NCBI RefSeq assembly: GCF_028368935.1 | Contig: NZ_JAQNDK010000004.1 | Span: forward strand, 1,488,001 to 1,552,000 | DNA from: Sorangium aterium | GTDB taxonomy: Bacteria > Myxococcota_A > Polyangia > Polyangiales > Polyangiaceae | DNA: 64,000 bases | Reading direction: 5' to 3' | Part shown: positions 1-64,000 of the stretch, piece by piece | Layout: the number at the start of each line of letters is the position of its first letter | Position numbering within the stretch: the first letter of the stretch is position 1 | The notes under the pieces: generated by a model | What the model was told of the DNA's origin: nothing | The model's database searches: none | What the model saw: the letters and a program-made list of their open reading frames with translations, nothing else | Program-made: the position numbers and the translations under genes

Positions 1-3000
1 ACGGGATATCCGTGACCGGCGGCATGCCGAGGATGTCGGCGCGAGACTGGTCTGCCTCCCGCGCCCGCGACAGCGCTCGCTCCCACCTGCCGGTGACGCC
101 GAACAGATAGACTTCCAGGGTGCGAGCGAGCCCTCCCGTGAACCCGTCCCCGTCGGCCAGGAGGGAGTGCGAGCCTCGCGACAGCGGCTCGTCCTTCAGG
201 AGCTTCGGGGCGCCTTCGGCGGTCATCAGCACGTCACAATAGGACGCGATCGCCTCGAAGTGGTGCCTTCCCACCGCGTCGCCCGCGCGCTGCACGAGAT
301 CCCAGCGAGCCTTGACCTGCGCGTCGACCTGGACGAGCGGCAGGCCACGCCAGACGCGGTAATAGAACAGATCGGCGAGGAGGCCCCAGCTCGTGCCCTG
401 GAACGAACCGAGCTTCAGGCCGGTCGCCATGCCTTGCTCATAGAGGGCAGCCGTCTCGTCGACAGGCCTGGAATAGACCATGTAGATGCCATGAAGCACC
501 AGGCACTCGGGGAGCATCGGGGACCCGACGCGCACTGCAGCGCGCACCCCGGGCTCGACCCACCGCAAGACGCGGCGGTACATGCCCGTGGCCACCGACC
601 AGACATTGGCGAAGCTGCAGAGCATGAGGGTGGCAGCCGGCGTGAGGGCCCCCCGTCGCACCGCCTCGGAGACCAGGCGAACGATGATGAGCGTGTAGAG
701 CATCGGCCGGCCGCCGTAGATGGAGCAGAGCTGCGTCTGCGTCATCAGGGCGTCGATGAGCCGGTGCTCCGGCGACTGCTCGGGCGGCATTCGGTCGAAC
801 GCGCCGAGGTCCTGCTCCAGCCATCGATCCAGCGCGGCGGACTCCTCGAGGAGCGCCGGCTGGCACGCTTCGTCCGTCTCGGGGAAGGCGAAGCCCCGCT
901 CCGCGAGCGCCGCGATACCAAGCCCGATCCCCCGCGCATACCGGCCCGTCGCCAGGCAGCAGCGGACGCGGATCTCCTGCGCCGACAGCCAGGCCGCCGC
1001 CCCGACGGGCCTCGCGAGCAAGTCGAGCGCACGCCGCTCGACGTCCTCGAAATCTCGCAACAGATACGCCGCCTCCAGCTGCTCCAGCGCTATCTCCACC
1101 GACAGCGCCAGCTGTTCCTTGGCGGCTCGCTCGCCGAGGAGCGCCTGCGCGTTCTCCAGCAGGGTGGCCATCAGCCGGTGGGAGCTCGCGGCCTTCGCGA
1201 CGCGAGCGGCCTCCAGGTTCATCCGCGCGACGTCATTGAGCTCCTCCACGGACGTGAGCCGCGCCGAACCCTGGTTCATGTGCCGCGCGAGCTCGAGGAG
1301 CTGCTGAGGCGTGCCTCCTTCCGCGCGATACCGCGCCCAGAGCCGCCGGCCGATCTCGAGGTGCGCGAGGACGCGCTGCTCCGGCGAGATCCGCTCGTAG
1401 CTCGCCTGCTGCACGCGGTCGTGCAAGAACCGGTACGAAGCGTCCAGCGCTCCGTCGCCCACCCCCCCGAGCGCCTGCGCGGGGCGATACGCCCCGTCCA
1501 CAGGCACGACCAGCTCCTCCTGCAGCGCCGGCCACAACGCTCCCGTCACCCGGGCGGGCTCCCACCCGCTCAATCGCTCCAGATCGTGGAGGTGGAACGT
1601 GTGCCCCGCGCACGCCGCGAGCCCCATGAGCTGCTGTGTCGCGTCCGGCATCTCTCGCACTTTGTCCGTCAGCAACGACACCACGTTGTCGGTGATCTGC
1701 GCTCGCTCCAGGTCCGCTTGATTCCAGCGCCATTCCCCGCTCTCCGCGTCCCTCGCCAGGAGCTTCTGCCGGTGCAGGGAGAAGAGCAGCTGCTCCAGGA
1801 AGAACGGGTTTCCGCGCGTCTTTTGCCACTGCACACGCGCGAGCGGCTCGACGCGCTTCGGCTCGCTCTCGAGCGTGCGCGAGAGCCACTTTTGCACCTG
1901 CTCTTCCGACAGGGGGCCCACCGTCAGCCTCGACACCTTGGCCTCGCTCGCCTCCACTGCCTCGACGAGCTTCCACAGCGGATGCTCGGGCGGCGTCTCG
2001 TTGTCACGGTAGGCCGCGATCACCAGCAGCGACCTTCGCTCCACGTCCGTCAGCAGCGTCTGCAGGATGATCAGCGTGGCGCTGTCCGTCCACTGCATGT
2101 CGTCCAGGAACATGACGAGCGGCGGGTTCGGCGTCGTGACGGTTCGAACGAAGTTCAACCACGTCAGCTTCTGCCGATTGAGCACCTGCTCGCCCTCCGC
2201 CGGCGGCACCGGCGGCAGCTTGCCCATGACGAGGTCGAGCTCCGGGACCACGTCTGCGATCAGCCGCGCGTTGTCCCCGACCTCGTTCCGGATCCGATCC
2301 CGCCAGGTCTCCAGGACCGCCTTCGGGCTCGAGATCCATTGGCGCATCAGGCCCCCGAATGCCTGCGCTATCGCGGCGAACGGCGTCGACCGCGCGAGCT
2401 GGTCGTGCTTGCCCGCGATCAGGAGGCCGCGCCCCGCCTTCGCGATGTCGTGGTAGACCGTGCGCACCAGGGCCGTCTTGCCGATGCCCGACGGTCCGCC
2501 GACGAGCAAGAGCTCCGCCGCGCCTCGCTCGGCGCGGGCGAACGATTCGCCCACCCGCTCGACGTCCCGCTCCCGCCCCACGAGCACCTGCGGCAACCGC
2601 AGCTTCCGTGAGAAGTCCTTCTTTCCAAGCGAGAAGGGCGCCGCCGTACCACGCTGGTGGAGCGCGCGGAGCGCCTCCTCCAGATCCTCGGCCGCGCCTC
2701 TGGCTGTCTGGTACCGCCGCTCGGGATCCTTCGCCAGGAGCTTCGATATGATCGCCGACACGCCGCTCGGCACCTCCGGCGCGATCGTGTCGAGCGGAGG
2801 CGGGCTCTTGGCCAGATGCGCGTGCACCAGCGAGAGCGGATCGCGGTCCGTGAAGGGCCGCCGCCCCGAGAGCACCTCGAAGAGCGTCACGCCCAGCGAA
2901 TAGAGATCCGTGCGCGTATCCAGCGCGCGCGCCGTGCGCCCCGTCTGCTCTGGCGAGATGTACGCCAGGGTCCCTTCCAGCGCTTCGGGGATGCTCGCCT

Positions 3001-3481
3001 CGGTCGCTTCCTGCGACAGCAGCGAGGCGATGCCGAAGTCGAGCAGGGTGATCTGCTCGTACGTGTCATCCACCAGCAGGTTCTGCGGTTTGACGTCCTT
3101 GTGCATCACGCCGGCGGCATGCACGCCCTCGAGTACCTGGGCAAGGCGTTGCCCGAACCGCAGCCCGGCCACCACCGGCAAACGACCGTGCTTGGCGAGC
3201 ACCTGATCGAGCGAGCTCGCTCCAGGGTTCTCGAGCACCAGCGCCGCGGTGCCGTTCCGCTGCTCGAACGCATGCACGCGCGCCACGCCTGGCACCGCCG
3301 CGAGCTGCTGAAGCACCTGATGCTCGTGGACCAGCCGCCCCATGACGCGCGGGTTGGGTACGTCGGCGAGCGGAAACTTGATCGCCACCTGCGCGCCCGA
3401 GGGGAGATGCACCGCGCGACAGACGCGCGTCTCGCTTCCCTCGTACGCGATATCCCCCAGCGCATACTCAGTCAGTTCCAT
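1..3481 (-). CDS. Multidomain Ser/Thr protein kinase with AAA ATPase (3' end outside window)
   Basis: The frame stays open from ATG 3481 to the left edge, giving at least 1160 residues. Residues 1 to about 270 are a eukaryotic-type Ser/Thr kinase: VAIKF lysine, HKDVKPQN catalytic loop (HKD instead of the usual HRD), LLDFG and a SPEQ in place of APE. About residue 295 on is a STAND/AAA_16-type ATPase with Walker A GGPSGIGKTAL and Walker B LVMFLDD, followed by a long helical, TPR-like region. This order matches the kinase-ATPase-GAF-histidine kinase family of cyanobacteria and myxobacteria; any GAF and kinase parts would lie beyond the window. Start chosen by a GGGAGGGG Shine-Dalgarno about 8 nt upstream. 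Cytoplasmic signalling role inferred; divergent from the response regulator at 3870. Confidence 0.9.
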   Translation of the reverse strand, partial: MELTEYALGDIAYEGSETRVCRAVHLPSGAQVAIKFPLADVPNPRVMGRLVHEHQVLQQLAAVPGVARVHAFEQRNGTAALVLENPGASSLDQVLAKHGRLPVVAGLRFGQRLAQVLEGVHAAGVMHKDVKPQNLLVDDTYEQITLLDFGIASLLSQEATEASIPEALEGTLAYISPEQTGRTARALDTRTDLYSLGVTLFEVLSGRRPFTDRDPLSLVHAHLAKSPPPLDTIAPEVPSGVSAIISKLLAKDPERRYQTARGAAEDLEEALRALHQRGTAAPFSLGKKDFSRKLRLPQVLVGRERDVERVGESFARAERGAAELLLVGGPSGIGKTALVRTVYHDIAKAGRGLLIAGKHDQLARSTPFAAIAQAFGGLMRQWISSPKAVLETWRDRIRNEVGDNARLIADVVPELDLVMGKLPPVPPAEGEQVLNRQKLTWLNFVRTVTTPNPPLVMFLDDMQWTDSATLIILQTLLTDVERRSLLVIAAYRDNETPPEHPLWKLVEAVEASEAKVSRLTVGPLSEEQVQKWLSRTLESEPKRVEPLARVQWQKTRGNPFFLEQLLFSLHRQKLLARDAESGEWRWNQADLERAQITDNVVSLLTDKVREMPDATQQLMGLAACAGHTFHLHDLERLSGWEPARVTGALWPALQEELVVPVDGAYRPAQALGGVGDGALDASYRFLHDRVQQASYERISPEQRVLAHLEIGRRLWARYRAEGGTPQQLLELARHMNQGSARLTSVEELNDVARMNLEAARVAKAASSHRLMATLLENAQALLGERAAKEQLALSVEIALEQLEAAYLLRDFEDVERRALDLLARPVGAAAWLSAQEIRVRCCLATGRYARGIGLGIAALAERGFAFPETDEACQPALLEESAALDRWLEQDLGAFDRMPPEQSPEHRLIDALMTQTQLCSIYGGRPMLYTLIIVRLVSEAVRRGALTPAATLMLCSFANVWSVATGMYRRVLRWVEPGVRAAVRVGSPMLPECLVLHGIYMVYSRPVDETAALYEQGMATGLKLGSFQGTSWGLLADLFYYRVWRGLPLVQVDAQVKARWDLVQRAGDAVGRHHFEAIASYCDVLMTAEGAPKLLKDEPLSRGSHSLLADGDGFTGGLARTLEVYLFGVTGRWERALSRAREADQSRADILGMPPVTDIP

Positions 3482-3869
3482 GCCCGAGCCCCTCCCATCC
3501 ATCTGTGCCCCGGCCCGATAGCCGAGTGTGCGCTAAACTAGCCTGGGCAGGGCAACACAAGTCAATGCAAATTTGAAAGACGCTTCGCGACTGCCACATT
3601 CGCGCACCCTGCGCACGTGCTGGAGCACACCCGCGTGCGCCGTTTCCAGATCGTGACCAGCGTTGCGCAAAGTCGTACACGTCGGCACACACACAGTTTG
3701 ATGTGTCCTGGTGTTCTCGACGTGAAGGATGTTACAGATGCGTCGTGTGAGCGCTTCGCAGGGATCTTCGGAACCGCGCTCCCGGGGCGACGCTGCATGC
3801 TGACCCTTTACAGTCGTCACGCGCCTTGATAGCGTCCAGCTGCGTTTTTCAGGCGCCGGGGGGACGAAC
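3482..3869. other. Divergent intergenic region
   Basis: This 388-bp gap separates the kinase and response regulator starts and must hold both promoters. It is less GC-rich than the flanking genes. I see no clear -24/-12 or -35/-10 pair. Short open frames here lack ribosome binding sites and look spurious. Confidence 0.5.
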
Positions 3870-4850
3870 TTGACGCAATTCAATGGCTTCGTGGTCGCGG
3901 TCGACGACAATCCCGCCAACCTCGACACGCTCCTCGACGCATTGTCGAGCGAGCATCTGGACCTCGCCGTCGCCACGGATGGCAACATGGCGATCAGCTT
4001 GATCGAGCGCGAGCAGCCGGATCTCGTCCTCCTCGACGTCATGTTGCCAGATATCGACGGCTTCGGGGTGTGCAAGCGCCTGAAGGCCAACCCGCAGACC
4101 GCCGACACGCAGATCGTCTTCATGACCGCCTTGAACAACCGGGAGCACCGGCTGCAAGGGTTGAAGGCGGGCGCCGTCGACTACATAAGCAAGCCCTTCG
4201 ATACCGAGGAGCTCCTTGCGCGGATACGCCCGCACATCGCCGTCCGGCGCATGACGCGGGCGCTGCAGGAGAAGAATGCGAGCCTGGAGTCGGAGGTTCG
4301 GCAGCGCGTCGCCGTCGAGGCCGCGCGCGAGGCGCTCCTCGTCGAGCTCATGACCCGCACCGACGAGCTGCGCGAGGCCAAGGAGGGGCTCGAGCGCGAG
4401 CTCGTCGAGAAGGGCCGCGCGAACGCGGAGAAAACCGCGCTGCACGAGCAGGTCATCGCAGTGCAGCGCAGCCGGCTGCTCGAGCTCTCCACGCCGCTCA
4501 TTCCCATCACGGATCGCATCCTCGTCATGCCGCTCATCGGTACGATGGACAGCGACCGGGCTCAGCAGGCCATCCATGCGATGCTCCACGGCGCCAGCAG
4601 CCGAGGCGCGGAGTTCGTCATTCTGGATATCACGGGCCTCAAACGCGTGGACGAGAGCGTCGCCACCATGCTCCTCACAGCGGCCAGCGGCCTGCGGCTC
4701 CTGGGGACGCGCACGGTGATCACCGGGATAGGCTCGGAGGTGGCCCGGACGCTCGTGCACCTCGACGCACCCCTGCAGGGGGTCGTCACGAAGGGCACGC
4801 TCCAGGACGGGATCGCCGTCGCGATGCACGCCTCCCGTCATCGGGGATAG
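3870..4850 (+). CDS. Response regulator with receiver, coiled coil and STAS domain
   Basis: This 326-residue protein has three parts. Residues 5-125 are a CheY-like receiver with acidic pair D12-D13, phospho-acceptor D56 in LVLLDVMLP, and the ISKPF lysine. Residues about 130-205 are a charged, heptad-rich coiled coil. Residues about 210-320 are a STAS domain of RsbR type, with the DITG loop that in RsbR/RsbS-like stressosome proteins carries the phosphorylated Thr/Ser. A TTG start is used, preceded by GGGGGGA 7 nt upstream; no in-frame ATG lies nearby. It probably passes a phosphorylation signal to partner-switching or to the divergent kinase, but the partner is inferred only from position. 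Confidence 0.88.
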   Translation: MTQFNGFVVAVDDNPANLDTLLDALSSEHLDLAVATDGNMAISLIEREQPDLVLLDVMLPDIDGFGVCKRLKANPQTADTQIVFMTALNNREHRLQGLKAGAVDYISKPFDTEELLARIRPHIAVRRMTRALQEKNASLESEVRQRVAVEAAREALLVELMTRTDELREAKEGLERELVEKGRANAEKTALHEQVIAVQRSRLLELSTPLIPITDRILVMPLIGTMDSDRAQQAIHAMLHGASSRGAEFVILDITGLKRVDESVATMLLTAASGLRLLGTRTVITGIGSEVARTLVHLDAPLQGVVTKGTLQDGIAVAMHASRHRG

Positions 4851-4875
4851 GGCGTCTGCTTTGCCGGAACGAGCC

Positions 4876-5655
4876 TCAGGGCGCCGGCAGGAGGATCCGC
4901 GCGCCGCGAGCGAGCGTCACGCCGTCCACGTGTCCCATCAGCGGTCGCTCCGGCAGGACGACGTGAAAGTGCGTGTTTGACCCCATGTGCGTGAAGACGC
5001 CGTGATGGTGCTTCGAGAAGAAGCCCACCAGCACCCCCTCGACGGCGGGGAGCGCTCCGCTCACCGACGCCCGGACGTGGTCGGCGTGGCCTCCGCCGGG
5101 GGTGAGCTTTTTCCCGTCGATGACGTGCCACCGGAGATCGCGGAAGCCGCCGCGCACCTGGACCGGGACGGCGCCCTCCGTATCGAGGCCGCGCTCCCGC
5201 AGCAATGCCTCGATGCGCGCGTCGATTTGCCCGTCAGGCACGTCGGCGTCGAGCGTCGCCTCCTGCCATCGCGCGACGTTCGCCACCACGAAGAGCGTCG
5301 CCTCCTCCTCCGCCCCGGCGGGGCGGACGTCGAGGGTCCCGTCGTCGCGCGCATAGGAGGTCCAGATCGCGTCGTCGACGACGGTCACCTCCCCGCGCAA
5401 TCCGCTGAGCGCCCCGACCCCGAACGCGCGTGGGCCCGGCACCACATCGCCGATGCGCACGGCGGGCCCCGTCTGCCCCTCGTGCATGATCGCGCGCAGG
5501 GCGCCGAACGAGCGGACCTGCACCGCCGCCGGAGCGCCCGGCGCGGGTCCCGCAGCGGTCTCGCTGGAAGGCGTGCAGGAGGCGAGCGGGGACATCAGGA
5601 GAGCTCCGAGGAGCTTGAGAAGAACGTCATGGAGAGTCGCTCGCATCGCTCGCAT
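4876..5655 (-). CDS. Acetolactate-decarboxylase-like lipoprotein
   Basis: The 259-residue product matches the length and fold signature of alpha-acetolactate decarboxylase: a GALSGLRGEVTVVDD segment near residue 80 and a C-terminal His cluster (GFFSKHHHG, THFHVVLPERPLMGHVDG) placed where the family has its three zinc-binding His. Unlike cytosolic AlsD/BudA it begins with a signal peptide and a lipobox (LASC, Cys about 27), so it should be a periplasmic or surface lipoprotein. Its start overlaps the end of the marR-type gene by 29 bp, implying coupled translation; a second ATG lies 9 nt inside. The substrate may not be acetolactate, because no acetolactate synthase gene is near. Confidence 0.72.
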   Translation of the reverse strand: MRAMRATLHDVLLKLLGALLMSPLASCTPSSETAAGPAPGAPAAVQVRSFGALRAIMHEGQTGPAVRIGDVVPGPRAFGVGALSGLRGEVTVVDDAIWTSYARDDGTLDVRPAGAEEEATLFVVANVARWQEATLDADVPDGQIDARIEALLRERGLDTEGAVPVQVRGGFRDLRWHVIDGKKLTPGGGHADHVRASVSGALPAVEGVLVGFFSKHHHGVFTHMGSNTHFHVVLPERPLMGHVDGVTLARGARILLPAP

Positions 5656-6115
5656 GGGGTTGCTCCTCTGTCGCGCGCGTCACGCGCGAGAGCGCATGAT
5701 TCAGGGCGTGCAGCGCGCGCACCACGGCGGCGCGCTCCTCGCAGGGGATGGCGTCCACGATCGCCTGGAACCGCAGCAGACTTTGCTCCTCGATTCGCCC
5801 TGCCATCCGGCGCCCGGTCGAGGTGAGCCGCAGGCGGCGGACCCGCCCGTCTTCCTCACTGACGTCCTGCTCCACCCGGCCATCGTCACGAAGGCGCTGT
5901 ATCAGCCGGGTGACATTGCTCTTGTCGATGCCGAGCGCCCGCCGCAGGTCGCTCTGGGAGAGATGCTCGCCCGCCCGCTCGGCGTCCGCCAGGACCGTCA
6001 GGGCGTGGGCCTCGCGCGGCGCCACCCGGACACCGCACGGCGTGCGCTCCTCGTCCAGGAGACCGAAGCCGCGAACGAAGGCGCGGACCTCCGAGCGGAG
6101 CTCTCTCGTGGTCAC
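5627..6115 (-). CDS. MarR family transcriptional regulator
   Basis: This is a winged-helix regulator of about 162 residues. The core LSQSDLRRALGIDKSNVTRLIQRL is the HTH, and the wing follows as EEDGRVRRLRLTSTGRR; both are classic MarR features. The reading frame is open to a TTG at 6154, but that start would place the perfect palindrome 6135-6153 inside the gene. The GTG at 6115 leaves it just upstream, as expected for an autoregulated MarR gene, so I prefer it; a clear Shine-Dalgarno is lacking for both. It probably controls itself, the overlapping decarboxylase-like gene and perhaps chrA/doxX upstream on the same strand. Confidence 0.85.
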   Translation of the reverse strand: MTTRELRSEVRAFVRGFGLLDEERTPCGVRVAPREAHALTVLADAERAGEHLSQSDLRRALGIDKSNVTRLIQRLRDDGRVEQDVSEEDGRVRRLRLTSTGRRMAGRIEEQSLLRFQAIVDAIPCEERAAVVRALHALNHALSRVTRATEEQPHASDASDSP

Positions 6116-6134
6116 CCCCCGAGGAGAACACAGA

Positions 6135-6153
6135 TGGTTGCGGTACGCAACCA
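6135..6153. promoter_or_regulatory. Palindromic MarR-type operator
   Basis: Perfect inverted repeat TGGTTGCG-GTA-CGCAACCA, with 8-bp arms and a 3-bp spacer, lying 20 bp upstream of the preferred GTG start of the marR-type gene. Size and position fit a MarR dimer site. Function is inferred. Confidence 0.6.
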
Positions 6154-6275
6154 AATTTGGAGGCAGGGACGTTCCGCTCCGCGGCCACCCATGGGCGCCG
6201 AGCCGCCCTGGGCCGTGGGCGCATCGCGCGGCTCGTCGCTGGCGTTGCCGGTGGCGCGCGCGCCGGACGCCTACC

Positions 6276-7484
6276 TCACCCCGCGAGTCCTGCGCTGTGG
6301 ATGGCCCAGCCCAGCGCGCCGCCGCCGACGACGAGCCAGGTCGAATTGACCTTGAAGCGAAAGAGCAAGAGCGCGCTCGCGGCCGCCAGCAGCACGGTGG
6401 CGAGATCGATGAGCGAAGCGCGACCGAGCTGCACCGTCACGACGAGCATGAGGGCGAGAGAAGCGACGTTCACCCCATCAAGGACCGCCCCCGCGACCGG
6501 CGATCGGCGCAGCCGCGGCACCAGGGGGCCGCTCACGGCGACGAAGAAGAACGCGGGCAAGAAGATGCCGATGGTCGCGACGAGCGCGCCCGCAGGGCCC
6601 GCCAGCACGTACCCCACGAACGTCGCGGTCGTGAACACAGGCCCCGGCGTGACTTGCCCGACCGCGATCGCGTCCAGGAGCTGCGCCTCGGTCATCCAGC
6701 CGAGCCGCTCCACGAGATCCGCACGCAGGAACGCCAGCAAGACATAGCCGCTGCCGAAGAGGACCGCGCCGGTCTTGAAGAACACCCAGAAGAGCCCTGG
6801 CAGCGTGACCGACCCTGCGACGGCAAACCCGGGCAGCCAGGGCGCCAGCGCGGCTGCTCTGTTGCCGGCGCCTGTATCTTCATCGCTCGGCGCCGGAGGG
6901 CGGACCGAAGGCTTCCCGAGGCGAGCGAGCACCGCGCTCGCAGCGCCCGCGCCAATCAGCACGGCGAGCTCGTTCGCGCCGAGCCACGCGAGGACGGCCG
7001 CCGCGACGCCGAGGAGCCTGAGCGACGTGGTGCGGGCAGCCTTCGGGGCGAGCGCGCCGATCGCCTGCACCACGACGGCGATCATCACGGGTTTGACGCC
7101 GTAGAGCAGCCAGTTTGCTGCCGGCAACGCCTCGAAGCGCACGTAGGCCCAGCCGAGGGCGCCCGTGATGAGCATCGCGGGCAGGATGAAGCAGATGCCG
7201 GCCACCGCGAGGCCCGGTGCTCGCGCTCGGTCGTAGCCGATGTGGATCGCCATCTCCGTCGAGTTGGGGCCGGGGATGAGGTTCGTCGCGCCGAGCAGGT
7301 CGAGGAAGCGCTCCTCCGAGAGCCACTTGCGCCGGCGCACGACCTCGTCCTGCATCATCGCGACGTGCGCGGCAGGCCCCCCGAACGCCGTCACGCCGAG
7401 GCGCAGGAACAGCCACGCGAGCTCGCGAAGATCGGCCCCCGTCCAGCGCCGGACCGACGTGGGAGAGGTGGCTGATTCATTCAC
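6276..7484 (-). CDS. chrA: Chromate efflux transporter, CHR family
   Basis: This 402-residue inner-membrane protein has the two-fold repeat of long-chain ChrA. The first half carries FGGPAAHVAMMQDEVV and the NLIPGPNSTEMAIHIGY motif; the second carries FGSGYVLLAFLRADLV and VGQVTPGPVFTTATFVGY. About ten hydrophobic segments are visible. The family exports chromate. The stop of the upstream doxX gene overlaps its start by 4 nt (ATGA), so the two are almost certainly co-transcribed. The MarR-type gene follows 160 bp downstream. Confidence 0.93.
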   Translation of the reverse strand: MNESATSPTSVRRWTGADLRELAWLFLRLGVTAFGGPAAHVAMMQDEVVRRRKWLSEERFLDLLGATNLIPGPNSTEMAIHIGYDRARAPGLAVAGICFILPAMLITGALGWAYVRFEALPAANWLLYGVKPVMIAVVVQAIGALAPKAARTTSLRLLGVAAAVLAWLGANELAVLIGAGAASAVLARLGKPSVRPPAPSDEDTGAGNRAAALAPWLPGFAVAGSVTLPGLFWVFFKTGAVLFGSGYVLLAFLRADLVERLGWMTEAQLLDAIAVGQVTPGPVFTTATFVGYVLAGPAGALVATIGIFLPAFFFVAVSGPLVPRLRRSPVAGAVLDGVNVASLALMLVVTVQLGRASLIDLATVLLAAASALLLFRFKVNSTWLVVGGGALGWAIHSAGLAG

Positions 7485-7966
7485 GGCGCGCTCCGGCGCC
7501 GCGCCATGCGCGCGTCGACGGACAGGCGCCCCGCGCCGACGACGAGGAGAAAGAGCGCGCCCAGCAGCATCGCCCAGTCCGTCCTCGCCTCGTGGGCCAT
7601 GCTCCAGAAGCCGTATTGCGGCATCTTGCGCACGTGGAAGCCGAGGATGTCTCGGCCGAGCAGGATCGGAAGCTTGGTCGAGACCAGCGCCACGACCATG
7701 TCGATGACGAGCAGAGCGGCGGCGAGCCGGGTCAGGAGCCCCGCGAGCACGAGCGCCCCGCAGACGATCTCGACCACCCCGACGAAAGGCCCCATGGCCT
7801 CCGGCCAGGGGATGCCGATCTTGGCGAACCTTCCGGCGCCGAGCTCCGCTGGATAGATGAACTTCTGGAGCCCTTCGGACAAGAAGACGGCCCCGACCGA
7901 GAGGCGGACAAGGAGCGTCGCCGCAGGCGCATCGGTATCGAGCATCTTGCGCAGGAGTTTCCTCAT
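7481..7966 (-). CDS. DoxX family membrane protein
   Basis: This 161-residue protein has four hydrophobic segments and the DoxX hallmarks: LLVRLSVGAVFLSEGLQKF near the N-terminus, then GPFVGVVEIVCGALVLAGLLTRLAA. DoxX proteins are small integral membrane proteins often tied to oxidative-stress functions; the exact reaction is unsettled. Translation is coupled to chrA by an ATGA overlap. The start is an ATG with no closer alternative. Confidence 0.88.
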   Translation of the reverse strand: MRKLLRKMLDTDAPAATLLVRLSVGAVFLSEGLQKFIYPAELGAGRFAKIGIPWPEAMGPFVGVVEIVCGALVLAGLLTRLAAALLVIDMVVALVSTKLPILLGRDILGFHVRKMPQYGFWSMAHEARTDWAMLLGALFLLVVGAGRLSVDARMARRRSAP

Positions 7967-8357
7967 TTCGTTCCAGCCCTCGTCGAAGGAGTGTGGATGT
8001 GGATCTTCCAGAGGCTCACCCGGATCTCTCGATGCGCCGTCGAGATCATGGTTCGAAGCGCGTAGACGATCCCGGGAATCTCGTCAACCTGGACGCGCTG
8101 CCGTACGGACGCGGCCTGTGGCCTTCCGGCTCGGTCGTACAATCGAACCCGGCGCCTCCGCATCGGCCGGCTGGGAGCTCCTTGGTATCGTGATCCATGG
8201 CTCAAACCGCCCGCATCGCAGGTCACGGGATGGCGCCGGCCGCTGCGCTCGTGACCGGCGCCTCCAGGGGAATGGGCTGCTCGATCGCACCACGCGCGTG
8301 GAGGGGCTGAAGCACGGGTAGCAAGCTGGGGCGCGGTGCGGAAGGGAGGTATCGCCC
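7967..8357. other. Intergenic region with SDR remnant
   Basis: A 391-bp gap between divergent doxX and the hemerythrin gene. Apart from the short dehydrogenase remnant at 8197-8310 I see no gene; other open frames lack family features. Confidence 0.5.
8197..8310 (+). pseudogene. Short-chain dehydrogenase N-terminal remnant
   Basis: A 37-codon frame begins ATG GCT CAA and contains ALVTGASRGMG, the Rossmann TGxxxGxG nucleotide-binding loop of SDR enzymes, at the distance from the start expected for an intact SDR. It then stops after 16 further codons, where a functional enzyme would need over 200 more. This is the stump of a deleted SDR gene. Confidence 0.5.
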
Positions 8358-9077
8358 ATGAACAACGACGGATTGTTGCGGCGGACGCTGGTGCTCGCGA
8401 CCAGCAGCATCGGCATGAGCGCCGTCCTCGGCGCCTGCGCGCGTCAGCGCGGCGCGGCGGCCCGCGAACCGAAGCAGGAAGGCGGCGCCGGGGAAGGCGA
8501 CGAGGTCACCCCCGGCGAAGATCTGATGCGAGAGCACGGGGTCCTGCGCCGGGTCATGTTCCTGTACGACGAGGCAATCCGGCGCCTGGATGGGCCCGCA
8601 GATGTCCCGGGCGACGTGCTCCTCTCGGCTGCGGGCGTGGTGCGCCGGGTGATCGAGGACTATCACGAGAAGCTCGAAGAAGACTTCCTGTTCCCCCGCT
8701 TCGAGAGGGCCGGTAAGCACACCGATCTCGTCGCGGTGCTCCGAAGCCAGCACCAGGCGGGGCGCCTCGTGACCGCCGACGTGCTCACGCTCGCGAGGGA
8801 GCCGCTTCGCGAGCAAGCCGCCCGCCGCAAGCTCGCCGACAGGCTGCGCGCGTTCAATCGGATGTACCGGCCGCACGCGGCGCGCGAGGACACGGTGCTC
8901 TTTCCCGCGCTCCGGGCGCTCGTCGGCGCCAAGGCATATGCCGACCTCGGCGAGCAGTTCGAGGAAAAGGAGCACCGCATGCTCGGCGACGAGGGCTTTG
9001 AGAAGGCGGTGGCCGAGGTCGCCGAGCTCGAGGTGGCGCTCGGGATTGCCGACCTCGCGAGCTTCACGCCAACCTAG
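8358..9077 (+). CDS. Hemerythrin-domain lipoprotein
   Basis: The product has 239 residues. The N-terminus is a signal peptide with an LGAC lipobox (Cys about 27). A four-helix hemerythrin/HHE domain follows: MREHGVLRR, YHEKLEEDFLFPRFE, RSQHQAG, HAAREDTVLFPALR and a late KEHRMLG supply the usual His and Glu di-iron ligands. Hemerythrin-like domains bind a di-iron centre and sense or carry O2 or NO, or take part in iron handling; the role here is unknown. The start is set by GGGAGG 8 nt upstream. An AraC-type regulator follows on the same strand. Confidence 0.85.
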   Translation: MNNDGLLRRTLVLATSSIGMSAVLGACARQRGAAAREPKQEGGAGEGDEVTPGEDLMREHGVLRRVMFLYDEAIRRLDGPADVPGDVLLSAAGVVRRVIEDYHEKLEEDFLFPRFERAGKHTDLVAVLRSQHQAGRLVTADVLTLAREPLREQAARRKLADRLRAFNRMYRPHAAREDTVLFPALRALVGAKAYADLGEQFEEKEHRMLGDEGFEKAVAEVAELEVALGIADLASFTPT

Positions 9078-9138
9078 GGGAAGGTGTGACGGGAGTGCTC
9101 GGGCTTCGCGAGCGCCGCGCAGCGATGTGGCCGGGGCC

Positions 9139-10035
9139 GTGATCGTCGGCCATAGTGTCCACGTGTTGTATGTCCGCCACGTGCCGGGTCCGCCGCTCTC
9201 GGCGCACGTCGCCGAGCTCTGGTACCTTTCAGCTGCTCCGCCTCACGCGGCCGAGCGCATCCTGCCCTCCGGTACCCTCCAGCTGGTCGTCAACCTCGAC
9301 GAGGACGAGGTTCGCATCTACGACGGCCCCACCATCCGCCGCCACGCCGGTGCCGTCGTGTCGGGCGCGTACCAGTCCTGCTTCGGCGTCGACACACGCG
9401 AGCACGCGTCGATGGTCGGGGTCCACTTCCGCCCCGGCGGCGCGTGGCCGTTCCTCGGCGCGCCGCCCGGCGCGCTGACCGACACGCACGTCGACCTCGC
9501 GGAGCTCTGGGGGCTGCGAGCGGCGGAGCTCCGCGAACGCCTGTGCTCGGCGCCGGAGCCGCGCGCTCGCTTCGCGCTGCTCGAGCGCACGCTGCTCGAC
9601 CGCCTTTCGAATGCGCGCCCCGGTCATCCCCTGGTGCCGCACGCGATCGCGGCGCTCGATGGAGGCGAAAGGCGCGTCGCGGACGTCGCGGCCATGCTCG
9701 GCATCAGCCACCGCCGGCTTGTCGACGTGTTCACCGCCGAGACCGGCCTCGCGCCGAAGGCCTTCGCCCGGATCACACGCTTTCGGCGGGCGCTCTCGCA
9801 GGCCGAGAGGGAGCGCGAGCCGGACTGGGCCCGGCTCGCTGCCACGTCAGGGTTCTGCGATCAGTCGCACCTGATCCGCGAGTTCGTGGCCCTCTCCGGC
9901 AATTCGCCGACCGCGCTCGTCGCCCAGTCCTCCCGCGAACGCGTGAAGCTGCATCACATCGCCATCGCCGCGCCGGATGGGGCGCGCGGAAGGGACCGGC
10001 GACACGCGCGATCCCGAGGCGTCCTGACTGGATGA
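9139..10035 (+). CDS. AraC family transcriptional regulator
   Basis: About 298 residues. The N-terminal half is the DUF6597-type effector region (RHVPGPPLSAHVAELWYL, then LPSGTLQLVVNL and GVHFRPGGAWPFLG). The C-terminal half holds the two HTH motifs of AraC: ADVAAMLGISHRRLVDVFTA and LAATSGFCDQSHLIREF, with PKAFARITRFRRAL between them. The start is uncertain: GTG 9139 is chosen, while GTG 9163 would also keep the whole domain. It lies 60 bp after the hemerythrin gene and may form an operon with it. Confidence 0.82.
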   Translation: MIVGHSVHVLYVRHVPGPPLSAHVAELWYLSAAPPHAAERILPSGTLQLVVNLDEDEVRIYDGPTIRRHAGAVVSGAYQSCFGVDTREHASMVGVHFRPGGAWPFLGAPPGALTDTHVDLAELWGLRAAELRERLCSAPEPRARFALLERTLLDRLSNARPGHPLVPHAIAALDGGERRVADVAAMLGISHRRLVDVFTAETGLAPKAFARITRFRRALSQAEREREPDWARLAATSGFCDQSHLIREFVALSGNSPTALVAQSSRERVKLHHIAIAAPDGARGRDRRHARSRGVLTG

Positions 10036-10088
10036 CCGCGAAGGAGCAGCGCGGCGTCGGGATGCGCCGCGGCGCGGCCGGCGCATGG

Positions 10089-10970
10089 CTAACCCGCCGA
10101 TGCCTCGTGGAGCTCGATCGGATTGCCGTCGGGATCTTCGAGTTGAATCTGCGCGCCCCCCATGCCGCGCTCGATGTCGTTCCGGAAGGGTGTTTCGGCC
10201 GCGCGGAGTCGTTCGATGATCGCGGCGAAGTCGTCGACGTAGAGGACGATGCGGTTCCAGCCGCCCGCGGTCTGAGCGCGGCCATCGGGCATCGGGCGCG
10301 CGCCTGAGCTGCCGGGGCCGCTCAGGAGCAAGCGCAGGTCACCGCGGGAGACCGTTGCGAACGCCGTGCCGGACTGCAGGTCGAGCGTGAAGCCCAGTTG
10401 CTCGGTGTAGAAGCGAGCGGCGCGATCGACGTCCGTGTTCTGGTAGCGGACGACGGCCGAGGTGGCATCGGGGTTTCCTGCTGCCGAGGTCGATTCCTCC
10501 GGCGCCTCGTGAAGCTCGACCGGGTTGCCGTCGGGATCTTCGAGTTGAATCTGCGCGCCCCCCACGCCGCTTTCGATGTCGTTCCGGAAGGGTGTGCCGG
10601 CCGCGCGGAGTCGCTCGATGATCGTGGCGAGGTCGTCGACGTAGAGGACGATGCGGTTCCAGCCGCCGGCGACCTGAGCGCGGCCATCGGGCATGGGGCG
10701 CGCGCCGGAGCTGCCGGGGCCGCTCAGGAGCAAGCGCAAGTCACCGCGGGAGACCGTTGCGAACGCGGTGCCGGCCTGCAGGTCGAGCGTGAAGCCGAGC
10801 CGCTCTGTGTAGAAGCGAACGGCGCGATCGACGTCCGTGACCTGGTAGCGGACGACGGCCGAGGTGGCATTGGGGCTTTCCATGGGCGAAGTCGACTCCG
10901 TGGTGTGGGAGATGCAACCTCCGAGTGAGACGATGACCAGCATGAGGATGATCTTGAGGATGATCTTCAT
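10089..10970 (-). CDS. Lipoprotein with two duplicated VOC (glyoxalase-like) domains
   Basis: ATG 10970 gives a signal peptide (MKIILKIILMLVIVSLGGC) with lipobox LGGC, then two vicinal-oxygen-chelate domains of about 120 residues joined by a short Glu/Ser linker. The domains are about 90% identical (both have DVDRA.RFYTE.LGFTLDLQ and QLEDPDGNP.ELHEA), and their DNA repeats with a 402-bp period. This means a recent tandem duplication inside one gene. VOC domains bind metals in dioxygenases, glyoxalases and resistance proteins; the pairing could restore the four-module metal site of that superfamily. The substrate is unknown. An upstream ATG at 10994 is less likely because it adds residues before the signal peptide. 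Confidence 0.82.
   Translation of the reverse strand: MKIILKIILMLVIVSLGGCISHTTESTSPMESPNATSAVVRYQVTDVDRAVRFYTERLGFTLDLQAGTAFATVSRGDLRLLLSGPGSSGARPMPDGRAQVAGGWNRIVLYVDDLATIIERLRAAGTPFRNDIESGVGGAQIQLEDPDGNPVELHEAPEESTSAAGNPDATSAVVRYQNTDVDRAARFYTEQLGFTLDLQSGTAFATVSRGDLRLLLSGPGSSGARPMPDGRAQTAGGWNRIVLYVDDFAAIIERLRAAETPFRNDIERGMGGAQIQLEDPDGNPIELHEASAG
10100..10886. repeat. Intragenic tandem duplication, 402-bp period
   Basis: Two near-identical copies of about 385 bp, roughly 10102-10484 and 10504-10886, encode the two VOC domains. Differences are scattered single-base changes. Confidence 0.8.
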
Positions 10971-11172
10971 GCGCCGATTCTGTCGCCCGCGCACGCCGCG
11001 GTATTGGACAAATTGGAAGCCGCGGCGGTCCGGGCCGTCATCGCGGGCACGGGCACCTGGTCTTCGACGTCGTGTCCCACGCAGGCGTCGCGACCCCGAC
11101 CGCCAAGGAGCCGCCGGACGTCGGGGTGACGAGCGCTTCGCTGGCCCACCTCGCGCGCTCGCGCCGGGGCGA

Positions 11173-11577
11173 TCAGCGCTGCCTGTCGAACTTGTTGATC
11201 GCTTCCGGGCTGACGGGGGTGAAATAGTTCACGAGGTTGCCGTCCGGGTCGCGGAAGAGGAGCGAACGGTTGCCCCAGGGCATGGTCGTCGGCTCCTGCA
11301 CGACCTTACCGATGACAGGAGCCAGCCTTCGATATTCCGCGTCGACGTCGCTCACGCGAAACTCGACGATGATGGAGTGATTGTCGGCGGGGTGCGCCGC
11401 TCCCGCCGCGAAGAGCTCCATGGTGCGCCTGTGCGCGATGGCGAGGGTGCACGAAGGCGTCGTCAGCTCGGCGAAGTCTTCGGTGTACCAGGTCGCCGCG
11501 ACGCCCGTGACGTGCTCGTAGAATGCGACCAGACGTTGGGTCGCGTCGGTGATGATGCGAATCGAGACGAAATCCAT
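11173..11577 (-). CDS. VOC family protein
   Basis: This 134-residue single VOC/glyoxalase-like protein starts FVSIRIITDATQRLVAFYEHVTG and ends with LLFRDPDGNLVNYFTP, the beta-strand motif that carries the metal-site Glu/Asn position in the superfamily. ATG 11577 is chosen because GGAGG lies 5 nt upstream; the frame extends to 11625 without a better site. There is no signal peptide, so it is cytoplasmic. The reaction is unknown. Confidence 0.82.
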   Translation of the reverse strand: MDFVSIRIITDATQRLVAFYEHVTGVAATWYTEDFAELTTPSCTLAIAHRRTMELFAAGAAHPADNHSIIVEFRVSDVDAEYRRLAPVIGKVVQEPTTMPWGNRSLLFRDPDGNLVNYFTPVSPEAINKFDRQR

Positions 11578-11887
11578 GACGGCCTCCTTGCGCAGCCGTG
11601 GCTGCGGAGTTGACGCGCATCCCATGTAGTTTGCGCCTGCTGACAGCGTGGCGTCAGCAGGGGCTCTTCAAGCTCGTGGACATGCGCCGCACCGAACGAC
11701 CCTTCGCCATCCTCCATGGGCTGCGTGTCGATGTTTGACAGGCCGGGAGCCGCAAGGCGGTGGAAGAGTCCTGCGCCGTAGTGTCCGCGGTCGCAACCCG
11801 GGACGTTCAGATTGCGATTGCCCGGCGCGCCGGGGTGCGCTCTTCTTCGATCCAGGAAGCGGGAGACTCTCCCGCGAGCGCGCCGCG
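11578..11887. promoter_or_regulatory. Intergenic region with two perfect hairpins
   Basis: This divergent gap holds two inverted repeats: CGCAGCC-gt-GGCTGCG at 11591-11606, a few bases upstream of the VOC gene's GGAGG, and CCTGCTGAC-(8)-GTCAGCAGG at 11636-11661. They may be an operator or 5'-leader hairpins of the VOC gene. The remainder up to 11887 shows no gene. Confidence 0.5.
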
Positions 11888-12409
11888 ATGAAGCCCTCGT
11901 ACGAAGCTCGTGCACCAGAGATCGTGACGGAGCCCGAGCAGGTGGACCAGCTGCCGGCGCTGATCGAGCGGATCGCGGAGCAGACGCGGCGCGATGCCGA
12001 GGGTCGGCAGGTGGAGCTGCCGTCGGGGCGCGTCGTCGAGGTGCGATCCGCGGCAGGGGACGAGGAGCGGGTGACGATCCGGAGCGCTTCCGGGGAGATC
12101 GAGCTCGACGTGCGCCTCACCGCGCGCGGGCCGGTGCTGCGGATCCGGGCGGCGGAGCTCGAGCTCGAGTCGCCGGGCGCGGTGCGTGTCGACTGCGATC
12201 GTTTCCATGTGCGCGCCGAGCACGGGATCGTGCACGAGACCGGCGGCGACCTCGCGCAGACCGTCGCCGGCGACGTGACGACGCGGGCGCGCGGCGAGCT
12301 GCGCGCCGAGGCCCGTCAGGTGAACCTCGAGGCCACGCGCGGTGACGTGCAGATCGCGGCGAACGATGACGTGCAGCTGCTCGGCGAGCGGATCAAGCTG
12401 AACTGCTGA
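11888..12409 (+). CDS. VgrG-tail-like protein of a type VI secretion island
   Basis: This 173-residue acidic protein has no signal peptide or membrane segment. From about residue 75 it is a run of short alternating strands (ELELESPGAVRVDCDRFHVRAE, DVTTRARGELRAEA, DVQIAANDDVQLLGERIKLNC) resembling the beta-helical tail of VgrG or DUF3540-like accessory proteins. It ends in LNC, as does the VgrG at 23507, which supports a link to secretion spikes. It is convergent with a DUF2169 gene 85 bp away. Function is inferred; no enzymatic motif is visible. Confidence 0.6.
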   Translation: MKPSYEARAPEIVTEPEQVDQLPALIERIAEQTRRDAEGRQVELPSGRVVEVRSAAGDEERVTIRSASGEIELDVRLTARGPVLRIRAAELELESPGAVRVDCDRFHVRAEHGIVHETGGDLAQTVAGDVTTRARGELRAEARQVNLEATRGDVQIAANDDVQLLGERIKLNC

Positions 12410-12493
12410 GCGCCGCGCGGACGGCGTGTGGCGGGCGGCGTCCGCGCTCACCGACAGCGCGCCGCGGGCGGCGCGCGCCGGGTCGATCGCGCG

Positions 12494-14311
12494 TCAGAGG
12501 GCCGAGAGCGCGCGCTCGACCTGCTCCGCCAGCGCGGCCTGCGTTGCGACGCGCCGCTGCCACACGCGCTTCAGCCGCATGCCGAGCGGGGCGTCGAGCC
12601 CCTGCTCCGCGATCTCGAGCGCGAGCTTGCCCCGCCGCTCGGCCCTGACGAGGCCGGCGTACTGCTCGGCCCCGAACCGGTCCGGGTGGCGCCGCTCCCA
12701 GGCGCTCACGTACGCGTCGTCGAAGCGCTCGCGCAGCGCGCGATCCCCGTGCTTCAGCGCTCGCTCGAGCTCGTCACGCCAGCGCCGGTCGGCCTTCCGC
12801 CAGGTGGCCTCGTCGAGGTCGTGCGCGGAGAGCACCTCGCCGCGCAGCGCGCCCCGCTCGGCGAGCTCCGAGCAGACGGTGGCGTACCGCTCGATCGTGA
12901 CCGACTCTTCCGGGCGCGCTGCGCTCGGCGCCGGCGGTTCCTTCAGCGGAGCCGGCGACGACGGCGCCGGGGCGCGCGGCGCGGCGCCCGCGGGGGCGGG
13001 CGGCTGCGATGGGGCTCCGTCGACGTCGAGCGCGGCGAGCAGCGCTCCCGCCGCTGGGCCGGGCGTCGTGGCCTCGGCCGGGGTGGCGGGCAAGGTGCCC
13101 GACCCCGGCGCGCTGCCGGGCCCGTCGAGCGCGAGCGTACCGCCCGCGGACCCCTCCCGCCGCCGCGGCTCGCTGGAGCGCGACGGCGCGGCTGGCGCGG
13201 CCGCCGCGGCGCGCTGGCCCGGCGGGCGCCGCGGCGGGACCGCCGGCGCGCTCCCGACGCCCACGCCCGCGACGGCCATCAGGCGCTCCCGCTGCGCCGG
13301 GTCGCGCAGCTCGACGTGGGCGCGCCAGGTGATCGTGCAGAGCAGCCGATCCGCGTCGACGTGGAGGCCGTCGGCGTGGAACACGAGCCGCGCCGGGGCG
13401 TCGGGATCGGCGTCGTCGAGGCCGTACACCGCGCCGGCGACGCGCGCGTCCGGCAGCGCGCTCTGGATGCGCGGGCGATCCGGGTGGAAGCCCTCGAGCA
13501 CGACGACCGTGTCCGGCTGCAGCGCGGAGAGCCACTGGTCGCGCGGGGCGCACTGGAAGTACGACCAGTCGAAGGCGCCCGGCACCTCCATCACCTCGGC
13601 GTCGAGCCTGGCGCGGGCGCCGGCCGGGAGGCGGCGGCTGCGCGCCGGCCACGCCGCCGCGAGCGGACCGAAGCCGATGGGCCTCTGCGGATCGACCGGA
13701 TCGAGCACGTTCGGCAGCTCGCCATCGCGCTCGCTGCACCCCAGGGGGTTCTCGGGCACGCCGACGCCGCCGGCGGCGCGCTCGTACACGATCGGCATCC
13801 GCACGAACGGCTCCGGCGCTGCCCCGGCCTCCTTGCGGCGGCCGACGACGCGCACCGTCTTGTCGAGGCCAGGCGCCTCGCGCTGGACGAGCGCGAACCG
13901 CGCGCTCATCTCGGCGACGGGGCGGCCGCCGGGCGCTGCGGCGTGCCCGAGGGCGGTCACGTCCACGTACTGGCGGTACGGCACCCGATCGCTCGCCGCT
14001 GTCACGTGGGTCATGGGGCCGCGGCGGTCGTGGACATCCTTCGTCTGGAACGGCGCCGCCACCTCCGCCGGCCGCATCGGCGACGCGTCGAGCGAGAAGC
14101 TGGCCTTCACGACGACCGTCAGCCGGAGCTTGCCCTCGTGGCGCCAGGGGACCGTGTCGATGGTCGCCTGCGCCGCCGTCGCCGACGCCGCCGGCGTGAG
14201 CGACGCGCAGGCGACGCCGCCCACGGTGCCTGGCAAGAACGGCAAGGCGCGCGCCGCGAACTGCGCGGCCTGCGCGTCGTCGACCGGGAGTGTCCCCTTC
14301 GGCTCGCTCAT
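12494..14311 (-). CDS. DUF2169 family type VI secretion accessory protein
   Basis: About 605 residues from ATG 14311 (MSEPKG). The first 340 residues are a DUF2169 domain: VVVKASFSL, a PYRQYVDVTALGHA strand, PENPLGC and QRPIGFGPLAAAWPARS. A disordered Pro/Ala-rich stretch (about 370-470) follows, then a helical, charged C-terminal region (SVTIERYATVCSELAERG to the end). DUF2169 proteins occur beside VgrG and PAAR genes and are thought to help load effectors. The frame opens at 14491, but the extra 60 residues are low-complexity and the domain begins after the chosen start. Confidence 0.8.
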   Translation of the reverse strand: MSEPKGTLPVDDAQAAQFAARALPFLPGTVGGVACASLTPAASATAAQATIDTVPWRHEGKLRLTVVVKASFSLDASPMRPAEVAAPFQTKDVHDRRGPMTHVTAASDRVPYRQYVDVTALGHAAAPGGRPVAEMSARFALVQREAPGLDKTVRVVGRRKEAGAAPEPFVRMPIVYERAAGGVGVPENPLGCSERDGELPNVLDPVDPQRPIGFGPLAAAWPARSRRLPAGARARLDAEVMEVPGAFDWSYFQCAPRDQWLSALQPDTVVVLEGFHPDRPRIQSALPDARVAGAVYGLDDADPDAPARLVFHADGLHVDADRLLCTITWRAHVELRDPAQRERLMAVAGVGVGSAPAVPPRRPPGQRAAAAAPAAPSRSSEPRRREGSAGGTLALDGPGSAPGSGTLPATPAEATTPGPAAGALLAALDVDGAPSQPPAPAGAAPRAPAPSSPAPLKEPPAPSAARPEESVTIERYATVCSELAERGALRGEVLSAHDLDEATWRKADRRWRDELERALKHGDRALRERFDDAYVSAWERRHPDRFGAEQYAGLVRAERRGKLALEIAEQGLDAPLGMRLKRVWQRRVATQAALAEQVERALSAL

Positions 14312-14541
14312 GTCCCCGTCGTGCACGGTCGCAACCGCGCCTCTCGAGGTCAAGGGCTCATCCAGCGAGCGCGGGCGATCGCGGGCCGCGACGTACAGTG
14401 GAGTCGTCGTCGGTGTGTGGCGGTGCGCGGATCGCTTCGGAACCTGGCCGCCGAGCTCGACAAGAGGTGCGCGCCGGCGACGGGAGATCACAACAACAAA
14501 ATACAGAGTGGCCGCCCGCGCGCGCCAAGTACCATGACCGC

Positions 14542-14760
14542 ATGAAGCGGCTCACCGACCCCTTCCACGTGCTGCCGGAGGCGCAGCGCCACGAGCTCAT
14601 GCGCGACACGGTGATGGCGATCTTCGGCCCCGCGGTGGGTCAGGGCTTCTGGGATCAGATGGAGCCGCTGCTCACCGACACACGGCGCCAGCCGGGCGAC
14701 GCGGAGGAGCCGGAGAAGAACTTCTGGCGGGGCCGCTGGCGCATCTACGAGGCCGAGTGA
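14542..14760 (+). CDS. Small conserved-type protein in the secretion island
   Basis: A 72-residue frame (MKRLTDPFHVLP...) is predicted helical, with GQGFWDQMEPLL and FWRGRWRIYEAE. It lies just before the DUF2169 gene at 14777 (gap 16 bp) on the same strand, so the two are probably co-expressed. I do not recognise a family. A role as adaptor or chaperone is conceivable but not shown. Confidence 0.6.
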   Translation: MKRLTDPFHVLPEAQRHELMRDTVMAIFGPAVGQGFWDQMEPLLTDTRRQPGDAEEPEKNFWRGRWRIYEAE

Positions 14761-14776
14761 GCGGGGAGCAGCGGCC

Positions 14777-16012
14777 GTGAGCAACGACCCGACGCCGCCC
14801 GCCGCGCGCGCCCCGGCGCGCAGACCGCGCCGCAAGACCGAGCTGCTCCTGCAGGGCGAGCCCGACGGGAGGCGGTGGATCGCCTGGATCTCGAAGCGCA
14901 CCTACCGGATCCACAACGGGCGCTGCGAGCTCGACGCCCCCGGGCAGCAGGAGGTCCTGCACGACGACGAGATCCCGTACAGCGAGGATCGCAAGCCGCC
15001 GCGGGTCTCGCCGCCGATCGCCGTCGACGACATGCTCCCTTTCCGGCGCGCGACCGACGTCGTCATCCAGGCCTTCGCCCACGCCTACAAGCCCGACACC
15101 CGCACGCTCACCGCGAGCGTCCGGTTCGGCAAGCACCACCGCGAGATCGTGGTCCACGGCGACCGCGTGGGCGAGATCGACAGGGCGGGCCGGCCGCGCT
15201 TCTCCGAGCCGGCGCCGATCGAGGTGGTCCCGATCCGCTACGACTATGCCTATGGCGGCGTCGATCTGACGGCGCTCGGCCGGAACGGCGACATCCTCGG
15301 TCAGCTCGTCCAGGAGGCCCGGCGCGGCACCGACAGGCTCGCCGACACGGTGTACCACTACCCTAGAAATCCATGTGGTTACGGGTACTTGATGGAGCTC
15401 GACGCCGAGGGCTTCGCGGGGCGGCCGATCCCCAACCTCGAGTTCCCGTTCGACCCGCTGACGCCCCAGCGCCTCGCCGTGGGCAAGCCGTACCGGTGGA
15501 TCCACGCGCCGCTGCCGGCGGGCTGGGATTACCAGTCCATGGCCTGGTTTCCCCGGCTCGCTTACCTCGGGCTCGCCCCAACCTGCCAGAGCGACGGCAA
15601 GCTCCCTGCCGAGGTCGAGCGCGGCTGGGCCGCCCGCGATGTCCTCTCGATACCGCCCCTTTATCAGGCTCCGGACGCCCCGCTCCGGCTGGAGTATGCG
15701 CAGGTCGCGTCGCCCGGGATGAGCGTCTCCGACCTCGCGCCGGACGAGTATTTCGAGCTGCACAACGTGCACCCGAGCCGGCAGGTCTACTCCTTCCATC
15801 TGCCCGGCGAGGTGCCCCGGGTGATGCTGGAGCTCGCGCCCGGTCGGGCGCTCGTCGAGGTGGAGTCCCACCTCTGCTCGGTGGTCGTGCGGCCGGTCCC
15901 GGGCGAGGTCGTCGTGGTCTGGAGCGCCCGGGCCCCCGTGGCGCTGGATCTCACCGAGGAGCAGATGACGAACCTGCGGCGCGAGGTGCGCTGGACCTCG
16001 GCGGCCCGATGA
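14777..16012 (+). CDS. DUF2169 family type VI secretion accessory protein
   Basis: 411 residues with a GTG start. DUF2169 features are LLLQGEPDGRRWIAWISKRTYRI, VRFGKHHREIVVHGDR, PIRYDYAYGGVD and YPRNPCGYGY, where the family has its conserved RNPxGxG segment. The C-terminal part (YFELHNVHPSRQVYSFHLPG) is also typical of the family. It lies in a + strand run with the 72-residue gene before and the 490-residue gene after (28-bp gap), suggesting one transcript dedicated to a secreted cargo. Confidence 0.85.
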   Translation: MSNDPTPPAARAPARRPRRKTELLLQGEPDGRRWIAWISKRTYRIHNGRCELDAPGQQEVLHDDEIPYSEDRKPPRVSPPIAVDDMLPFRRATDVVIQAFAHAYKPDTRTLTASVRFGKHHREIVVHGDRVGEIDRAGRPRFSEPAPIEVVPIRYDYAYGGVDLTALGRNGDILGQLVQEARRGTDRLADTVYHYPRNPCGYGYLMELDAEGFAGRPIPNLEFPFDPLTPQRLAVGKPYRWIHAPLPAGWDYQSMAWFPRLAYLGLAPTCQSDGKLPAEVERGWAARDVLSIPPLYQAPDAPLRLEYAQVASPGMSVSDLAPDEYFELHNVHPSRQVYSFHLPGEVPRVMLELAPGRALVEVESHLCSVVVRPVPGEVVVVWSARAPVALDLTEEQMTNLRREVRWTSAAR

Positions 16013-16040
16013 GCTCGATGAAGATGAAGGAGCGCGGACG

Positions 16041-17513
16041 ATGTCCTACGGCTGCCTGACCGTCACGCGGTGGAACGTGTTCCTCGGCCTCTCGTGGCAC
16101 GAGGCCCTGTTCTGGTGGCCGATGCCGCCGCCCGGGGCCTACGTGCCCCAGAAGTACTGGCCTCATTTCCAGACAGGGCTTGTCAGCGGCACGCACCTCT
16201 TCTCGTTCTGGTCGGAGCAGAAGAAGCACGAGATACAGCTCGACGGCGTGCACTGGATAGGGCGGGGGAGCGACGCGAGCCTCGTCGTCCCGCACGTGGA
16301 CGTGGTCCAGGGGTGGAATCCGCTCCTGCCCTGGACCATCCTCTTCGGGAGCTCCATCTCGGTCTGGGGGACGAGCGGGGTCGCGATCGGGTGCGATAAC
16401 CCCATCTTCGGCGAGACGACCTGCGATCTCGCGTGCTCGCCGTTCAAGACCGTGCCGTTCTCGCTCCACCTCGCGTGCAACAGCCCGATCAGCCTGCCGC
16501 TCGATTTCACCATCGTCTGGGGCACCGCCAAGGCCGGCTTCACCTGGACCGACTTCATCGCGTGCCTCGTCGACATCGCGATCGAGATCGCGATGGACAT
16601 CCTGATGAAGTTCGGCGGCCAGATCGCGGGCAAGCTGTGGAAGGGCGCGAAGGCCGCCGGGAAGGGGCTGATGAAGGGCGCGAAGATGGCCGCCGCCAAG
16701 AGCGCGGACCTCGCGCAGCCGTTCTTCAAGCGGGCCGGCAAGGCCCTCGCGCGGGAGAGCGCCGAGGAGACGCTCGCGAAGATCCTCAAGGAGTCCGCCG
16801 AGGAGGCGGCCGACGACGTCGCGTCGAAGGTGGGCAAGCAGGCGGCGGAGAGCTTCTCGGACTCGCTCAGCCGGCTGCGATCGCAGAGCGACGAGCTGCT
16901 CGAGGAGCTCGCGGAGGCCGCGGACGGCAGCGTGTGGAAGTCGTTCAAGCAGGGCGCCGCGGAGCTCGGCGAGAGCGCCGCCGATCGCATGAAGAAGCTC
17001 GGGAAGAGCCTTGGCGCGGCGGCGAAGTCGGCGAAGGACACGATCATCGCCGTGAAGACGTGGAAGAAGGTGACCGAGGAGAACCTCCTGAAGTCGCGGA
17101 AGGTGAGCAGCATCCTCAAGTACACGGCCCTGGCGAACGGGTTCAAATACTCGAAGAAGATCGGCGGGAAGCTCACCAGCTCCATCGACGCGCAGTACCA
17201 CGACCCCGGGGATCTCGACGCGGCCTCGGACGGGTACAGCTTCGGGCCGTTCGCGCTCGGGAGCAGGAGCGGCGTCTACGACGACCTCGGGGACCCCGTG
17301 GGGGACACGGGCGACGACGACGAGGATGACGAGACCAGCAAGACCGTGGTTGGCGATCGGTTCGCCTGGAGGGGCGACGCGAGCGCGAGCGCGAAGGCGC
17401 GCGTGAGCGAGCGATTCTCGTGGTCCGATCAGAGCGACGAGAGCGGCGGGAGCGCGGGTGTGGACGACCGGTTTGCCTGGATCGTGAGCGACGCCGCCAC
17501 GTCCGGCGCGTAG
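16041..17513 (+). CDS. Large protein of unknown function, possible secreted cargo
   Basis: This 490-residue protein follows the DUF2169 gene. Residues 1-150 are hydrophobic and aromatic (HEALFWWPMPPPGAYVP, GTSGVAIGCDNPIFG) and may act as a PAAR-like tip. Residues 165-195 contain helical DFIACLVDIAIEIAMDILM. Residues about 195-370 are a long Lys/Glu/Ala amphipathic region that may interact with membranes. The C-terminus carries three RF[A/S]W motifs (VGDRFAWRG, VSERFSWSD, VDDRFAWIV) after an acidic stretch. I recognise no catalytic motif. A toxin or adaptor role is inferred from position only, and no immunity gene is obvious. Confidence 0.55.
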   Translation: MSYGCLTVTRWNVFLGLSWHEALFWWPMPPPGAYVPQKYWPHFQTGLVSGTHLFSFWSEQKKHEIQLDGVHWIGRGSDASLVVPHVDVVQGWNPLLPWTILFGSSISVWGTSGVAIGCDNPIFGETTCDLACSPFKTVPFSLHLACNSPISLPLDFTIVWGTAKAGFTWTDFIACLVDIAIEIAMDILMKFGGQIAGKLWKGAKAAGKGLMKGAKMAAAKSADLAQPFFKRAGKALARESAEETLAKILKESAEEAADDVASKVGKQAAESFSDSLSRLRSQSDELLEELAEAADGSVWKSFKQGAAELGESAADRMKKLGKSLGAAAKSAKDTIIAVKTWKKVTEENLLKSRKVSSILKYTALANGFKYSKKIGGKLTSSIDAQYHDPGDLDAASDGYSFGPFALGSRSGVYDDLGDPVGDTGDDDEDDETSKTVVGDRFAWRGDASASAKARVSERFSWSDQSDESGGSAGVDDRFAWIVSDAATSGA

Positions 17514-17584
17514 CTCCACCCACCAGGAGTCCAGGTAGCCTGACCGCCTCGTCCCGCTGTTGCGCGTCCGCCCTCGCAGCACGC

Positions 17585-17926
<342 letters not shown>

Positions 17927-18389
17927 AGCGCTCCTCTGATCTCGGGAGAAGAGCACGGGGCTGCCGAGCACCCTGTCTCTCGGAAGGAGACACCTTACCC
18001 TCGAAAATTTCCGCCCCAGACACCATTGCTGTAAGGCGCGATCCGTGTCGACAATGACGCTCCGCGGCAAGCCGACCGCCCCACCATCAAAGCGCTGGAT
18101 CCAGGTGCGCCGTCGGCATCGACGGCGGTGATCGGCAATACCAACCGGGCCGTAACCAGCGCCCAAGTGCGGCCGGACTTCGCATCGTGGACGCGGCATA
18201 GGCGGGCTGGCGGAGCCCCCGGGCGGCGCGTGGGCGCCGGGCGGGTTCGGCGCACGAGTCTTGCACCGCACAGACGAGGGTTCGAATTCTCTTTACGCTC
18301 GCAAAGCAGCCTGAGATGCTATGCGCTGCCACGAAACGGCGCACAACGAGGGCATCGTTTCGGGTGCGAAAGCATCTTGGAGGGGTAAC
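17927..18389. other. Intergenic region
   Basis: 463 bp with no recognisable gene. It holds the leader of the small gene at 18390. A GGTTCGAATTC sequence near 18277 resembles a tRNA T-loop, but no complete tRNA can be folded around it. Confidence 0.4.
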
Positions 18390-18689
18390 ATGCCGATCTC
18401 AGTGACAGTCAAAGGGAAGACGTACGAGAGCGACGGTCATTACCATGCGGAAGAGGTCATGCTCGCTTCCGTCAGCCGTTCAGCAAACCTTGTTGTAGAA
18501 ATGAACGGTTGGCCGTGCACGGGCGAACGGCACCACAATTGTCACAAGCGCTTCCTCACCGAGTCCACTGGCCGCACGATCACGGTGACCATCACGGACG
18601 ATCATGCCGGCTACGCCGCGAACCATGGGCGCAAATTCGGGCAAACAGGGACGATCACCTACGCCAATGGCGTCGCGACCTATGGCTAG
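18390..18689 (+). CDS. Small protein with deaminase-like zinc motif
   Basis: 99 residues; ATG 18390 has a strong GGAGGGG 5 nt upstream. HAEE near residue 20 and PC(7)C near residues 44-52 (WPCTGERHHNCHKRF) resemble the His-Ala-Glu and Pro-Cys...Cys zinc signature of the cytidine-deaminase superfamily, which includes polymorphic-toxin deaminases. The spacing between the Cys is longer than the usual two residues, and the protein is short for a full deaminase domain. Codon use is less GC-rich than its neighbours, suggesting transfer. It could be a stand-alone toxin tip or an unrelated zinc protein. Confidence 0.5.
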   Translation: MPISVTVKGKTYESDGHYHAEEVMLASVSRSANLVVEMNGWPCTGERHHNCHKRFLTESTGRTITVTITDDHAGYAANHGRKFGQTGTITYANGVATYG

Positions 18690-18711
18690 AACGTCAAACG
18701 TATAGAAAGGC

Positions 18712-19203
18712 GTGCCATCGGCCAGCCCAGCGCCGAGCGAGACGCAATCCGTCGACCAGCTCGCTCAACTCGCGCTCACGACGAGCTTCGATCTCTCGTC
18801 CCTCGAGCGGCACCGCGACCCCCCTCCACCTGGGCAGGCCGACACGATCAGCGCCGCGAATCTCGAGATGAAGCTCGCGGAGATCCGGCATATTCCCGTG
18901 GTCGACGCGAAGGGGCACGTCGTCGGGATCGTCTCGGATCGCGATTTGCTCCGCCACGTGAGCCGCCTCGACGGCAAGCCCATCCCGATCGAGTCGATCA
19001 TGACTCGGCGTGTCCGCACCGTGCGATCGACGACCCCGGCCGCCGACGCAGCCCAGATCCTCCTCGATCACAAGATCGGCTGTCTGCCCGTGGTCGGCGA
19101 CGAGGAGCAGCTCATCGGGATCATCACCGAGACCGATTTCCTGAGCATCGCTCAGCAGGCGCTGCGAGGCGTCGACGTGACCCACAGCGCCGGAGATCGC
19201 TAG
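18712..19203 (+). CDS. CBS domain-pair protein
   Basis: 163 residues, GTG start. Two CBS repeats are visible: IRHIPVVDAKGHVVGIVSDRDLL and IGCLPVVGDEEQLIGIITETDFL, with the linking MTRRVRTVRSTTPAADAAQILLDHK. Such Bateman modules bind adenosyl nucleotides and sense energy state. The N-terminal 40 residues are Pro/Ser-rich and the first repeat lacks its initial strand, so the start or 5' end may have been altered. It lies 22 bp after the deaminase-like gene. Confidence 0.82.
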   Translation: MPSASPAPSETQSVDQLAQLALTTSFDLSSLERHRDPPPPGQADTISAANLEMKLAEIRHIPVVDAKGHVVGIVSDRDLLRHVSRLDGKPIPIESIMTRRVRTVRSTTPAADAAQILLDHKIGCLPVVGDEEQLIGIITETDFLSIAQQALRGVDVTHSAGDR

Positions 19204-19213
19204 AAGACGGGCG

Positions 19214-19357
19214 GTGGATGGCGAGTCCCCGTTCCTCCTGAAGCTCACCTCCGGCGGCACGCTCTGGGTCGCCGGCACCTTCTACGGTTCCGTCGACGTC
19301 GGCTCGGGTCGCGTCGCCGAGCACGAGCGGATTCGTCTTCCGCATCCCGGCGCGTGA
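19214..19357 (+). pseudogene. Fragment resembling a myxobacterial surface-repeat protein
   Basis: A 47-codon frame with SPFLLKLTSGGTLWVAGTFYGSVDVGSG resembles the ~40-residue 'AGTFYGSVDFGGG' repeats of myxobacterial surface proteins. One partial unit is all that remains before the stop. Recognition is from memory of such repeats and is weak. Confidence 0.28.
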
Positions 19358-19363
19358 GTAAAT

Positions 19364-20596
19364 TCAGAAGGCTGGGTAGCAGCTCTTGCCGTCGGTGGTG
19401 ATCGGTCTGTCCTCGGGCTCGGCCTGCGTGAGGTCGATGGCGTGGAGATCCGTCACGTCGTCATGGCGCAGGCAGTAGACGAGGGACGTCGCGTCGGGAG
19501 CGATCGTCGCGCTATCTATGTAGGTGCCGGGCTCGGCGAGCACGAGGGGGGATATCATGGCTGTGGCCATGTCGTAGACCAAGAGGGCGCTTGTCTCTAC
19601 CGTGGTGTCGTTGGCCGGAACATCGATGGTTCCGACGAAGACAAAGCCGCTGCCGTCGCCGAGCCAGCTCGCCGTCGTGAGCGAGGGCCGCACCTGGCCT
19701 GCGCCGTAGCCCTCATCCACGAGCTTCGTGGGGCTGGTGCCGCCCGCTCTCGGATAGAGAAAGATGCCCTGATCCTCCGAATTCACGCACACGCTGTGAA
19801 TGAGGAGGATTTCGCCGGTGGCCGGGTTGACCGAAGGTTCTATCACCGTGCAGCTCAACACCGTGGGGAAGGGCTCCGGCAAGCCACCTCCCGCGGGCAC
19901 GCGCCACGGGAACGAGCCTCCTTGGAGGCTCGTCCCCTCGTACCACCAGTTGCCAAAGTCATAGAGAATGCCGGTGCCGTCGGCCGTGAACCTCGGTGCG
20001 TCCACCGAGATTTCGAAGTTCGTACGGCCCTCGCCGTCGTTGGGAAACACCGGCGTGAGGCGGCGGAAGTCGGTCCCGTCGGTGGCGAGGCTCCAGAGGC
20101 GGCGGGTCGCGAGGTGGGTGTCGTTGTCTTCCTTGGTGGGGCCGTAGAGCGAGGCGAGGACGATGCGGGTGCGGTCGGGCGAGAGGGTATGGCCCCAGAT
20201 CTCCCAACCTTCACTGCCGTCGCCGCGCAGATCGGTGACGATGCGCTCGGCGCCGGTCGCGAAGTCTCGCGCGATGAGATGATCGTGATCGGCCGTCTCT
20301 GCGCGCACGTAGAGGAACGTGCCGGCCGGGAGGGCACCCGCGCCGGTGGACGAGCCACCGCTGCCGGAAGCGCCCGTGCCGCCCGATGTGCCGGTGCTGC
20401 CGGAGGAGCCGCTCGGACCAGCGCCCCCGCCGCCGGAGGTGCCCGCGCTGCCGGAGGTGCCCGCGCTGCCGGACGTGCCCGCGCCGGTGCCCGATGTACC
20501 GGTGGACGACGCGGTCTCGATTGTGCACGCCAACGTCGAGCTCGCGACGATCGCAACGAGACTGAAAACTGGCCAACTGTTCTTCGTCGGAGTCAT
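19364..20596 (-). CDS. Lipoprotein with Thr/Ser/Gly linker and beta-propeller-like domain
   Basis: 410 residues. A signal peptide ends in a lipobox (STLAC). Residues 30-88 are a repetitive GTSGSAG-type linker that would hold the domain away from the membrane. The rest contains several TolB/PD40-like strands (WEIWGHTLSPDRTRIVLASL, DGTDFRRLTPVFPNDGEG, YIDSATIAPDATSLVYC), consistent with a propeller. Its role is unknown; such proteins are usually periplasmic or surface binding modules. The start ATG lies close to the signal peptide with no alternative. Confidence 0.75.
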   Translation of the reverse strand: MTPTKNSWPVFSLVAIVASSTLACTIETASSTGTSGTGAGTSGSAGTSGSAGTSGGGGAGPSGSSGSTGTSGGTGASGSGGSSTGAGALPAGTFLYVRAETADHDHLIARDFATGAERIVTDLRGDGSEGWEIWGHTLSPDRTRIVLASLYGPTKEDNDTHLATRRLWSLATDGTDFRRLTPVFPNDGEGRTNFEISVDAPRFTADGTGILYDFGNWWYEGTSLQGGSFPWRVPAGGGLPEPFPTVLSCTVIEPSVNPATGEILLIHSVCVNSEDQGIFLYPRAGGTSPTKLVDEGYGAGQVRPSLTTASWLGDGSGFVFVGTIDVPANDTTVETSALLVYDMATAMISPLVLAEPGTYIDSATIAPDATSLVYCLRHDDVTDLHAIDLTQAEPEDRPITTDGKSCYPAF

Positions 20597-20924
20597 GCGA
20601 CCAGCCTAACAAACTCTACTCAGGCGCATTTGTCTTTCAATCCGGCTGGATCTCGGGCTCGACCAGGTGCGCTCGAGCCCCATCGTCGGCTTCGACTTCG
20701 AGCTCAGGACCGTCGAGTATGTGCGCCAGGGTCGCATCGAGGCCACGCACATCCGGCGGCACTATTACGAGGGGTACCTCGATGGCCAACGTGCGACGAA
20801 GCTGCTCGGAGCGGTTTGTCGATGGCGCGATTGCCGTCCCGCTTGCGTTTCGGAGCGGGCTTGTCGTCCGCCATCGCGGACTCTTCCGGCCTCGCAGGGC
20901 GTCGTCGCTGGCTCAGCTACCCGA
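20597..20924. other. Intergenic region
   Basis: 328 bp between the propeller lipoprotein and the 120-residue gene. A + frame starting near 20667 (SPIVGFDFELRTVEYVRQGR) is open but has no ribosome binding site and matches nothing I know. Confidence 0.4.
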
Positions 20925-21287
20925 CTAGGGGATTTCGGGGTCGGTGTGCCTTCGCCACTCGTTCCGCGCGCTTGAGTAGGCGGTCCGGGCGGCGAGCTCG
21001 CGTTCCACGCCGGTGATGGCGGGCATCTTGCGATGGCACAGCTCCCCGGGAAGGGTGATCTCCACCTGAGTTCGTGCTTCACGCAGCGTGCCGGGCCATC
21101 CGCCGGCGGCGGGGCGGCCTTCTCGATGGAGGTCTTGACGCCAACGCCTGGCCCACGCCTGGCCCAGCGCGTTGGCGCTCTGCTCGATGAATCGTTGCCG
21201 CACGGTCGCCTGCGCCGAGCCGTCCTGGTCGGTTGCTGGCTCTGACGGGGCGCGCTCGGCGCCCTGGCTCGGCGCTGCGCGCTTCAC
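20925..21287 (-). CDS. Hypothetical protein, translationally coupled
   Basis: A 120-residue frame starts at GTG 21287 inside the stop of the upstream gene (GTGA overlap of 4 nt), which is the main evidence that it is real. The N-terminal third is disordered (Ala/Pro/Ser); the rest is helical and basic (QRFIEQSANALGQAWARRW) followed by VEITLPGELCHRKMPAI. I recognise no family and see no signal or membrane segment. Confidence 0.55.
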   Translation of the reverse strand: MKRAAPSQGAERAPSEPATDQDGSAQATVRQRFIEQSANALGQAWARRWRQDLHREGRPAAGGWPGTLREARTQVEITLPGELCHRKMPAITGVERELAARTAYSSARNEWRRHTDPEIP

Positions 21288-21466
21288 TCGATGACCGCGG
21301 GCTGAGGCCCCGGGACGATCCCTGCGATGTCCGGATCCTCTCCCGGTGTCCCGCTGACGGCGGAGCCCTTTCCCGTGCGGCGCGCGAGACGGTTCGCGTC
21401 TTTCTCGCGCTGCTTCTCTTGCCGTTCGCGTTCCTTTTGCCGCTTCAATGCTCCCTGCTTCTGCAT
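21284..21466 (-). CDS. Small Lys/Arg/Glu-rich protein
   Basis: 60 residues: a highly charged helix (MQKQGALKRQKERERQEKQR) followed by a Gly/Pro tail ending EDPDIAGIVPGPQ. Short proteins of this kind recur in deltaproteobacteria in my recollection, without known function. A GAAAGG lies about 10 nt upstream. It sits between the RRM gene (upstream) and the coupled 120-residue gene (downstream), all on the minus strand. Confidence 0.6.
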   Translation of the reverse strand: MQKQGALKRQKERERQEKQREKDANRLARRTGKGSAVSGTPGEDPDIAGIVPGPQPAVIE

Positions 21467-21573
21467 GCGGAATCGGCCTTTCGGCGCCTCTGGGCGCGTT
21501 CTTCAGCACCTCATGGTGCGTCCTGAGAGCGCAGGCGTGGCGGCGCACGAGCGCCGCCACGCCGCGCCCGTGA

Positions 21574-21864
21574 TCAGTACCGGTCGCGACCGCCGCCGCC
21601 GCCGAAGCCGCGCGCCGGACGCTCCTGCGCTTCGTTGACCTTCAGCGCGCGGCCATCGAGCATGGCGCCGTTCAGCTGCGAGATGGCGCTGTTCGCGGCC
21701 TGAGCCGTGCCCATGGTCACGAACGCGAAGCCGCGCGGCTGCCCCGTCTCGCGGTCGGTCGGCATCGCGATCTCACGGACCTCGCCGGCCGCGGCGAACG
21801 CGGACTCGAGGGTCTCGCGGGTGGTGTTGAACGAAAGATTTCCTACGTAGAGACGATTTCCCAT
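21574..21864 (-). CDS. RRM-type RNA-binding protein
   Basis: 96 residues forming a single RNA recognition motif: RNP2 LYVGNL at the start and RNP1 RGFAFVTM near residue 44, with a Gly-rich C-terminal tail (GFGGGGGRDRY). It closely resembles the glycine-rich RNA-binding proteins of cyanobacteria and myxobacteria, several of which are cold-induced. ATG 21864 is chosen since the RRM starts there and AGGA lies 5 nt upstream, although the frame is open to 22221. Confidence 0.93.
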   Translation of the reverse strand: MGNRLYVGNLSFNTTRETLESAFAAAGEVREIAMPTDRETGQPRGFAFVTMGTAQAANSAISQLNGAMLDGRALKVNEAQERPARGFGGGGGRDRY

Positions 21865-22404
21865 GCCATCCTGCTCTTTTACGGCTTTCTGGTGCGCTCT
21901 GCGGCGCTCTCGCGCCTGCCATCCGACGAAGCCGTGACGGATCGAACGGAGACGTGCGGCGCGGAACTCCCGCGCGATCACACGGTGCGTCGTCCAGTCG
22001 TCCGAGCGAGCCGCAATCTCCCTCACGAGTGAGGGAAGAGGGAAAGCGTCGTTATCGAGGGCCAGGGACGGTCGTGAGGAGGGCATCCTAGCCCGGTGCA
22101 TCGTCGTCCGCAAGCGGGCCGTTCCGTCTTCCGTCGCCGACCCTGCCGCCGACCGCAGGCAGCCGGCGAACAACGAAGTTGCATGGGGGCGAAATGGCCC
22201 ATGTCCGCGATCGCCGTGCACCTCGGCCCCGGACCCTGCGATGGCCCGCCGTGAGCTGAGCGGGGGCCTGGCGCCTGCGCCCGCGCCCCTCGCGACCGCG
22301 CAGCGTGCTGAACGGGCCCGGCCCCCGGCGCGAGAACGTCAATCTCACGTTGACATCCGCTCGCCCTGGACCGGGGTTAGGCGGCAGGGGAGCGCGCGCC
22401 GGCC
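21865..22404. other. Long leader region of the RRM gene
   Basis: 540 bp without a recognisable gene. For a gene family often controlled by temperature this could include a long 5' leader, but I see no diagnostic structure. The reading frame of the RRM gene stays open to 22221 by GC bias only. Confidence 0.4.
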
Positions 22405-23475
22405 TCACGGGTCGTGCGCGATCCGGTAAATCCCCGGGATCAACGCCGGCAGCGGGCCATCGTACAGCGTCGCGGTGCGCCGCTCCTCCTTGCGGACGTG
22501 GTACTCGAACACGCAGCGGAGGGAGAAGAACACCCGCCCTTCCCCCGCGACGATCCCTATCTGATCGAGGTGCATGGGAAACACATACTCCCGCTCCTCG
22601 AGCTGCACATGGATGTGCATCCGCAGGTCGGGCATCGCGAAGGCGAGGTCCCCGCCGCGCAGGCCGTGCGTGAGCCGGATCCCGTCGCCCGGCCTCGGCT
22701 CGCCGCCTGGCTCGATCATCATGCCCGGGTGCCCCATGTTGAAGAACGTGGGGAGGATGTCCCTGTGCCCCACCTTGAATTCGGGCGCCCTGTCAGGCGT
22801 GAGCCGGCTCGGGTCCGGCGCGACGGCGCTCGTCGCGGCCTTCACGCGGAGCGCGCCCTCGGCGGGGTAATAGCCCAGGCCGACGGGATCGGGGGAGTCG
22901 CCGAACGAGCGGAGCAGCCGGTTCGGGTCCTCGAGGTTGGGCAGCGGCTTCCCGAGGGCGCTCTTCGCGTCGAGGTAGAACCCTCGCCCCGACGGGTTGG
23001 GCGTGAAGGGCATGTCGAGCCCGTAGTCGGTAGGGCACGTCCCGCCGAAGGCGCGCCCGTAGTCGAGCTCCATCGAGACGAACGACTCCGGCTCGCTCGG
23101 GACCAGGGCGCCGCCGGCCCCGGGCGCCCAGGAGCGGTCGCCGAAGACGGCGATCCGCCGCCGGAAGGTCCGGCCCACCTCGAGCTCGACGTCGAGGCGC
23201 TGCCTCGCCGCGCCGCCGGGCTGGCGCACCTTCCCGCCGAGCAGCACGTCGATCCCGCCCATGTAGAACGGCTTGTCCCCGGGCATCTTGCCGAGCGCCG
23301 TCGCGACGGGCTCGCCCGAGATCGGCCACGGCTCGTCGGGCGTGGCGACGAGCGCGCCGCCGGCGACCCGGAAGGTGGGCCGCGCGATCGCGCAGCCCAG
23401 CATGTGGTCGTCGCTGCGCGCCGACGCCGTCCTGAGGAGCTGCGCCGGGTGCCTTGTCTCGTTGCGAAGCTTCAC
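22405..23475 (-). CDS. DUF2169 family type VI secretion accessory protein
   Basis: 356 residues, GTG start with GAGAGGG 8 nt upstream. DUF2169 segments: IARPTFRV, a KVRQPGGAARQRLDVELEVGRTFRRRIAVFGDR strand pair, MELDYGRAFGG, MPFTPNPSGRGFYLDAKSALG (the conserved NPxGxG turn) and LPNLEDPNRLL. It begins 31 bp after the VgrG stop on the same strand, so it is probably the dedicated partner of that spike protein. Confidence 0.87.
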   Translation of the reverse strand: MKLRNETRHPAQLLRTASARSDDHMLGCAIARPTFRVAGGALVATPDEPWPISGEPVATALGKMPGDKPFYMGGIDVLLGGKVRQPGGAARQRLDVELEVGRTFRRRIAVFGDRSWAPGAGGALVPSEPESFVSMELDYGRAFGGTCPTDYGLDMPFTPNPSGRGFYLDAKSALGKPLPNLEDPNRLLRSFGDSPDPVGLGYYPAEGALRVKAATSAVAPDPSRLTPDRAPEFKVGHRDILPTFFNMGHPGMMIEPGGEPRPGDGIRLTHGLRGGDLAFAMPDLRMHIHVQLEEREYVFPMHLDQIGIVAGEGRVFFSLRCVFEYHVRKEERRTATLYDGPLPALIPGIYRIAHDP

Positions 23476-23506
23476 GGATCGAGCCCTCTCCGCCGCGGCG
23501 CCGCGC

Positions 23507-25687
23507 TCAGCAGTTCAGGCGCACGGTGCCGCCGTCGAGCTTCTCCGTGGCGCTCCCGTTGGTCACGTAGATCCCGTCCGAGGTGATCTCGATCTTCGCG
23601 GACTTGCCCTCGGCGTCGGTCGAATTGCCGATCTCGAGGACGATCTTCTTCTGGGCCCGGATGCGGATCGTCGAGTCGGCGAACAGGGCGAGATCGGGTC
23701 CGCCGATCTGGACCTCCTGCTCCGACTCGACGCGCACCTCTCCGGCGCACGTCATCTCCAGCGCGCCGTCGGTCACCGCCCACTCGAGCGAGCCCGCGCT
23801 GAGCGTGCAGTGCCCATCGACGACCTGCTGCATCGTGCCGCCGATCGAGAGGGTGAGGTTGCCCGTGACACGCCTCGACTCGTCGTCCAGGGAAGAGATC
23901 GCGTGCGCCCCGGTGACGACGACCGTCCGATCGCCGCTGACCTTGACCGACTCGTCCCCGCCGACGCACGCGCTGCGGTCCCCGGCGACGATGTCGCGGC
24001 GGTCCCCGACGACGCTCGCCGTGTGGTCGCCCGCGACCGAGAGCCAGCTGTCGGCGCCGACCGAGGTGGTCTGATCCGCGGCCACCGTCCTGGTCTCGGC
24101 CGCGCCCACGGTCACGGTGCGCGCGCCCGCGACCGTCACCGCCTCCGCGCCGCCGACGGTCTTCGTGCGGTCGCCCGTCACCGCGAGCGCATCGTCGCCG
24201 CCGACGTTGCGGCGCGCGTCGTTCAGGGCCTCGACCTTGAGGTCGCGCTGGGCGCGGAGGTAGACCTCTTCCCGGCCTGACTGGTCCTCGAAGCGGAGCT
24301 CGTTGTACCCGCCGCCTCCCGGGGTGCTCTGCGTCCGCAAGGCCGATCTGGTCTTCTCGGCGGGGAGCGCGTACGGGTAGGGGCTCACGACCGTGTACAC
24401 CCGGCCGGTCACGATGGGCCGGTCCGGATCGCCGTCGAGGAACTCGACGAGCACCGCGCTCCCGACGCGCGGGATGTGCATCGCCCCGTAGCCGGCCCCC
24501 GACGCCATCTGGGCGACGTGGACCCAGCACGCGTTCTCCGAGGCGCTGCCGTTGCGATCCCAGTGCAGCCTGACCCTCACGCGCCCATCGCCGTCCGTCT
24601 CGATCTCGGCCCCCTGCGTCCCGACGACGGTCGCGGCCTGCGGGCCGGCGATGCGCGGCTTTGGCGTCCTGCACGGGGGCCGGAAGGCGACGCCGGCAGG
24701 GACGCACTCGAACGTGCAGCGGTACCCCTCCTTGCTGTCGAACCGGGCCGCGTGCTCGAGCCGGGTGACGAGGTACTCCGCGTTGAAGCTCTCCCTCGGA
24801 TGATCCTCGAGCCGGAACCGCGCGCCGGGCGCGAGCCGCACGGAGCAGGCCTCGCCCTGTCCCACGGCGGCGGTCGCCTGGAGCGCGTCGAGGCGGACCT
24901 CCGCCGCGGGGCTGGCCGGGTACGCGAACACGGCGAGGTCCGTGTGGCGCCCCTTCTCGGCCGCCGTGTCCACGACCGAGGCGGGGTTCTCGAACGGCAC
25001 GTCGCGCGTCGTGACCTTCCCCGGCCGGACCCGCTGCGCGAAGCGGAACGAATCGATGCCTTCTCCCGTGTGGAGCGCCCCCGTCACCGACCGATACCGG
25101 AGCTCCTCCGGGGAGATGGGCGAGTGGACCTGCGCCGTGTCGGAGATCATCAGGGTCGCGCCAGCGTCGGTGTGCTCGAAGTAATAGAAGATGCCCTCTT
25201 CCTCCATGAGGCGGCTGAGGAACGCCCAGTCCGACTCGCGGTACTGGACGCAGACGTCGCGCGCCTCGTAGCTGCGCTGGAGCACGATCTCGTAACGCCG
25301 GACGCCGCCGAGCTTGAGCACCCGCTCGATGACCTCGGCCGTGGTGACGCCCTGGAAGATGCGGCAATCGTACCGCTGGTCGAGGAGCCAGACCTCCGGC
25401 ACCAGGGTGGCGCGGTAGGCGGCGCGGTGCTCCGACGTGTGGACCTGCTCGAACCCGCTGACGATCCCGTGCAGGTGGCGGGCGCTGGCGCCGTGATCGA
25501 GCGTCAGCACGGCCGACTCGGCGACGAGCGCGTCGAGGTCGAGGTCGGTGTCGGCGCACTCGACGGTGATGTCGAAGGCGTAGAGCTGCGACATCGCCTC
25601 CGCGCCTGAGAGCTCCTTCACCTCGAGCGAGGTCTTGAGTCCATCGATCGTGAGTCGTGCGCGGACGAGGGGCGGTGCCACGGCCAT
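23507..25687 (-). CDS. vgrG: Type VI secretion spike protein VgrG
   Basis: 726 residues. The N-terminal gp27-like part (1-380) has RQ-type segments SGAEAMSQLYAFDITVEC, RIFQGVTTAEVIERVL and YRESDWAFLSRLMEEEGIFYYFEH. The gp5-like OB fold follows (VVGTQGAEIETDGDGRVRVRLHWDRNG), then FEDQSGREEVYLRAQRDL and a long triple-stranded beta-helix of GD/VTV repeats (TKTVGGAEAVTVAGARTVTV). It ends ...VRLNC. No extra effector domain is fused, so cargo probably binds via adaptors such as the downstream DUF2169. GAGG about 6 nt upstream supports ATG 25687. Confidence 0.95.
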   Translation of the reverse strand: MAVAPPLVRARLTIDGLKTSLEVKELSGAEAMSQLYAFDITVECADTDLDLDALVAESAVLTLDHGASARHLHGIVSGFEQVHTSEHRAAYRATLVPEVWLLDQRYDCRIFQGVTTAEVIERVLKLGGVRRYEIVLQRSYEARDVCVQYRESDWAFLSRLMEEEGIFYYFEHTDAGATLMISDTAQVHSPISPEELRYRSVTGALHTGEGIDSFRFAQRVRPGKVTTRDVPFENPASVVDTAAEKGRHTDLAVFAYPASPAAEVRLDALQATAAVGQGEACSVRLAPGARFRLEDHPRESFNAEYLVTRLEHAARFDSKEGYRCTFECVPAGVAFRPPCRTPKPRIAGPQAATVVGTQGAEIETDGDGRVRVRLHWDRNGSASENACWVHVAQMASGAGYGAMHIPRVGSAVLVEFLDGDPDRPIVTGRVYTVVSPYPYALPAEKTRSALRTQSTPGGGGYNELRFEDQSGREEVYLRAQRDLKVEALNDARRNVGGDDALAVTGDRTKTVGGAEAVTVAGARTVTVGAAETRTVAADQTTSVGADSWLSVAGDHTASVVGDRRDIVAGDRSACVGGDESVKVSGDRTVVVTGAHAISSLDDESRRVTGNLTLSIGGTMQQVVDGHCTLSAGSLEWAVTDGALEMTCAGEVRVESEQEVQIGGPDLALFADSTIRIRAQKKIVLEIGNSTDAEGKSAKIEITSDGIYVTNGSATEKLDGGTVRLNC

Positions 25688-25822
25688 GAGAACCTCGGAA
25701 GAGTTTCGACCATCAGAGCCGATGTCGCGCCGATGTGCAAACCCGTCGCGCGGGCCGGGCGAGCTGTGCGGTGCAGGTGCGATGTGCCGCGCCTCGATGG
25801 GCCCGCTCGGTACGCCGTGGCA

Positions 25823-25847
25823 CGGCCGTGCGTGAAGGTCCTGGAGC
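25823..25847. repeat. Left arm of 25-bp inverted repeat
   Basis: This 25-bp sequence (CGGCCGTGCG...CTGGAGC) recurs exactly, inverted, at 26772-26796. The two arms flank the FMN reductase gene. Confidence 0.75.
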
Positions 25848-25853
25848 CGCTGC

Positions 25854-26414
25854 TCACCCGGCGCGCAGCGTCTTCATGGCGCCGGCCCACGCGATCAGCT
25901 GATCGAGCAAGGCGCCGACGGACTTCTCGTGGCGGGGGCGGGGCTTGAACACGCTGAAATTTTCGAAGTCGTCGAACAGAGAGAGCATGACCTGCGCGCG
26001 CACGTCCGCGATCTGGAGCTCGGCCATCACGAGCCGGAGCTGCTCGACGGCGCGTGAGCCTCCCGCGCTGCCGTAGCTCACGAAGCCAGCCGCCTTGTTG
26101 TTCCACTCCTTGTACAGGTAATCGATCGCGTTCTTGAGCGCGCCCGAGGTGCCGTGGTTGTACTCCGGCGTGACGAACACGAAGGCGTCGAACGGATCGA
26201 TCTTCGCCGCCCAGGCCTTGGTGTGAGGCTTCGTGTACTGTCCCATCGACGGGGGCGCCGGCTCGTCGAGCAACGGCAGGTCGAAATCCTTGATATCGAC
26301 GAGCTCGTAGTCGGCGCCGCCCTTCTTCGCCGCCACGTCGTGCACCCACTTCGCGACAGCCTCGCCGTTGCGGCCCGGCCGCGTGCTCCCCAGGATGATC
26401 GCCACCTTCAACAT
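25854..26414 (-). CDS. NADPH-dependent FMN reductase
   Basis: 186 residues from ATG 26414, preceded by GGAGAG. It is a flavodoxin-like reductase of the SsuE/ChrR/ArsH type: phosphate loop IILGSTRPGRNGEAVAKW, then FVFVTPEYNHGTSGALKNAIDYL, the FMN-contacting PEYN motif of the family. It reduces FMN or quinones, possibly chromate, with NAD(P)H in the cytoplasm. The frame runs to 26480, but the extra residues are not part of the fold. Monocistronic. Confidence 0.93.
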   Translation of the reverse strand: MLKVAIILGSTRPGRNGEAVAKWVHDVAAKKGGADYELVDIKDFDLPLLDEPAPPSMGQYTKPHTKAWAAKIDPFDAFVFVTPEYNHGTSGALKNAIDYLYKEWNNKAAGFVSYGSAGGSRAVEQLRLVMAELQIADVRAQVMLSLFDDFENFSVFKPRPRHEKSVGALLDQLIAWAGAMKTLRAG

Positions 26415-27121
26415 GTCTTCTCTCCAAGGCAATAGCCCCTCTCCGCTCGAGCCGACAGGCGGCGTGATGCGCATTCCCACGACGCCGCGGTGGAGGGGAG
26501 GGGGCTCACGAGGTTGCTACCAGCTCGACGCTACTACCAGCCAGGCAGGCGTCGCGCCAGCCAGGTGTCGCGGGAGCGCGCGACCGCTCGACCCGCACCG
26601 CCGCTTGCACATCCGCGCGCCGAGGCAGCGACCGCTGGTAGATCGTGCGGGCGTGCGCGAGGAGGGCTCCGGCGCCAAGGCAGCCTGAGCCGTCGACCGA
26701 TCGCCTCGTGGACAGCTCGGGTCGCTGCCGCAATTCGTTCTCAGGCATGCGGCGCCAGCCGGGGGACCGCCGCTCCAGGACCTTCACGCACGGCCGCGCG
26801 GCGTGCCGAGTCAAGCCACTTCCCTCCGATTGATTGCGTCCGGTTCATGGCATGACACGGCGCGCGCCGTCGCGATGGCGGCGCCGCGCGGCCTGTCTCC
26901 CGTGTAGACACGCGCCGGCGTCGGAGATTTGCTTGCGCCTTTTATAATTAGTATTTACTTGCGGCCTTGGTCCGTTCGTGAACAATCAGCTCGACGGCGC
27001 GGTCGAGATGATCGTCAATCCGGGCGATCGCCGCGGTCGCGTCGAGACTCTTCCTTTTGGCCGTGGCAGCGCGTGATCGAGGGGCAGCCTCGCGCGCGGC
27101 CGGCAGTGGAGATCAAGAGCC
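26415..27121. other. Intergenic region with repeat arm
   Basis: 707 bp with no recognisable gene. It contains the right arm of the 25-bp inverted repeat and an AT-rich stretch at 26937-26960 that may hold the promoter of the hydrolase gene. Confidence 0.45.
26772..26796. repeat. Right arm of 25-bp inverted repeat
   Basis: Reverse complement of 25823-25847, perfect over 25 bp; partial similarity continues on both sides (for example, ACGCCG outside the core). Confidence 0.75.
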
Positions 27122-28093
27122 ATGACCGACAAGAAGCAAGGAGCACCTTCGTCCAGCTCGACCCCTACCCGTCGCCAGGTGCTGAAGCAGGCGGTGGGCC
27201 TCGGCGCGGGGCTCGCCGCCACGAGCTTGCTCGGTGGCGAGGCGTCGGCGGCGCCGCGCATCCGCTCCGGGACGTTCACGACGAGCGACGGGGTCGCCCT
27301 CAACTACCTGGAGGCGGGGAGGGGGAGGCCGCTGCTGCTCCTGCACGGGTGGTCCCAGTCGGCCGCGCTGTACAGGGCGCAGATCCTCGCCTTCTCGCGG
27401 CACCACCATGTCTTCGCGCTCGACTGGCGCGGACATGGCGAGTCGGAGAAGCCCGAGCGCGGCTACCGCGTGGCCCGCTTCAGCAGGGATCTTTACGAAT
27501 TCATCCACGGGATGAGGTTCAAGCACCTCTCCGTGCTCGGTCACTCGATGGGGTGCGGCGCGCTCTACAGCTACTGGGACAACTACGGGGGTTGCGACCT
27601 GGACCGCCTGATCCTCGTCGACGTGGGCCCGGCGATGACGGCGTGGCCCGACTGGTCCGCGGAAGAGGCGGTCGAGGCGGGGGCCCTGTTCACCCCGCAG
27701 TCGCTCCACGAGACGGCGGCCGCGCTGCGCGGGCCCGACGGGATCGCCACGACCTACGGGCTCGTGGCCACCATGTTCACCCCCGGCTACCCGGCGGATC
27801 AGCTCGCCCTGGTCGTCGAGCAGAACCTGAAGCTCCCGCGCGAGTACGCCGCCAAGCTGCTCGTGGACCAGGCCGAGCAGGACTGGAGGGACGTGATCCC
27901 GCGGATCGACGTGCCCACGCTCGTCGTCGGGGGAGAGGCGAGCATCTTCAACCCCATCTCCCAGCAGTGGGTCGCCGACCAGATCCCCGGCGCCGAGCTC
28001 ATCCTCTTCGGCGCGGACGAGGGGGGCAGCCACTTCATGTGGCTCGAGAACCCCGAGAAGTTCAACGAGGATGTCCTCGACTTCCTCGGCTGA
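27122..28093 (+). CDS. Tat-exported alpha/beta hydrolase
   Basis: 323 residues. A twin-arginine signal (TRRQVLKQAVGLGAGL, cleavage about residue 45) directs export. The mature part has oxyanion loop HGWSQ, nucleophile elbow GHSMG (Ser about 142), acid in the RIDVPTLVVGGEAS region and catalytic His near FGADEGGSHF. The family covers haloperoxidase-like, epoxide- and ester-hydrolysing enzymes; the substrate is unknown. The ATG at 27122 is the only start that retains the signal. Confidence 0.87.
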   Translation: MTDKKQGAPSSSSTPTRRQVLKQAVGLGAGLAATSLLGGEASAAPRIRSGTFTTSDGVALNYLEAGRGRPLLLLHGWSQSAALYRAQILAFSRHHHVFALDWRGHGESEKPERGYRVARFSRDLYEFIHGMRFKHLSVLGHSMGCGALYSYWDNYGGCDLDRLILVDVGPAMTAWPDWSAEEAVEAGALFTPQSLHETAAALRGPDGIATTYGLVATMFTPGYPADQLALVVEQNLKLPREYAAKLLVDQAEQDWRDVIPRIDVPTLVVGGEASIFNPISQQWVADQIPGAELILFGADEGGSHFMWLENPEKFNEDVLDFLG

Positions 28094-28172
28094 GCTGCAC
28101 CGCCCTTGAGCAGCCGTCGCGCGGGGTTGCGCGGCGATACCTGGCTTCGCTGTCGATACGATGACGCGGCGC

Positions 28173-28604
28173 CTACTTCTTTTTTCTGCTCGACCAGCTC
28201 TCGATCGGCAGGCCCTGAAATCGTTGAAAGTCTCGAATGTTCGCCGTTACCAAGATCAAGTCGTTGCTCTTCGCGATGGCGGCGCTCTGCCCGTCCACGA
28301 ACGGTGCCGGCGTTCCCTTCGCATCGAGCCGAGCGCGCTCGTCGGCATGCCATGCCGAGGCCGCGGCGTCGTATGGCAAGATGGGAAAAGACACGTAGAC
28401 GACCTCGCGCAGGTACGCCTCCAGCGCTGTGCGCCGCTTGCCTGAGGGCAGGAGCCGACAGCCGTACCACAGCTCGTGCCATACGGGGGCGGCGAGCGCA
28501 CTCTCGTGCGCGTGGGCCTCGATCTTCGCGAGCATCGCCTCGTCGGGAACCTTCTTCATCGGCTCCGAGATCGTGGAGGTGTCGAGCAAGAAGCGCGGGC
28601 TCAC
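28173..28604 (-). CDS. PIN-domain toxin, VapC-like
   Basis: 143 residues. Acidic residues of the PIN nuclease site are present: D8 in LLDTSTISE, E44 in WHELWYG, D104 in FVDGQSAAIA and D123 in TANIRDFQRF. The family cleaves RNA, often tRNA. The GTG start overlaps the antitoxin stop by 4 nt (GTGA), so synthesis is coupled. Confidence 0.9.
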   Translation of the reverse strand: MSPRFLLDTSTISEPMKKVPDEAMLAKIEAHAHESALAAPVWHELWYGCRLLPSGKRRTALEAYLREVVYVSFPILPYDAAASAWHADERARLDAKGTPAPFVDGQSAAIAKSNDLILVTANIRDFQRFQGLPIESWSSRKKK

Positions 28605-28879
28605 AGCTTGACCTGTCGACCCGGTGAACGGTCGCGAACGGACGCGGCGAAGTCGCGCTCCAGGCCCACCTCCTCAAGGACGTGCCGCTTTCGGAACACG
28701 CGGTACACGTCGCCGAAGCTCGGTCGATCCGAGCGCAGCCGCTCGAACTCCTCCCGGGACAGGACGACCGCCACGGGGCGACCTCGCCGGGTGAGCTCGA
28801 CGACTTCACCCGCTTCCGCTTGCTCGATGATGGAGGGGAGATTGGCCCGAGCTTCTGCGACGGAGTAGCGATGCGCCAT
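28601..28879 (-). CDS. Phd/YefM family antitoxin
   Basis: 92 residues: MAHRYSVAEARANLPSIIEQ and VELTRRGRPVAVVLSREEFERL are the Phd/YefM DNA-binding fold; the C-terminal part (FRKRHVLEEVGLERDF) would bind the toxin. It precedes the PIN toxin with a 4-nt overlap. The palindrome at 28887-28906, 8 bp upstream of its start, is the probable operator. Confidence 0.9.
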   Translation of the reverse strand: MAHRYSVAEARANLPSIIEQAEAGEVVELTRRGRPVAVVLSREEFERLRSDRPSFGDVYRVFRKRHVLEEVGLERDFAASVRDRSPGRQVKL

Positions 28880-29191
28880 TCAATAGATGTACACCAACAT
28901 GTACATTCGTGCAACCTGGCGGGACGGCTCTGGTCCACCCTCGGGTCGCGCAGCTCGGCGGCAGGACCGGACCGGTCTTGGCGCCGGAGCACTCCCTCCG
29001 ACGATCCCGTCGACTATAGGTGGCTCGCGACCAACGAGTCGGCACAGCGGTCCACGTGCGTCTGCTGTCAGCCTGCATGCGCGTGCTGCCATACAGGAGA
29101 TGGCGGCGGCTGTGCGATTCGCGTCGCCACACGTCGCGAGCGCCGGCCGTTGCCCCAGCGATCCGAGCCTGGTACGGGTAGGGTGGCTGCC
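28880..29191. other. Intergenic region, toxin-antitoxin promoter
   Basis: 312 bp between divergent genes. Besides the operator palindrome, no gene is seen; the part from 28920 is GC-rich and featureless. Confidence 0.5.
28887..28906. promoter_or_regulatory. Operator palindrome of the toxin-antitoxin operon
   Basis: Perfect ATGTACA-(6)-TGTACAT inverted repeat directly upstream of the antitoxin start; AT-rich against the local background. It fits conditional autoregulation by the antitoxin-toxin complex. Confidence 0.65.
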
Positions 29192-29545
29192 ATGAGCTGG
29201 ACCGAGGATGACCAGAGCAGGCTCGACCGCCTCCGTGACAGGGAGCTTTCCGGCACGCTGACGCAGCCCGAACAGGAGGAGCTCGCGGCGCTGATGGCGC
29301 GGATCGAGGCGGAGGAGGCCGCGATGCTTGCCCCGGAGATGGCTCGGCTGCGAGCCGAGGCTGGCGACCTGGCGGCCGAGCTGGCCAGCGTCGAGGGCGA
29401 GAACGAGCAGCTGGCCCAGCTCATGGCACAGCAACAGGCCCTCGTGACCGACACGCGCAGATTCCTCGAAGAGTTCGAGCGGCGCCGCGCGTCCATCCTC
29501 GACGGACTTGCCCGCGTCGCCGGCGAGCCGCTGCCCGCTGCATGA
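29192..29545 (+). CDS. Coiled-coil protein paired with HNH gene
   Basis: 117 residues, almost entirely helical: a LTQPEQEELAALMARIEAEE region followed by heptads to the C-terminus. There is no signal peptide. The next gene starts immediately after its stop. Pairs of such a coiled-coil protein and a small HNH protein recur in cyanobacteria and myxobacteria in my recollection. Function unknown. Confidence 0.68.
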   Translation: MSWTEDDQSRLDRLRDRELSGTLTQPEQEELAALMARIEAEEAAMLAPEMARLRAEAGDLAAELASVEGENEQLAQLMAQQQALVTDTRRFLEEFERRRASILDGLARVAGEPLPAA

Positions 29546-29770
29546 ATGGCCGTCTCGACTGAAGCGCGCGCAATCGTGCGGGCCGCCTTCGGTGGACGGT
29601 GTGGTTACTGCGGCGTTTCCGAAACGTCGGTGGGGGGCGAGCTGGAGATTGATCAGTTCTACCCGCTTGCTGCGGGCGGCTCCGACGACATCGGGCCGCG
29701 CGCGGCAGAAGCCCAGGTCGTCGTGCGGGGAGACCTTGTGACAGAGGGTCCGGGAGAGATACACGATTGA
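29546..29770 (+). pseudogene. Truncated HNH endonuclease
   Basis: The frame begins like an intact HNH gene: VRAAFGGRCGYCGVSE with the first zinc Cys pair, then LEIDQFYPLAAGGSDDI. The catalytic His of the usual IDHF is Gln here. After GSDDI the homology ends and unrelated residues lead to a stop, so the second Cys pair and the distal motif are missing. The gene should be dead as a nuclease. Confidence 0.68.
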
Positions 29771-29884
29771 CCGCGGGCACAGCAATCCAATCAACGCCTC
29801 CCCGTAGTTCGAGCCGACGCGACCGCTGCGCCCGTCCCGGCGCCGCCGCTGCCCCATTGGACATCCGGTGAGGGAGCGGGCATC

Positions 29885-30646
29885 GTGGCGGCCATGAAGG
29901 TCTTCGTTACGGGGGGCTCGGGGTTCATCGGAGGCCATCTCATCGAGGGGCTCGTGCGCGCCGGTCACGAGGTGAGCGCGCTGGCGCGCTCGCCAAGGAG
30001 CGCCGACGTCGTGCGACGTCATGGCGCGACGCCGGTCGCGGCCGACCTCGGGACGCTGAAGGGTGAGGACCTCGCAGGCGCCGAGGCCGCGGTGCACTGC
30101 GCAGCGTATGTCGAGGAGTGGGGGACGCGCGCGCAGTTCTGGGAGGGCAACGTGGAGGGGACGGCGCGGGTGCTCGACGCGGCGCGGGCCGCCGGTGTGC
30201 GCCGGTTCGTCCACGTCGGCACCGAGGCGGCGCTCTTCGATGGCCATGATCTCATCGCTATCGACGAGACGCACCCCTATCCCGAGAGGCAACGCTTCCT
30301 GTACTCGGAGACGAAGGCAGAGGCGGAGCGGCGCGTGCTCGCGGCGAACGAACCCGGCGGCATGACCACCGTCTCCATTCGCCCGCGCCTCGTCTGGGGT
30401 CCAAGGGATGCGACGGTGCTGCCCGTCGTGCTGCGCATGGCGCGGGAGGGGAGCTTCGCGTGGCTCGACGGCGGCGGCGCGCGCACGTCGACGACGCACG
30501 TCGCGAATCGTGGCCGATGCCGGGCTGTTTTCAGCCGCCGTTTGCGCGGGCTGGGAGTGACGGCTCGGTACCCGCCGTGCGTTCATTGCGCACGAGCGCC
30601 GCGGCGCTGCGCAAACAGCCAGCGCCAGGTCGCATCCTCGGCGTAG
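29885..30646 (+). pseudogene. NAD-dependent epimerase/dehydratase, 3'-truncated
   Basis: The first 205 codons are a typical extended SDR: VTGGSGFIGGHL, a VHCAAYVEEWG loop, and YSETKAEAERRV carrying the YxxxK catalytic pair, then IRPRLVWGPRD. Homology stops at about 30508 (TTHVAN), where family members continue with roughly 110 more residues forming the substrate domain. The rest of the frame (RGRCRAVFSRRL...) reads antisense into the convergent esterase gene. GGGAG 8 nt upstream supports GTG 29885. Probably a relic, though a cofactor-binding stub could be expressed. Confidence 0.7.
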
Positions 30647-31470
30647 ACATCGATGAACACGGCGTGCCCGCCGCGCGCGAACTCGGTGAGCGTGAGCGCC
30701 TCGTCCGCGGACGCGTCGGTGCCGGGACGCCAGACGACCTCGCCGCCATCGAACACCGCGGTCGAATCGGACCCCGGCGGATAGCTCAGCATCGGATTGC
30801 CGGTCGGGGCACCCCGCAGCGCCGCGATGGCGGACGCCCAGGTCGCGGACATGTAGTTCGGCACGATCTCGTCGTCGAAGGCGTGGAACGCGCGCACCGG
30901 CAGCGTGCGCAGGCCCGCCGCTAGCTCACCCGTCTGCGGGCAAGCGCCGCAGATAGGGAGCGCCGCCGCCAGCCGCTCCGGATGGATAGCGGCGTAGCGC
31001 CAGGTTCCGCATCCACCCATGCTCGGACCGGTGACATAGATGCGGTCGCGATCGATCTCGTGCGTTGCGAGCAGATGGTCGAGGAAAGCGTCGATCTTCG
31101 CCGGGTCCCATTCGCCGGGCGACTGCGGTGCGGCGATCAGCGCGCCGGCGTCGACGAGCGGGGACGACATGCCGAACAGGCGCGCGCGCGCCAGATAACG
31201 CAGCGGGGGCAGGCGGTGGATGATGGCGCGCGGGTGCGTACCATCACCGCGGCTGCCCCCGCCGTGCAGCACGAGCAGGAGCGGGCGCGGCCCCGGCTCC
31301 GGCGGCACGTACTCGACATATCCGTAGGGCGACGCCGTCGACCCGATCGGATGCGCCTGCATCATCAGGGCAGGGATCACGTAGCGCAGCGCGAGCAGCG
31401 CGAGCCCCGTCGCCGCGACGACGGCCTGCGTCGCCCTCCTCGCGCGGCGAGCCCAGCGCGGTCCTGACAC
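30583..31470 (-). CDS. Esterase / PHB-depolymerase-like hydrolase
   Basis: About 295 residues from GTG 31470. An N-terminal hydrophobic helix (QAVVAATGLALLALRYVIPAL) is a signal anchor. The hydrolase part shows LLLVLHGGGSRGDG (oxyanion loop), nucleophile motif GPSMGGCGTW, and a C-terminal GGHAVF with the likely catalytic His; an FDDEIV segment offers the Asp. The family hydrolyses esters or polyesters. The frame is open to 31797, but upstream codons run through the repeat at 31584-31670, so the later start is preferred. Confidence 0.8.
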   Translation of the reverse strand: MSGPRWARRARRATQAVVAATGLALLALRYVIPALMMQAHPIGSTASPYGYVEYVPPEPGPRPLLLVLHGGGSRGDGTHPRAIIHRLPPLRYLARARLFGMSSPLVDAGALIAAPQSPGEWDPAKIDAFLDHLLATHEIDRDRIYVTGPSMGGCGTWRYAAIHPERLAAALPICGACPQTGELAAGLRTLPVRAFHAFDDEIVPNYMSATWASAIAALRGAPTGNPMLSYPPGSDSTAVFDGGEVVWRPGTDASADEALTLTEFARGGHAVFIDVYAEDATWRWLFAQRRGARAQ

Positions 31471-31926
31471 GCGGCCGAGCCTACACTGCGCCGAGCATGG
31501 GGACCACAGCGTGCTGCGCTCCTTCCGGCGCGAGCGTAGCTCGCCCACGGGGGGTGGTGTACTTTGGCCGAAGGTGGCGTCTTTTGAACCGCCAAGTCGC
31601 CAGAAGACGCCAAGAAAAACATAAAATCCTGGCGTCTTCTGGCGTCTTCTGGCGTCCTTGGCGGTTCCATCATTCCGGCAGGGCAGGGTAAGTACCCCAC
31701 CACCCGCCCCGGATGCCCAGCAGCTCGCGTCCGGCCGCCCGGCTGCTTGCCAGGCGCGCCGCGCGCGGCGAGGGAGCGTGCCAGTGCCTCGGCGCACTCA
31801 CGCCTGCGAGGTTTGCTGGTAGAGTGACGTTCTCATGCCGCGATCACCGGCACGATGAAGCCCCGCCGCCCGGCGCTGCATGAGCGCGCGGGCGACCCCG
31901 ACAGACGCTGAGCCGAGGAGATCCAC
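31471..31926. other. Divergent intergenic region with repeat
   Basis: 456 bp between the esterase and Rieske genes. The only notable feature is the inverted repeat at 31590-31672; the Rieske promoter must lie in 31680-31920. Confidence 0.5.
31590..31672. repeat. Intergenic inverted repeat of the GCCAAGACGCC type
   Basis: The left arm (GAACCGCCAAG, GCCAGAAGACGCCAAG) and the right arm (tandem TGGCGTCTTC units, then CTTGGCGGTTC) are inverted copies around an AT-rich centre. Similar GCCAAGACGCCAAG repeats occur between genes in many bacterial genomes in my recollection. Confidence 0.7.
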
Positions 31927-32850
31927 GTGAGCGCTCGAATTCCCCTGCAGCCTTTCCCCCGAGGCTGGTTCCAGGTCGCCACCTCGGACGAGCTGTCCAC
32001 GGGCGGGCCCATTCCGCTCCGCTGCTTCGGGCAGGATCTGGTGCTGTTCCGGACGCAGGACGGCGAGGCCCGGGTCCTCGACGCCCACTGCCCTCACATG
32101 GGCGCGCACCTCGGGGTGGGCGGCCGCGTCGAGCAGGGCGGCATCCGGTGCCCGTTCCACGGATGGGTGATCTCCGGCGAAGGGAAGTGCGTGCACATCC
32201 CTTATGCGGACACGATCCCGCCGAAAGCGAGGACCCGCGCCTGGGAGGTACGGGAGCTCGACGGCCTGATCCTTGTCCACCACGCGCTCGGCGGCGAGCC
32301 CCCCGCCTTCGAGATCCCGCCGCTCGCCGAGGCGCGCTCGACGGAGTGGTCCCCGAAGCTGACCAAGCGCTGGAGGGTCCGGACGCACATCCAGGAGAAC
32401 CTCGAGAACATCGTGGATCCAGCCCACTTCGTGACGGTGCACGGCATGCTGGTGCCGCCCCGGACCGAGATCGAGATCGAGGGCCATATCATCCGATCCA
32501 GGTCGGCGGTGAAGCAGAAGGGCCCGGGAGGGCAGGTGGTCGACGGCACGATCACCTGGGAAGGCCACGGCATGGGGTACGGGACGATCCGCTTCACCGG
32601 CATCGTCGAGCTCCTCTTCGTGAACACGGTCACCCCGATCGACGACGAGCTCGTCGACATCCGCGTCGCCTTCTGGCTGCGCAACGACGGCGCGCAGCGC
32701 CTCGGCCAGGCCCTGGCCGCGGAGGTCTGCCGGCAGATCGAGGAGGACATCCCCATCTGGGAGAACAAGATCTACCGCGCTCAGCCCGTCCTGTGCGCCG
32801 GGGAGAAAGGCATCATGACGTTCCGCAAGTGGAGCAGCCAGTTCCTCTGA
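31927..32850 (+). CDS. Rieske non-haem iron oxygenase
   Basis: 307 residues. The Rieske 2Fe-2S site is CPHMGAHLG...CPFHGW near residues 56-79. The mononuclear iron site is ENIVDPAHFVTVHG, matching the N/D-xx-D-xxHFxxVH pattern of the KshA / cholesterol-7-desaturase group. It would hydroxylate or desaturate a steroid-like or other hydrophobic substrate with electrons from a separate reductase, which is not in the window. GAGGAG upstream supports GTG 31927. Confidence 0.9.
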   Translation: MSARIPLQPFPRGWFQVATSDELSTGGPIPLRCFGQDLVLFRTQDGEARVLDAHCPHMGAHLGVGGRVEQGGIRCPFHGWVISGEGKCVHIPYADTIPPKARTRAWEVRELDGLILVHHALGGEPPAFEIPPLAEARSTEWSPKLTKRWRVRTHIQENLENIVDPAHFVTVHGMLVPPRTEIEIEGHIIRSRSAVKQKGPGGQVVDGTITWEGHGMGYGTIRFTGIVELLFVNTVTPIDDELVDIRVAFWLRNDGAQRLGQALAAEVCRQIEEDIPIWENKIYRAQPVLCAGEKGIMTFRKWSSQFL

Positions 32851-32873
32851 CGCGCGGGGCGCGGCGGCGGCCG

Positions 32874-33035
32874 CTATCCGAGCGGGGCCGGATCGGCCGG
32901 GAGCTGGTTCAAGGGACGCAGCACCTTGCCATCGAGGAAGGCGCGGATGTCCTCGACCGCCTGGCCGTGGAGGCTTCGCCAGTCGGCCATCCGGAGCGCC
33001 ACGCCCTGGTAGTCGTCGAGGATCGCCACGCGCAT
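32874..33035 (-). pseudogene. 2-hydroxyacid dehydrogenase with internal deletion
   Basis: A 53-codon frame joins the two ends of a D-3-phosphoglycerate-dehydrogenase-like gene: MRVAILDDYQGVALRMADW is the N-terminus of that family, and QAVEDIRAFLDGKVLRPLN is its C-terminal helix. The roughly 270 residues between them, with the whole NAD domain, are absent and the frame is kept. It is a dead remnant, or at most a micro-protein. Confidence 0.7.
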
Positions 33036-33136
33036 GGGTGCTGCCTCTCGCATCTCGGGTGAGCTCGACTTCTAGCCGATCCCGATGTCCTCTGTTCCGG
33101 ATCCCTCCGCGAGGGCAGACTGAGGCAGGTCCCCGC

Positions 33137-34642
33137 GTGCTCGTGCCCGCCCCCAGATCGCCCCTCTCCGGCGTCGGCGTCGTCGGCGTCGGATTCCGCC
33201 CCGAGCTCGCCGCCGACTTGCTGTCCGCGCCCGGCGCCGTGGATTTCGTCGAGGTCGTGGCCGAGGCCTGCTTCGCGAGCCCGGCCGCGCGGCGCGAGGC
33301 CTCGGCCATCGCGCGCATCTGGCCGGTGGTGCCACACGGCGTGAAGCTCTCGCTCGGCAGCGCCTCGGGCATCGACATGGACCGCGCGCGCCGCCTCGGG
33401 GCGCTCTGCCGGGAGCTCTCGGCCCCGGTCGTGAGCGAGCACGTCGCGTTCGTGCGCGGCGGCGGCCGGGAGATCGGCCACCTCACCGCCCTGCCGTACA
33501 CGCTCGAGGCGGCGCGCGCTGTCGCGCGGAACGTCGCCGCCGCCCGGCGAGCGCTCCCGGACATCCCCCTGTTGCTCGAGAACGCGGCGTGCACGCTGCG
33601 GTTCCCCGGCGACGCCCTCGGGGAGGGGGACTTCTACGCCGAGGTCGTCGACCGCACCGGGTGCGATCTGCTCCTCGACGTCGGCAATGTCTATGCGAAC
33701 GCCGTCAACGCCGGCGTCGATCCCGGGGAGCTCGTCGGTTCCTACCCGCTCGAGCGCGTGGCGATGATCCACATCGCCGGCGGCGTCGTGGAGCACGGCT
33801 TCTACTTCGACACGCATGCCCATCCGGTCCCCGCGCCGGTGTTCGCCCTGCTGGCCCAGGTCGTTGCTCGCACCGGGCCTCTCCCGATCCTCCTCGAGCG
33901 CGACGGCGACTTCCCGCCCTTCGCCGCGCTCGCGGCCGAGATAGCGACCGCGAGGGCGATCGCCCGGTCCGCGCCGTCCCGACCGACGTTGACCCGACCG
34001 ACGTTGGCCGAACCCACGTTGGCGCCGACCCGACCGGGGTTGCCTGCCTCTCGCGCCGCCTTGCCGCTGGCCGAACCCACGTTGGCGCCGACCCGACCGG
34101 GGTTGCCTGCCTCTCGCGCCTTGCTGAAAAATTCTGCCGACGCCTCCCCTCCATCGGCGTCGGCGCTCGCCGAGGTCCAGGCCCGCGTGGCCGAGCTGCT
34201 CACCTCACCCGTCGATCCGCCGCCGGAGGCCGTGCCTCCGTTCGACGCCGAGGACGTCGCCCGGTCGCGCGCGATCCTCCAGCGCAAGCGCGTCGACGAC
34301 GCGCTCCCGCTCTTGCCGCGGCTCTCGCCTCACCGCGAGGCGGTCGCGCGCCTAGGGGCCCGGTGTGTCGAGGCGTCGCCGCGGGCCCCGAGCCTCACGG
34401 CGGTCGCCGACGCGCTCCGCATCGCCGCGGCGGCGGTGGAGGACGCCCGGCTCGCGCCGGAGGCGATCGTCGACCGCCTGCTGCTCCGCGCCCGCTTCGT
34501 CGGGCCCGCGGGCGACGGGGGCGTCAAGCCCAGGTTCCTGCCCTTCATTCGGCGAGAGCGGCTGCCGGGAGGTCGGGTAGTCTGGGCGATCAAGGGGATG
34601 GGCTCGAGCGCCGAGGTCCGGCTGATCGAGCCGCGAAGGTAG
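33137..34642 (+). CDS. DUF692 family multinuclear iron oxygenase (MNIO)
   Basis: 501 residues. The N-terminal 280 residues are a TIM-barrel DUF692 domain: VGFRPELAADLL, VVSEHVAFVRG (His), LLLENAAC (Glu), LLLDVGNVYANA (Asp/Asn), MIHIAGG (His), FDTHAHPV (Asp, His) and LLERDGDFP (Glu). These are the residues that bind two or three irons in MbnB and TglH, which modify Cys or other residues of peptides. A repetitive linker (63-bp repeat) and a C-terminal helical domain (RVAELLTSP to the end) follow. Start chosen by AGGCAGG upstream of GTG 33137. First gene of the cluster running to 38995. Confidence 0.87.
   Translation: MLVPAPRSPLSGVGVVGVGFRPELAADLLSAPGAVDFVEVVAEACFASPAARREASAIARIWPVVPHGVKLSLGSASGIDMDRARRLGALCRELSAPVVSEHVAFVRGGGREIGHLTALPYTLEAARAVARNVAAARRALPDIPLLLENAACTLRFPGDALGEGDFYAEVVDRTGCDLLLDVGNVYANAVNAGVDPGELVGSYPLERVAMIHIAGGVVEHGFYFDTHAHPVPAPVFALLAQVVARTGPLPILLERDGDFPPFAALAAEIATARAIARSAPSRPTLTRPTLAEPTLAPTRPGLPASRAALPLAEPTLAPTRPGLPASRALLKNSADASPPSASALAEVQARVAELLTSPVDPPPEAVPPFDAEDVARSRAILQRKRVDDALPLLPRLSPHREAVARLGARCVEASPRAPSLTAVADALRIAAAAVEDARLAPEAIVDRLLLRARFVGPAGDGGVKPRFLPFIRRERLPGGRVVWAIKGMGSSAEVRLIEPRR
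34006..34131. repeat. 63-bp tandem duplication in DUF692 linker
   Basis: Two near-perfect 63-bp units (starts 34006 and 34069), each coding LAEPTLAPTRPGLPASRA plus three residues. The period is a multiple of three, so the reading frame is preserved. Confidence 0.85.
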
Positions 34643-34645
34643 ACC

Positions 34646-35392
34646 ATGAACGAGGGATCCATCGCCACGGGGAGCGCCGTCTCCAGGTTGCCGGCGCCGG
34701 TGCAGGCGCGGCTCGTCGAGCTCAAGGAGGGCCTGGAGCGGACGCTCGGTGAGGAGCTTTCGTGCCTGCTCGTGTACGGGAGCGCGGCGCGGGGCGGCTA
34801 CCGCGACGGGCAGAGCGACGTCGATCTGATGGTGGTGCTCGCGGAGGCCTCCCGCCAGAGCCTCGACGCGATCGCCAACGCGCTCCGGATCGCGCGCTAC
34901 GCGGCCCGCATCGAGGCGATGATCCTGACCGCCGCCGAGATCCCGCGGGCCGCGGACGTGTTCCCGCTGCTCTACGACGACATCCGCCGGTGCCACGTGC
35001 TCCTCTCCGGCCGCGACCCGTTCTCGGCGCTCGTGATCGACGGCAAGAACCGCCGCCTGCGCGTCGAGCAGGAGCTGCGCGAGGCGCAGATCCGCCTCCG
35101 GCGCGCGGTGGTGGACGGGATGGGCGCGGACGACGCCTTGAAGGGCGCGGTCTCCCGCAAGGTGAAGCAGATCCGCGGCCCGCTCCACGCCCTGCTCGGC
35201 CTGCACGGGATCGAGGGCGGCGACGATCTGGGCACGGTGCTCGCCGGATCGGGCAAGCTCCTCGGCGTCGACGTGGCCCCGCTGCAGCGCGTCCACGAGG
35301 CGCCGGGCGCGGCCTACGCGGCGCTGGCAGAGCTGCTCGCGCGCGCGGTCGACGACGTCGACCGGCTGGAGCACGAGGAGGCGGCGCGATGA
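34646..35392 (+). CDS. Nucleotidyltransferase domain protein
   Basis: 248 residues. The N-terminal third is a DNA-polymerase-beta-type minimal nucleotidyltransferase: LLVYGSAARGGYRDGQSDVDLMVVL, with the GS and DxD metal-binding pair. A helical C-terminal region (about 130-248) resembles the HEPN/KNTase helical part. It may transfer a nucleotide to a small molecule, RNA or protein. It starts 3 bp after the DUF692 stop, and its stop overlaps the next ATG (ATGA). Confidence 0.85.
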   Translation: MNEGSIATGSAVSRLPAPVQARLVELKEGLERTLGEELSCLLVYGSAARGGYRDGQSDVDLMVVLAEASRQSLDAIANALRIARYAARIEAMILTAAEIPRAADVFPLLYDDIRRCHVLLSGRDPFSALVIDGKNRRLRVEQELREAQIRLRRAVVDGMGADDALKGAVSRKVKQIRGPLHALLGLHGIEGGDDLGTVLAGSGKLLGVDVAPLQRVHEAPGAAYAALAELLARAVDDVDRLEHEEAAR

Positions 35393-36462
35393 TCCACGAG
35401 ATCTTCGACTTCTTCCCGTTCAACATGGGGTCGGGGCCGGCGTTCCTGCTCTTCTATCTGGCGCTCTCGATCGCCGGCCTCGTCGTCGCCATCCTGGTGC
35501 GCAGCGCCGTCGGCGCCTCCCTCGATCGCTCCGCGCAGCTGAGCGGCGCCGCGGCGGTCGCGGGGGCGCCGGGGGGCGCGCCTTACCGAACCCCGGCCTA
35601 CGCCCATGCGCCGCCGCGGCAGCGGCTCTCGGCGGGCTGGATCCCTCAGCCGGACGAGTACTGGGCGATCGCGTACCTCCGCGACGGGAACAAGGGCGTC
35701 GCCGCCACGCTGATCGCGGTCGCGATGGCCGCGGGCTGGCTCGTCCCCGCGGGGGAGGCGAAGGACGCGCCGCAGGCGCTCCACGTCATGGTCGGCTCGG
35801 CCCCGCCGGACCGGGTGCTCGCGGCGTTCTTCAGCTCGCTCTCGTCGAGGGGCGCGCACGGCGATCGGATGGTGGCGCTCTCGCTCGATCAGGTGCGCGC
35901 CTCCGCCGACCAGATCGCGGCCCGCTTCGAGCCGGAGCTCCGCGCCGAGCTCGCCGCCGCAGGGATGCTGCGCCCGCGGGGGACGATGACGGCCCTCTCG
36001 GCCGTTGTGTGGGCGGTCGGCGTCGGCCTGCTCGGCGTGGGCCTGATCCGCGCCATCCGGGCGGAGGAGCTCGATCGGCCGTACTCGTTCCTGGTGGTGG
36101 AGATGATCGCGCTGCTCGTCGCCACGTGGATCGTGGCGCGGACCGCGAGCGCCTACAGCACCATGAAGTCGGACTACCTCAGGTGGATCGACGACTCGAC
36201 GGTCTCGCTCCGCTCCGACGTCGCCAGCGGCCGCCGCCGGGAGGCGGTGGACATCGGGTTGACGGTCGCCGCGAGCGGCACGGCGGCGCTCGCGATGTCG
36301 CCGCTCTTCGGGCCGATGGTCTATGCGATGACCCCGCCCCCGCCGATCTCGACGGGGGGCGGCTCGTCGGGCGGATCGAGCTGCAGCTCGTCGAGCTGCG
36401 GCGGCGGCGGCGGCTGCGGCGGCGGCGGCGGCTGCGGCGGTGGTGGTGGCTGCGGCGGGTGA
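35389..36462 (+). CDS. TIGR04222-type membrane protein with Cys/Gly-rich tail
   Basis: 357 residues. Transmembrane segments lie near 16-37 (FLLFYLALSIAGLVVAILV), 102-122, 200-222 and 232-252. The TIGR04222-like motif WIPQPDEYWAIAYLRDGNKGVAATLIAV lies between the first two. The C-terminus is a disordered Ser/Gly region ending in CSSSSC and three GGGGGC units (five Cys). TIGR04222 proteins with such tails are known next to DUF692 genes (recollection), so the tail is a plausible modification substrate. It overlaps the nucleotidyltransferase by 4 nt and the next frame by 23 nt. Confidence 0.82.
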   Translation: MIHEIFDFFPFNMGSGPAFLLFYLALSIAGLVVAILVRSAVGASLDRSAQLSGAAAVAGAPGGAPYRTPAYAHAPPRQRLSAGWIPQPDEYWAIAYLRDGNKGVAATLIAVAMAAGWLVPAGEAKDAPQALHVMVGSAPPDRVLAAFFSSLSSRGAHGDRMVALSLDQVRASADQIAARFEPELRAELAAAGMLRPRGTMTALSAVVWAVGVGLLGVGLIRAIRAEELDRPYSFLVVEMIALLVATWIVARTASAYSTMKSDYLRWIDDSTVSLRSDVASGRRREAVDIGLTVAASGTAALAMSPLFGPMVYAMTPPPPISTGGGSSGGSSCSSSSCGGGGGCGGGGGCGGGGGCGG

Positions 36463-37885
36463 CGCCCGCTTCGAGGTGCTCGACGCCCTCGGCCTGTGCC
36501 GGCTCACCCGGCGCACCGGCGATCTCGACGGTGCGGTGCCGCTCCGGGTGGCGAAGGCGTGCGTGCCGCTGCTCGAGGGCAACGCGTTCGGGCTCCAGAT
36601 CACGCTGGCGCGGCCGATCGAGGTGCGGCGGCGCCTCGGGTCGCTCCGCGCCGAGCCGGCGGGCGAGCACCGCGAGGCGCTCGTCCGCGCCCATCGCGCC
36701 GCGCTGCCCCGGCTGGTCTCGCAGGGCTTCCTGGCGCCGGAAGGGGCATGGCACCGGGCGCTGCGCGGCGGCCTCGCCTGGACGTGCCGGAAGGGGCTGG
36801 GGCCGCCTCGCCTGCGCCTGTGGACCGGGCTCCTGGTGCGCCCGGACCCGGGCCTGTGGCTGCGCGTCGCGGGGGCAGCCAACCGCCGGAACGCGCTGAT
36901 CGAGGTGAGCGAGGCGTACCTCGCCGACGACGGCGCGTTCGTCCCGCTGGTGGTCGAGCTGCGCGTCCGCGACGAGGCTCCGCAGAGCCTGCAGATCGAG
37001 GGCGAGATCGGCTGTATCGCGCCGGTGCTCCCCGACGTGCAGATCGAGGCGTGCTCGCTCGCGGAAGCGCCCGAGGTGGGGCGGGCGCACGCGGAGTTCT
37101 ACGACGCGAAGTACTTCGCGGTGAAGAAGGGCCAGGTGACCCGCAAGTACCGGCGGCTCGTGGGGGGCACGGCGGGTTGGCGGAACGCGGGCGCGGGCGA
37201 GGAGAAGGCGGGCGAGGGGAGCGCGGGCGAGGAGAAGGCGGGCGAAAGGCGCGCGGGCGAGGAGAAGGCGGGCGAGGGGAGCGCGGGGCCGGCGCGCGTG
37301 CGGCTGGTCGTCGCGGGGCCGGCGGTGCCGGAGATCACCGAGGTGACCGAGGTCACGACCGCGGCCGGGCCGGATCCGGTCCCCTGGCGCGGGGGTGCTC
37401 GGCGGCTCGCGTCGATCGTGGTGAGGAACGCCGTCGCGTTCCGCGCGACGTTCGACGGGCACACGCTCGCCGTCGCGCCGGACGCGCCGCGCCTCGCCGA
37501 CGCGGCGGCCGCGGTGGAGCACATGTTCGCGCAGACCTTCGGCGACGACTTCATCGCCGCGAACCGCGGGGCGCTCTGGTACCTGACGAAGTACTTCACG
37601 CCGCATCCGCCGGGCGAGCCGCACTTCTTCGTGAAGCCGTGGGCCTTCACCCGGACGCCGCCGGGCTGGTCGAGCCTTCTCGACGGCGTCAACGGCGACG
37701 GCTACGACGTGATGCGCGGCGTGGTCGCGACCGACGCGTTCTTCGCGACCCCGGCGGTGTTCCACGTGCGCCGGCTCGGGGCGCCGGTCGAGGTGCCCGA
37801 GGGCACGGCGCTGCTCCGGATCGTGCCCATCCCGCGCGATCTGCTCCGGGCCGGCTTCCGGGAGGCCCGCTTCCTCGATGCGTGA
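36440..37885 (+). CDS. DUF6065-like protein of unknown function
   Basis: 481 residues; GTG 36440 overlaps the preceding gene, while a later GTG at 36473 is also possible. Residues 1-230 contain AVPLRVAKACVPLLEGN and FEGEIG-like segments. A repetitive Glu/Lys/Ala/Gly insert (30-bp repeats at 37191-37280) separates this from a C-terminal part with FIAANRGALWYLTKYFTPHPPG and FVKPWAFTRTPPGWSSLL, which recalls DUF6065. No catalytic residues are evident. It is in the same run as the DUF692 and TIGR04222 genes and could be a binding or modifying partner. Confidence 0.62.
   Translation: MVVAAAGDARFEVLDALGLCRLTRRTGDLDGAVPLRVAKACVPLLEGNAFGLQITLARPIEVRRRLGSLRAEPAGEHREALVRAHRAALPRLVSQGFLAPEGAWHRALRGGLAWTCRKGLGPPRLRLWTGLLVRPDPGLWLRVAGAANRRNALIEVSEAYLADDGAFVPLVVELRVRDEAPQSLQIEGEIGCIAPVLPDVQIEACSLAEAPEVGRAHAEFYDAKYFAVKKGQVTRKYRRLVGGTAGWRNAGAGEEKAGEGSAGEEKAGERRAGEEKAGEGSAGPARVRLVVAGPAVPEITEVTEVTTAAGPDPVPWRGGARRLASIVVRNAVAFRATFDGHTLAVAPDAPRLADAAAAVEHMFAQTFGDDFIAANRGALWYLTKYFTPHPPGEPHFFVKPWAFTRTPPGWSSLLDGVNGDGYDVMRGVVATDAFFATPAVFHVRRLGAPVEVPEGTALLRIVPIPRDLLRAGFREARFLDA
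37191..37280. repeat. Three 30-bp tandem repeats
   Basis: Units start at 37191, 37221 and 37251, each coding AGEEKAGE plus two variable residues. In frame with the host gene. Confidence 0.85.
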
Positions 37886-37972
37886 GCGGGGTGGACGGCG
37901 CGATCCTCGGGTCCGTATGTGCTGGATAAATAGGATGATTTTGCCCTTCGAGCGCCCCCGCGGAGCGCGCCC

Positions 37973-38995
37973 ATGAGCGAGCGATGGATCTGGCCTGGGC
38001 CGGAGGGCGGTCCGGCGAGGCTCTTCGACGAGCTCGCGGCGCGTGGCTTCTCGGTGCTCCGCGGCGACGCGGCGCTGGCGCCCGAGGAGGCCGCGCGGGC
38101 GCCGTGGAGCTTCGCCGAGCGGCTCCTCGGGGCAAGGCCGCTCCTGGTGGAGCGGCAGCCGATCAAGGCCGTGCCGGGCGGCAGGTCGTTCGCCGCGAGC
38201 TCCGCGGCGGCGCCGCTCCACACCGACAGCCAGTGCTTCGCGGGCGCGCCGCCGGCGGTGCAGATCATGGCCTGCGTCAGGCCCGCGGAGCGCGGCGGCG
38301 GCTGCCTCCTGCTCGACGGCTGGCCGCTGCTCTCGGCGATCGAGCGCGCCGATCCCGAGCTCTTCCGCGCGCTCTTCACGGTGTACAGGCGCATCCCGTT
38401 CGTCTTCGGCGACTTCTTCGGGCCCACCGTGTCGCTCCGCGGCGGCGCGCTCGCGCTCACGCACGCGCCGTTCGTGCCGCCGGGGGACGCGATCGCCGCG
38501 CGCCTCGCGCGGTTCGTCGAGGCGGCGCGGCGCGAGCTGATCGAGCTGTCGCTCGGCCCGGTGGACATCCTGGTCGTCGACAACCGGCGCATGCTGCACG
38601 GGCGGCGGGCGTTCGAGGGGGCGCGCGAGTTCGTGCGGCTGCTCGTCTGGATGGAGGCGCGGCTCCCGTCGCCGCCGGCGTACAACGCGCTCGCCGCGGA
38701 GGTCGCCGAGGCGGCCGCGCGCCGCCTCGCCGGAGGGCCGCCGGCCACGCGCCGTCGGCTCGGCCTCGGCGCGCCGCCGCCGCCCGAGGCCCGCCGCCGC
38801 CTCGGCCTGGTCCTGGAGATGCTGCGCGGCGTCCCGCCGGGCGTCCTCGCAGCGCGCGAGCGCATCCCCGAGCCCGAGCTCTACCGCCTCCGCGACGCGG
38901 CGCTCGCCGCCGCGGAGGAGGCGCTCTCGGGCGACGCGGAGGGCGCGGACGACGGCGCGCTGGCGGAAGCGATCGAGCGGATGAGCCAGGGGTGA
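37973..38995 (+). CDS. TauD/TfdA-type Fe(II)/2-oxoglutarate dioxygenase
   Basis: 340 residues. The 2-His-1-Asp iron site is visible as HTDSQ (about 82-84) and NRRMLHGRRAF (distal His, about 203, with the 2-oxoglutarate Arg nearby). The last 90 residues are a helical Ala/Arg-rich extension. The family hydroxylates diverse small molecules and residues in peptides. It is 87 bp after the DUF6065-like gene on the same strand, so a shared transcript is likely. Confidence 0.85.
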   Translation: MSERWIWPGPEGGPARLFDELAARGFSVLRGDAALAPEEAARAPWSFAERLLGARPLLVERQPIKAVPGGRSFAASSAAAPLHTDSQCFAGAPPAVQIMACVRPAERGGGCLLLDGWPLLSAIERADPELFRALFTVYRRIPFVFGDFFGPTVSLRGGALALTHAPFVPPGDAIAARLARFVEAARRELIELSLGPVDILVVDNRRMLHGRRAFEGAREFVRLLVWMEARLPSPPAYNALAAEVAEAAARRLAGGPPATRRRLGLGAPPPPEARRRLGLVLEMLRGVPPGVLAARERIPEPELYRLRDAALAAAEEALSGDAEGADDGALAEAIERMSQG

Positions 38996-39148
38996 GCCGC
39001 GCTTGCGCCGGGCTGCTGTGCGGAAGAGAGCCGTGACCATCGGGCGGAAGCTGCGTGGACGGCGCTGTGGACGTCCGCCAGGTCGATGCGGTCGCAGCTG
39101 CGCTGGCCTGTCCATCGGCTCCGCCAAGCGGCATGGTACAGTGTGGCC

Positions 39149-39397
39149 ATGAGCGCAGGTGATGAGGCTGCGGAAGCGCGGCGGTTGGCTCGCGCGGGCT
39201 GGATGATGCGCGTCTTTCGGCCAGGAGAGGACGAGGCGCAAGCGGAAGCGGACGCCCTCTTCTGGAGCTCCATCCCCATCCAACAGCGTGCCGAGGTCAC
39301 CTGGAAGCTAAGTCAGGAGCTGTTCGAGCTGGCCTTCCCGGGATCCGCCCATGAACGAAGACTTCCTCGATCTGATTTCCGCCCTGTGCGCCGTTGA
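39149..39397 (+). CDS. Small partner protein of the nucleotidyltransferase
   Basis: 82 residues (ATG 39149): RRLARAGWMMRVFRPGEDEAQAEADALFWSSIPIQQRAEVTWKLSQELFELA. It is helical and resembles small antitoxin-like partners found before AbiEii-type nucleotidyltransferases. It overlaps the next gene by 47 nt. Function inferred. Confidence 0.6.
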   Translation: MSAGDEAAEARRLARAGWMMRVFRPGEDEAQAEADALFWSSIPIQQRAEVTWKLSQELFELAFPGSAHERRLPRSDFRPVRR

Positions 39398-39704
39398 CGC
39401 GAAGTTCTTGGTGATCGGGGCCTACGCCGTCGGCGTGCATGGCCGCCCGCGCGCGACCAAGGACCTCGATATCTGGGTCGAGGCGAGCCCTGAGAACGCG
39501 GCGCGGGTGATGGATGCCCTGCGTCGGTTCGGGGCGCCGCTCTCGGAGCTGACGGAGCAGGAGCTCGCTACGCCGGGTATCGGGTTCATGATGGGCGTGC
39601 CGCCGCGACGTATCGATGTCCTGACGCAGATCTCCGGCGTCGAGTTTGGCGAGGCGTGGCCACGTCGCATCGAGGTCGCGTTTGGACCTTTCAAGAGGTT
39701 TTAG
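39351..39704 (+). pseudogene. AbiEii-like nucleotidyltransferase, probably 3'-truncated
   Basis: 117 residues: FLVIGAYAVGVHGRPRATKDLDIWVE holds the nucleotidyltransferase DxD motif, then GFMMGVPPRRIDVLTQISGVEF. Family members usually continue another 30-40 residues (a FIxNKRAxGRxKDLxDIE segment), but here the frame ends at VAFGPFKRF just 17 bp before the convergent esterase gene. This suggests loss of the 3' end. A nucleotidyltransferase-antitoxin pair at origin is likely; activity is doubtful. Confidence 0.62.
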
Positions 39705-39721
39705 GCTCGACTCTTGGCAGC

Positions 39722-40921
39722 CTAGAACTGACTGAAGAACTTCCAAACCTCTTGCGGTTGCCAACGTTGACCACCCTCTCGCGGCGGATCAGGCGTGTGC
39801 GGTCCCACGAAGGAGCAGAACTCCACCGGATAACCCGTCGTGCAGCCCATGAAGTTGGTGCACACGTGGTTTCCGGTGGCCCTTGTCGGCTCCTTCCAGG
39901 TGCAACCGTTCAGCCCGGCGTACGTCTGCGCCATCGAGACACCGCCACCGTACTGAAGGACGTTGTCGTTGGTGCCATGGGATGCGTAGAAGGCGACCGC
40001 TTCGCTCGGCTTGCAGTTGCCGGCACTGAGCTGCGCCGCTCCGTTGTAGATGGCGACGGCGCGGACACCCCAAGTGCCGGTTCCATCGAGTGGACGCGAG
40101 CAAGCCGTCCGGTAGGACATGCTGCCGCCGTAACTCCAGCCGTTTGCGAAGATCTTGCTCTTGTCGATACAGAAATTTTGCTCGACCTGCTCTACCACGG
40201 CGTCCGCGAGTGCCACGTTCGAGCCGCTTGAGTCGGGCCACCCGCAGCCGCTTTCCCCGTTGCCAGTCCCGGTGCACGGCGTTCCGTTCTTCTCCCCATT
40301 GGGAGCCACGAAGATCGTACTGCTGGCGGCGTCGGCGATGTCCTTCAGCCAGTAGTAGTTCTGCTGATACATCTGCTTGTCGTTTCCATCGAGCTGATGC
40401 CAAGCGATGACCAATCTGTACGGCTTCTTATTGTCGTAGTTGGCCGGCACGCTCAGGATGTATCGACGTTGCCGATTCGCCGCCGTAATCGAGATCGGGT
40501 TGCCGTTATTGTACATGCTGGCGTCAATGGTCGGCGTTTTGCCGCACCCGGCGGACAACGTACCCGTGTCCGAGCCTCCACCAGCGCCACCACCGGACCC
40601 GGCCCCGCCGGCTCCGCTACCACCTGAGCCAGCAGCCCCGCCCGTGTCCGAGCCGCCCGTGCCCGAGCCGCCCGTGCCCGAGCCGCCCGTGTCCGAGCCG
40701 CCCGTGGCCGAGCCGCCCGTGGCCGAGCCGCCCGTGGCCGAGCCGCCCGTGGCCGAGCCGCCCGTGGCCGAGCCGCCCGTGGCCACGGCACCGGTGCCTG
40801 CGGAACCATTGGGAGCGCTACCTCCAGAGCCCTGCGTGTCGCTCGAATCGGACGAGCAACCGACGAGCGCCGAGGCACACGCGAACGAGTTGAGAATGAC
40901 GACGAGGGAAGCGCGGTTCAT
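39722..40921 (-). CDS. Esterase-type lipoprotein with Ala-Thr-Gly-Gly-Ser linker
   Basis: 399 residues. A signal peptide ends in LVGC; residues 30-115 are a repetitive (S/D)ATGG linker. The rest is an alpha/beta hydrolase of the feruloyl esterase/PHB depolymerase (LpqC) group: nucleophile GWSYGG (about 247), SHGTNDNVL for the acid, and a FVGPH near the C-terminus for catalytic His. It is anchored on the envelope and may attack plant-cell-wall esters or polyester. GGAGAGG upstream supports ATG 40921. Confidence 0.87.
   Translation of the reverse strand: MNRASLVVILNSFACASALVGCSSDSSDTQGSGGSAPNGSAGTGAVATGGSATGGSATGGSATGGSATGGSATGGSDTGGSGTGGSGTGGSDTGGAAGSGGSGAGGAGSGGGAGGGSDTGTLSAGCGKTPTIDASMYNNGNPISITAANRQRRYILSVPANYDNKKPYRLVIAWHQLDGNDKQMYQQNYYWLKDIADAASSTIFVAPNGEKNGTPCTGTGNGESGCGWPDSSGSNVALADAVVEQVEQNFCIDKSKIFANGWSYGGSMSYRTACSRPLDGTGTWGVRAVAIYNGAAQLSAGNCKPSEAVAFYASHGTNDNVLQYGGGVSMAQTYAGLNGCTWKEPTRATGNHVCTNFMGCTTGYPVEFCSFVGPHTPDPPREGGQRWQPQEVWKFFSQF
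40647..40796. repeat. 15-bp tandem repeats coding the SATGG linker
   Basis: About ten tandem copies of a 15-bp unit (CCGAGCCGCCCGTG plus one variable base) encode the linker of the esterase lipoprotein. Confidence 0.8.
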
Positions 40922-41028
40922 TAGGCCTCTCCATAAAGGGGACGTACGGGTTTACCTACCGCTTGTAAGTACCGGAGTCACGGTCTAGAAATTTATTCCT
41001 TCGCTGTTCGCTCCCTCGGTCCGATCCG

Positions 41029-41195
41029 CGGGTGAGCACGTGGGCGCTCGTGGGCGACGCCGAGCTGGCGCGGGCTGGATGCACTCCGCCATTCGCGAGA
41101 TGCTGCGAAACCCAAAGTACGTCGGCGAATTCTCGTTCGGTCGACGGAGGTGGAATTTGTCAACGCGGATGAGACAGCGGTCACGAGAATCCTAA
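41029..41195 (+). pseudogene. Serine recombinase fragment
   Basis: The translation includes GWMHSAIREMLRNPKYVGEF, which matches the recombinase (PF07508) region of large serine recombinases, where the pattern W..saIr.mLrNP.YvGe is highly conserved. Only about 50 codons remain before a TAA. Confidence 0.65.
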
Positions 41196-41332
41196 CTCGG
41201 CACGCGCTCTCGTATCGCCGGTGGCCGCGGCGGGCTCGTACCTCGGTACAACGTCGCACGGCTCACTCCCAGCGCGGCGCACGCGGCGACCACCGAGACC
41301 CCAGGCTCGGCGAAGTCTTCCACCAGGTCCAT
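41192..41332 (-). pseudogene. IS3 OrfB N-terminal remnant
   Basis: 46 codons from ATG 41332 to TAG: VSVVAACAALGVSRATLYRG closely parallels the start of the OrfB at 43371 (PIAQACATLGVSRATLYRQ). It abuts the recombinase fragment on the other strand, overlapping by 4 bp. Confidence 0.62.
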
Positions 41333-41705
41333 CAGCTGTCTCCGTGCGGATAGGACAAGCAAACGCGTTCCGCAAAGTCAAGATTCTCGGAGCCGTTCCT
41401 GGCTCGTGCAGTCCGACTGTACGAGTTTATCGACAGAACGGGCCTTATGCGATCAGACAGGCCTTCCACTCGTGAAACGCCTGCGATTACCGCGACGTCG
41501 CGCCAAGCGGAAGGCATCCTACCGTATAGATGTACACTACTGGCACCAAGCGGAAGGCATCCTACCGTATAGCTGTACACTACTGAGCTCGTCCAAACGG
41601 CCGCCGTCGCGGTTCGCGGCGCGTCGTGATGGCCGGCGCACGCACCTCAGGGCAGACCTCCCCCCGGCCACGTCGTCGAGCAGCGTCCCTCCCCTTTCAG
41701 TTTCG
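41333..41705. other. Intergenic region with 43-bp tandem repeat
   Basis: 373 bp of lower GC. Two copies of a 43-bp unit (41503-41545 and 41546-41588) include a TCCTACCGTATAG core and differ by a few bases near the end of the unit. No gene seen. Confidence 0.55.
41503..41588. repeat. 43-bp tandem repeat
   Basis: Two adjacent units starting CCAAGCGGAAGGCATCCTAC, separated by 43 bp; nearly identical (one A/C change within the shared core). Confidence 0.85.
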
Positions 41706-42129
41706 TCACGCGGGGTCCGCCGGGTACCGCGCGCGGCACTCCAGCGGCTCGGCGAACAGACCGAGGTGGCTCAAGATCTTCCTCGCCGTCGCCTTCCGTG
41801 ATCGCGGCCATGAGTCGCATCCGCCCGCTGCATCGCGGGCACGCGAGAACATCTACTGCGTAAGTCCGCCGCAAAAGCTTCGCCCATTCGACGCGAGGCG
41901 ACGTCGCCAGAAGGAGCCCATCCAGCAGCCGATCAAGATGCTGGACCGAGATCCCCTCCGACACGAATCCAACATCAGCCCACGGCAGTACAGCGCCCAG
42001 CGCAGTCGACACCCGCTCGCGCTCGACCGCGCCATGCACCATCGTCAGCAGCGCCCCAACCGCCACGTCCCGAGCGCCTCGCTCCGACACTGCCGACGGC
42101 GCCGCCTCGCTTCGCTCGTCTCCTCTGCG
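41706..42129 (-). pseudogene. IS91-type transposase C-terminal remnant
   Basis: This continues the frame of the chimeric transposase beyond an in-frame TAG at 42130-42132. WAKLLRRTYAVDVLACPRCSG is the C-terminal zinc-binding region of IS91-family transposases. A second defect, a one-base shift at about 41795, moves the native end (ILSHLGLFAEPLECRARYP, stop 41706) into the next frame. Confidence 0.65.
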
Positions 42130-43371
42130 CTACGGCGTCTCCATGCCTCTCGCCGGCCCCTTCGGCGCCTGCCTCGCCGGCAAGGGCGTGATCGTCGTCG
42201 TCTTCTTCTTGTCATCGCTGCCCGCGCTATCAGCTCCGGCGCGCTGCTCGCCCTTACGCGCCTTCCCCGTCGCCTTCGGCACCACGAGGCTGCGTTGCTT
42301 CGCATGCGGCGCGAGCACACCGTGGTAGCGCACCAGCGGATGGCGCGGCGGCGGCACCAGCGCGGCGAGCCTCGCGAAAAACACAATCGGCGTCATCACC
42401 CGATGCGTTCCTTTTCGCCGCGGGTATTTCACCTGATAGGCCACCCGACCGTCGCGGAGGATGCTGAGCCGCTCCAAAGCGAAGCAGGGACGCGCGCAAT
42501 ACCGGACGAGCCGCTCGCGCCCCTCGTCGTCGTAGCCCTCGATGCGCACCGCCGCCTCGACGTTGAAACCATCGAGCTCCACCGTGAGCGGCCGACGGCG
42601 CTTCGCCTCGAACCGCGCATGAGCCAGCGAGGCAAAGCGGTCCGGATAGTCGGGCTGGTACTTGAGCGTCTTGAACTGCGACTCGGAGAAGGCGTTGTCA
42701 TCGCTGACGTGAGGCCGGCTGAAGCTTCGAACGACGCCGAGCGAGCCGAGGAGCTGAGCGAGCCCCTCCGACCTCATCGCGGAGCCGCGGTCGGCGTGCA
42801 CCGTGAGCGAACCGGGCTCGACGCCGTGGCGGGCGACCGTCTCTGCGAAGAGGTGCTCGGCGAGCTCCGCGCTCTCGCGCTCGGCGAGCAGCCAGCCGAC
42901 GGTCATGCGACTGAACAGGTCGAGGACGACGTACAGGCAGTAGAAGACCCCGGGCAGCGGCCCGCGCAGCTTGGTTATATCCCACGTCCAGATCTGGTTG
43001 GGGGCTGTGGCGGTGAGCGTCGGCTTGGCATGCTTCGTCGGCCCACGCTGCGCGCGTCGCTCGCCGCTCTCGCCGGACGCCGCGAGCAGGCGGTACATCG
43101 TACGGATGGAGGCATGGTAGACGCCGCGCGACAGCAGCGTCGCGTAGACCTCCGGCGGGGGCTGGTCGACGAACTCGTCGCTGTGCAACACATCGAGCAC
43201 GGTTTGCCGCTCGGGGTCACTGAGACGGCGTGGGCTCGGAACGGGCCCCCGCAGCGCGGGTGGCCTCGCGGGCTGGGTCTGCCGGTAGAGCGTAGCGCGG
43301 CTGACGCCGAGTGTCGCGCACGCCTGCGCGATGGGGACGTGCGGGTCATCGAGCTCTTCGATAACGTCCAT
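42130..43371 (-). pseudogene. Chimeric transposase: IS3 OrfB fused to IS91-type C-terminus
   Basis: 413 codons. Residues 1-253 are IS3 OrfB with the DDE catalytic triad intact: WTWDITKL (D131), VHADRGSAM (D193) and DDNAFSES (E230). At about residue 254 (nt 42610) the sequence changes to an IS91-type segment: ELDGFNVEAAVRIEGYDDEG, LVRYCARPCFALERLS and YHGVLAPHAKQ. The joint keeps the frame. The native OrfB C-terminus is lost and the IS91 catalytic Tyr region is absent, so neither activity should survive. ATG 43371 overlaps the OrfA stop by 1 nt. Confidence 0.72.
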
Positions 43372-43825
43372 CAGCGCTCTTCGTCGCTCGTGAGGTTGAT
43401 GACCAGAATGGCAGAGACTTTTTTTTGGAGATCGATGAGCTTCTCAGCGAGCGCGAGCTTCTCCTCGAGTCGGGCCGAGCGCTTCTCGAGCTCGGCGATG
43501 CGCCGGTCCTTCGCGTCCTGCTTCGGCTTGCGGCCGGGCTTGCGCCCGCGAGAGCCTCGCTGCCGTGGAGAGCGAGCTGCTTGCGCCACGCCGTCAGGAG
43601 GGAGCTGTAGATGCCCTCGCGGCGCAGCAGCGCCTCGATATCGCCGCGCTGGGTGCATGCGGCCGCCTCGCGAACGATGCGCAGCTTCTCCGCCGCCGAG
43701 AACTTCCGCCTCTTGCCCGCCTTCGGCATGGTCTCGACGGCGACGCCACTCGCGCGAGGAGCAGCGCCCTGCGCCGCTGGGGCAAGGGTAGGATCGACGG
43801 ATCGGAGATGGGAAGGCTTCGGCAC
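43371..43825 (-). pseudogene. IS3 OrfA, frameshifted
   Basis: From ATG 43825 the frame codes KRRKFSAAEKLRIVREAAAC, the HTH of IS3 OrfA. Near 43548 the sense moves to the next frame (GRKPGRKPKQDAKDRRIAEL, then a leucine-zipper stretch) and ends in a TGA at 43371. A single-base deletion explains this. The A8 run at 43419-43426 is the kind of slippery site IS3 elements use to make OrfAB. Confidence 0.68.
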
Positions 43826-43889
43826 GGGTCAGGTCCATTCTCCGCCCTCTCACCACAGATTTCCAGGGGGAGCCTGTCTCACCCGACGT

Positions 43890-44183
43890 TGGCACAGAGG
43901 GCTTGCGCCCCCTCAACGGGAACAAGGGGCAGTTTGCGTTTGATGGCAAGGCGGGGTAACCGAATACGCGACGCCGCTGCTTGAGCATGGCGGCAAGGTG
44001 GCTGCGCCCTCGGCGGAGCTGCGAGAGGGCGGTCCCGATTGGCATCCCGAGGCTCCGGGCGATCTCGCTCACCTGCTCACCGCCGCCGACGAGGATCAAC
44101 ACCCAGCGCTCCCACTGATGCACCTCCCAGAGCAGGTCCACGATGGCGCGAACCTCTACCTCGCCGTAGGGAGACGGCGCCCG
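43890..44183 (-). pseudogene. Sigma-70-like region 4 remnant
   Basis: The frame between TAG 44184-44186 and the IS element reads PYGEVEVRAIVDLLWEVHQW, then VSEIARSLGMPIGTALSQLR, the HTH that recognises the -35 box in sigma-70 region 4. Region 2 is absent, and the 3' end runs into the IS end. It is likely the stump of an ECF sigma gene cut by the element. Confidence 0.5.
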
Positions 44184-44305
44184 CTACCGACCGGCGACGT
44201 AGATCAGCGGAACGGCGACCTCCAGGCGGCAGACCCCGTCGTGGGACTTGCGGCCTGGTGGACGGCGACGGCGTTCAGCCGGCCGCGGTGGCGTTCAGGA
44301 TGGGC

Positions 44306-44683
44306 TCAGGATCGCGCGCGGCGCGCGCTGGCGAGGTCGACGACAGGCGCAACGTGGTTGGGCTGCTGCGGGGCGCTGAGGAGCGCCGAGAGGGTGCGAG
44401 CGGCGATCTGCGCGGTCGCGAGGTCGCCCGCTACGTGGGCAGCGGCGATGGTCTGCGTGAGGGTCGTGACGAGCACCTGGCGCGGGCTGCTCGCCGGGGG
44501 CGTGATCGGGGCTGCTTCGGGTCGGGGAGGGGTCGTCAGCGCGGTCTGCTTCACAACCGCTGAGGGCATCGCCGGAAGCGTCACGGAATCGTCCGGCCGA
44601 CCAGAGATCGCGGGGTTAGCGCCCACGATCGCCGAGTCGACGCCGGCTTCGACCCCCTCGAAATCCGCTGAAACCCGCCCCAT
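44306..44683 (-). CDS. Hypothetical protein
   Basis: 125 residues; ATG 44683 has GGAGGAC 7 nt upstream. The first half is a Pro/Thr/Ala-rich disordered stretch; the second is a helix (VLVTTLTQTIAAAHVAGDLA, AQIAARTLSALLSAPQQP). No signal or membrane segment. It lies among mobile-element debris and may be accessory DNA. I do not recognise a family. Confidence 0.5.
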   Translation of the reverse strand: MGRVSADFEGVEAGVDSAIVGANPAISGRPDDSVTLPAMPSAVVKQTALTTPPRPEAAPITPPASSPRQVLVTTLTQTIAAAHVAGDLATAQIAARTLSALLSAPQQPNHVAPVVDLASARRARS

Positions 44684-44801
44684 CGCGTCCTCCCGCTCCC
44701 CCTGGAAAAGTGACGCTGTACCAGGAACTTTTCCGTGCGGGCACGCGTGCCAGGGGCGGCTCGCGCCCCACACGCCGCGTTGCCTCCCTCGGGGAAAGCG
44801 G

Positions 44802-44918
44802 TCAAGGGACAACGAGTCCGCGGGACATCCAGGTCGCAACCACAGGCTTCGTGCCCTCCCAGGCGACGAGGGCCTGCTTCGTGAGGTCGATGTCTGTCCG
44901 TTTTTCGCCACCCTTGCC
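44802..44918 (-). pseudogene. L,D-transpeptidase-like remnant
   Basis: A short frame between TAG (44919-44921) and TGA codes KRTDIDLTKQALVAWEGTKP then VVATWMSRG. This resembles the W-I-D-V-D-L-x-x-Q-x-L-x-A-Y-E-G start of YkuD L,D-transpeptidase domains. The catalytic HGT and Cys region is absent. Confidence 0.38.
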
Positions 44919-45141
44919 CTAACTGGGTTCGGAGCGGGGGACGAAGACATGGCAGGCAGGGTGGAGAGTTCAGCGCTGCCAGCGATGACCTTGTCGTCAA
45001 GGGAGATCTTGTCCTTCGAGAGGTGCCCCCCCGGGTGTATGCTGCCGGTTGCCGCCCGTGGGACTTCGGGGCGATTTCCGATCCCAGTCTGGAAACTGTC
45101 GTAGGTTGATCGCCCCACCATTCCCCGGGCGGCTCTTTGCC

Positions 45142-46755
45142 ATGCCCACCGCCCCTCCCGCGCCCCCCGCACGCTTTCACACCGAGCGCGTCGAGCGCGA
45201 GGACCTCGTCATGTTCATCAACGCCTGCTTCGCGTGCACCGGGCAGGCGGAGTTCTATGGCACCTCCGGAGGCCAGGCCGTCTCCATCGAGTTCCTCCAC
45301 GAGTACATCCTCGGCAATTACCGCCGCCTCTACGCGCGCACGCTCGCCGCCGGCATCAACCACTTCAACCAGGCGCGCATCGCCGTGAACCTCCTCGCGA
45401 CCGGCGCCGAGACGCCCGCCGCCGACCGGCGCGAGGAGGGCTCGCTCATCGCGGCGGCCCTCCGGGAGCTCCCGCCGCAGCGCGCGCTCCGGGCGCTGCG
45501 CGAGCTCCGGGATCGCCGCGTGAACAACCGCCGCGCGCGCGCCGTCATCCGCGGCTACCTCGCCGGCCGGCCGGACCCGGCGTTCGACGCCGTCAAGTAC
45601 CGCGCCCACGTCCGCGCGCTCGCGGTGCACGCCCACCTCCAGCTCCCCGGCGAGATCGGGCCGTTCCTGTTCGAGCCCAGGCGCCGCGCGCCGTTCGAGA
45701 CGCCGCTCCTCGAGCGCGCGCGGCAGGCGCGTTATGCGAAGGAGGCGATCTTCGACCTGCCGCTGACCGTCGCCGAGGGGCTCGCCGCCGCCCGCGGCGT
45801 CTCTCGCGACGAGCTCCTCCGCCGCGCCGCGCCGCGCATGACCGAGGGCGAGCGCCTCCGGCTCCAGCGCGCCGCCGGGCGGGAGGACGTCGACCTCGCC
45901 GTCGACCTCGGCCGCGCTCCCCTCACGCGCGTCGCCCTCTACGCGCTCTCGCTGCCCGAGGAGGCGCGGCGCGAGCGCCGCGACGAGCTCCACGCGGCGC
46001 TCGATCGCGCCGCCGCCCGCGCGCTCAGGAAGAGCCCGGCCGCGCTCGGGCGCGTCGCCGCCGTGCTCGACCGGAGCTACTCGGCGTCCGGATCGAGCGA
46101 GAAGCGCCGCCGCCCGCTCGCCGTCGCGCTCGGCGTGAGCTACCTGCTCCGCGCCGCCGCCCGCGAGTACCGCGCCTTCTGGACCGTGCCCACGCCCGAC
46201 GAGATCCTCGTCGGCGCGCACGGCCAGACCGATCTCGCGGCGCCGCTGCTCGACGCGCTCGCCTGGCGACCCGACGTCGTGGTCATCCTCTCCGACGGCT
46301 TCGAGAACGACCCGCCCGGCGCCGCCGCCGAGGTCGCAAGGTGCTTTCGGGCGCGGCTCGATCCGGGGCAACGGACGTCGATCGTCCACATCAACCCCGT
46401 GTTCGACAGCGAGCGCTACGCGCCCCGCGCGCTAGGGCCGTCGATCCCGACGGTCGGCCTGCGCGACGCCGAGGACCTGCCGACGGTCCTCGGTTTCGCA
46501 CGCTTTGCCGAGGGCACGGCGCCGCTCGCGGAGCTCGAGCGCTACCTCGCGCAGCGCGCGGTCGCGCTGCTCTCGCGGCACGCCCGGACGCCGGGCGCCG
46601 CGGAGCCAGCCGTGGAGCCGGGGCCGGCAGGCGCCGTGGCGCTGGCAGGTGCCGTGGCGCTGGCAGACGCGGTGGCGCTGGCGGACGCAGTGGAGCCGGC
46701 AGACGCCGCCGAGCTCGCAGAAGAGGCGCCCGCCGCGGCGCTCGAGGTGCCCTGA
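45142..46755 (+). CDS. TROVE/VWA-like protein
   Basis: 537 residues. The N-terminal 280 residues are helical repeats rich in Arg/Leu, resembling a TROVE (Ro60-like) RNA-binding module. The C-terminal part (about 300-470) is a von Willebrand A fold with MIDAS motif VAAVLDRSYSASGSSEKRR (DxSxS) and VVILSDGFENDPPG. The tail has an Ala/Val repeat (AVALADAVALA). Ro-like proteins bind Y-type RNA and help RNA quality control. ATG 45142 begins just before the domain. The stop overlaps the next gene's ATG by 1 nt, so the two are coupled. Confidence 0.68.
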   Translation: MPTAPPAPPARFHTERVEREDLVMFINACFACTGQAEFYGTSGGQAVSIEFLHEYILGNYRRLYARTLAAGINHFNQARIAVNLLATGAETPAADRREEGSLIAAALRELPPQRALRALRELRDRRVNNRRARAVIRGYLAGRPDPAFDAVKYRAHVRALAVHAHLQLPGEIGPFLFEPRRRAPFETPLLERARQARYAKEAIFDLPLTVAEGLAAARGVSRDELLRRAAPRMTEGERLRLQRAAGREDVDLAVDLGRAPLTRVALYALSLPEEARRERRDELHAALDRAAARALRKSPAALGRVAAVLDRSYSASGSSEKRRRPLAVALGVSYLLRAAAREYRAFWTVPTPDEILVGAHGQTDLAAPLLDALAWRPDVVVILSDGFENDPPGAAAEVARCFRARLDPGQRTSIVHINPVFDSERYAPRALGPSIPTVGLRDAEDLPTVLGFARFAEGTAPLAELERYLAQRAVALLSRHARTPGAAEPAVEPGPAGAVALAGAVALADAVALADAVEPADAAELAEEAPAAALEVP

Positions 46756-47939
46756 TGGCCAAGGCGCCGGCCCTGCTCCGGTCGCTCTCGCTCCGGGGCC
46801 TCTCCGCGACGCACGCGCAGGTCTTCGCGGGCGTGCGCCTGGTCCCGCTCCTCCGGGACGCACCGCGGGACGACCTGCGCATCGCCGGCCGCAGGCACGA
46901 CGACGCCTGGTCGATCGTCAATCTAGGCGATGGCAGGGCCTACTGCTCCTACGTGCCGCACGCGCTCGTGATCGGGTGGACCGACGACGGCTCGCCTGTC
47001 GCGTCCTACGGCGCGGCGCTCGCGGGGCCGGAGGTCCGAAACCCGCTCAGCAAGTGGGGTTGCGGCGTCCAGCTGCTCCACCGCATGGCCCGGCGCGAGG
47101 TCCGCGGCGAGGACCCGGCCGAGCGGAACCGCCTGCGCCTCTTGCCGCTGCACCTCGCGATGGAGGGCTTCCTCGCGCTGCACTTCAACGCCCCCGAGAT
47201 CGCCTGGTCCGAGTACTCGCGGCGGGCGATCTCCCGCGGGCTCGACCCGCGCACCGAGATGTCGCTCTCCGGCCGCGCGATCCCGAGCCTGGAGGACGCG
47301 CTGCGCGTGTTCGAGATCCACGAGGGCCAGTGCGGCGTCCTGCTCTTCGTCGGCGAGCTGCTCGCGTCGGTGTTCGTGGTGTCGCACCCTGACGACTACC
47401 GCGCGCTGCACCGCACGCTGATCGAGGACTTCTACGAGCAGACGCTGCTCTACGCGGCCCGCCACAACGGCGACAGCCAGGCGCTCGAGCACACCTTCGA
47501 CGCCGCGCGGATCGGCTCGCTCGACGACCTGCGGGCCGCGCTCGGCCGGGCGCGGGCGGAGGCCGGCGCGCTGCACGTGGACACGGCCGCGGGGCTCCTC
47601 GGCCGGCCGATCGCGGCGGAGCGCGTGTACCGGGCGGGGCCGTTCTCGCTGCAGCGGTTCATGACGGAGCTCGATCCGGCGCTGGACAACCACATCGGCG
47701 AGGCGATCGTGCGCGAGGACGGCACGCTGGAGTACGCGAAGACGTACCGGCTCGCGGCGGGGCAGGTGAGGCGCGCCCGGCTCCTCCAGCAGCTCTCGGC
47801 GCACGGGTGGAACCTGGACGCCACCGCGGCGGCGCTCCGGACCACGCGCGACCAGCTGATCCGGCGGATCGACGGCGAGGGGTTCGGCTACCTCATCGCG
47901 GAGCACGTGCTCAAGGCGGCGCTGAAGCGGACGAAGTGA
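46755..47939 (+). CDS. ARPP-2-like protein with C-terminal HTH
   Basis: 394 residues. Residues 1-300 carry ATHAQVFAGVRLVPLLRD, YVPHALVIGWTDDGSPVASYGA and EIHEGQCGVLLFVGELLASVF. This resembles ARPP-2 proteins, named for association with ARG and rhodanese-phosphatase proteins in predicted conflict and RNA-repair systems (assignment from memory). The last 50 residues are Fis-like: RARLLQQLSAHGWNLDATAA then LRTTRDQLIRRI, typical of an HTH. A role as a regulator or effector with the TROVE/VWA protein is inferred. Confidence 0.55.
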   Translation: MAKAPALLRSLSLRGLSATHAQVFAGVRLVPLLRDAPRDDLRIAGRRHDDAWSIVNLGDGRAYCSYVPHALVIGWTDDGSPVASYGAALAGPEVRNPLSKWGCGVQLLHRMARREVRGEDPAERNRLRLLPLHLAMEGFLALHFNAPEIAWSEYSRRAISRGLDPRTEMSLSGRAIPSLEDALRVFEIHEGQCGVLLFVGELLASVFVVSHPDDYRALHRTLIEDFYEQTLLYAARHNGDSQALEHTFDAARIGSLDDLRAALGRARAEAGALHVDTAAGLLGRPIAAERVYRAGPFSLQRFMTELDPALDNHIGEAIVREDGTLEYAKTYRLAAGQVRRARLLQQLSAHGWNLDATAAALRTTRDQLIRRIDGEGFGYLIAEHVLKAALKRTK

Positions 47940-48038
47940 GCCCGCAGCGTCGAGGGGGGAACGCGGGCGTGCTTCGCGACCTCCGTTGCAAAGGTCTGCC
48001 TCCGCAGCCGATGATGCGCGCCGAGGAGGAGCCTCTCG

Positions 48039-48692
48039 ATGACAATCACCATTACCGCCTTTGAACGCTCACCCGATGGAGGCAAGGGACTGGCGCGTGA
48101 TACGCGCGTTCGCTGGGCGCTCGAGGAAGTGGGCCAACCCTACCAGGTTCGCCTCGTTTCGTTTCGCGCCATGAAGGAGCCCGCGCACCTGGCGCTTCAT
48201 CCTTTCGGTCAGATCCCGACCTATGAGGAGGGCGATCTCGCGCTGTTCGAGACGGGGGCGATCGTGTTTCACATCGCCGAGCGACGTGCGGGCCTCCTGC
48301 CGAACGACGCCAATGCTCGGGCGCGCGCGATCACATGGATGTTCGCCGCGGTCAACACGGTAGAGCCACCGATCCTCGAGCTCGTCATCGCCAGGATCCT
48401 GGAGGGCGACAAGCCCTGGACCGCGGAGCGCCTGCCTCTGGTCGAGGCGCGCATCCGGGCTCGGCTCGGCCAGCTCTCCGCTCGCCTGGGCGATGCCGAC
48501 TGGCTCGACGGTGCGTTCAGCGCCGGCGACTTGATGATGGTGTCGGTGCTGCTCAGGCTGAGAGCATCGGGCATCCTGGACGAATACCCGAACCTGGCCG
48601 CTTATGTGGCCCGCGGCGAAGCGCGGCCCGCCTACAAGCGAGCCTTCGACGCTCAACTGGCGGTGAACACCGGCAAGCCATCGACCGCCTGA
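48039..48692 (+). CDS. Glutathione S-transferase family protein
   Basis: 217 residues. The N-terminal thioredoxin fold has RVRWALEEVGQPYQVRLVSF and NPFGQIPTYEEGDLALFETGAI-like HPFGQIPTYEEGDLALFETG, with the glutathione-binding ES-type pair as ET. The C-terminal helical domain ends YVARGEARPAYKRAF. It would conjugate glutathione or a related thiol. GAGGAG 7 nt upstream supports ATG 48039. Confidence 0.93.
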   Translation: MTITITAFERSPDGGKGLARDTRVRWALEEVGQPYQVRLVSFRAMKEPAHLALHPFGQIPTYEEGDLALFETGAIVFHIAERRAGLLPNDANARARAITWMFAAVNTVEPPILELVIARILEGDKPWTAERLPLVEARIRARLGQLSARLGDADWLDGAFSAGDLMMVSVLLRLRASGILDEYPNLAAYVARGEARPAYKRAFDAQLAVNTGKPSTA

Positions 48693-48695
48693 TCT

Positions 48696-49534
48696 CTAGG
48701 CGCGCGCGCTCACGAGCCAGCAGGCCGCGGTGAAGCGGGCCGCGCCATCGCGGACGTACGCGTCGAAGGCAGGGCGAACCGCTTCGGCCGTCCGGGCGCG
48801 CGTCGCCTCGTCCGCGTCCCGCAGGGCCTGACCCACCTGTCCCATCCGGGTGGCATAGGAGAGCAGGTCCTTCTCCGCGACGCTGCTCGGCGCGTCGATC
48901 GGGCGAATGTCGACGTCGCTCCAGCCGCTCGCGTCCAGGATCCGGTGCACGCGCTCTCTGTCCGCGAAGGCGAACGGGCCGGGGGCGTCGGGGGGCGGGA
49001 CGCGCAAGTCGGGCAGGAGCGGGGCCGCGGCGCGTGCGGCCTCGGTCATGAACGGGTTCTCGTCCGGGCTGCGCCAGGCCATGAACGAGAGCTGCGCCGG
49101 GCGGCGCGCCGGATGTTGGCGAACGCCGCCGTGGGATCGTCGAAGAACATCACGCCGAAGCGCGAGATCACCGCGTCGAACGTGTCCTGCTCGAAGCCAT
49201 GGGTCTGCGCGTCGGCGTGGAGGAAGGCGGCGGAAGCCAGGCCCTCGGCGGCGGCGCGCGCCCTGGCGGCCGCCACGAGCGGCCCGGAGATATCCACGCC
49301 GAGGCAGAGGCCGGTTGGCCCGAGGCGCCGCGCCATCGAGAGGGCCGTGGCGCCCGCGCCGCAGCCGACGTCGAGGACGCGCCCGCCCTCGCCGGGGAAG
49401 CCCGCTTCGATGAGCGGCGCCTCGAGCGGCGCCAGCATGCCATCCAGCATTTCCTGCAGCTCCACCCAGGTGCGCCCGGCGGGGTCGTTCCACAGCGCGA
49501 TCTGCTCGCGATTCGGCTGATGGGCTTCGGACAT
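48696..49534 (-). pseudogene. SAM-dependent methyltransferase with frameshift
   Basis: From ATG 49534 (GGAG upstream) the frame codes a class I methyltransferase: RVLDVGCGAGATALSMARRL (SAM loop), GVDISGPLVAAA and VISRFGVMFFDDPTAAFANI. Near 49105 the sense moves to another frame, continuing LSFMAWRSPDENPFMTEA to a stop at 48696. One base is missing or added in a run of GC. Either the gene is dead or the sequence has an error. Divergent from the MerR regulator. Confidence 0.75.
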
Positions 49535-49583
49535 CGGGGTCTCCTTCTTCGGTTTGATGTCGGAAATCATGCGGCGTAGTCTG

Positions 49584-49606
49584 CAAGTTCAAGTCAACTT
49601 GAGGTC
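49584..49606. promoter_or_regulatory. MerR-type operator and promoter
   Basis: CAAGTT-(6)-AACTTG palindrome between the divergent genes. On the minus strand a TTGACC -35 box (49601-49606) is followed by an unusually long spacer of about 19 nt containing the palindrome, then a weak -10 (AGACTA). Long spacers are the mark of promoters activated by MerR-family regulators. Confidence 0.62.
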
Positions 49607-49610
49607 AAGC

Positions 49611-50051
49611 ATGAAACAGCTGGACATCGCGGAGGTGGCCCGGCGATCCGGCGTGCCCGCCTCGACCCTGCGGTTTTACCAGGAGAAGGGGCTGATCGCG
49701 TCCACCGGCCGGCGGGGCTTGCGGCGGCTGTTCGACCCCGGGGTGGTGGAGCGCCTGGCGCTGATCGCGCTCGGCCAGGTGGCGGGGTTTTCGCTGGACG
49801 AGATCGCCCGGATGTTCTCGCCCGACGGCCGGCCGCGCATCGAGCGAGAGCGGCTGACGGCCAAGGCCGAGGAGCTGGACCGGACCATCCAGCGGCTGGT
49901 CGCCCTGCGCGACGGCCTGCGCCACGCGGCGGCGTGCTCCGCGCCGAGCCACATGGAGTGTCCGCGCTTTCGCAGCATCGTCCGGCTCGCCGGCGCCGGC
50001 CGTCTCGAGCCGCTTGTACAGAAGGCTCCCCGGCGGCGGTGGCCCACCTGA
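49611..50051 (+). CDS. MerR family transcriptional regulator
   Basis: 146 residues from ATG 49611. The HTH is LDIAEVARRSGVPASTLRFY followed by EKGLIASTGRRGLRRLFDP (wing), then a long dimerisation helix, TAKAEELDRTIQRL. C-terminal Cys (ACSAPSHMEC) could sense metal or thiol stress. It likely controls itself and the divergent methyltransferase gene through the palindrome at 49584-49606. Confidence 0.9.
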   Translation: MKQLDIAEVARRSGVPASTLRFYQEKGLIASTGRRGLRRLFDPGVVERLALIALGQVAGFSLDEIARMFSPDGRPRIERERLTAKAEELDRTIQRLVALRDGLRHAAACSAPSHMECPRFRSIVRLAGAGRLEPLVQKAPRRRWPT

Positions 50052-50910
50052 GTCCGGGCGGGTGCCGCCGGCGCGCGGGTCAGAAGCTCGCGTACTCCAG
50101 CGCCATCTGGTCGGCGTAGTCGAGCGCGATCGCGCGGACCTCGGCGCGGAAGCCCGCGTGAACACCAAGAGCCCCCGCCGGATGACACCAGCGCGGCGCA
50201 GGGTCGCGACGCAACCGCAGAGGGCTGCATTCACACCCAGCCCGCTGGCGCGACGGATCTCACGATCCAACGTTCAGGCCTGGCTCTCGACTCAGCATCT
50301 GTCCTGTCATGCCTGCCACGACTTCGGCGCATGGGGCATGTCTCCTGAAGTCATCCGGGTGGAGCACGGCCCTCTACGGTGCTTCACAACACGCCACAGC
50401 CCCCTGAAGCACGTCTGCGATCGTAGGACCGTGGTCACGGCGGCGTGACCGTGCTGCCCCTGAGCTTCGCCCGTATTCGCTGCGGGATGTGTGTTCCGCG
50501 TCACCTTGTCGCTGTTCACTGAATGACGAGGACAAACATGCTCCCCTCGTCTCCGCGGCGCGGCGCGACAAGCACCCCACACCACATCCACCCACGTGTG
50601 CGGAATCTTCAAGAAGCTCCGTCCCTTGTGCCGCTGCGCTGTGGTATCGTGGTGGTCGCTTCCACGAAGTCTTCGGTCAAGGACGGGAATGGGTTTCACT
50701 TGGCATCCGGAGCATCATGCCCTCCAGAGGGTATGGTGACGACGTCGGCCAATCTCGATAGCCGCGAGCGTGTCCGACGCAACATGGCGCGGTTTCATGC
50801 CGCGGCTGTTCACGCCTGCTGACACGCAGGCGCAATGGGGAGCGCCCCAGAACGCACCTGCCGCAGTCGAGATTCCCTCACAGTTGGTGCCGACATCAAT
50901 GAAGGGGCGT
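50052..50910. other. Intergenic region upstream of the NRPS
   Basis: 859 bp. The first 110 bp read on the minus strand as a C-terminal tail (FRAEVRAIALDYADQMALEY, stop 50080-50082) that looks like the remnant of a lost gene. The rest has no recognisable gene and must include the NRPS promoter; its GC is lower than in the cluster. Confidence 0.5.
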
Positions 50911-53900
50911 ATGAGCGACGAGCGCAAGCACCATTGCATCCATGAGGTTTTTGAGATCCAGGTGGAGCGCACACCTGACGCCGTAGCTGTGGTCTTCGGG
51001 AATGAATGCGTCACGTACCGTCACCTGGATCGCAAGGCCAATCAACTCGCGCGGTACTTGCAGAGCCTGGGTGTCCGCGCGGACGTCCCGGTCGCTGTCT
51101 GCCTCGAGCGATCCATCGACATGATCGTGGCGCTCCTCGGTGTGCTCAAGGCCGGGGGCGCCTATGTCCCGCTGGACCCGAGCCACCCGAAGCACCGCCT
51201 CTCCTTCCTGTTGGAGGACACGGGGGCGTCGATCGTCCTGACCCAAGAGCGCCTCCTCCAAGGGAGCGTCGGCCGCCTGCCAGGCCGCCTCGTCCGTTTG
51301 GACACAGGGTGGGAGGCAATCGCACGGGAGAGCACCGAGAGACCACGGATCGACGTCTCGCCGGGCGACCTCGCCTATGTGATGTACACGTCGGGATCGA
51401 CGGGTCAGCCGAAGGGCGTCATGGTCCTGCATCAAGGGGTCGTCCGGCTCTGCCGAGGTGCCGACTATGTGACGCTCACCGCGGAGGACGTGTTCCTCGC
51501 GCTCGCTCCCCTCTCGTTCGACGCTTCGACCTTTGAAATCTGGGGTTGCCTCTTGAACGGCGGGCGGCTCGTCGTCATGCCTCCTCACCAGCCCTCCCTC
51601 GAGGAGCTGGGGCAGGCGCTTCGGCGCCATGGCGTGACAACCCTATGGCTGACCGCCGGCCTGTTCCATCTGATGGTCGACGAGCGGCTCGAGGACCTCC
51701 GCGGCCTGCGCCAGCTGCTCGCTGGCGGCGATGTGCTCTCCGTGCCCCACGTCCGACGCGCCGCCGAGGCGCTCGATGGGTGCCGGATCATCAACGGCTA
51801 TGGCCCGACAGAGAACACGACCTTCACGTGCTGCTATACGATCGGCGACCTCGCGGGCGTGAGGGACTCCGTCCCTATCGGCTATCCGATCGCCGGCACG
51901 CAGGTCTATCTGCTGGACGAGCGCCTCGCTCCGGTCCCGGAAGGATCGCCTGGAGAGCTCTACGCTGGCGGGGCGGGCGTCGCGCGAGGATACCTGAACA
52001 GGCCGGACCTGACCGAGTCGCGTTTCATCCCGAGCCCGTTCAGCGATGATCCGGGCGCCATGCTCTACAGGACGGGCGATCTGGCGCGCCGCCGGGAGGA
52101 CGGCGCCATCGAGTTCCTCGGCCGAATCGATCAGCAGGTGAAGATCCGCGGCTACCGGATCGAGCCCGGCGAGGTCGAGGCGGTCCTCCGGCGGCACCCC
52201 GCCGTCAAGGAAGCCGTCGTCATCGCCCGCGAGGACGGGCCCGACCAGAGGCGCCTCGTCGCGTACGTCGTCGAGAACCTGCACCACGAGACATGGAAGG
52301 ACGATGAGCCCCGCGGCCTGGACGGCGAGGTTGTGTCGCAATGGCAGGCGCTCTACGAGGACACATATACAGGCGACCACGAGCCGCGGGATCCGGCGTT
52401 CGATACCGTCGGCTGGAACAGCAGCTACACGGGCCTGCCGATAGCCGAGGAACAGATGAGGGAGTTCGTCGACGGGACGGTGTCTCGGATCCTCGCAACG
52501 AAGCCCTCGCGCGTGCTCGAGATCGGCTGCGGGACGGGCCTGCTCCTCTTGCGGCTCGCTCCCGCGTGCACCAGTTACACAGGCACCGACTTCTCCCGGA
52601 GCGTGCTCTCCCGCCTCCGCGAGCGGCTCAACGCGGGAGGCGGGGCGCTCTCGCTTCCCCACGTGACTCTCGATCACAGAGCCGCCGATGATTTTTCCGG
52701 CATCGAGCCGGCGTCGATGGACACTGTTATCCTGAACTCGGTCTCTCAGTATTTCCCGAGCATCGACTATTTCATGCGCGTCATCGAGGGGGCCGTCGCG
52801 GCTGTGGCGCCGGGCGGCCGCGTCTTCATCGGCGACGTGCGGAGCCTGCCGCTCCTCTCTGCCTATCATGCGTCCGTGCAGCTCCACCAGGCGCCCGACG
52901 CGCTCTCCCGCAAAGACCTCGCCGAGCGCGTGCGGTCGCGCGCGGAGCGGGAAGAGGAGCTGCTCGTCAGCCCCGAGCTCTTCGACGCCATCCAGGCGAG
53001 GCTCCCGCAGGTGAGCGGCGTGCGCATCCTGAATAAACGCGGGCGCCACCACAATGAAATAACGATGTTCCGCTACGACGTCATCATCGAGGTGGGGAGC
53101 GCGTCGAACCCCCTCTCGGACGTGACGTGGATGGACGCGTCGGAGCGGGGGCTGTCGCTGCCGGAGATGCGCCAGGCGCTGGGCAGCGGTGCGCCGGATA
53201 CGGTGGGCTTTTGCCGGCTGCAAAATCAGCGCGTCGCGGCGGCGATGAAGACGGCGGAATGGCTCGCGAGCGCCGGCGATGGCAGCGTCGAGACGGCCGG
53301 AGAGCACCGCCTCACTCTCAAGAGCCAGCAGGCCTGCGGCGTGGATCCTGAAGAGGTAGGGGAGCTCGCGGCAGAGCTCGGTTACGATGTCCATACGCTC
53401 CGAACGACGCCCGGCGCGCCCGGTCTCATCGACGTCGTGTTCCGGCGCACGGGCGCCGCGGCGACGCGCTCGGCGAGCCCGCGGGCCAGGAGCGAGCCGC
53501 CGCGTCCTTCGAGGCATTGGCGAACCTACGGCAACAGTCCGCTCCGGGGGATGATCGCCGGCAAGCTCGTCGCGCGGCTCCGCGACTTCCTGCAGCAGAA
53601 GCTGCCCGACTTCATGGTACCTTCCGATTTCGTCCTCATGGACGCGCTCCCGCTCACGGCGAACGGAAAGGTCGATCGCCGCGCGCTGCCCCCTCCGAAC
53701 CGGAGCTCGTCCGCGCTCGCACAGAGCTTCATCGCGCCACGCACGCCCGTGGAAGAGGTGTTGAGCGGCATTTTCGCCGAGGTCTTCGGGCTCACGCGCG
53801 TGGGTATTCACGACGACTTTTTCGAGCTCGGCGGCCACTCGCTCCTGGCGGTTCAGATCATCTCCCGCGTGCGCGCCGCGCTTCGGGTGGATCTGCCGCT

Positions 53901-56900
53901 CCGCTCCTTGCTCGACGAGCCGACCGTCGCCCGGTTCGCCAAACGCGTGGAGGCGCGCGCCGCCGGCGAGAGCAGGTCAAATCCTCCCCCGGTCACGATC
54001 GCGTCGCGGGCGGAGGACCTTCCGCTCTCCTTCCCCCAGCAGCAGATGTGGCTCCTGGCCGAGCTCGAGCCGAACGCGCCCGTCTATAATGACCCGTTCA
54101 CCCTCCGAATGCCCGGCCATGTCGACACGTCCGCCCTGTCCTCGAGCCTCCGCGAGATAGTCCGGCGCCACGAGGCGTGGCGGACCACGTATGCGCTCAA
54201 GGAAGGACGGCCCGTTCAGGTCATTCACGACGAGTTGGCGTTCACCCTCTCCCAGATCGACCTCCGGAGCCTCCCCGAGGGCGAGCAGGAGGCCAAGGCG
54301 CGGACGCTCGCGACCGAGGAGCTCAGGCGTCCGTTCGATCTCGCGAAGGGGCCGCTGATCCGCGCGACCCTGATGCGCCTGGGAGAGGCTGACCACAGGC
54401 TCTACCTGGCGCTGCACCATATCCTCTATGACGGCGTCTCGCTCTATAACGCATTCTTGGCGGAGCTCCAGGTGCTCTATGCCGCGTTCACCGCAGGCGC
54501 GGTCTCACCGCTCCCTCCGCTCCCACTGCAATACGCCGACTTCGCCGCCTGGCAGCGGCAATGGCTGCGCGGGGAGGGGCTCGTTCGCCAGGCGGAATAC
54601 TGGAGGCAAAAGCTGGCGGGCGTCGCCAAGCTCAGCCTCCCCTCCGATCGGCCGCGCCCCGCGATCGGCACGTTCCGAGGCGCGCGCCATTACTTCTCGC
54701 TGTCAAAGGAGCTGACCGAGGCGCTGAAGGCCCTCTCACGCCGCGCGGGCGCGACGCTCTTCATGACGCTCCTGGCGGCCTACAAGGCCCTCCTCTTCCG
54801 CTATACAGGGCAGGAAGACATCCCCGTCGCGACGGTCGTCTCGGATCATGGCCGGCCTGATCTTCGCTCGCTGATCGGATGCTTCGTCAACACGCTCGTC
54901 TTGCGCACCAGCGTCTCCGGCGGCTCGACGTTCCGGGGACTCCTCGACCAGGTGCGCGAGGTGACGCTCGAGGCGTACGCCAACCAGGAGTTGCCGTTCG
55001 AGGAGCTCGTGAGGGAGCTCTCGCCGGAGCGGAGCCTCGGGCAGAACCCCCTCTTCCAGGTCATGTTCCTCCTTGATCCTCCCATGCCCGCCATGGCCTC
55101 GGGGTGGACGATGACACGCATGGATATCGATAACGGGACGTCGCGCTGCGATCTATCCATCGAGCTCGACGAGCGGCCGGAGGGCCTCGTCGGGCTCCTT
55201 GAATACAGCACCGATCTCTTCGACGCCGATACGATCGCGAGGATGGCGGACCATTATCGGATCCTCCTGGAGGGGATTACCGCCGCCCCTGAACGGAAGA
55301 TAGAGCAGCTGCCGATCTTGACGGAGGTCGAGCGGAGGGACCTCCTCGCGGGGCCCATCGCTTCGCCGGATCTCGCGGCAGGGCCGTGCATCCATCGCCT
55401 CTTCGAGGCGCACGCGGAGCGCTCGCCCGGCGCCGTCGCGCTCCGCTGGGACGGCGCGGAGATGACCTATGACGAGCTGAACCGGCGCGCGAACAGGCTC
55501 GCGCGCCGCCTCCGAGCGCTCGGCGTGGGGCCGGAGGTCTTCGTCGCGCTGTGCCTGGAGCGCTCGCTCGATATGGTCGTCGCTCTCCTCGGCGTCCTCA
55601 AGGCAGGCGGCGCCTATGTGCCGCTCGATCCGGCGTATCCGCCGGATCGCCTCGCGTTCATGCTCGACGACGCGAAGGTGCCCGTCGTGATAACGCAGGA
55701 AGCGCTCCGCGGCTCGCTCCCGCCGCACGGCGCTCGCGCGTTGTGCATGGACGCGGGCTGGGACGCCGCGCCGGAGGTGGACGAAGAGAACCTCGAAGGC
55801 GGCGCGTCCGCCTTCGATGCGGCCTACGTGATCTACACGTCGGGCTCGACCGGGAAGCCCAAGGGCGTCGTCGTCAGTCACGCAAACGTGACGCGGTTGT
55901 TCAGCGCGACGCGGTCGTGGTTCCGCTTCGACGAGCGCGACGTCTGGACGCTCTTCCACTCCTATGCCTTCGACTTCTCGGTATGGGAGATGTGGGGCGC
56001 GCTCCTCCACGGCGGGCGCCTCGTGGTCGTCCCGTTCTGCGTGAGCCGCTCGCCCGAGGCGTTCTACGAGCTCCTCGCCGCGGAGGGCGTGACCGTGCTC
56101 AACCAGACGCCATCCGCGTTCCGCCAGCTCATCCTGGCGGAGGAGGCGTACTGCGGCGCCCGAGAGCTCGCTCTCCGCCTGGTCATCTTCGGCGGAGAGG
56201 CCCTCGAGCTCCAGAGCCTCCGGCCCTGGTTCAACCGGCACGGCGACTCGCGGCCGGCGCTCGTCAATATGTACGGCATCACGGAGACGACGGTGCACGT
56301 CACCTACCGCCCGCTGTCCCTGGCCGATCTCGATCATCTCGGGAGCGTGATCGGCGCTCCGATCCCGGACTTGTCGATCTATCTCCTCGACGCGGCCATG
56401 CAGCCTGTGCCTGTCGGCGTCCCGGGTGAGATGTACGTCGGAGGCGCCGGCGTCTCGCGCGGCTATCTCAACCGGCCGGAGCTCACCCGTGAGCGGTTCA
56501 TCGTTGATCCGTTCCGTACGGGCACCTCCGCTCGCCTCTACAAAACAGGCGACCTCGCGCGCCGGAGGCCCAACGGCGAACTCGAATACCTCGGCCGCAT
56601 CGACCATCAGGTGAAGATCAGGGGCTTTCGCATCGAGCTCGGCGAGATCGAGGCCGCCCTCGCGCAGCACCCCTCCGTGCGCGAGGCCGTCGTCATCGCG
56701 CTGGGCGACACCCACGGTGATAAGAGCCTCGTCGCTTATGTCGTGGACCATCGCAGCTCCGGCCCTCACGCGCCGAGCTCCGAGGGGACGCTTCGGCGCG
56801 GACTCCCCGCGGAGCTGCGCGGCTTCCTGAAGAGCCGCCTCCCGGATTACATGGTGCCGTCGAGCTTCGTCTTGCTCGATGCGATGCCCGTCACGTCGAA

Positions 56901-59900
56901 CGGCAAGGTCGATCGACGCGCGCTCCCCGCGCCTGACAGGACGAGGTCCGACCTCGATCCAGGCTTCGTCGCGCCCCGCACGCCCATGGAAGCGGCGCTC
57001 GCGGCGCTGTGGGCCGACGCGCTCGGGCTCCGGGCCGTCGGCGCTTCGGATAACTTCTTCGAGCTCGGCGGGCACTCCATCCTTGCCACCCGGATCCTTT
57101 CGAGGGTGCGGGATCGGTTCCAGGTGAACCTCCCGCTCCGGGCCCTGTTCGAGGCGCCGACGATCGCCGAAATGGCCAAGATCATCGAGGCGCGCCGCGG
57201 CGAGGAGGCGGGCCGGGGGGCCGCGCCCGTGGTGCCGGTCCCGCGTGGTCGGAGCTTCCCGCTGTCCTCCGCGCAGCGAAGGCTCTGGTTCCTCGCGAGG
57301 CTCGATCCAAGCTCGCCCGTTTATAACGAGCCTGCCACGCTCCACATCCAAGGTGCGCTCGACGTGGAGGCGCTCGAGCGAAGCCTGAACGAGATCATCC
57401 GACGCCACGAGGCGTGGAGGACGACCTTCGGCGTCGAGGGCGGCGAGCCGGTGCAGATCATCCACCCGGAGGCGGCAATCGAGCTCCCGGTGATGGATGT
57501 TGCCGGCCTCACTCCGGACGAACGAGAGGCCGAGGCGCGGAGGATCGCCCTTCGAGATGCCCTGCGCCGCTTTGATTTCACTACCGGCCCCATGGTGCGC
57601 GGCGTGCTCGTCAAGATGAGCGATGACGAGCACCGGCTCTACCTCACGCTACATCATATCGTCGCGGACGCGGTCTCCGTGTACAGCGTGTTCCTCCCCG
57701 AGCTCTCGGCGCTCTACTCGGCGTTCTCGACCGGGAGGCTCCCCACGCTGCCCGCCCCCCCCGTGCAGGTTGCCGACTACGCCGTGTGGGAGCGGCAATG
57801 GCTGCGCGGAAGCGGGCTTGAAGCGCAGCTCGCGTGGTGGAAGCGGGAGCTCGGCGGCGAGCTCCCCGTGCTCGAGCTGCCCACGGATCGGCCGCGGCAG
57901 AAGGTCCAGTCGTCGCGCGGATCGAGGCACCTCATCGCCATTTCGAGCGATCGCACCCGCGCGCTCAAGGCGCTCGGGCAGCGCGAGGGCGCCACGCTCT
58001 TCATGACGCTGCTCGCGGCGTTCAACATCCTCCTCTGCCGCACCTCGGGGCAAGAGGACATCATCGTGGGCACCGTGACGGCGAGCCGCAGCCGGCCGGA
58101 GATCGAGAACCTGATAGGCTTCTTCCTCAACACCATCGTCTTGCGCACGAACCTGCGCGGCGACCCGACCTTCCGCGAGCTCCTCGCGCGCGTGGCGGAC
58201 GCGAGCCTCAGCGCGTATTCGAACCAGGACGTGCCGTTCGAGCGCCTGGTCGAGGAGCTCCAGCCGTCGCGGGCGCCCGGGCAGAACCCCCTCTTCCAGG
58301 TGGCTTTCATCCTGGAGCCGCTCATGCCGACGCTCGCGACGGGCTGGAGCGTCAGCCAGCTCGAGGTGGACACGCTCACGGCCAAGTTCGAGCTGACGCT
58401 CGAGCTCGACGAACGACCCGAGGGCCTCATCGGCCGCTTCGAGTACCGCACGGACCTGTTCGACGCCTCGACGATCGCTCGCATGGCCGACCATTTCGAC
58501 GTCTTGCTCGAGGGCATCGTCGCCGACCCGGATCGGCGCCTGTCCGAGCTGCCGATCATGACCGAGGCGGAGATCCGGCAGCAGGTATCGTGGAACGAGA
58601 CGCGCGCGGACTACTCGCGCGAGGTCTGCATTCATCGTATGTTCGAGATCCAGGCGGCGCGCTCTCCGGACGCTATCGCGGTCGTGTCGTATAGCTCGCG
58701 ATCGCCGAAGGCGACGCTCACCTACGGCGAGCTGAACCGCCGCGCCAACCAGCTCGCCCACCACCTGCGAAGCCTGGGCGTCGGCCCCGAGGTGACGGTC
58801 GCGGTATGCGCCGAGCGATCCCCCGAGCTCATCGTCGGGCTCCTCGGGATCCTGAAGGCGGGCGGCGCGTGCGTGCCGCTGGATCCGTCGTTCCCCAGGG
58901 AGCGGACGGCCTTCACGCTGGAGGACGTGAGCGCCAGGGTGGTGCTCACGCAGAGGCGCCTGGCCGGGGCCCTCCGCGAGCACGCGGCGAACATCGTCTG
59001 CCTGGACGAAGACTGGGCGGAGTTCGAGCCTCATAGCGTGGAGGACCCACCGGGCGACACCGCGCCTGACGCGCTCGCTTACGTCATCTACACCTCCGGC
59101 TCGACGGGTCGGCCGAAGGGTGTCGAGCTGGCTCATCGCGGCCTCATCAGCTTCGTCACCTGGTACCGGCGGACGTTCGCCCTCTCGGGCTCCGACCGAG
59201 GCACGCAGATCGCGGGGCCCGCGTTCGACGTCTCGATAGGGGATATATGGCCCATCCTCGCGGCGGGCGCGAGCCTTCATATCCCCGACGAGCACACGCG
59301 CATCGCGCCGTCCGCGCTCCGCGACTGGATCGTGGCGAGCTCGATCACCGTCGCCTTCCTGCCCACGCCGCTCGCCGAGAGCGTCCTCCCGCTCGAATGG
59401 CCGGCGGGCGGCGCGCTCCGCGCGATGGTCACCGCCGGCGACAGGCTGCACGACCATCCTTCGCCGTCGCTGCCCTTCGCGTTCATCAACGCGTACGGAC
59501 CGACGGAGAGCACCGTATACACCACGACGGCGCTCGTCCCTCCGAAGAAGCACGCGGACGAGCTGCCGGCGCCGCCGATCGGGAGGCCCATCGATAACAC
59601 GCGTGTCTTCCTGCTCGATGGCCGGCGGCGCCCGGTGCCGGTCGGCGTCCCCGGCGAGCTCTATATCGCCGGCGACGGGCTCGCCCGCGGGTATCATAAC
59701 CGCCCCGACCTCACCGCCGAGCGCTTCATCGAGGGCCCTCCATGGATTGAACCGCGCGGCCGCCTGTACAAAACGGGCGACCTCGCGCGGTACCTGCCCG
59801 ACGGGAGCATCGAGTTCCTCGGCCGCGCCGACTTTCAGGTCAAGATTCGAGGATTCCGCGTCGAGCTCGGGGAGATCGAGGCTCTCCTCCGGCAGCACCG

Positions 59901-60501
59901 CGCGGTGAAGGAGGCCGTCGTCACGGTCCGCGAGGATACGCCGCGCGAGAAGCGCCTCGTCGCGTATCTCGTCCTCGCGGACGGCGAGGGCGATGACGCC
60001 CCGCGAAGGCTCAAAGACCACCTCAAAGAGTACCTGCCCGAGCACATGATACCGGCGGCCTTCGTCCTGATGAGCGCGCTGCCCATCAACCCGAGCGGCA
60101 AGATCGATCGCCGCGCGCTGCCTCCTCCGGATCCCGACGAGCCGCGCGCGGCGGCGGACGGCGCTGAACCGGCGACCGAGATGGAGCGGCTCGTCGCGTC
60201 GATATGGCGCGACGTCCTCCGCCTCGACGAGGTCGGCCTCCACGCCAATTTCTTCGATCTCGGAGGCCACTCTCTGCGGCTAGCGCAGGTCCACGACAGG
60301 CTCGCGACCTCGCTCGGGCGAGATATTCCAATGGTCGATCTCTTCACCTACCCCACCGTGAGCGCTCTATCGAGGCACCTGACTCAAACCTCGTGCGAGG
60401 CACATTGTTTCACGACGCTCCGCGAGCGGGTCATGCAGCAAAAGGCTGCGGCGAAGCGGCTCCGGCGACCCCTGCGCAAGGAGGCAAAGGATCATGAGTA
60501 G
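50911..60501 (+). CDS. Three-module NRPS: A-NMT-T, C-A-T, C-A-T
   Basis: About 3196 residues. Module 1: A (YTSGSTGQPKG at about 159, GYGPTE 296) interrupted after A8 by an N-methyltransferase (VLEIGCGTGLLL 536), then GKVDRRALP and T (GGHS, Ser about 976). It has no C domain, so it is a loading module. Module 2: C (HHILYDG about 1167), A (YTSGSTGKPKG), T (Ser about 2055). Module 3: C (HHIVADA, last Gly replaced by Ala), A (YTSGSTGRPKG), T (Ser about 3121). Specificity codes by eye: DAFWLGGTFK (Val), DFWNIGMVHK (Thr) and DVGFVAAVYK (no clear match). There is no thioesterase. ATG 50911 (GAAGGGGC upstream) is preferred over GTG 50770 or ATG 50899. Stop overlaps the PKS start by 8 nt. Confidence 0.95.
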   Translation: MSDERKHHCIHEVFEIQVERTPDAVAVVFGNECVTYRHLDRKANQLARYLQSLGVRADVPVAVCLERSIDMIVALLGVLKAGGAYVPLDPSHPKHRLSFLLEDTGASIVLTQERLLQGSVGRLPGRLVRLDTGWEAIARESTERPRIDVSPGDLAYVMYTSGSTGQPKGVMVLHQGVVRLCRGADYVTLTAEDVFLALAPLSFDASTFEIWGCLLNGGRLVVMPPHQPSLEELGQALRRHGVTTLWLTAGLFHLMVDERLEDLRGLRQLLAGGDVLSVPHVRRAAEALDGCRIINGYGPTENTTFTCCYTIGDLAGVRDSVPIGYPIAGTQVYLLDERLAPVPEGSPGELYAGGAGVARGYLNRPDLTESRFIPSPFSDDPGAMLYRTGDLARRREDGAIEFLGRIDQQVKIRGYRIEPGEVEAVLRRHPAVKEAVVIAREDGPDQRRLVAYVVENLHHETWKDDEPRGLDGEVVSQWQALYEDTYTGDHEPRDPAFDTVGWNSSYTGLPIAEEQMREFVDGTVSRILATKPSRVLEIGCGTGLLLLRLAPACTSYTGTDFSRSVLSRLRERLNAGGGALSLPHVTLDHRAADDFSGIEPASMDTVILNSVSQYFPSIDYFMRVIEGAVAAVAPGGRVFIGDVRSLPLLSAYHASVQLHQAPDALSRKDLAERVRSRAEREEELLVSPELFDAIQARLPQVSGVRILNKRGRHHNEITMFRYDVIIEVGSASNPLSDVTWMDASERGLSLPEMRQALGSGAPDTVGFCRLQNQRVAAAMKTAEWLASAGDGSVETAGEHRLTLKSQQACGVDPEEVGELAAELGYDVHTLRTTPGAPGLIDVVFRRTGAAATRSASPRARSEPPRPSRHWRTYGNSPLRGMIAGKLVARLRDFLQQKLPDFMVPSDFVLMDALPLTANGKVDRRALPPPNRSSSALAQSFIAPRTPVEEVLSGIFAEVFGLTRVGIHDDFFELGGHSLLAVQIISRVRAALRVDLPLRSLLDEPTVARFAKRVEARAAGESRSNPPPVTIASRAEDLPLSFPQQQMWLLAELEPNAPVYNDPFTLRMPGHVDTSALSSSLREIVRRHEAWRTTYALKEGRPVQVIHDELAFTLSQIDLRSLPEGEQEAKARTLATEELRRPFDLAKGPLIRATLMRLGEADHRLYLALHHILYDGVSLYNAFLAELQVLYAAFTAGAVSPLPPLPLQYADFAAWQRQWLRGEGLVRQAEYWRQKLAGVAKLSLPSDRPRPAIGTFRGARHYFSLSKELTEALKALSRRAGATLFMTLLAAYKALLFRYTGQEDIPVATVVSDHGRPDLRSLIGCFVNTLVLRTSVSGGSTFRGLLDQVREVTLEAYANQELPFEELVRELSPERSLGQNPLFQVMFLLDPPMPAMASGWTMTRMDIDNGTSRCDLSIELDERPEGLVGLLEYSTDLFDADTIARMADHYRILLEGITAAPERKIEQLPILTEVERRDLLAGPIASPDLAAGPCIHRLFEAHAERSPGAVALRWDGAEMTYDELNRRANRLARRLRALGVGPEVFVALCLERSLDMVVALLGVLKAGGAYVPLDPAYPPDRLAFMLDDAKVPVVITQEALRGSLPPHGARALCMDAGWDAAPEVDEENLEGGASAFDAAYVIYTSGSTGKPKGVVVSHANVTRLFSATRSWFRFDERDVWTLFHSYAFDFSVWEMWGALLHGGRLVVVPFCVSRSPEAFYELLAAEGVTVLNQTPSAFRQLILAEEAYCGARELALRLVIFGGEALELQSLRPWFNRHGDSRPALVNMYGITETTVHVTYRPLSLADLDHLGSVIGAPIPDLSIYLLDAAMQPVPVGVPGEMYVGGAGVSRGYLNRPELTRERFIVDPFRTGTSARLYKTGDLARRRPNGELEYLGRIDHQVKIRGFRIELGEIEAALAQHPSVREAVVIALGDTHGDKSLVAYVVDHRSSGPHAPSSEGTLRRGLPAELRGFLKSRLPDYMVPSSFVLLDAMPVTSNGKVDRRALPAPDRTRSDLDPGFVAPRTPMEAALAALWADALGLRAVGASDNFFELGGHSILATRILSRVRDRFQVNLPLRALFEAPTIAEMAKIIEARRGEEAGRGAAPVVPVPRGRSFPLSSAQRRLWFLARLDPSSPVYNEPATLHIQGALDVEALERSLNEIIRRHEAWRTTFGVEGGEPVQIIHPEAAIELPVMDVAGLTPDEREAEARRIALRDALRRFDFTTGPMVRGVLVKMSDDEHRLYLTLHHIVADAVSVYSVFLPELSALYSAFSTGRLPTLPAPPVQVADYAVWERQWLRGSGLEAQLAWWKRELGGELPVLELPTDRPRQKVQSSRGSRHLIAISSDRTRALKALGQREGATLFMTLLAAFNILLCRTSGQEDIIVGTVTASRSRPEIENLIGFFLNTIVLRTNLRGDPTFRELLARVADASLSAYSNQDVPFERLVEELQPSRAPGQNPLFQVAFILEPLMPTLATGWSVSQLEVDTLTAKFELTLELDERPEGLIGRFEYRTDLFDASTIARMADHFDVLLEGIVADPDRRLSELPIMTEAEIRQQVSWNETRADYSREVCIHRMFEIQAARSPDAIAVVSYSSRSPKATLTYGELNRRANQLAHHLRSLGVGPEVTVAVCAERSPELIVGLLGILKAGGACVPLDPSFPRERTAFTLEDVSARVVLTQRRLAGALREHAANIVCLDEDWAEFEPHSVEDPPGDTAPDALAYVIYTSGSTGRPKGVELAHRGLISFVTWYRRTFALSGSDRGTQIAGPAFDVSIGDIWPILAAGASLHIPDEHTRIAPSALRDWIVASSITVAFLPTPLAESVLPLEWPAGGALRAMVTAGDRLHDHPSPSLPFAFINAYGPTESTVYTTTALVPPKKHADELPAPPIGRPIDNTRVFLLDGRRRPVPVGVPGELYIAGDGLARGYHNRPDLTAERFIEGPPWIEPRGRLYKTGDLARYLPDGSIEFLGRADFQVKIRGFRVELGEIEALLRQHRAVKEAVVTVREDTPREKRLVAYLVLADGEGDDAPRRLKDHLKEYLPEHMIPAAFVLMSALPINPSGKIDRRALPPPDPDEPRAAADGAEPATEMERLVASIWRDVLRLDEVGLHANFFDLGGHSLRLAQVHDRLATSLGRDIPMVDLFTYPTVSALSRHLTQTSCEAHCFTTLRERVMQQKAAAKRLRRPLRKEAKDHE

Positions 60502-63500
60502 AGACGTTGATCAGAGCCCAATGAATGACGGTATCGCCATCATCGGAATGTCCGGTCGATTCCCCGGCGCGAAAGACGTGGATGAGCTCTGGAGGAACGC
60601 GCGGGACGGGGTGGAGTCCATCTCGTTCTTTTCGGACGAGGAGCTCCTCGCGGCGGGGGTCGATGCCGCCTCGCTACGCGATCCGGACTATGTAAAAGCG
60701 AAGGGGGTCCTCCCGGACATCGAGCTCTTCGACGCGGCTCTCTTCGGGGTGAGCCCGACGGAGGCGCAGATGATGGACCCGCAGCACCGCCTGTTCCTGG
60801 AGCACGCCTTCGAGGCGATGGAGAGCGCGGGCTACTCCGCGGAGAGGTACGGCGGCGCGACGGCCGTCTACGCCGGGTGCGGAGGGAGCAGCACGTACTT
60901 CCTCAAGAACATTCATGAGAACGAGGAAATTCGCAGGCGCGTGACGGAATACCAGCTCTTCCTCGCGAACGGCGGCGATTTCCTCGCGACCCGGGTCTCG
61001 TACAAACTGGGCCTCCGTGGGCCGAGCGTCGCGGTCCAGACCGCGTGCTCGACGTCCCTGGTCGCCGTCTGCATGGCCTGCCACGGCCTCTTGACCTATC
61101 AATGCGATATGGCGCTCGCCGGAGGAGCCGCGGTGAGCGTCCCGCAGCGATCGGGGTATCTCTATCAGGAGGGGATGATCCTGTCCCCCGACGGGCACTG
61201 CCGCGCGTTCGACGCCAGAGCGCGCGGCACGGTGGGCGGGAGCGGCGTGGGGGTCGTCGTGTTGAAGCGGCTCTCGGACGCGATCGACGCCGGCGATCAC
61301 ATCCACGCCGTGATCAAGGGTTCGGCCATCAACAACGATGGATCTTCGAAGGTAGGCTACACGGCGCCGAGCGTGGAGGGCCAGGCCGAGGCCATCGCGC
61401 AGGCGATCGAGGCCGCGGAGGTCTCCCCGGAGACCATCGGCTACGTGGAGGCGCACGGCACGGGGACGGCCCTCGGGGACCCGATTGAAATTGCGGCGCT
61501 CACGAGGGCGTTCCGCGCGGGCACCCAGCGGAAGGGGTTCTGCGCCGTTGGCTCCTTGAAGCCGAACGTCGGCCATTTGGACGCGGCGGCCGGAGTAGCG
61601 GGCCTCATCAAAGCGATACAGGCGCTCAAGCACAAGGAGCTCCCGCCGATGCTTCATTTCGAGTCACCGAACCCGGCGATCGACTTCGCGGCCAGCCCGT
61701 TCTATGTCAACGCGAAGCTCTCGAGCTGGAGGGCCGGGCCGGCGCCGCGCAGGGCGGGCGTGAGCTCATTCGGCATGGGCGGCACCAACGCGCACGTCGT
61801 CCTCGAGGAGGCCCCTCCCGCGGAGCCGTCGGGCGTGTCCAGGCCCTGGAAGCTGCTCGCGTTATCGGCGATGACGGCCGACGCGCTCGAGAAGATGACG
61901 GCGAACCTCGGCGAGCGCCTGAAGCAGGATCCAGCTCTCGATCTGGCCGACGCCGCCTATACGCTCGCGGTCGGCCGGAGGGCGTACGCGCACAGGAGGG
62001 TTATTCTGTGCGAGGAGGCGGGCGACGCGGCGCTCTCCCTATCCACGCTGGATCCGGCCCGTGTCTTCTCGTGCCGGGAGGCGGCTTCGGCGCGGCCGGT
62101 CGTCTTCATGTTCCCTGGGCAGGGCGCGCAGCACGTGAGCATGGCGGCGGAGCTCTACCGCGACGAGGGCGCGTTCCGCGAGCAGCTCGATCGATGCGCA
62201 GACATCCTCGCCCCAGCGCTCGGCCTCGATCTGCGGAGCGTGCTCTATCCCAGCGAAGCGCAGGCGGAGAGCGCGGCGAGGAGGCTCGATCAGACCGCCA
62301 TCACCCAGCCCGCGCTCGTGGCGATCGAGATCGCCCTGGCCCGGCTCTGGATGAGCTGGGGGGTGCGCCCCCAGGCGATGATCGGCCATAGCATCGGTGA
62401 ATACGCGGCGGCGTGCGTCGCCGGCGTGCTCACCCTGGAGGACGCCCTGTCGCTCGCCGCCGCGCGAGGACGCATGATGCAGGAGCTGCCCCCTGGCGCC
62501 ATGATCGCGGTCGCGCTGCCGGAGGCCGAGGCGCTGGCGCTCGCGACGGACGGTGTGTCCCTCGCGGCGTCGAACGGCCCCTCTCTCTCCGTCCTCTCGG
62601 GGCCCCTGGGCGCCGTGGCGGAGCTCGAGAGGAGGCTCTCCGAGCGAGGCGTGGGCGCGCGGCGCCTGCGCACCTCCCACGCGTTTCACTCGTCGATGAT
62701 GGATCCTGTCCTCGCGCCCTTTCTTGAACAGGTGAAGCGGCGGAGGCTCTCGGCGCCCGCGATCCCCTATCTCTCCAGCGTCACGGGCGCGTGGATCACC
62801 GCGGGGGAGGCGACGGATCCGGGCTACTGGGCAAGACACCTCCGCCACACGGTGCGCTTCGCCGACGGGCTGTCGCGGCTCTTCAGCGACCCCACGCGGG
62901 CGCTGCTCGAGGTGGGTCCGGGCGCCACGTTGAGCAACCTCGCGAGGCGCCATCCAGGCGCGCCCCCGGGGCAGATCGTCCAGAGCTCGCTCAGCTCGTC
63001 GAGCGCCTCCACGCAGGGCTCGGCGTGCACCATGGAGGCGCTTGGAGCGCTGTGGGTCCAGGGGGTCCTCGTGGATTGGGAGGGTGTTTACCGCGGCGAG
63101 CGGCGCCGTCGAGTGCCATTGCCGACCTATGCTTTCGAGCGGCAGCGCTACTGGGTTGACCCTCCGGCGCAGCGGCGCGGCAGCGGCGCGGCTGCCGCGC
63201 CGCTCGCGCGGCCGACGATCGATATGGACGTGGAGGCCACCGCGATCGATCGGCTGGAGGCCTTTCTGGAGCAGGACGCGAAGCCGGAGGCGCTGCCGGC
63301 AGGGTTACGAGACCTGGCGCACAGGATATGCGCCAGCCATATCTGCGCCTTCCTCCGCGCAGGCGGCGTCGATACGAGCCGCGGCAGCAAGCACGACGGG
63401 CGGGATCTGTTGACCCGGCTCAGGATCACGCCGCAGTATGAGAAATTCTTCGCGTTTTTCGTGAAGACGCTGGCGGACGACGGGATCGTCGGCGTGAACG

Positions 63501-64000
63501 GCGACACGATCACGTTCCTGGCGAGCGAGCGCGACGTGCCGGCCCCGGCCGCGCTGACGGAGGAGCTCTGCCGTTTGTACCCCGATTTCCGGGGCGATTT
63601 CGGGCTCCTTGATTACTGCGTCGGCAGCTACGGGCGCGCCCTGTCGGGCGACATGAATCCCATCGAGGTGCTCCACCCCGATGGGGGCGCCGATCTCCTC
63701 GCGCCGATGATCAAGAATGGGCTCCGGTTCTCGCGCGCGCCCATGTACCAGGCTCTGACGAGGGAGGTGCTCGCCCACGTCCTGGAGAGGGCGGGCGGCC
63801 GCAGGCTGAAGATCCTCGAGCTAGGAGGCGGCGCCGGGCACCTGACCTGGCCGCTCATCCCCTGCCTGCGGGGGCGCGACATCGAATACACGTTCACTGA
63901 CATCGGGAACTACTTCGTCGTCAACGCGAGGCGCCGGGCGGTCGAGCTGGGGATCGACTTCATGCGCTTCGGCGTCCTCGACATCTCGGCCGACGCGGCG
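60494..64000 (+). CDS. Type I PKS, KS-AT-cMT (3' end outside window)
   Basis: At least 1169 residues, in frame to the right edge. KS (about 14-440): ACSTSLVA with Cys185, HGTGT His321 and GHLDAAAG His361 complete the catalytic triad. AT (about 550-850): PGQGAQ, GHSIGEYAAAC (Ser633) and HAFHSS at about 729, the motif of malonyl-CoA selection. A winged-helix-like stretch (RITPQYEKFFAFF) leads to a C-methyltransferase, with SAM loop ILELGGGAGHLTW at about 1107. KR, ACP or termination domains would be downstream. It overlaps the NRPS end by 8 nt, so it probably accepts the peptidyl chain and adds a methyl-branched acetate unit. Confidence 0.93.
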   Translation, partial: MSRDVDQSPMNDGIAIIGMSGRFPGAKDVDELWRNARDGVESISFFSDEELLAAGVDAASLRDPDYVKAKGVLPDIELFDAALFGVSPTEAQMMDPQHRLFLEHAFEAMESAGYSAERYGGATAVYAGCGGSSTYFLKNIHENEEIRRRVTEYQLFLANGGDFLATRVSYKLGLRGPSVAVQTACSTSLVAVCMACHGLLTYQCDMALAGGAAVSVPQRSGYLYQEGMILSPDGHCRAFDARARGTVGGSGVGVVVLKRLSDAIDAGDHIHAVIKGSAINNDGSSKVGYTAPSVEGQAEAIAQAIEAAEVSPETIGYVEAHGTGTALGDPIEIAALTRAFRAGTQRKGFCAVGSLKPNVGHLDAAAGVAGLIKAIQALKHKELPPMLHFESPNPAIDFAASPFYVNAKLSSWRAGPAPRRAGVSSFGMGGTNAHVVLEEAPPAEPSGVSRPWKLLALSAMTADALEKMTANLGERLKQDPALDLADAAYTLAVGRRAYAHRRVILCEEAGDAALSLSTLDPARVFSCREAASARPVVFMFPGQGAQHVSMAAELYRDEGAFREQLDRCADILAPALGLDLRSVLYPSEAQAESAARRLDQTAITQPALVAIEIALARLWMSWGVRPQAMIGHSIGEYAAACVAGVLTLEDALSLAAARGRMMQELPPGAMIAVALPEAEALALATDGVSLAASNGPSLSVLSGPLGAVAELERRLSERGVGARRLRTSHAFHSSMMDPVLAPFLEQVKRRRLSAPAIPYLSSVTGAWITAGEATDPGYWARHLRHTVRFADGLSRLFSDPTRALLEVGPGATLSNLARRHPGAPPGQIVQSSLSSSSASTQGSACTMEALGALWVQGVLVDWEGVYRGERRRRVPLPTYAFERQRYWVDPPAQRRGSGAAAAPLARPTIDMDVEATAIDRLEAFLEQDAKPEALPAGLRDLAHRICASHICAFLRAGGVDTSRGSKHDGRDLLTRLRITPQYEKFFAFFVKTLADDGIVGVNGDTITFLASERDVPAPAALTEELCRLYPDFRGDFGLLDYCVGSYGRALSGDMNPIEVLHPDGGADLLAPMIKNGLRFSRAPMYQALTREVLAHVLERAGGRRLKILELGGGAGHLTWPLIPCLRGRDIEYTFTDIGNYFVVNARRRAVELGIDFMRFGVLDISADAA

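Follow-up and report, generated by a model that had tools for sequence, protein, structure and literature searches.

Does the open frame at 42130-43371 of the window (the whole stretch of 64,000 nucleotides of Sorangium aterium DNA that was analysed) encode a transposase of a new composite kind, or is it a chance product of two unrelated insertion sequences? The frame lies on the reverse strand as a single open stretch of 413 codons. We conclude, with a probability of roughly 0.88, that it originated as a single chance in-frame joint of two mobile-element remnants and that no transposition is to be expected from its product. The argument refers to the following features.

42130..43371, reverse strand: chimeric open reading frame, the front half of an IS3 OrfB followed in frame by the C-terminal half of an IS91/ISCR-type transposase, 413 aa.
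42619..43371, reverse strand: IS3 OrfB codons 1-251 with D131, D194 and E230, about 96% identical in amino acids to the intact IS3 copies of two Sorangium genomes.
42614..42618, reverse strand: the joint, GCGCG in the chimera and in the IS91 copy of its own genome; GCACG, GCTCG or GCACA in known IS3 copies.
42130..42613, reverse strand: C-terminal part of an IS91/ISCR-type transposase, Y2_Tnp profile positions 76-180 of 183.
42130..42132, reverse strand: in-frame TAG private to the chimera, TCG in So0157-2 and TTG in L020, an IS91 copy in the chimera's own genome.
41681..42129, reverse strand: remaining IS91 tail, its frame open past the TAG up to a 2-bp deletion at 41795/41796, which shifts it.
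43370..43825, reverse strand: IS3 OrfA with a 1-bp deletion near 43546 that is private in comparison with three other copies.
43872..43901, reverse strand: IS3 left terminal region, with the repeat at 43872-43894 and the element edge near 43901; the right counterpart is missing.

The protein carries the domain signatures of both families. On the IS3 side, Pfam detects rve at residues 122-221 (1.1e-19) and rve_3 at residues 212-253, the latter ending at profile position 43 of 67, and the NCBIfam IS3 transposase model NF033516 matches residues 11-255 with 154.3 bits, slightly below its cut-off of 160. The DDE integrase core of OrfB is present, with rve accompanied by the three acidic residues, which we take to be the catalytic set of the IS3 family. 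The native OrfB C-terminus of about 145 aa is missing, and the homology to IS3 ends at codon 252-254. Y2_Tnp begins at residue 253 and extends to residue 358 (1.1e-15), and the NCBIfam ISCR clade Ia model matches residues 266-387. The Y2_Tnp score of 58.6 compares with a Pfam cut-off of 20.9, the chimera falls far under both NCBIfam cut-offs for IS91/ISCR, and the profile is covered only in part. The HUH histidine motif is defining for the IS91/ISCR family; in relatives such as L005 it reads HVHFH and sits in the N-terminal half, which the chimera lacks, and no H-x-H is found anywhere in its 413 aa. The switch that the preliminary description placed near codon 254, from an OrfB with intact DDE residues to an IS91-type C-terminus in the same frame, is borne out by these matches, and base-by-base reading places it at codons 252-253. 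Judged by sequence, this switch is not due to chance, given that the two halves are separately 85-96% identical in amino acid sequence to known elements.

Each of the two parents can be recognized on its own. Whole IS3 copies with a normal IS3 C-terminus, many of them and up to 96% identical, match chimera codons 1-254 in two relatives, So ce26 and So ceGT47, and these intact parents match nothing past that point. In So ceGT47 the element occupies L069 4028-5736; its OrfA is whole and its OrfB goes on with AWCQEFFTWYNDLHQHSG... beyond the point at which the chimera departs. Nor does Sorangium IS3 OrfB naturally carry the IS91-type C-terminus, since the intact copies continue after ...SLAHAR with AWCQEFFTWYNDLHQHSGLALFTP... 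The IS3 right end, that is, the last ~420 bp of the element, is absent at the chimera locus, and elsewhere in the same genome this missing segment yields only short scattered matches, the best of 81 bp at C2:1271152. C2:1270875-1271232 of this genome is an IS3 deletion derivative in which 278 bp of the middle of OrfB are directly joined to the last 81 bp of the element.

The remaining part of the chimera is matched by IS91 fragments, at 94% in its own genome and at 99% in So0157-2. In the own genome the 94% match spans 41681-42618 and occurs at two loci, where the IS91 side covers residues 250-413 and nothing before them. The So0157-2 sequence is 99.1% identical over 41543-42357 and 99.6% over 42307-42591. 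Breaks in IS91 sequence near the joint of the chimera also occur in So0157-2 (~42598) and on contig C3 of the own genome (~42610), a clustering near the joint codon that might point to some mechanism peculiar to the IS91 element. The fragment on C3 (L023, C3:474052-474172) begins at E255, a few codons from the chimera's joint, and its upstream DNA is unrelated. In So0157-2, at L068 9001-10252, the IS91 lineage is permuted, running from window position 42357 down to 41346 and then directly from 42598 to 42307, its two outer edges overlapping by 51 bp (98%), a layout that would fit either a truncated circle opened at a different point or a tandem pair of partial copies. Two loci of the own genome, L019 at the end of contig C1 and L020 on C7, are 100% identical over more than 5.5 kb, as two pieces in an altered relative layout with ~455 extra bases in L020; this identity could be due to recent duplication, or to an artefact of assembly close to the contig end.

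How much sequence did the parents have in common where they met? Across the joint the chimera reads as IS3 up to ...GGCTCAT, then GCGCG, then IS91 from GTTCGAG. In the 11 register-matched IS3 copies (L100-L110) the middle base of the pentamer is A in nine and T in two, never G, and two of the nine A copies (L108 and L109) also have A as its last base. The sequence common to both parents is thus 2 bp when measured against known IS3 copies and at most 5 bp; the full 5 bp would require a G at that middle base in the lost IS3 parent, and since none of the 11 copies has one, the overlap may have been only 2 bp. With the known parents being separate and having no more than 2 to 5 bp in common where they meet, the joint is illegitimate in the ordinary sense, in agreement with the earlier proposal of illegitimate recombination between unrelated element types. 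An in-frame outcome would arise by chance in one joint out of three.

The preliminary description also raised the prospect of a new composite element that occurs elsewhere, and here the outcome is negative: a second copy of the joint was not found in the own genome, the family genomes, genome_contigs or the plasmid rows opened. The junction DNA occurs just once in the own genome, and when 41300-42700 was compared with six genus genomes, including the own one, IS3 rows stopped at the joint, IS91 rows began at or beyond it, and only the window itself crossed it. The whole chimera protein finds matches in 86 of 108 family genomes, with at most 16 candidates scored per genome; the best correspond to residues 1-254 (So ce26 and So ceGT47) or to the IS91 side alone, and no fused copy is among the matches listed. 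Ten family rows that apparently cross the joint were read individually, and each proved to hold one parent only: L072 (G025) is a degraded piece of IS3 whose alignment stops at residue 265, L023 is the IS91 piece starting at E255, and among the other eight, L140 is confined to the IS3 part and the remaining seven to the IS91 part. A few listed IS91-side rows that start up to ~8 residues before the joint lie outside this individually read set.

The scan of genome_contigs, which used the 150-residue junction region as the query and AHARFEAK across the joint among its patterns, gave 107 pattern matches and 16 confirmed loci, none of them a fusion. Fourteen of these have the IS3 side only and L099 the IS91 side only; the apparent span in L114 comes from a gapped alignment to an ordinary IS3 C-terminus. 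In a search of 5000 plasmid records, at least three of which cover at least 80% of the query, no fused copy was found among the rows opened: in H1 a weak, gapped extension follows what is otherwise an ordinary decayed IS3, and H20, which matches up to residue 272, is an IS3 copy. The genome_contigs and plasmid sets may omit genomes very near to the own one. The phrase 'chimeric transposase' was not found in those parts of the text that were available for the literature matches listed.

The state of the locus is that of a relic. The in-frame TAG reported after the IS91 part is there, at 42130-42132. A frame lesion, described earlier as a one-base shift, is real as well, with size and place amended: it is the 2-bp deletion, which falls beyond the interval 42130-43371, some 335 bp past the TAG. 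The So0157-2 copy, 99% identical, has neither lesion; the 2-bp deletion is also absent from L020, which bears separate lesions of its own, including a different TAG. By a crude Nei-Gojobori estimate, dN is 0.050 and dS 0.030 on the IS91 side, where 130 codons were compared with L020; these values fit relaxed selection, but L020 is a decayed copy too. The corresponding values for codons 1-252 against L069 are 0.018 and 0.204; taken alone, the ratio of the IS3 half would look constrained, but for the most part it mirrors the history of the parents. Given the 1-bp deletion in OrfA, the lack of the IS3 right end and of the IS91 N-terminal half, and the private TAG and 2-bp deletion, the fusion is dead as a transposon.

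The surroundings are those of a variable site. The flanks, up to window positions 39001-39011 and from ~45020 onwards, are collinear with So ceGT47 and So0157-2 (87-92% in the main matches), and between them these relatives carry other DNA, 4.2 kb in the former and several kb in the latter, so the chimera sits within a strain-variable block of ~6 kb. The block also contains dispersed repeats and the start of a second OrfB. The latter, at 41192-41332 on the reverse strand directly beyond the IS91 tail, is the start of a different IS3 OrfB, 60% identical to residues 1-47 and with one TAG. At the end of the tail, a ~199-bp sequence (41346-41543) recurs in many places of the own genome and in four relatives, often ending at 41346, in the manner of a short dispersed repeat. 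At 41500-41585 a 43-bp unit is repeated in tandem, its two copies 95% alike; So0157-2 carries the unit once.

An origin in a single chance joint is indicated by the two clean sets of domains that meet at residue 253, by the finding of each parent separately and of one fused copy only, by the private lesions, by the missing IS3 right end and by flanks that are collinear with two relatives whose intervening DNA differs. Under this scenario, a ~1.7-kb copy of the IS3-family element would have lost its last ~420 bp, and the cut OrfB would have been joined, with a one-in-three chance of remaining in frame, to an IS91/ISCR-type transposase gene broken in its middle and devoid of its 5' part. The likeliest route would be a deletion or end-joining event, with 2 to 5 bp shared, between neighbouring elements in a transposon-rich block; we infer such a deletion only indirectly, since none of the genomes compared shows the exact parents side by side. 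The TAG and the 2-bp deletion in the IS91 tail and the 1-bp deletion in OrfA could have been gained in any order relative to the joint.

A different route to the same relic is conceivable, if rather doubtful, namely an aberrant rolling-circle event of the IS91/ISCR element in which copying began at the 3' end and broke off within the transposase gene, and the partial copy inserted into the IS3 OrfB. IS91/ISCR elements have ori and ter ends and a target tetranucleotide, and the origin is assumed here to be oriented as is usual for the family. Of the IS91 gene the chimera has the 3' part alone, and other IS91 fragments of the genus, those in So0157-2 and on C3, start near the same codon, as such a route would have it. 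A simple insertion, however, would leave the remainder of IS3 on the far side, where the IS3 3' part is absent, and most IS91 pieces here are decayed regardless. It is very improbable that the joint is an assembly error that united two transposon copies: although the genome is in 7 contigs, and C1 ends near one member of the 100% identical pair L019/L020, one of which carries an inversion, the genome holds no second near-identical IS3 copy that could cause a false join, just 2-5 bp are common to both sides, and the IS91 sequence of the chimera is 6% divergent from the other two copies.

Could the fusion nevertheless be an enzyme in which a DDE domain has acquired an IS91-type C-terminal part as a new arm for DNA binding or targeting? 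The open frame of 413 aa and the retention of all three acidic residues speak for such a function, but the chimera exists in a single copy with no IS3 right end and a broken OrfA, its integrase C-terminus is truncated within rve_3, its IS91 half is devoid of the N-terminal region, and its TAG is private; we regard a functional fusion as exceedingly unlikely. That an expressed transposase with a DDE core and an IS91 arm interferes with or redirects the IS3 transposition of the host likewise strains belief. The chimera left by the chance joint is a one-off, decaying piece of ordinary mobile-element debris in a Sorangium-like genome and matters little outside it. It does provide an example, resolved to the base, of a chance in-frame fusion between unrelated insertion sequences, and it calls for caution in annotation, where such an ORF may be labelled a transposase of either family.

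With the two-ORF type of IS3-family element that is intact in So ceGT47 and So ce26, the chimera locus shares OrfA and OrfB, the DDE residues and the left terminal repeat, at 94-95% DNA identity over 1.28 kb; unlike the intact element, it is devoid of the last ~420 bp, which comprise the OrfB C-terminus and the right end, and its OrfA is frameshifted. With IS91/ISCR-type transposases (Y2_Tnp; ISCR clade Ia), it has in common the C-terminal part from about profile position 76 and a tail as in L005 and L059, whereas it lacks their N-terminal half and its tail carries the TAG and the 2-bp deletion. A resembling pair of element types is found side by side, according to the annotation row, in the Klebsiella plasmid H25 (NZ_OR253888.1), where the IS3 and ISCR1 transposase genes, each annotated on its own, together take up 2.1 kb, in contrast to the one frame of the chimera.
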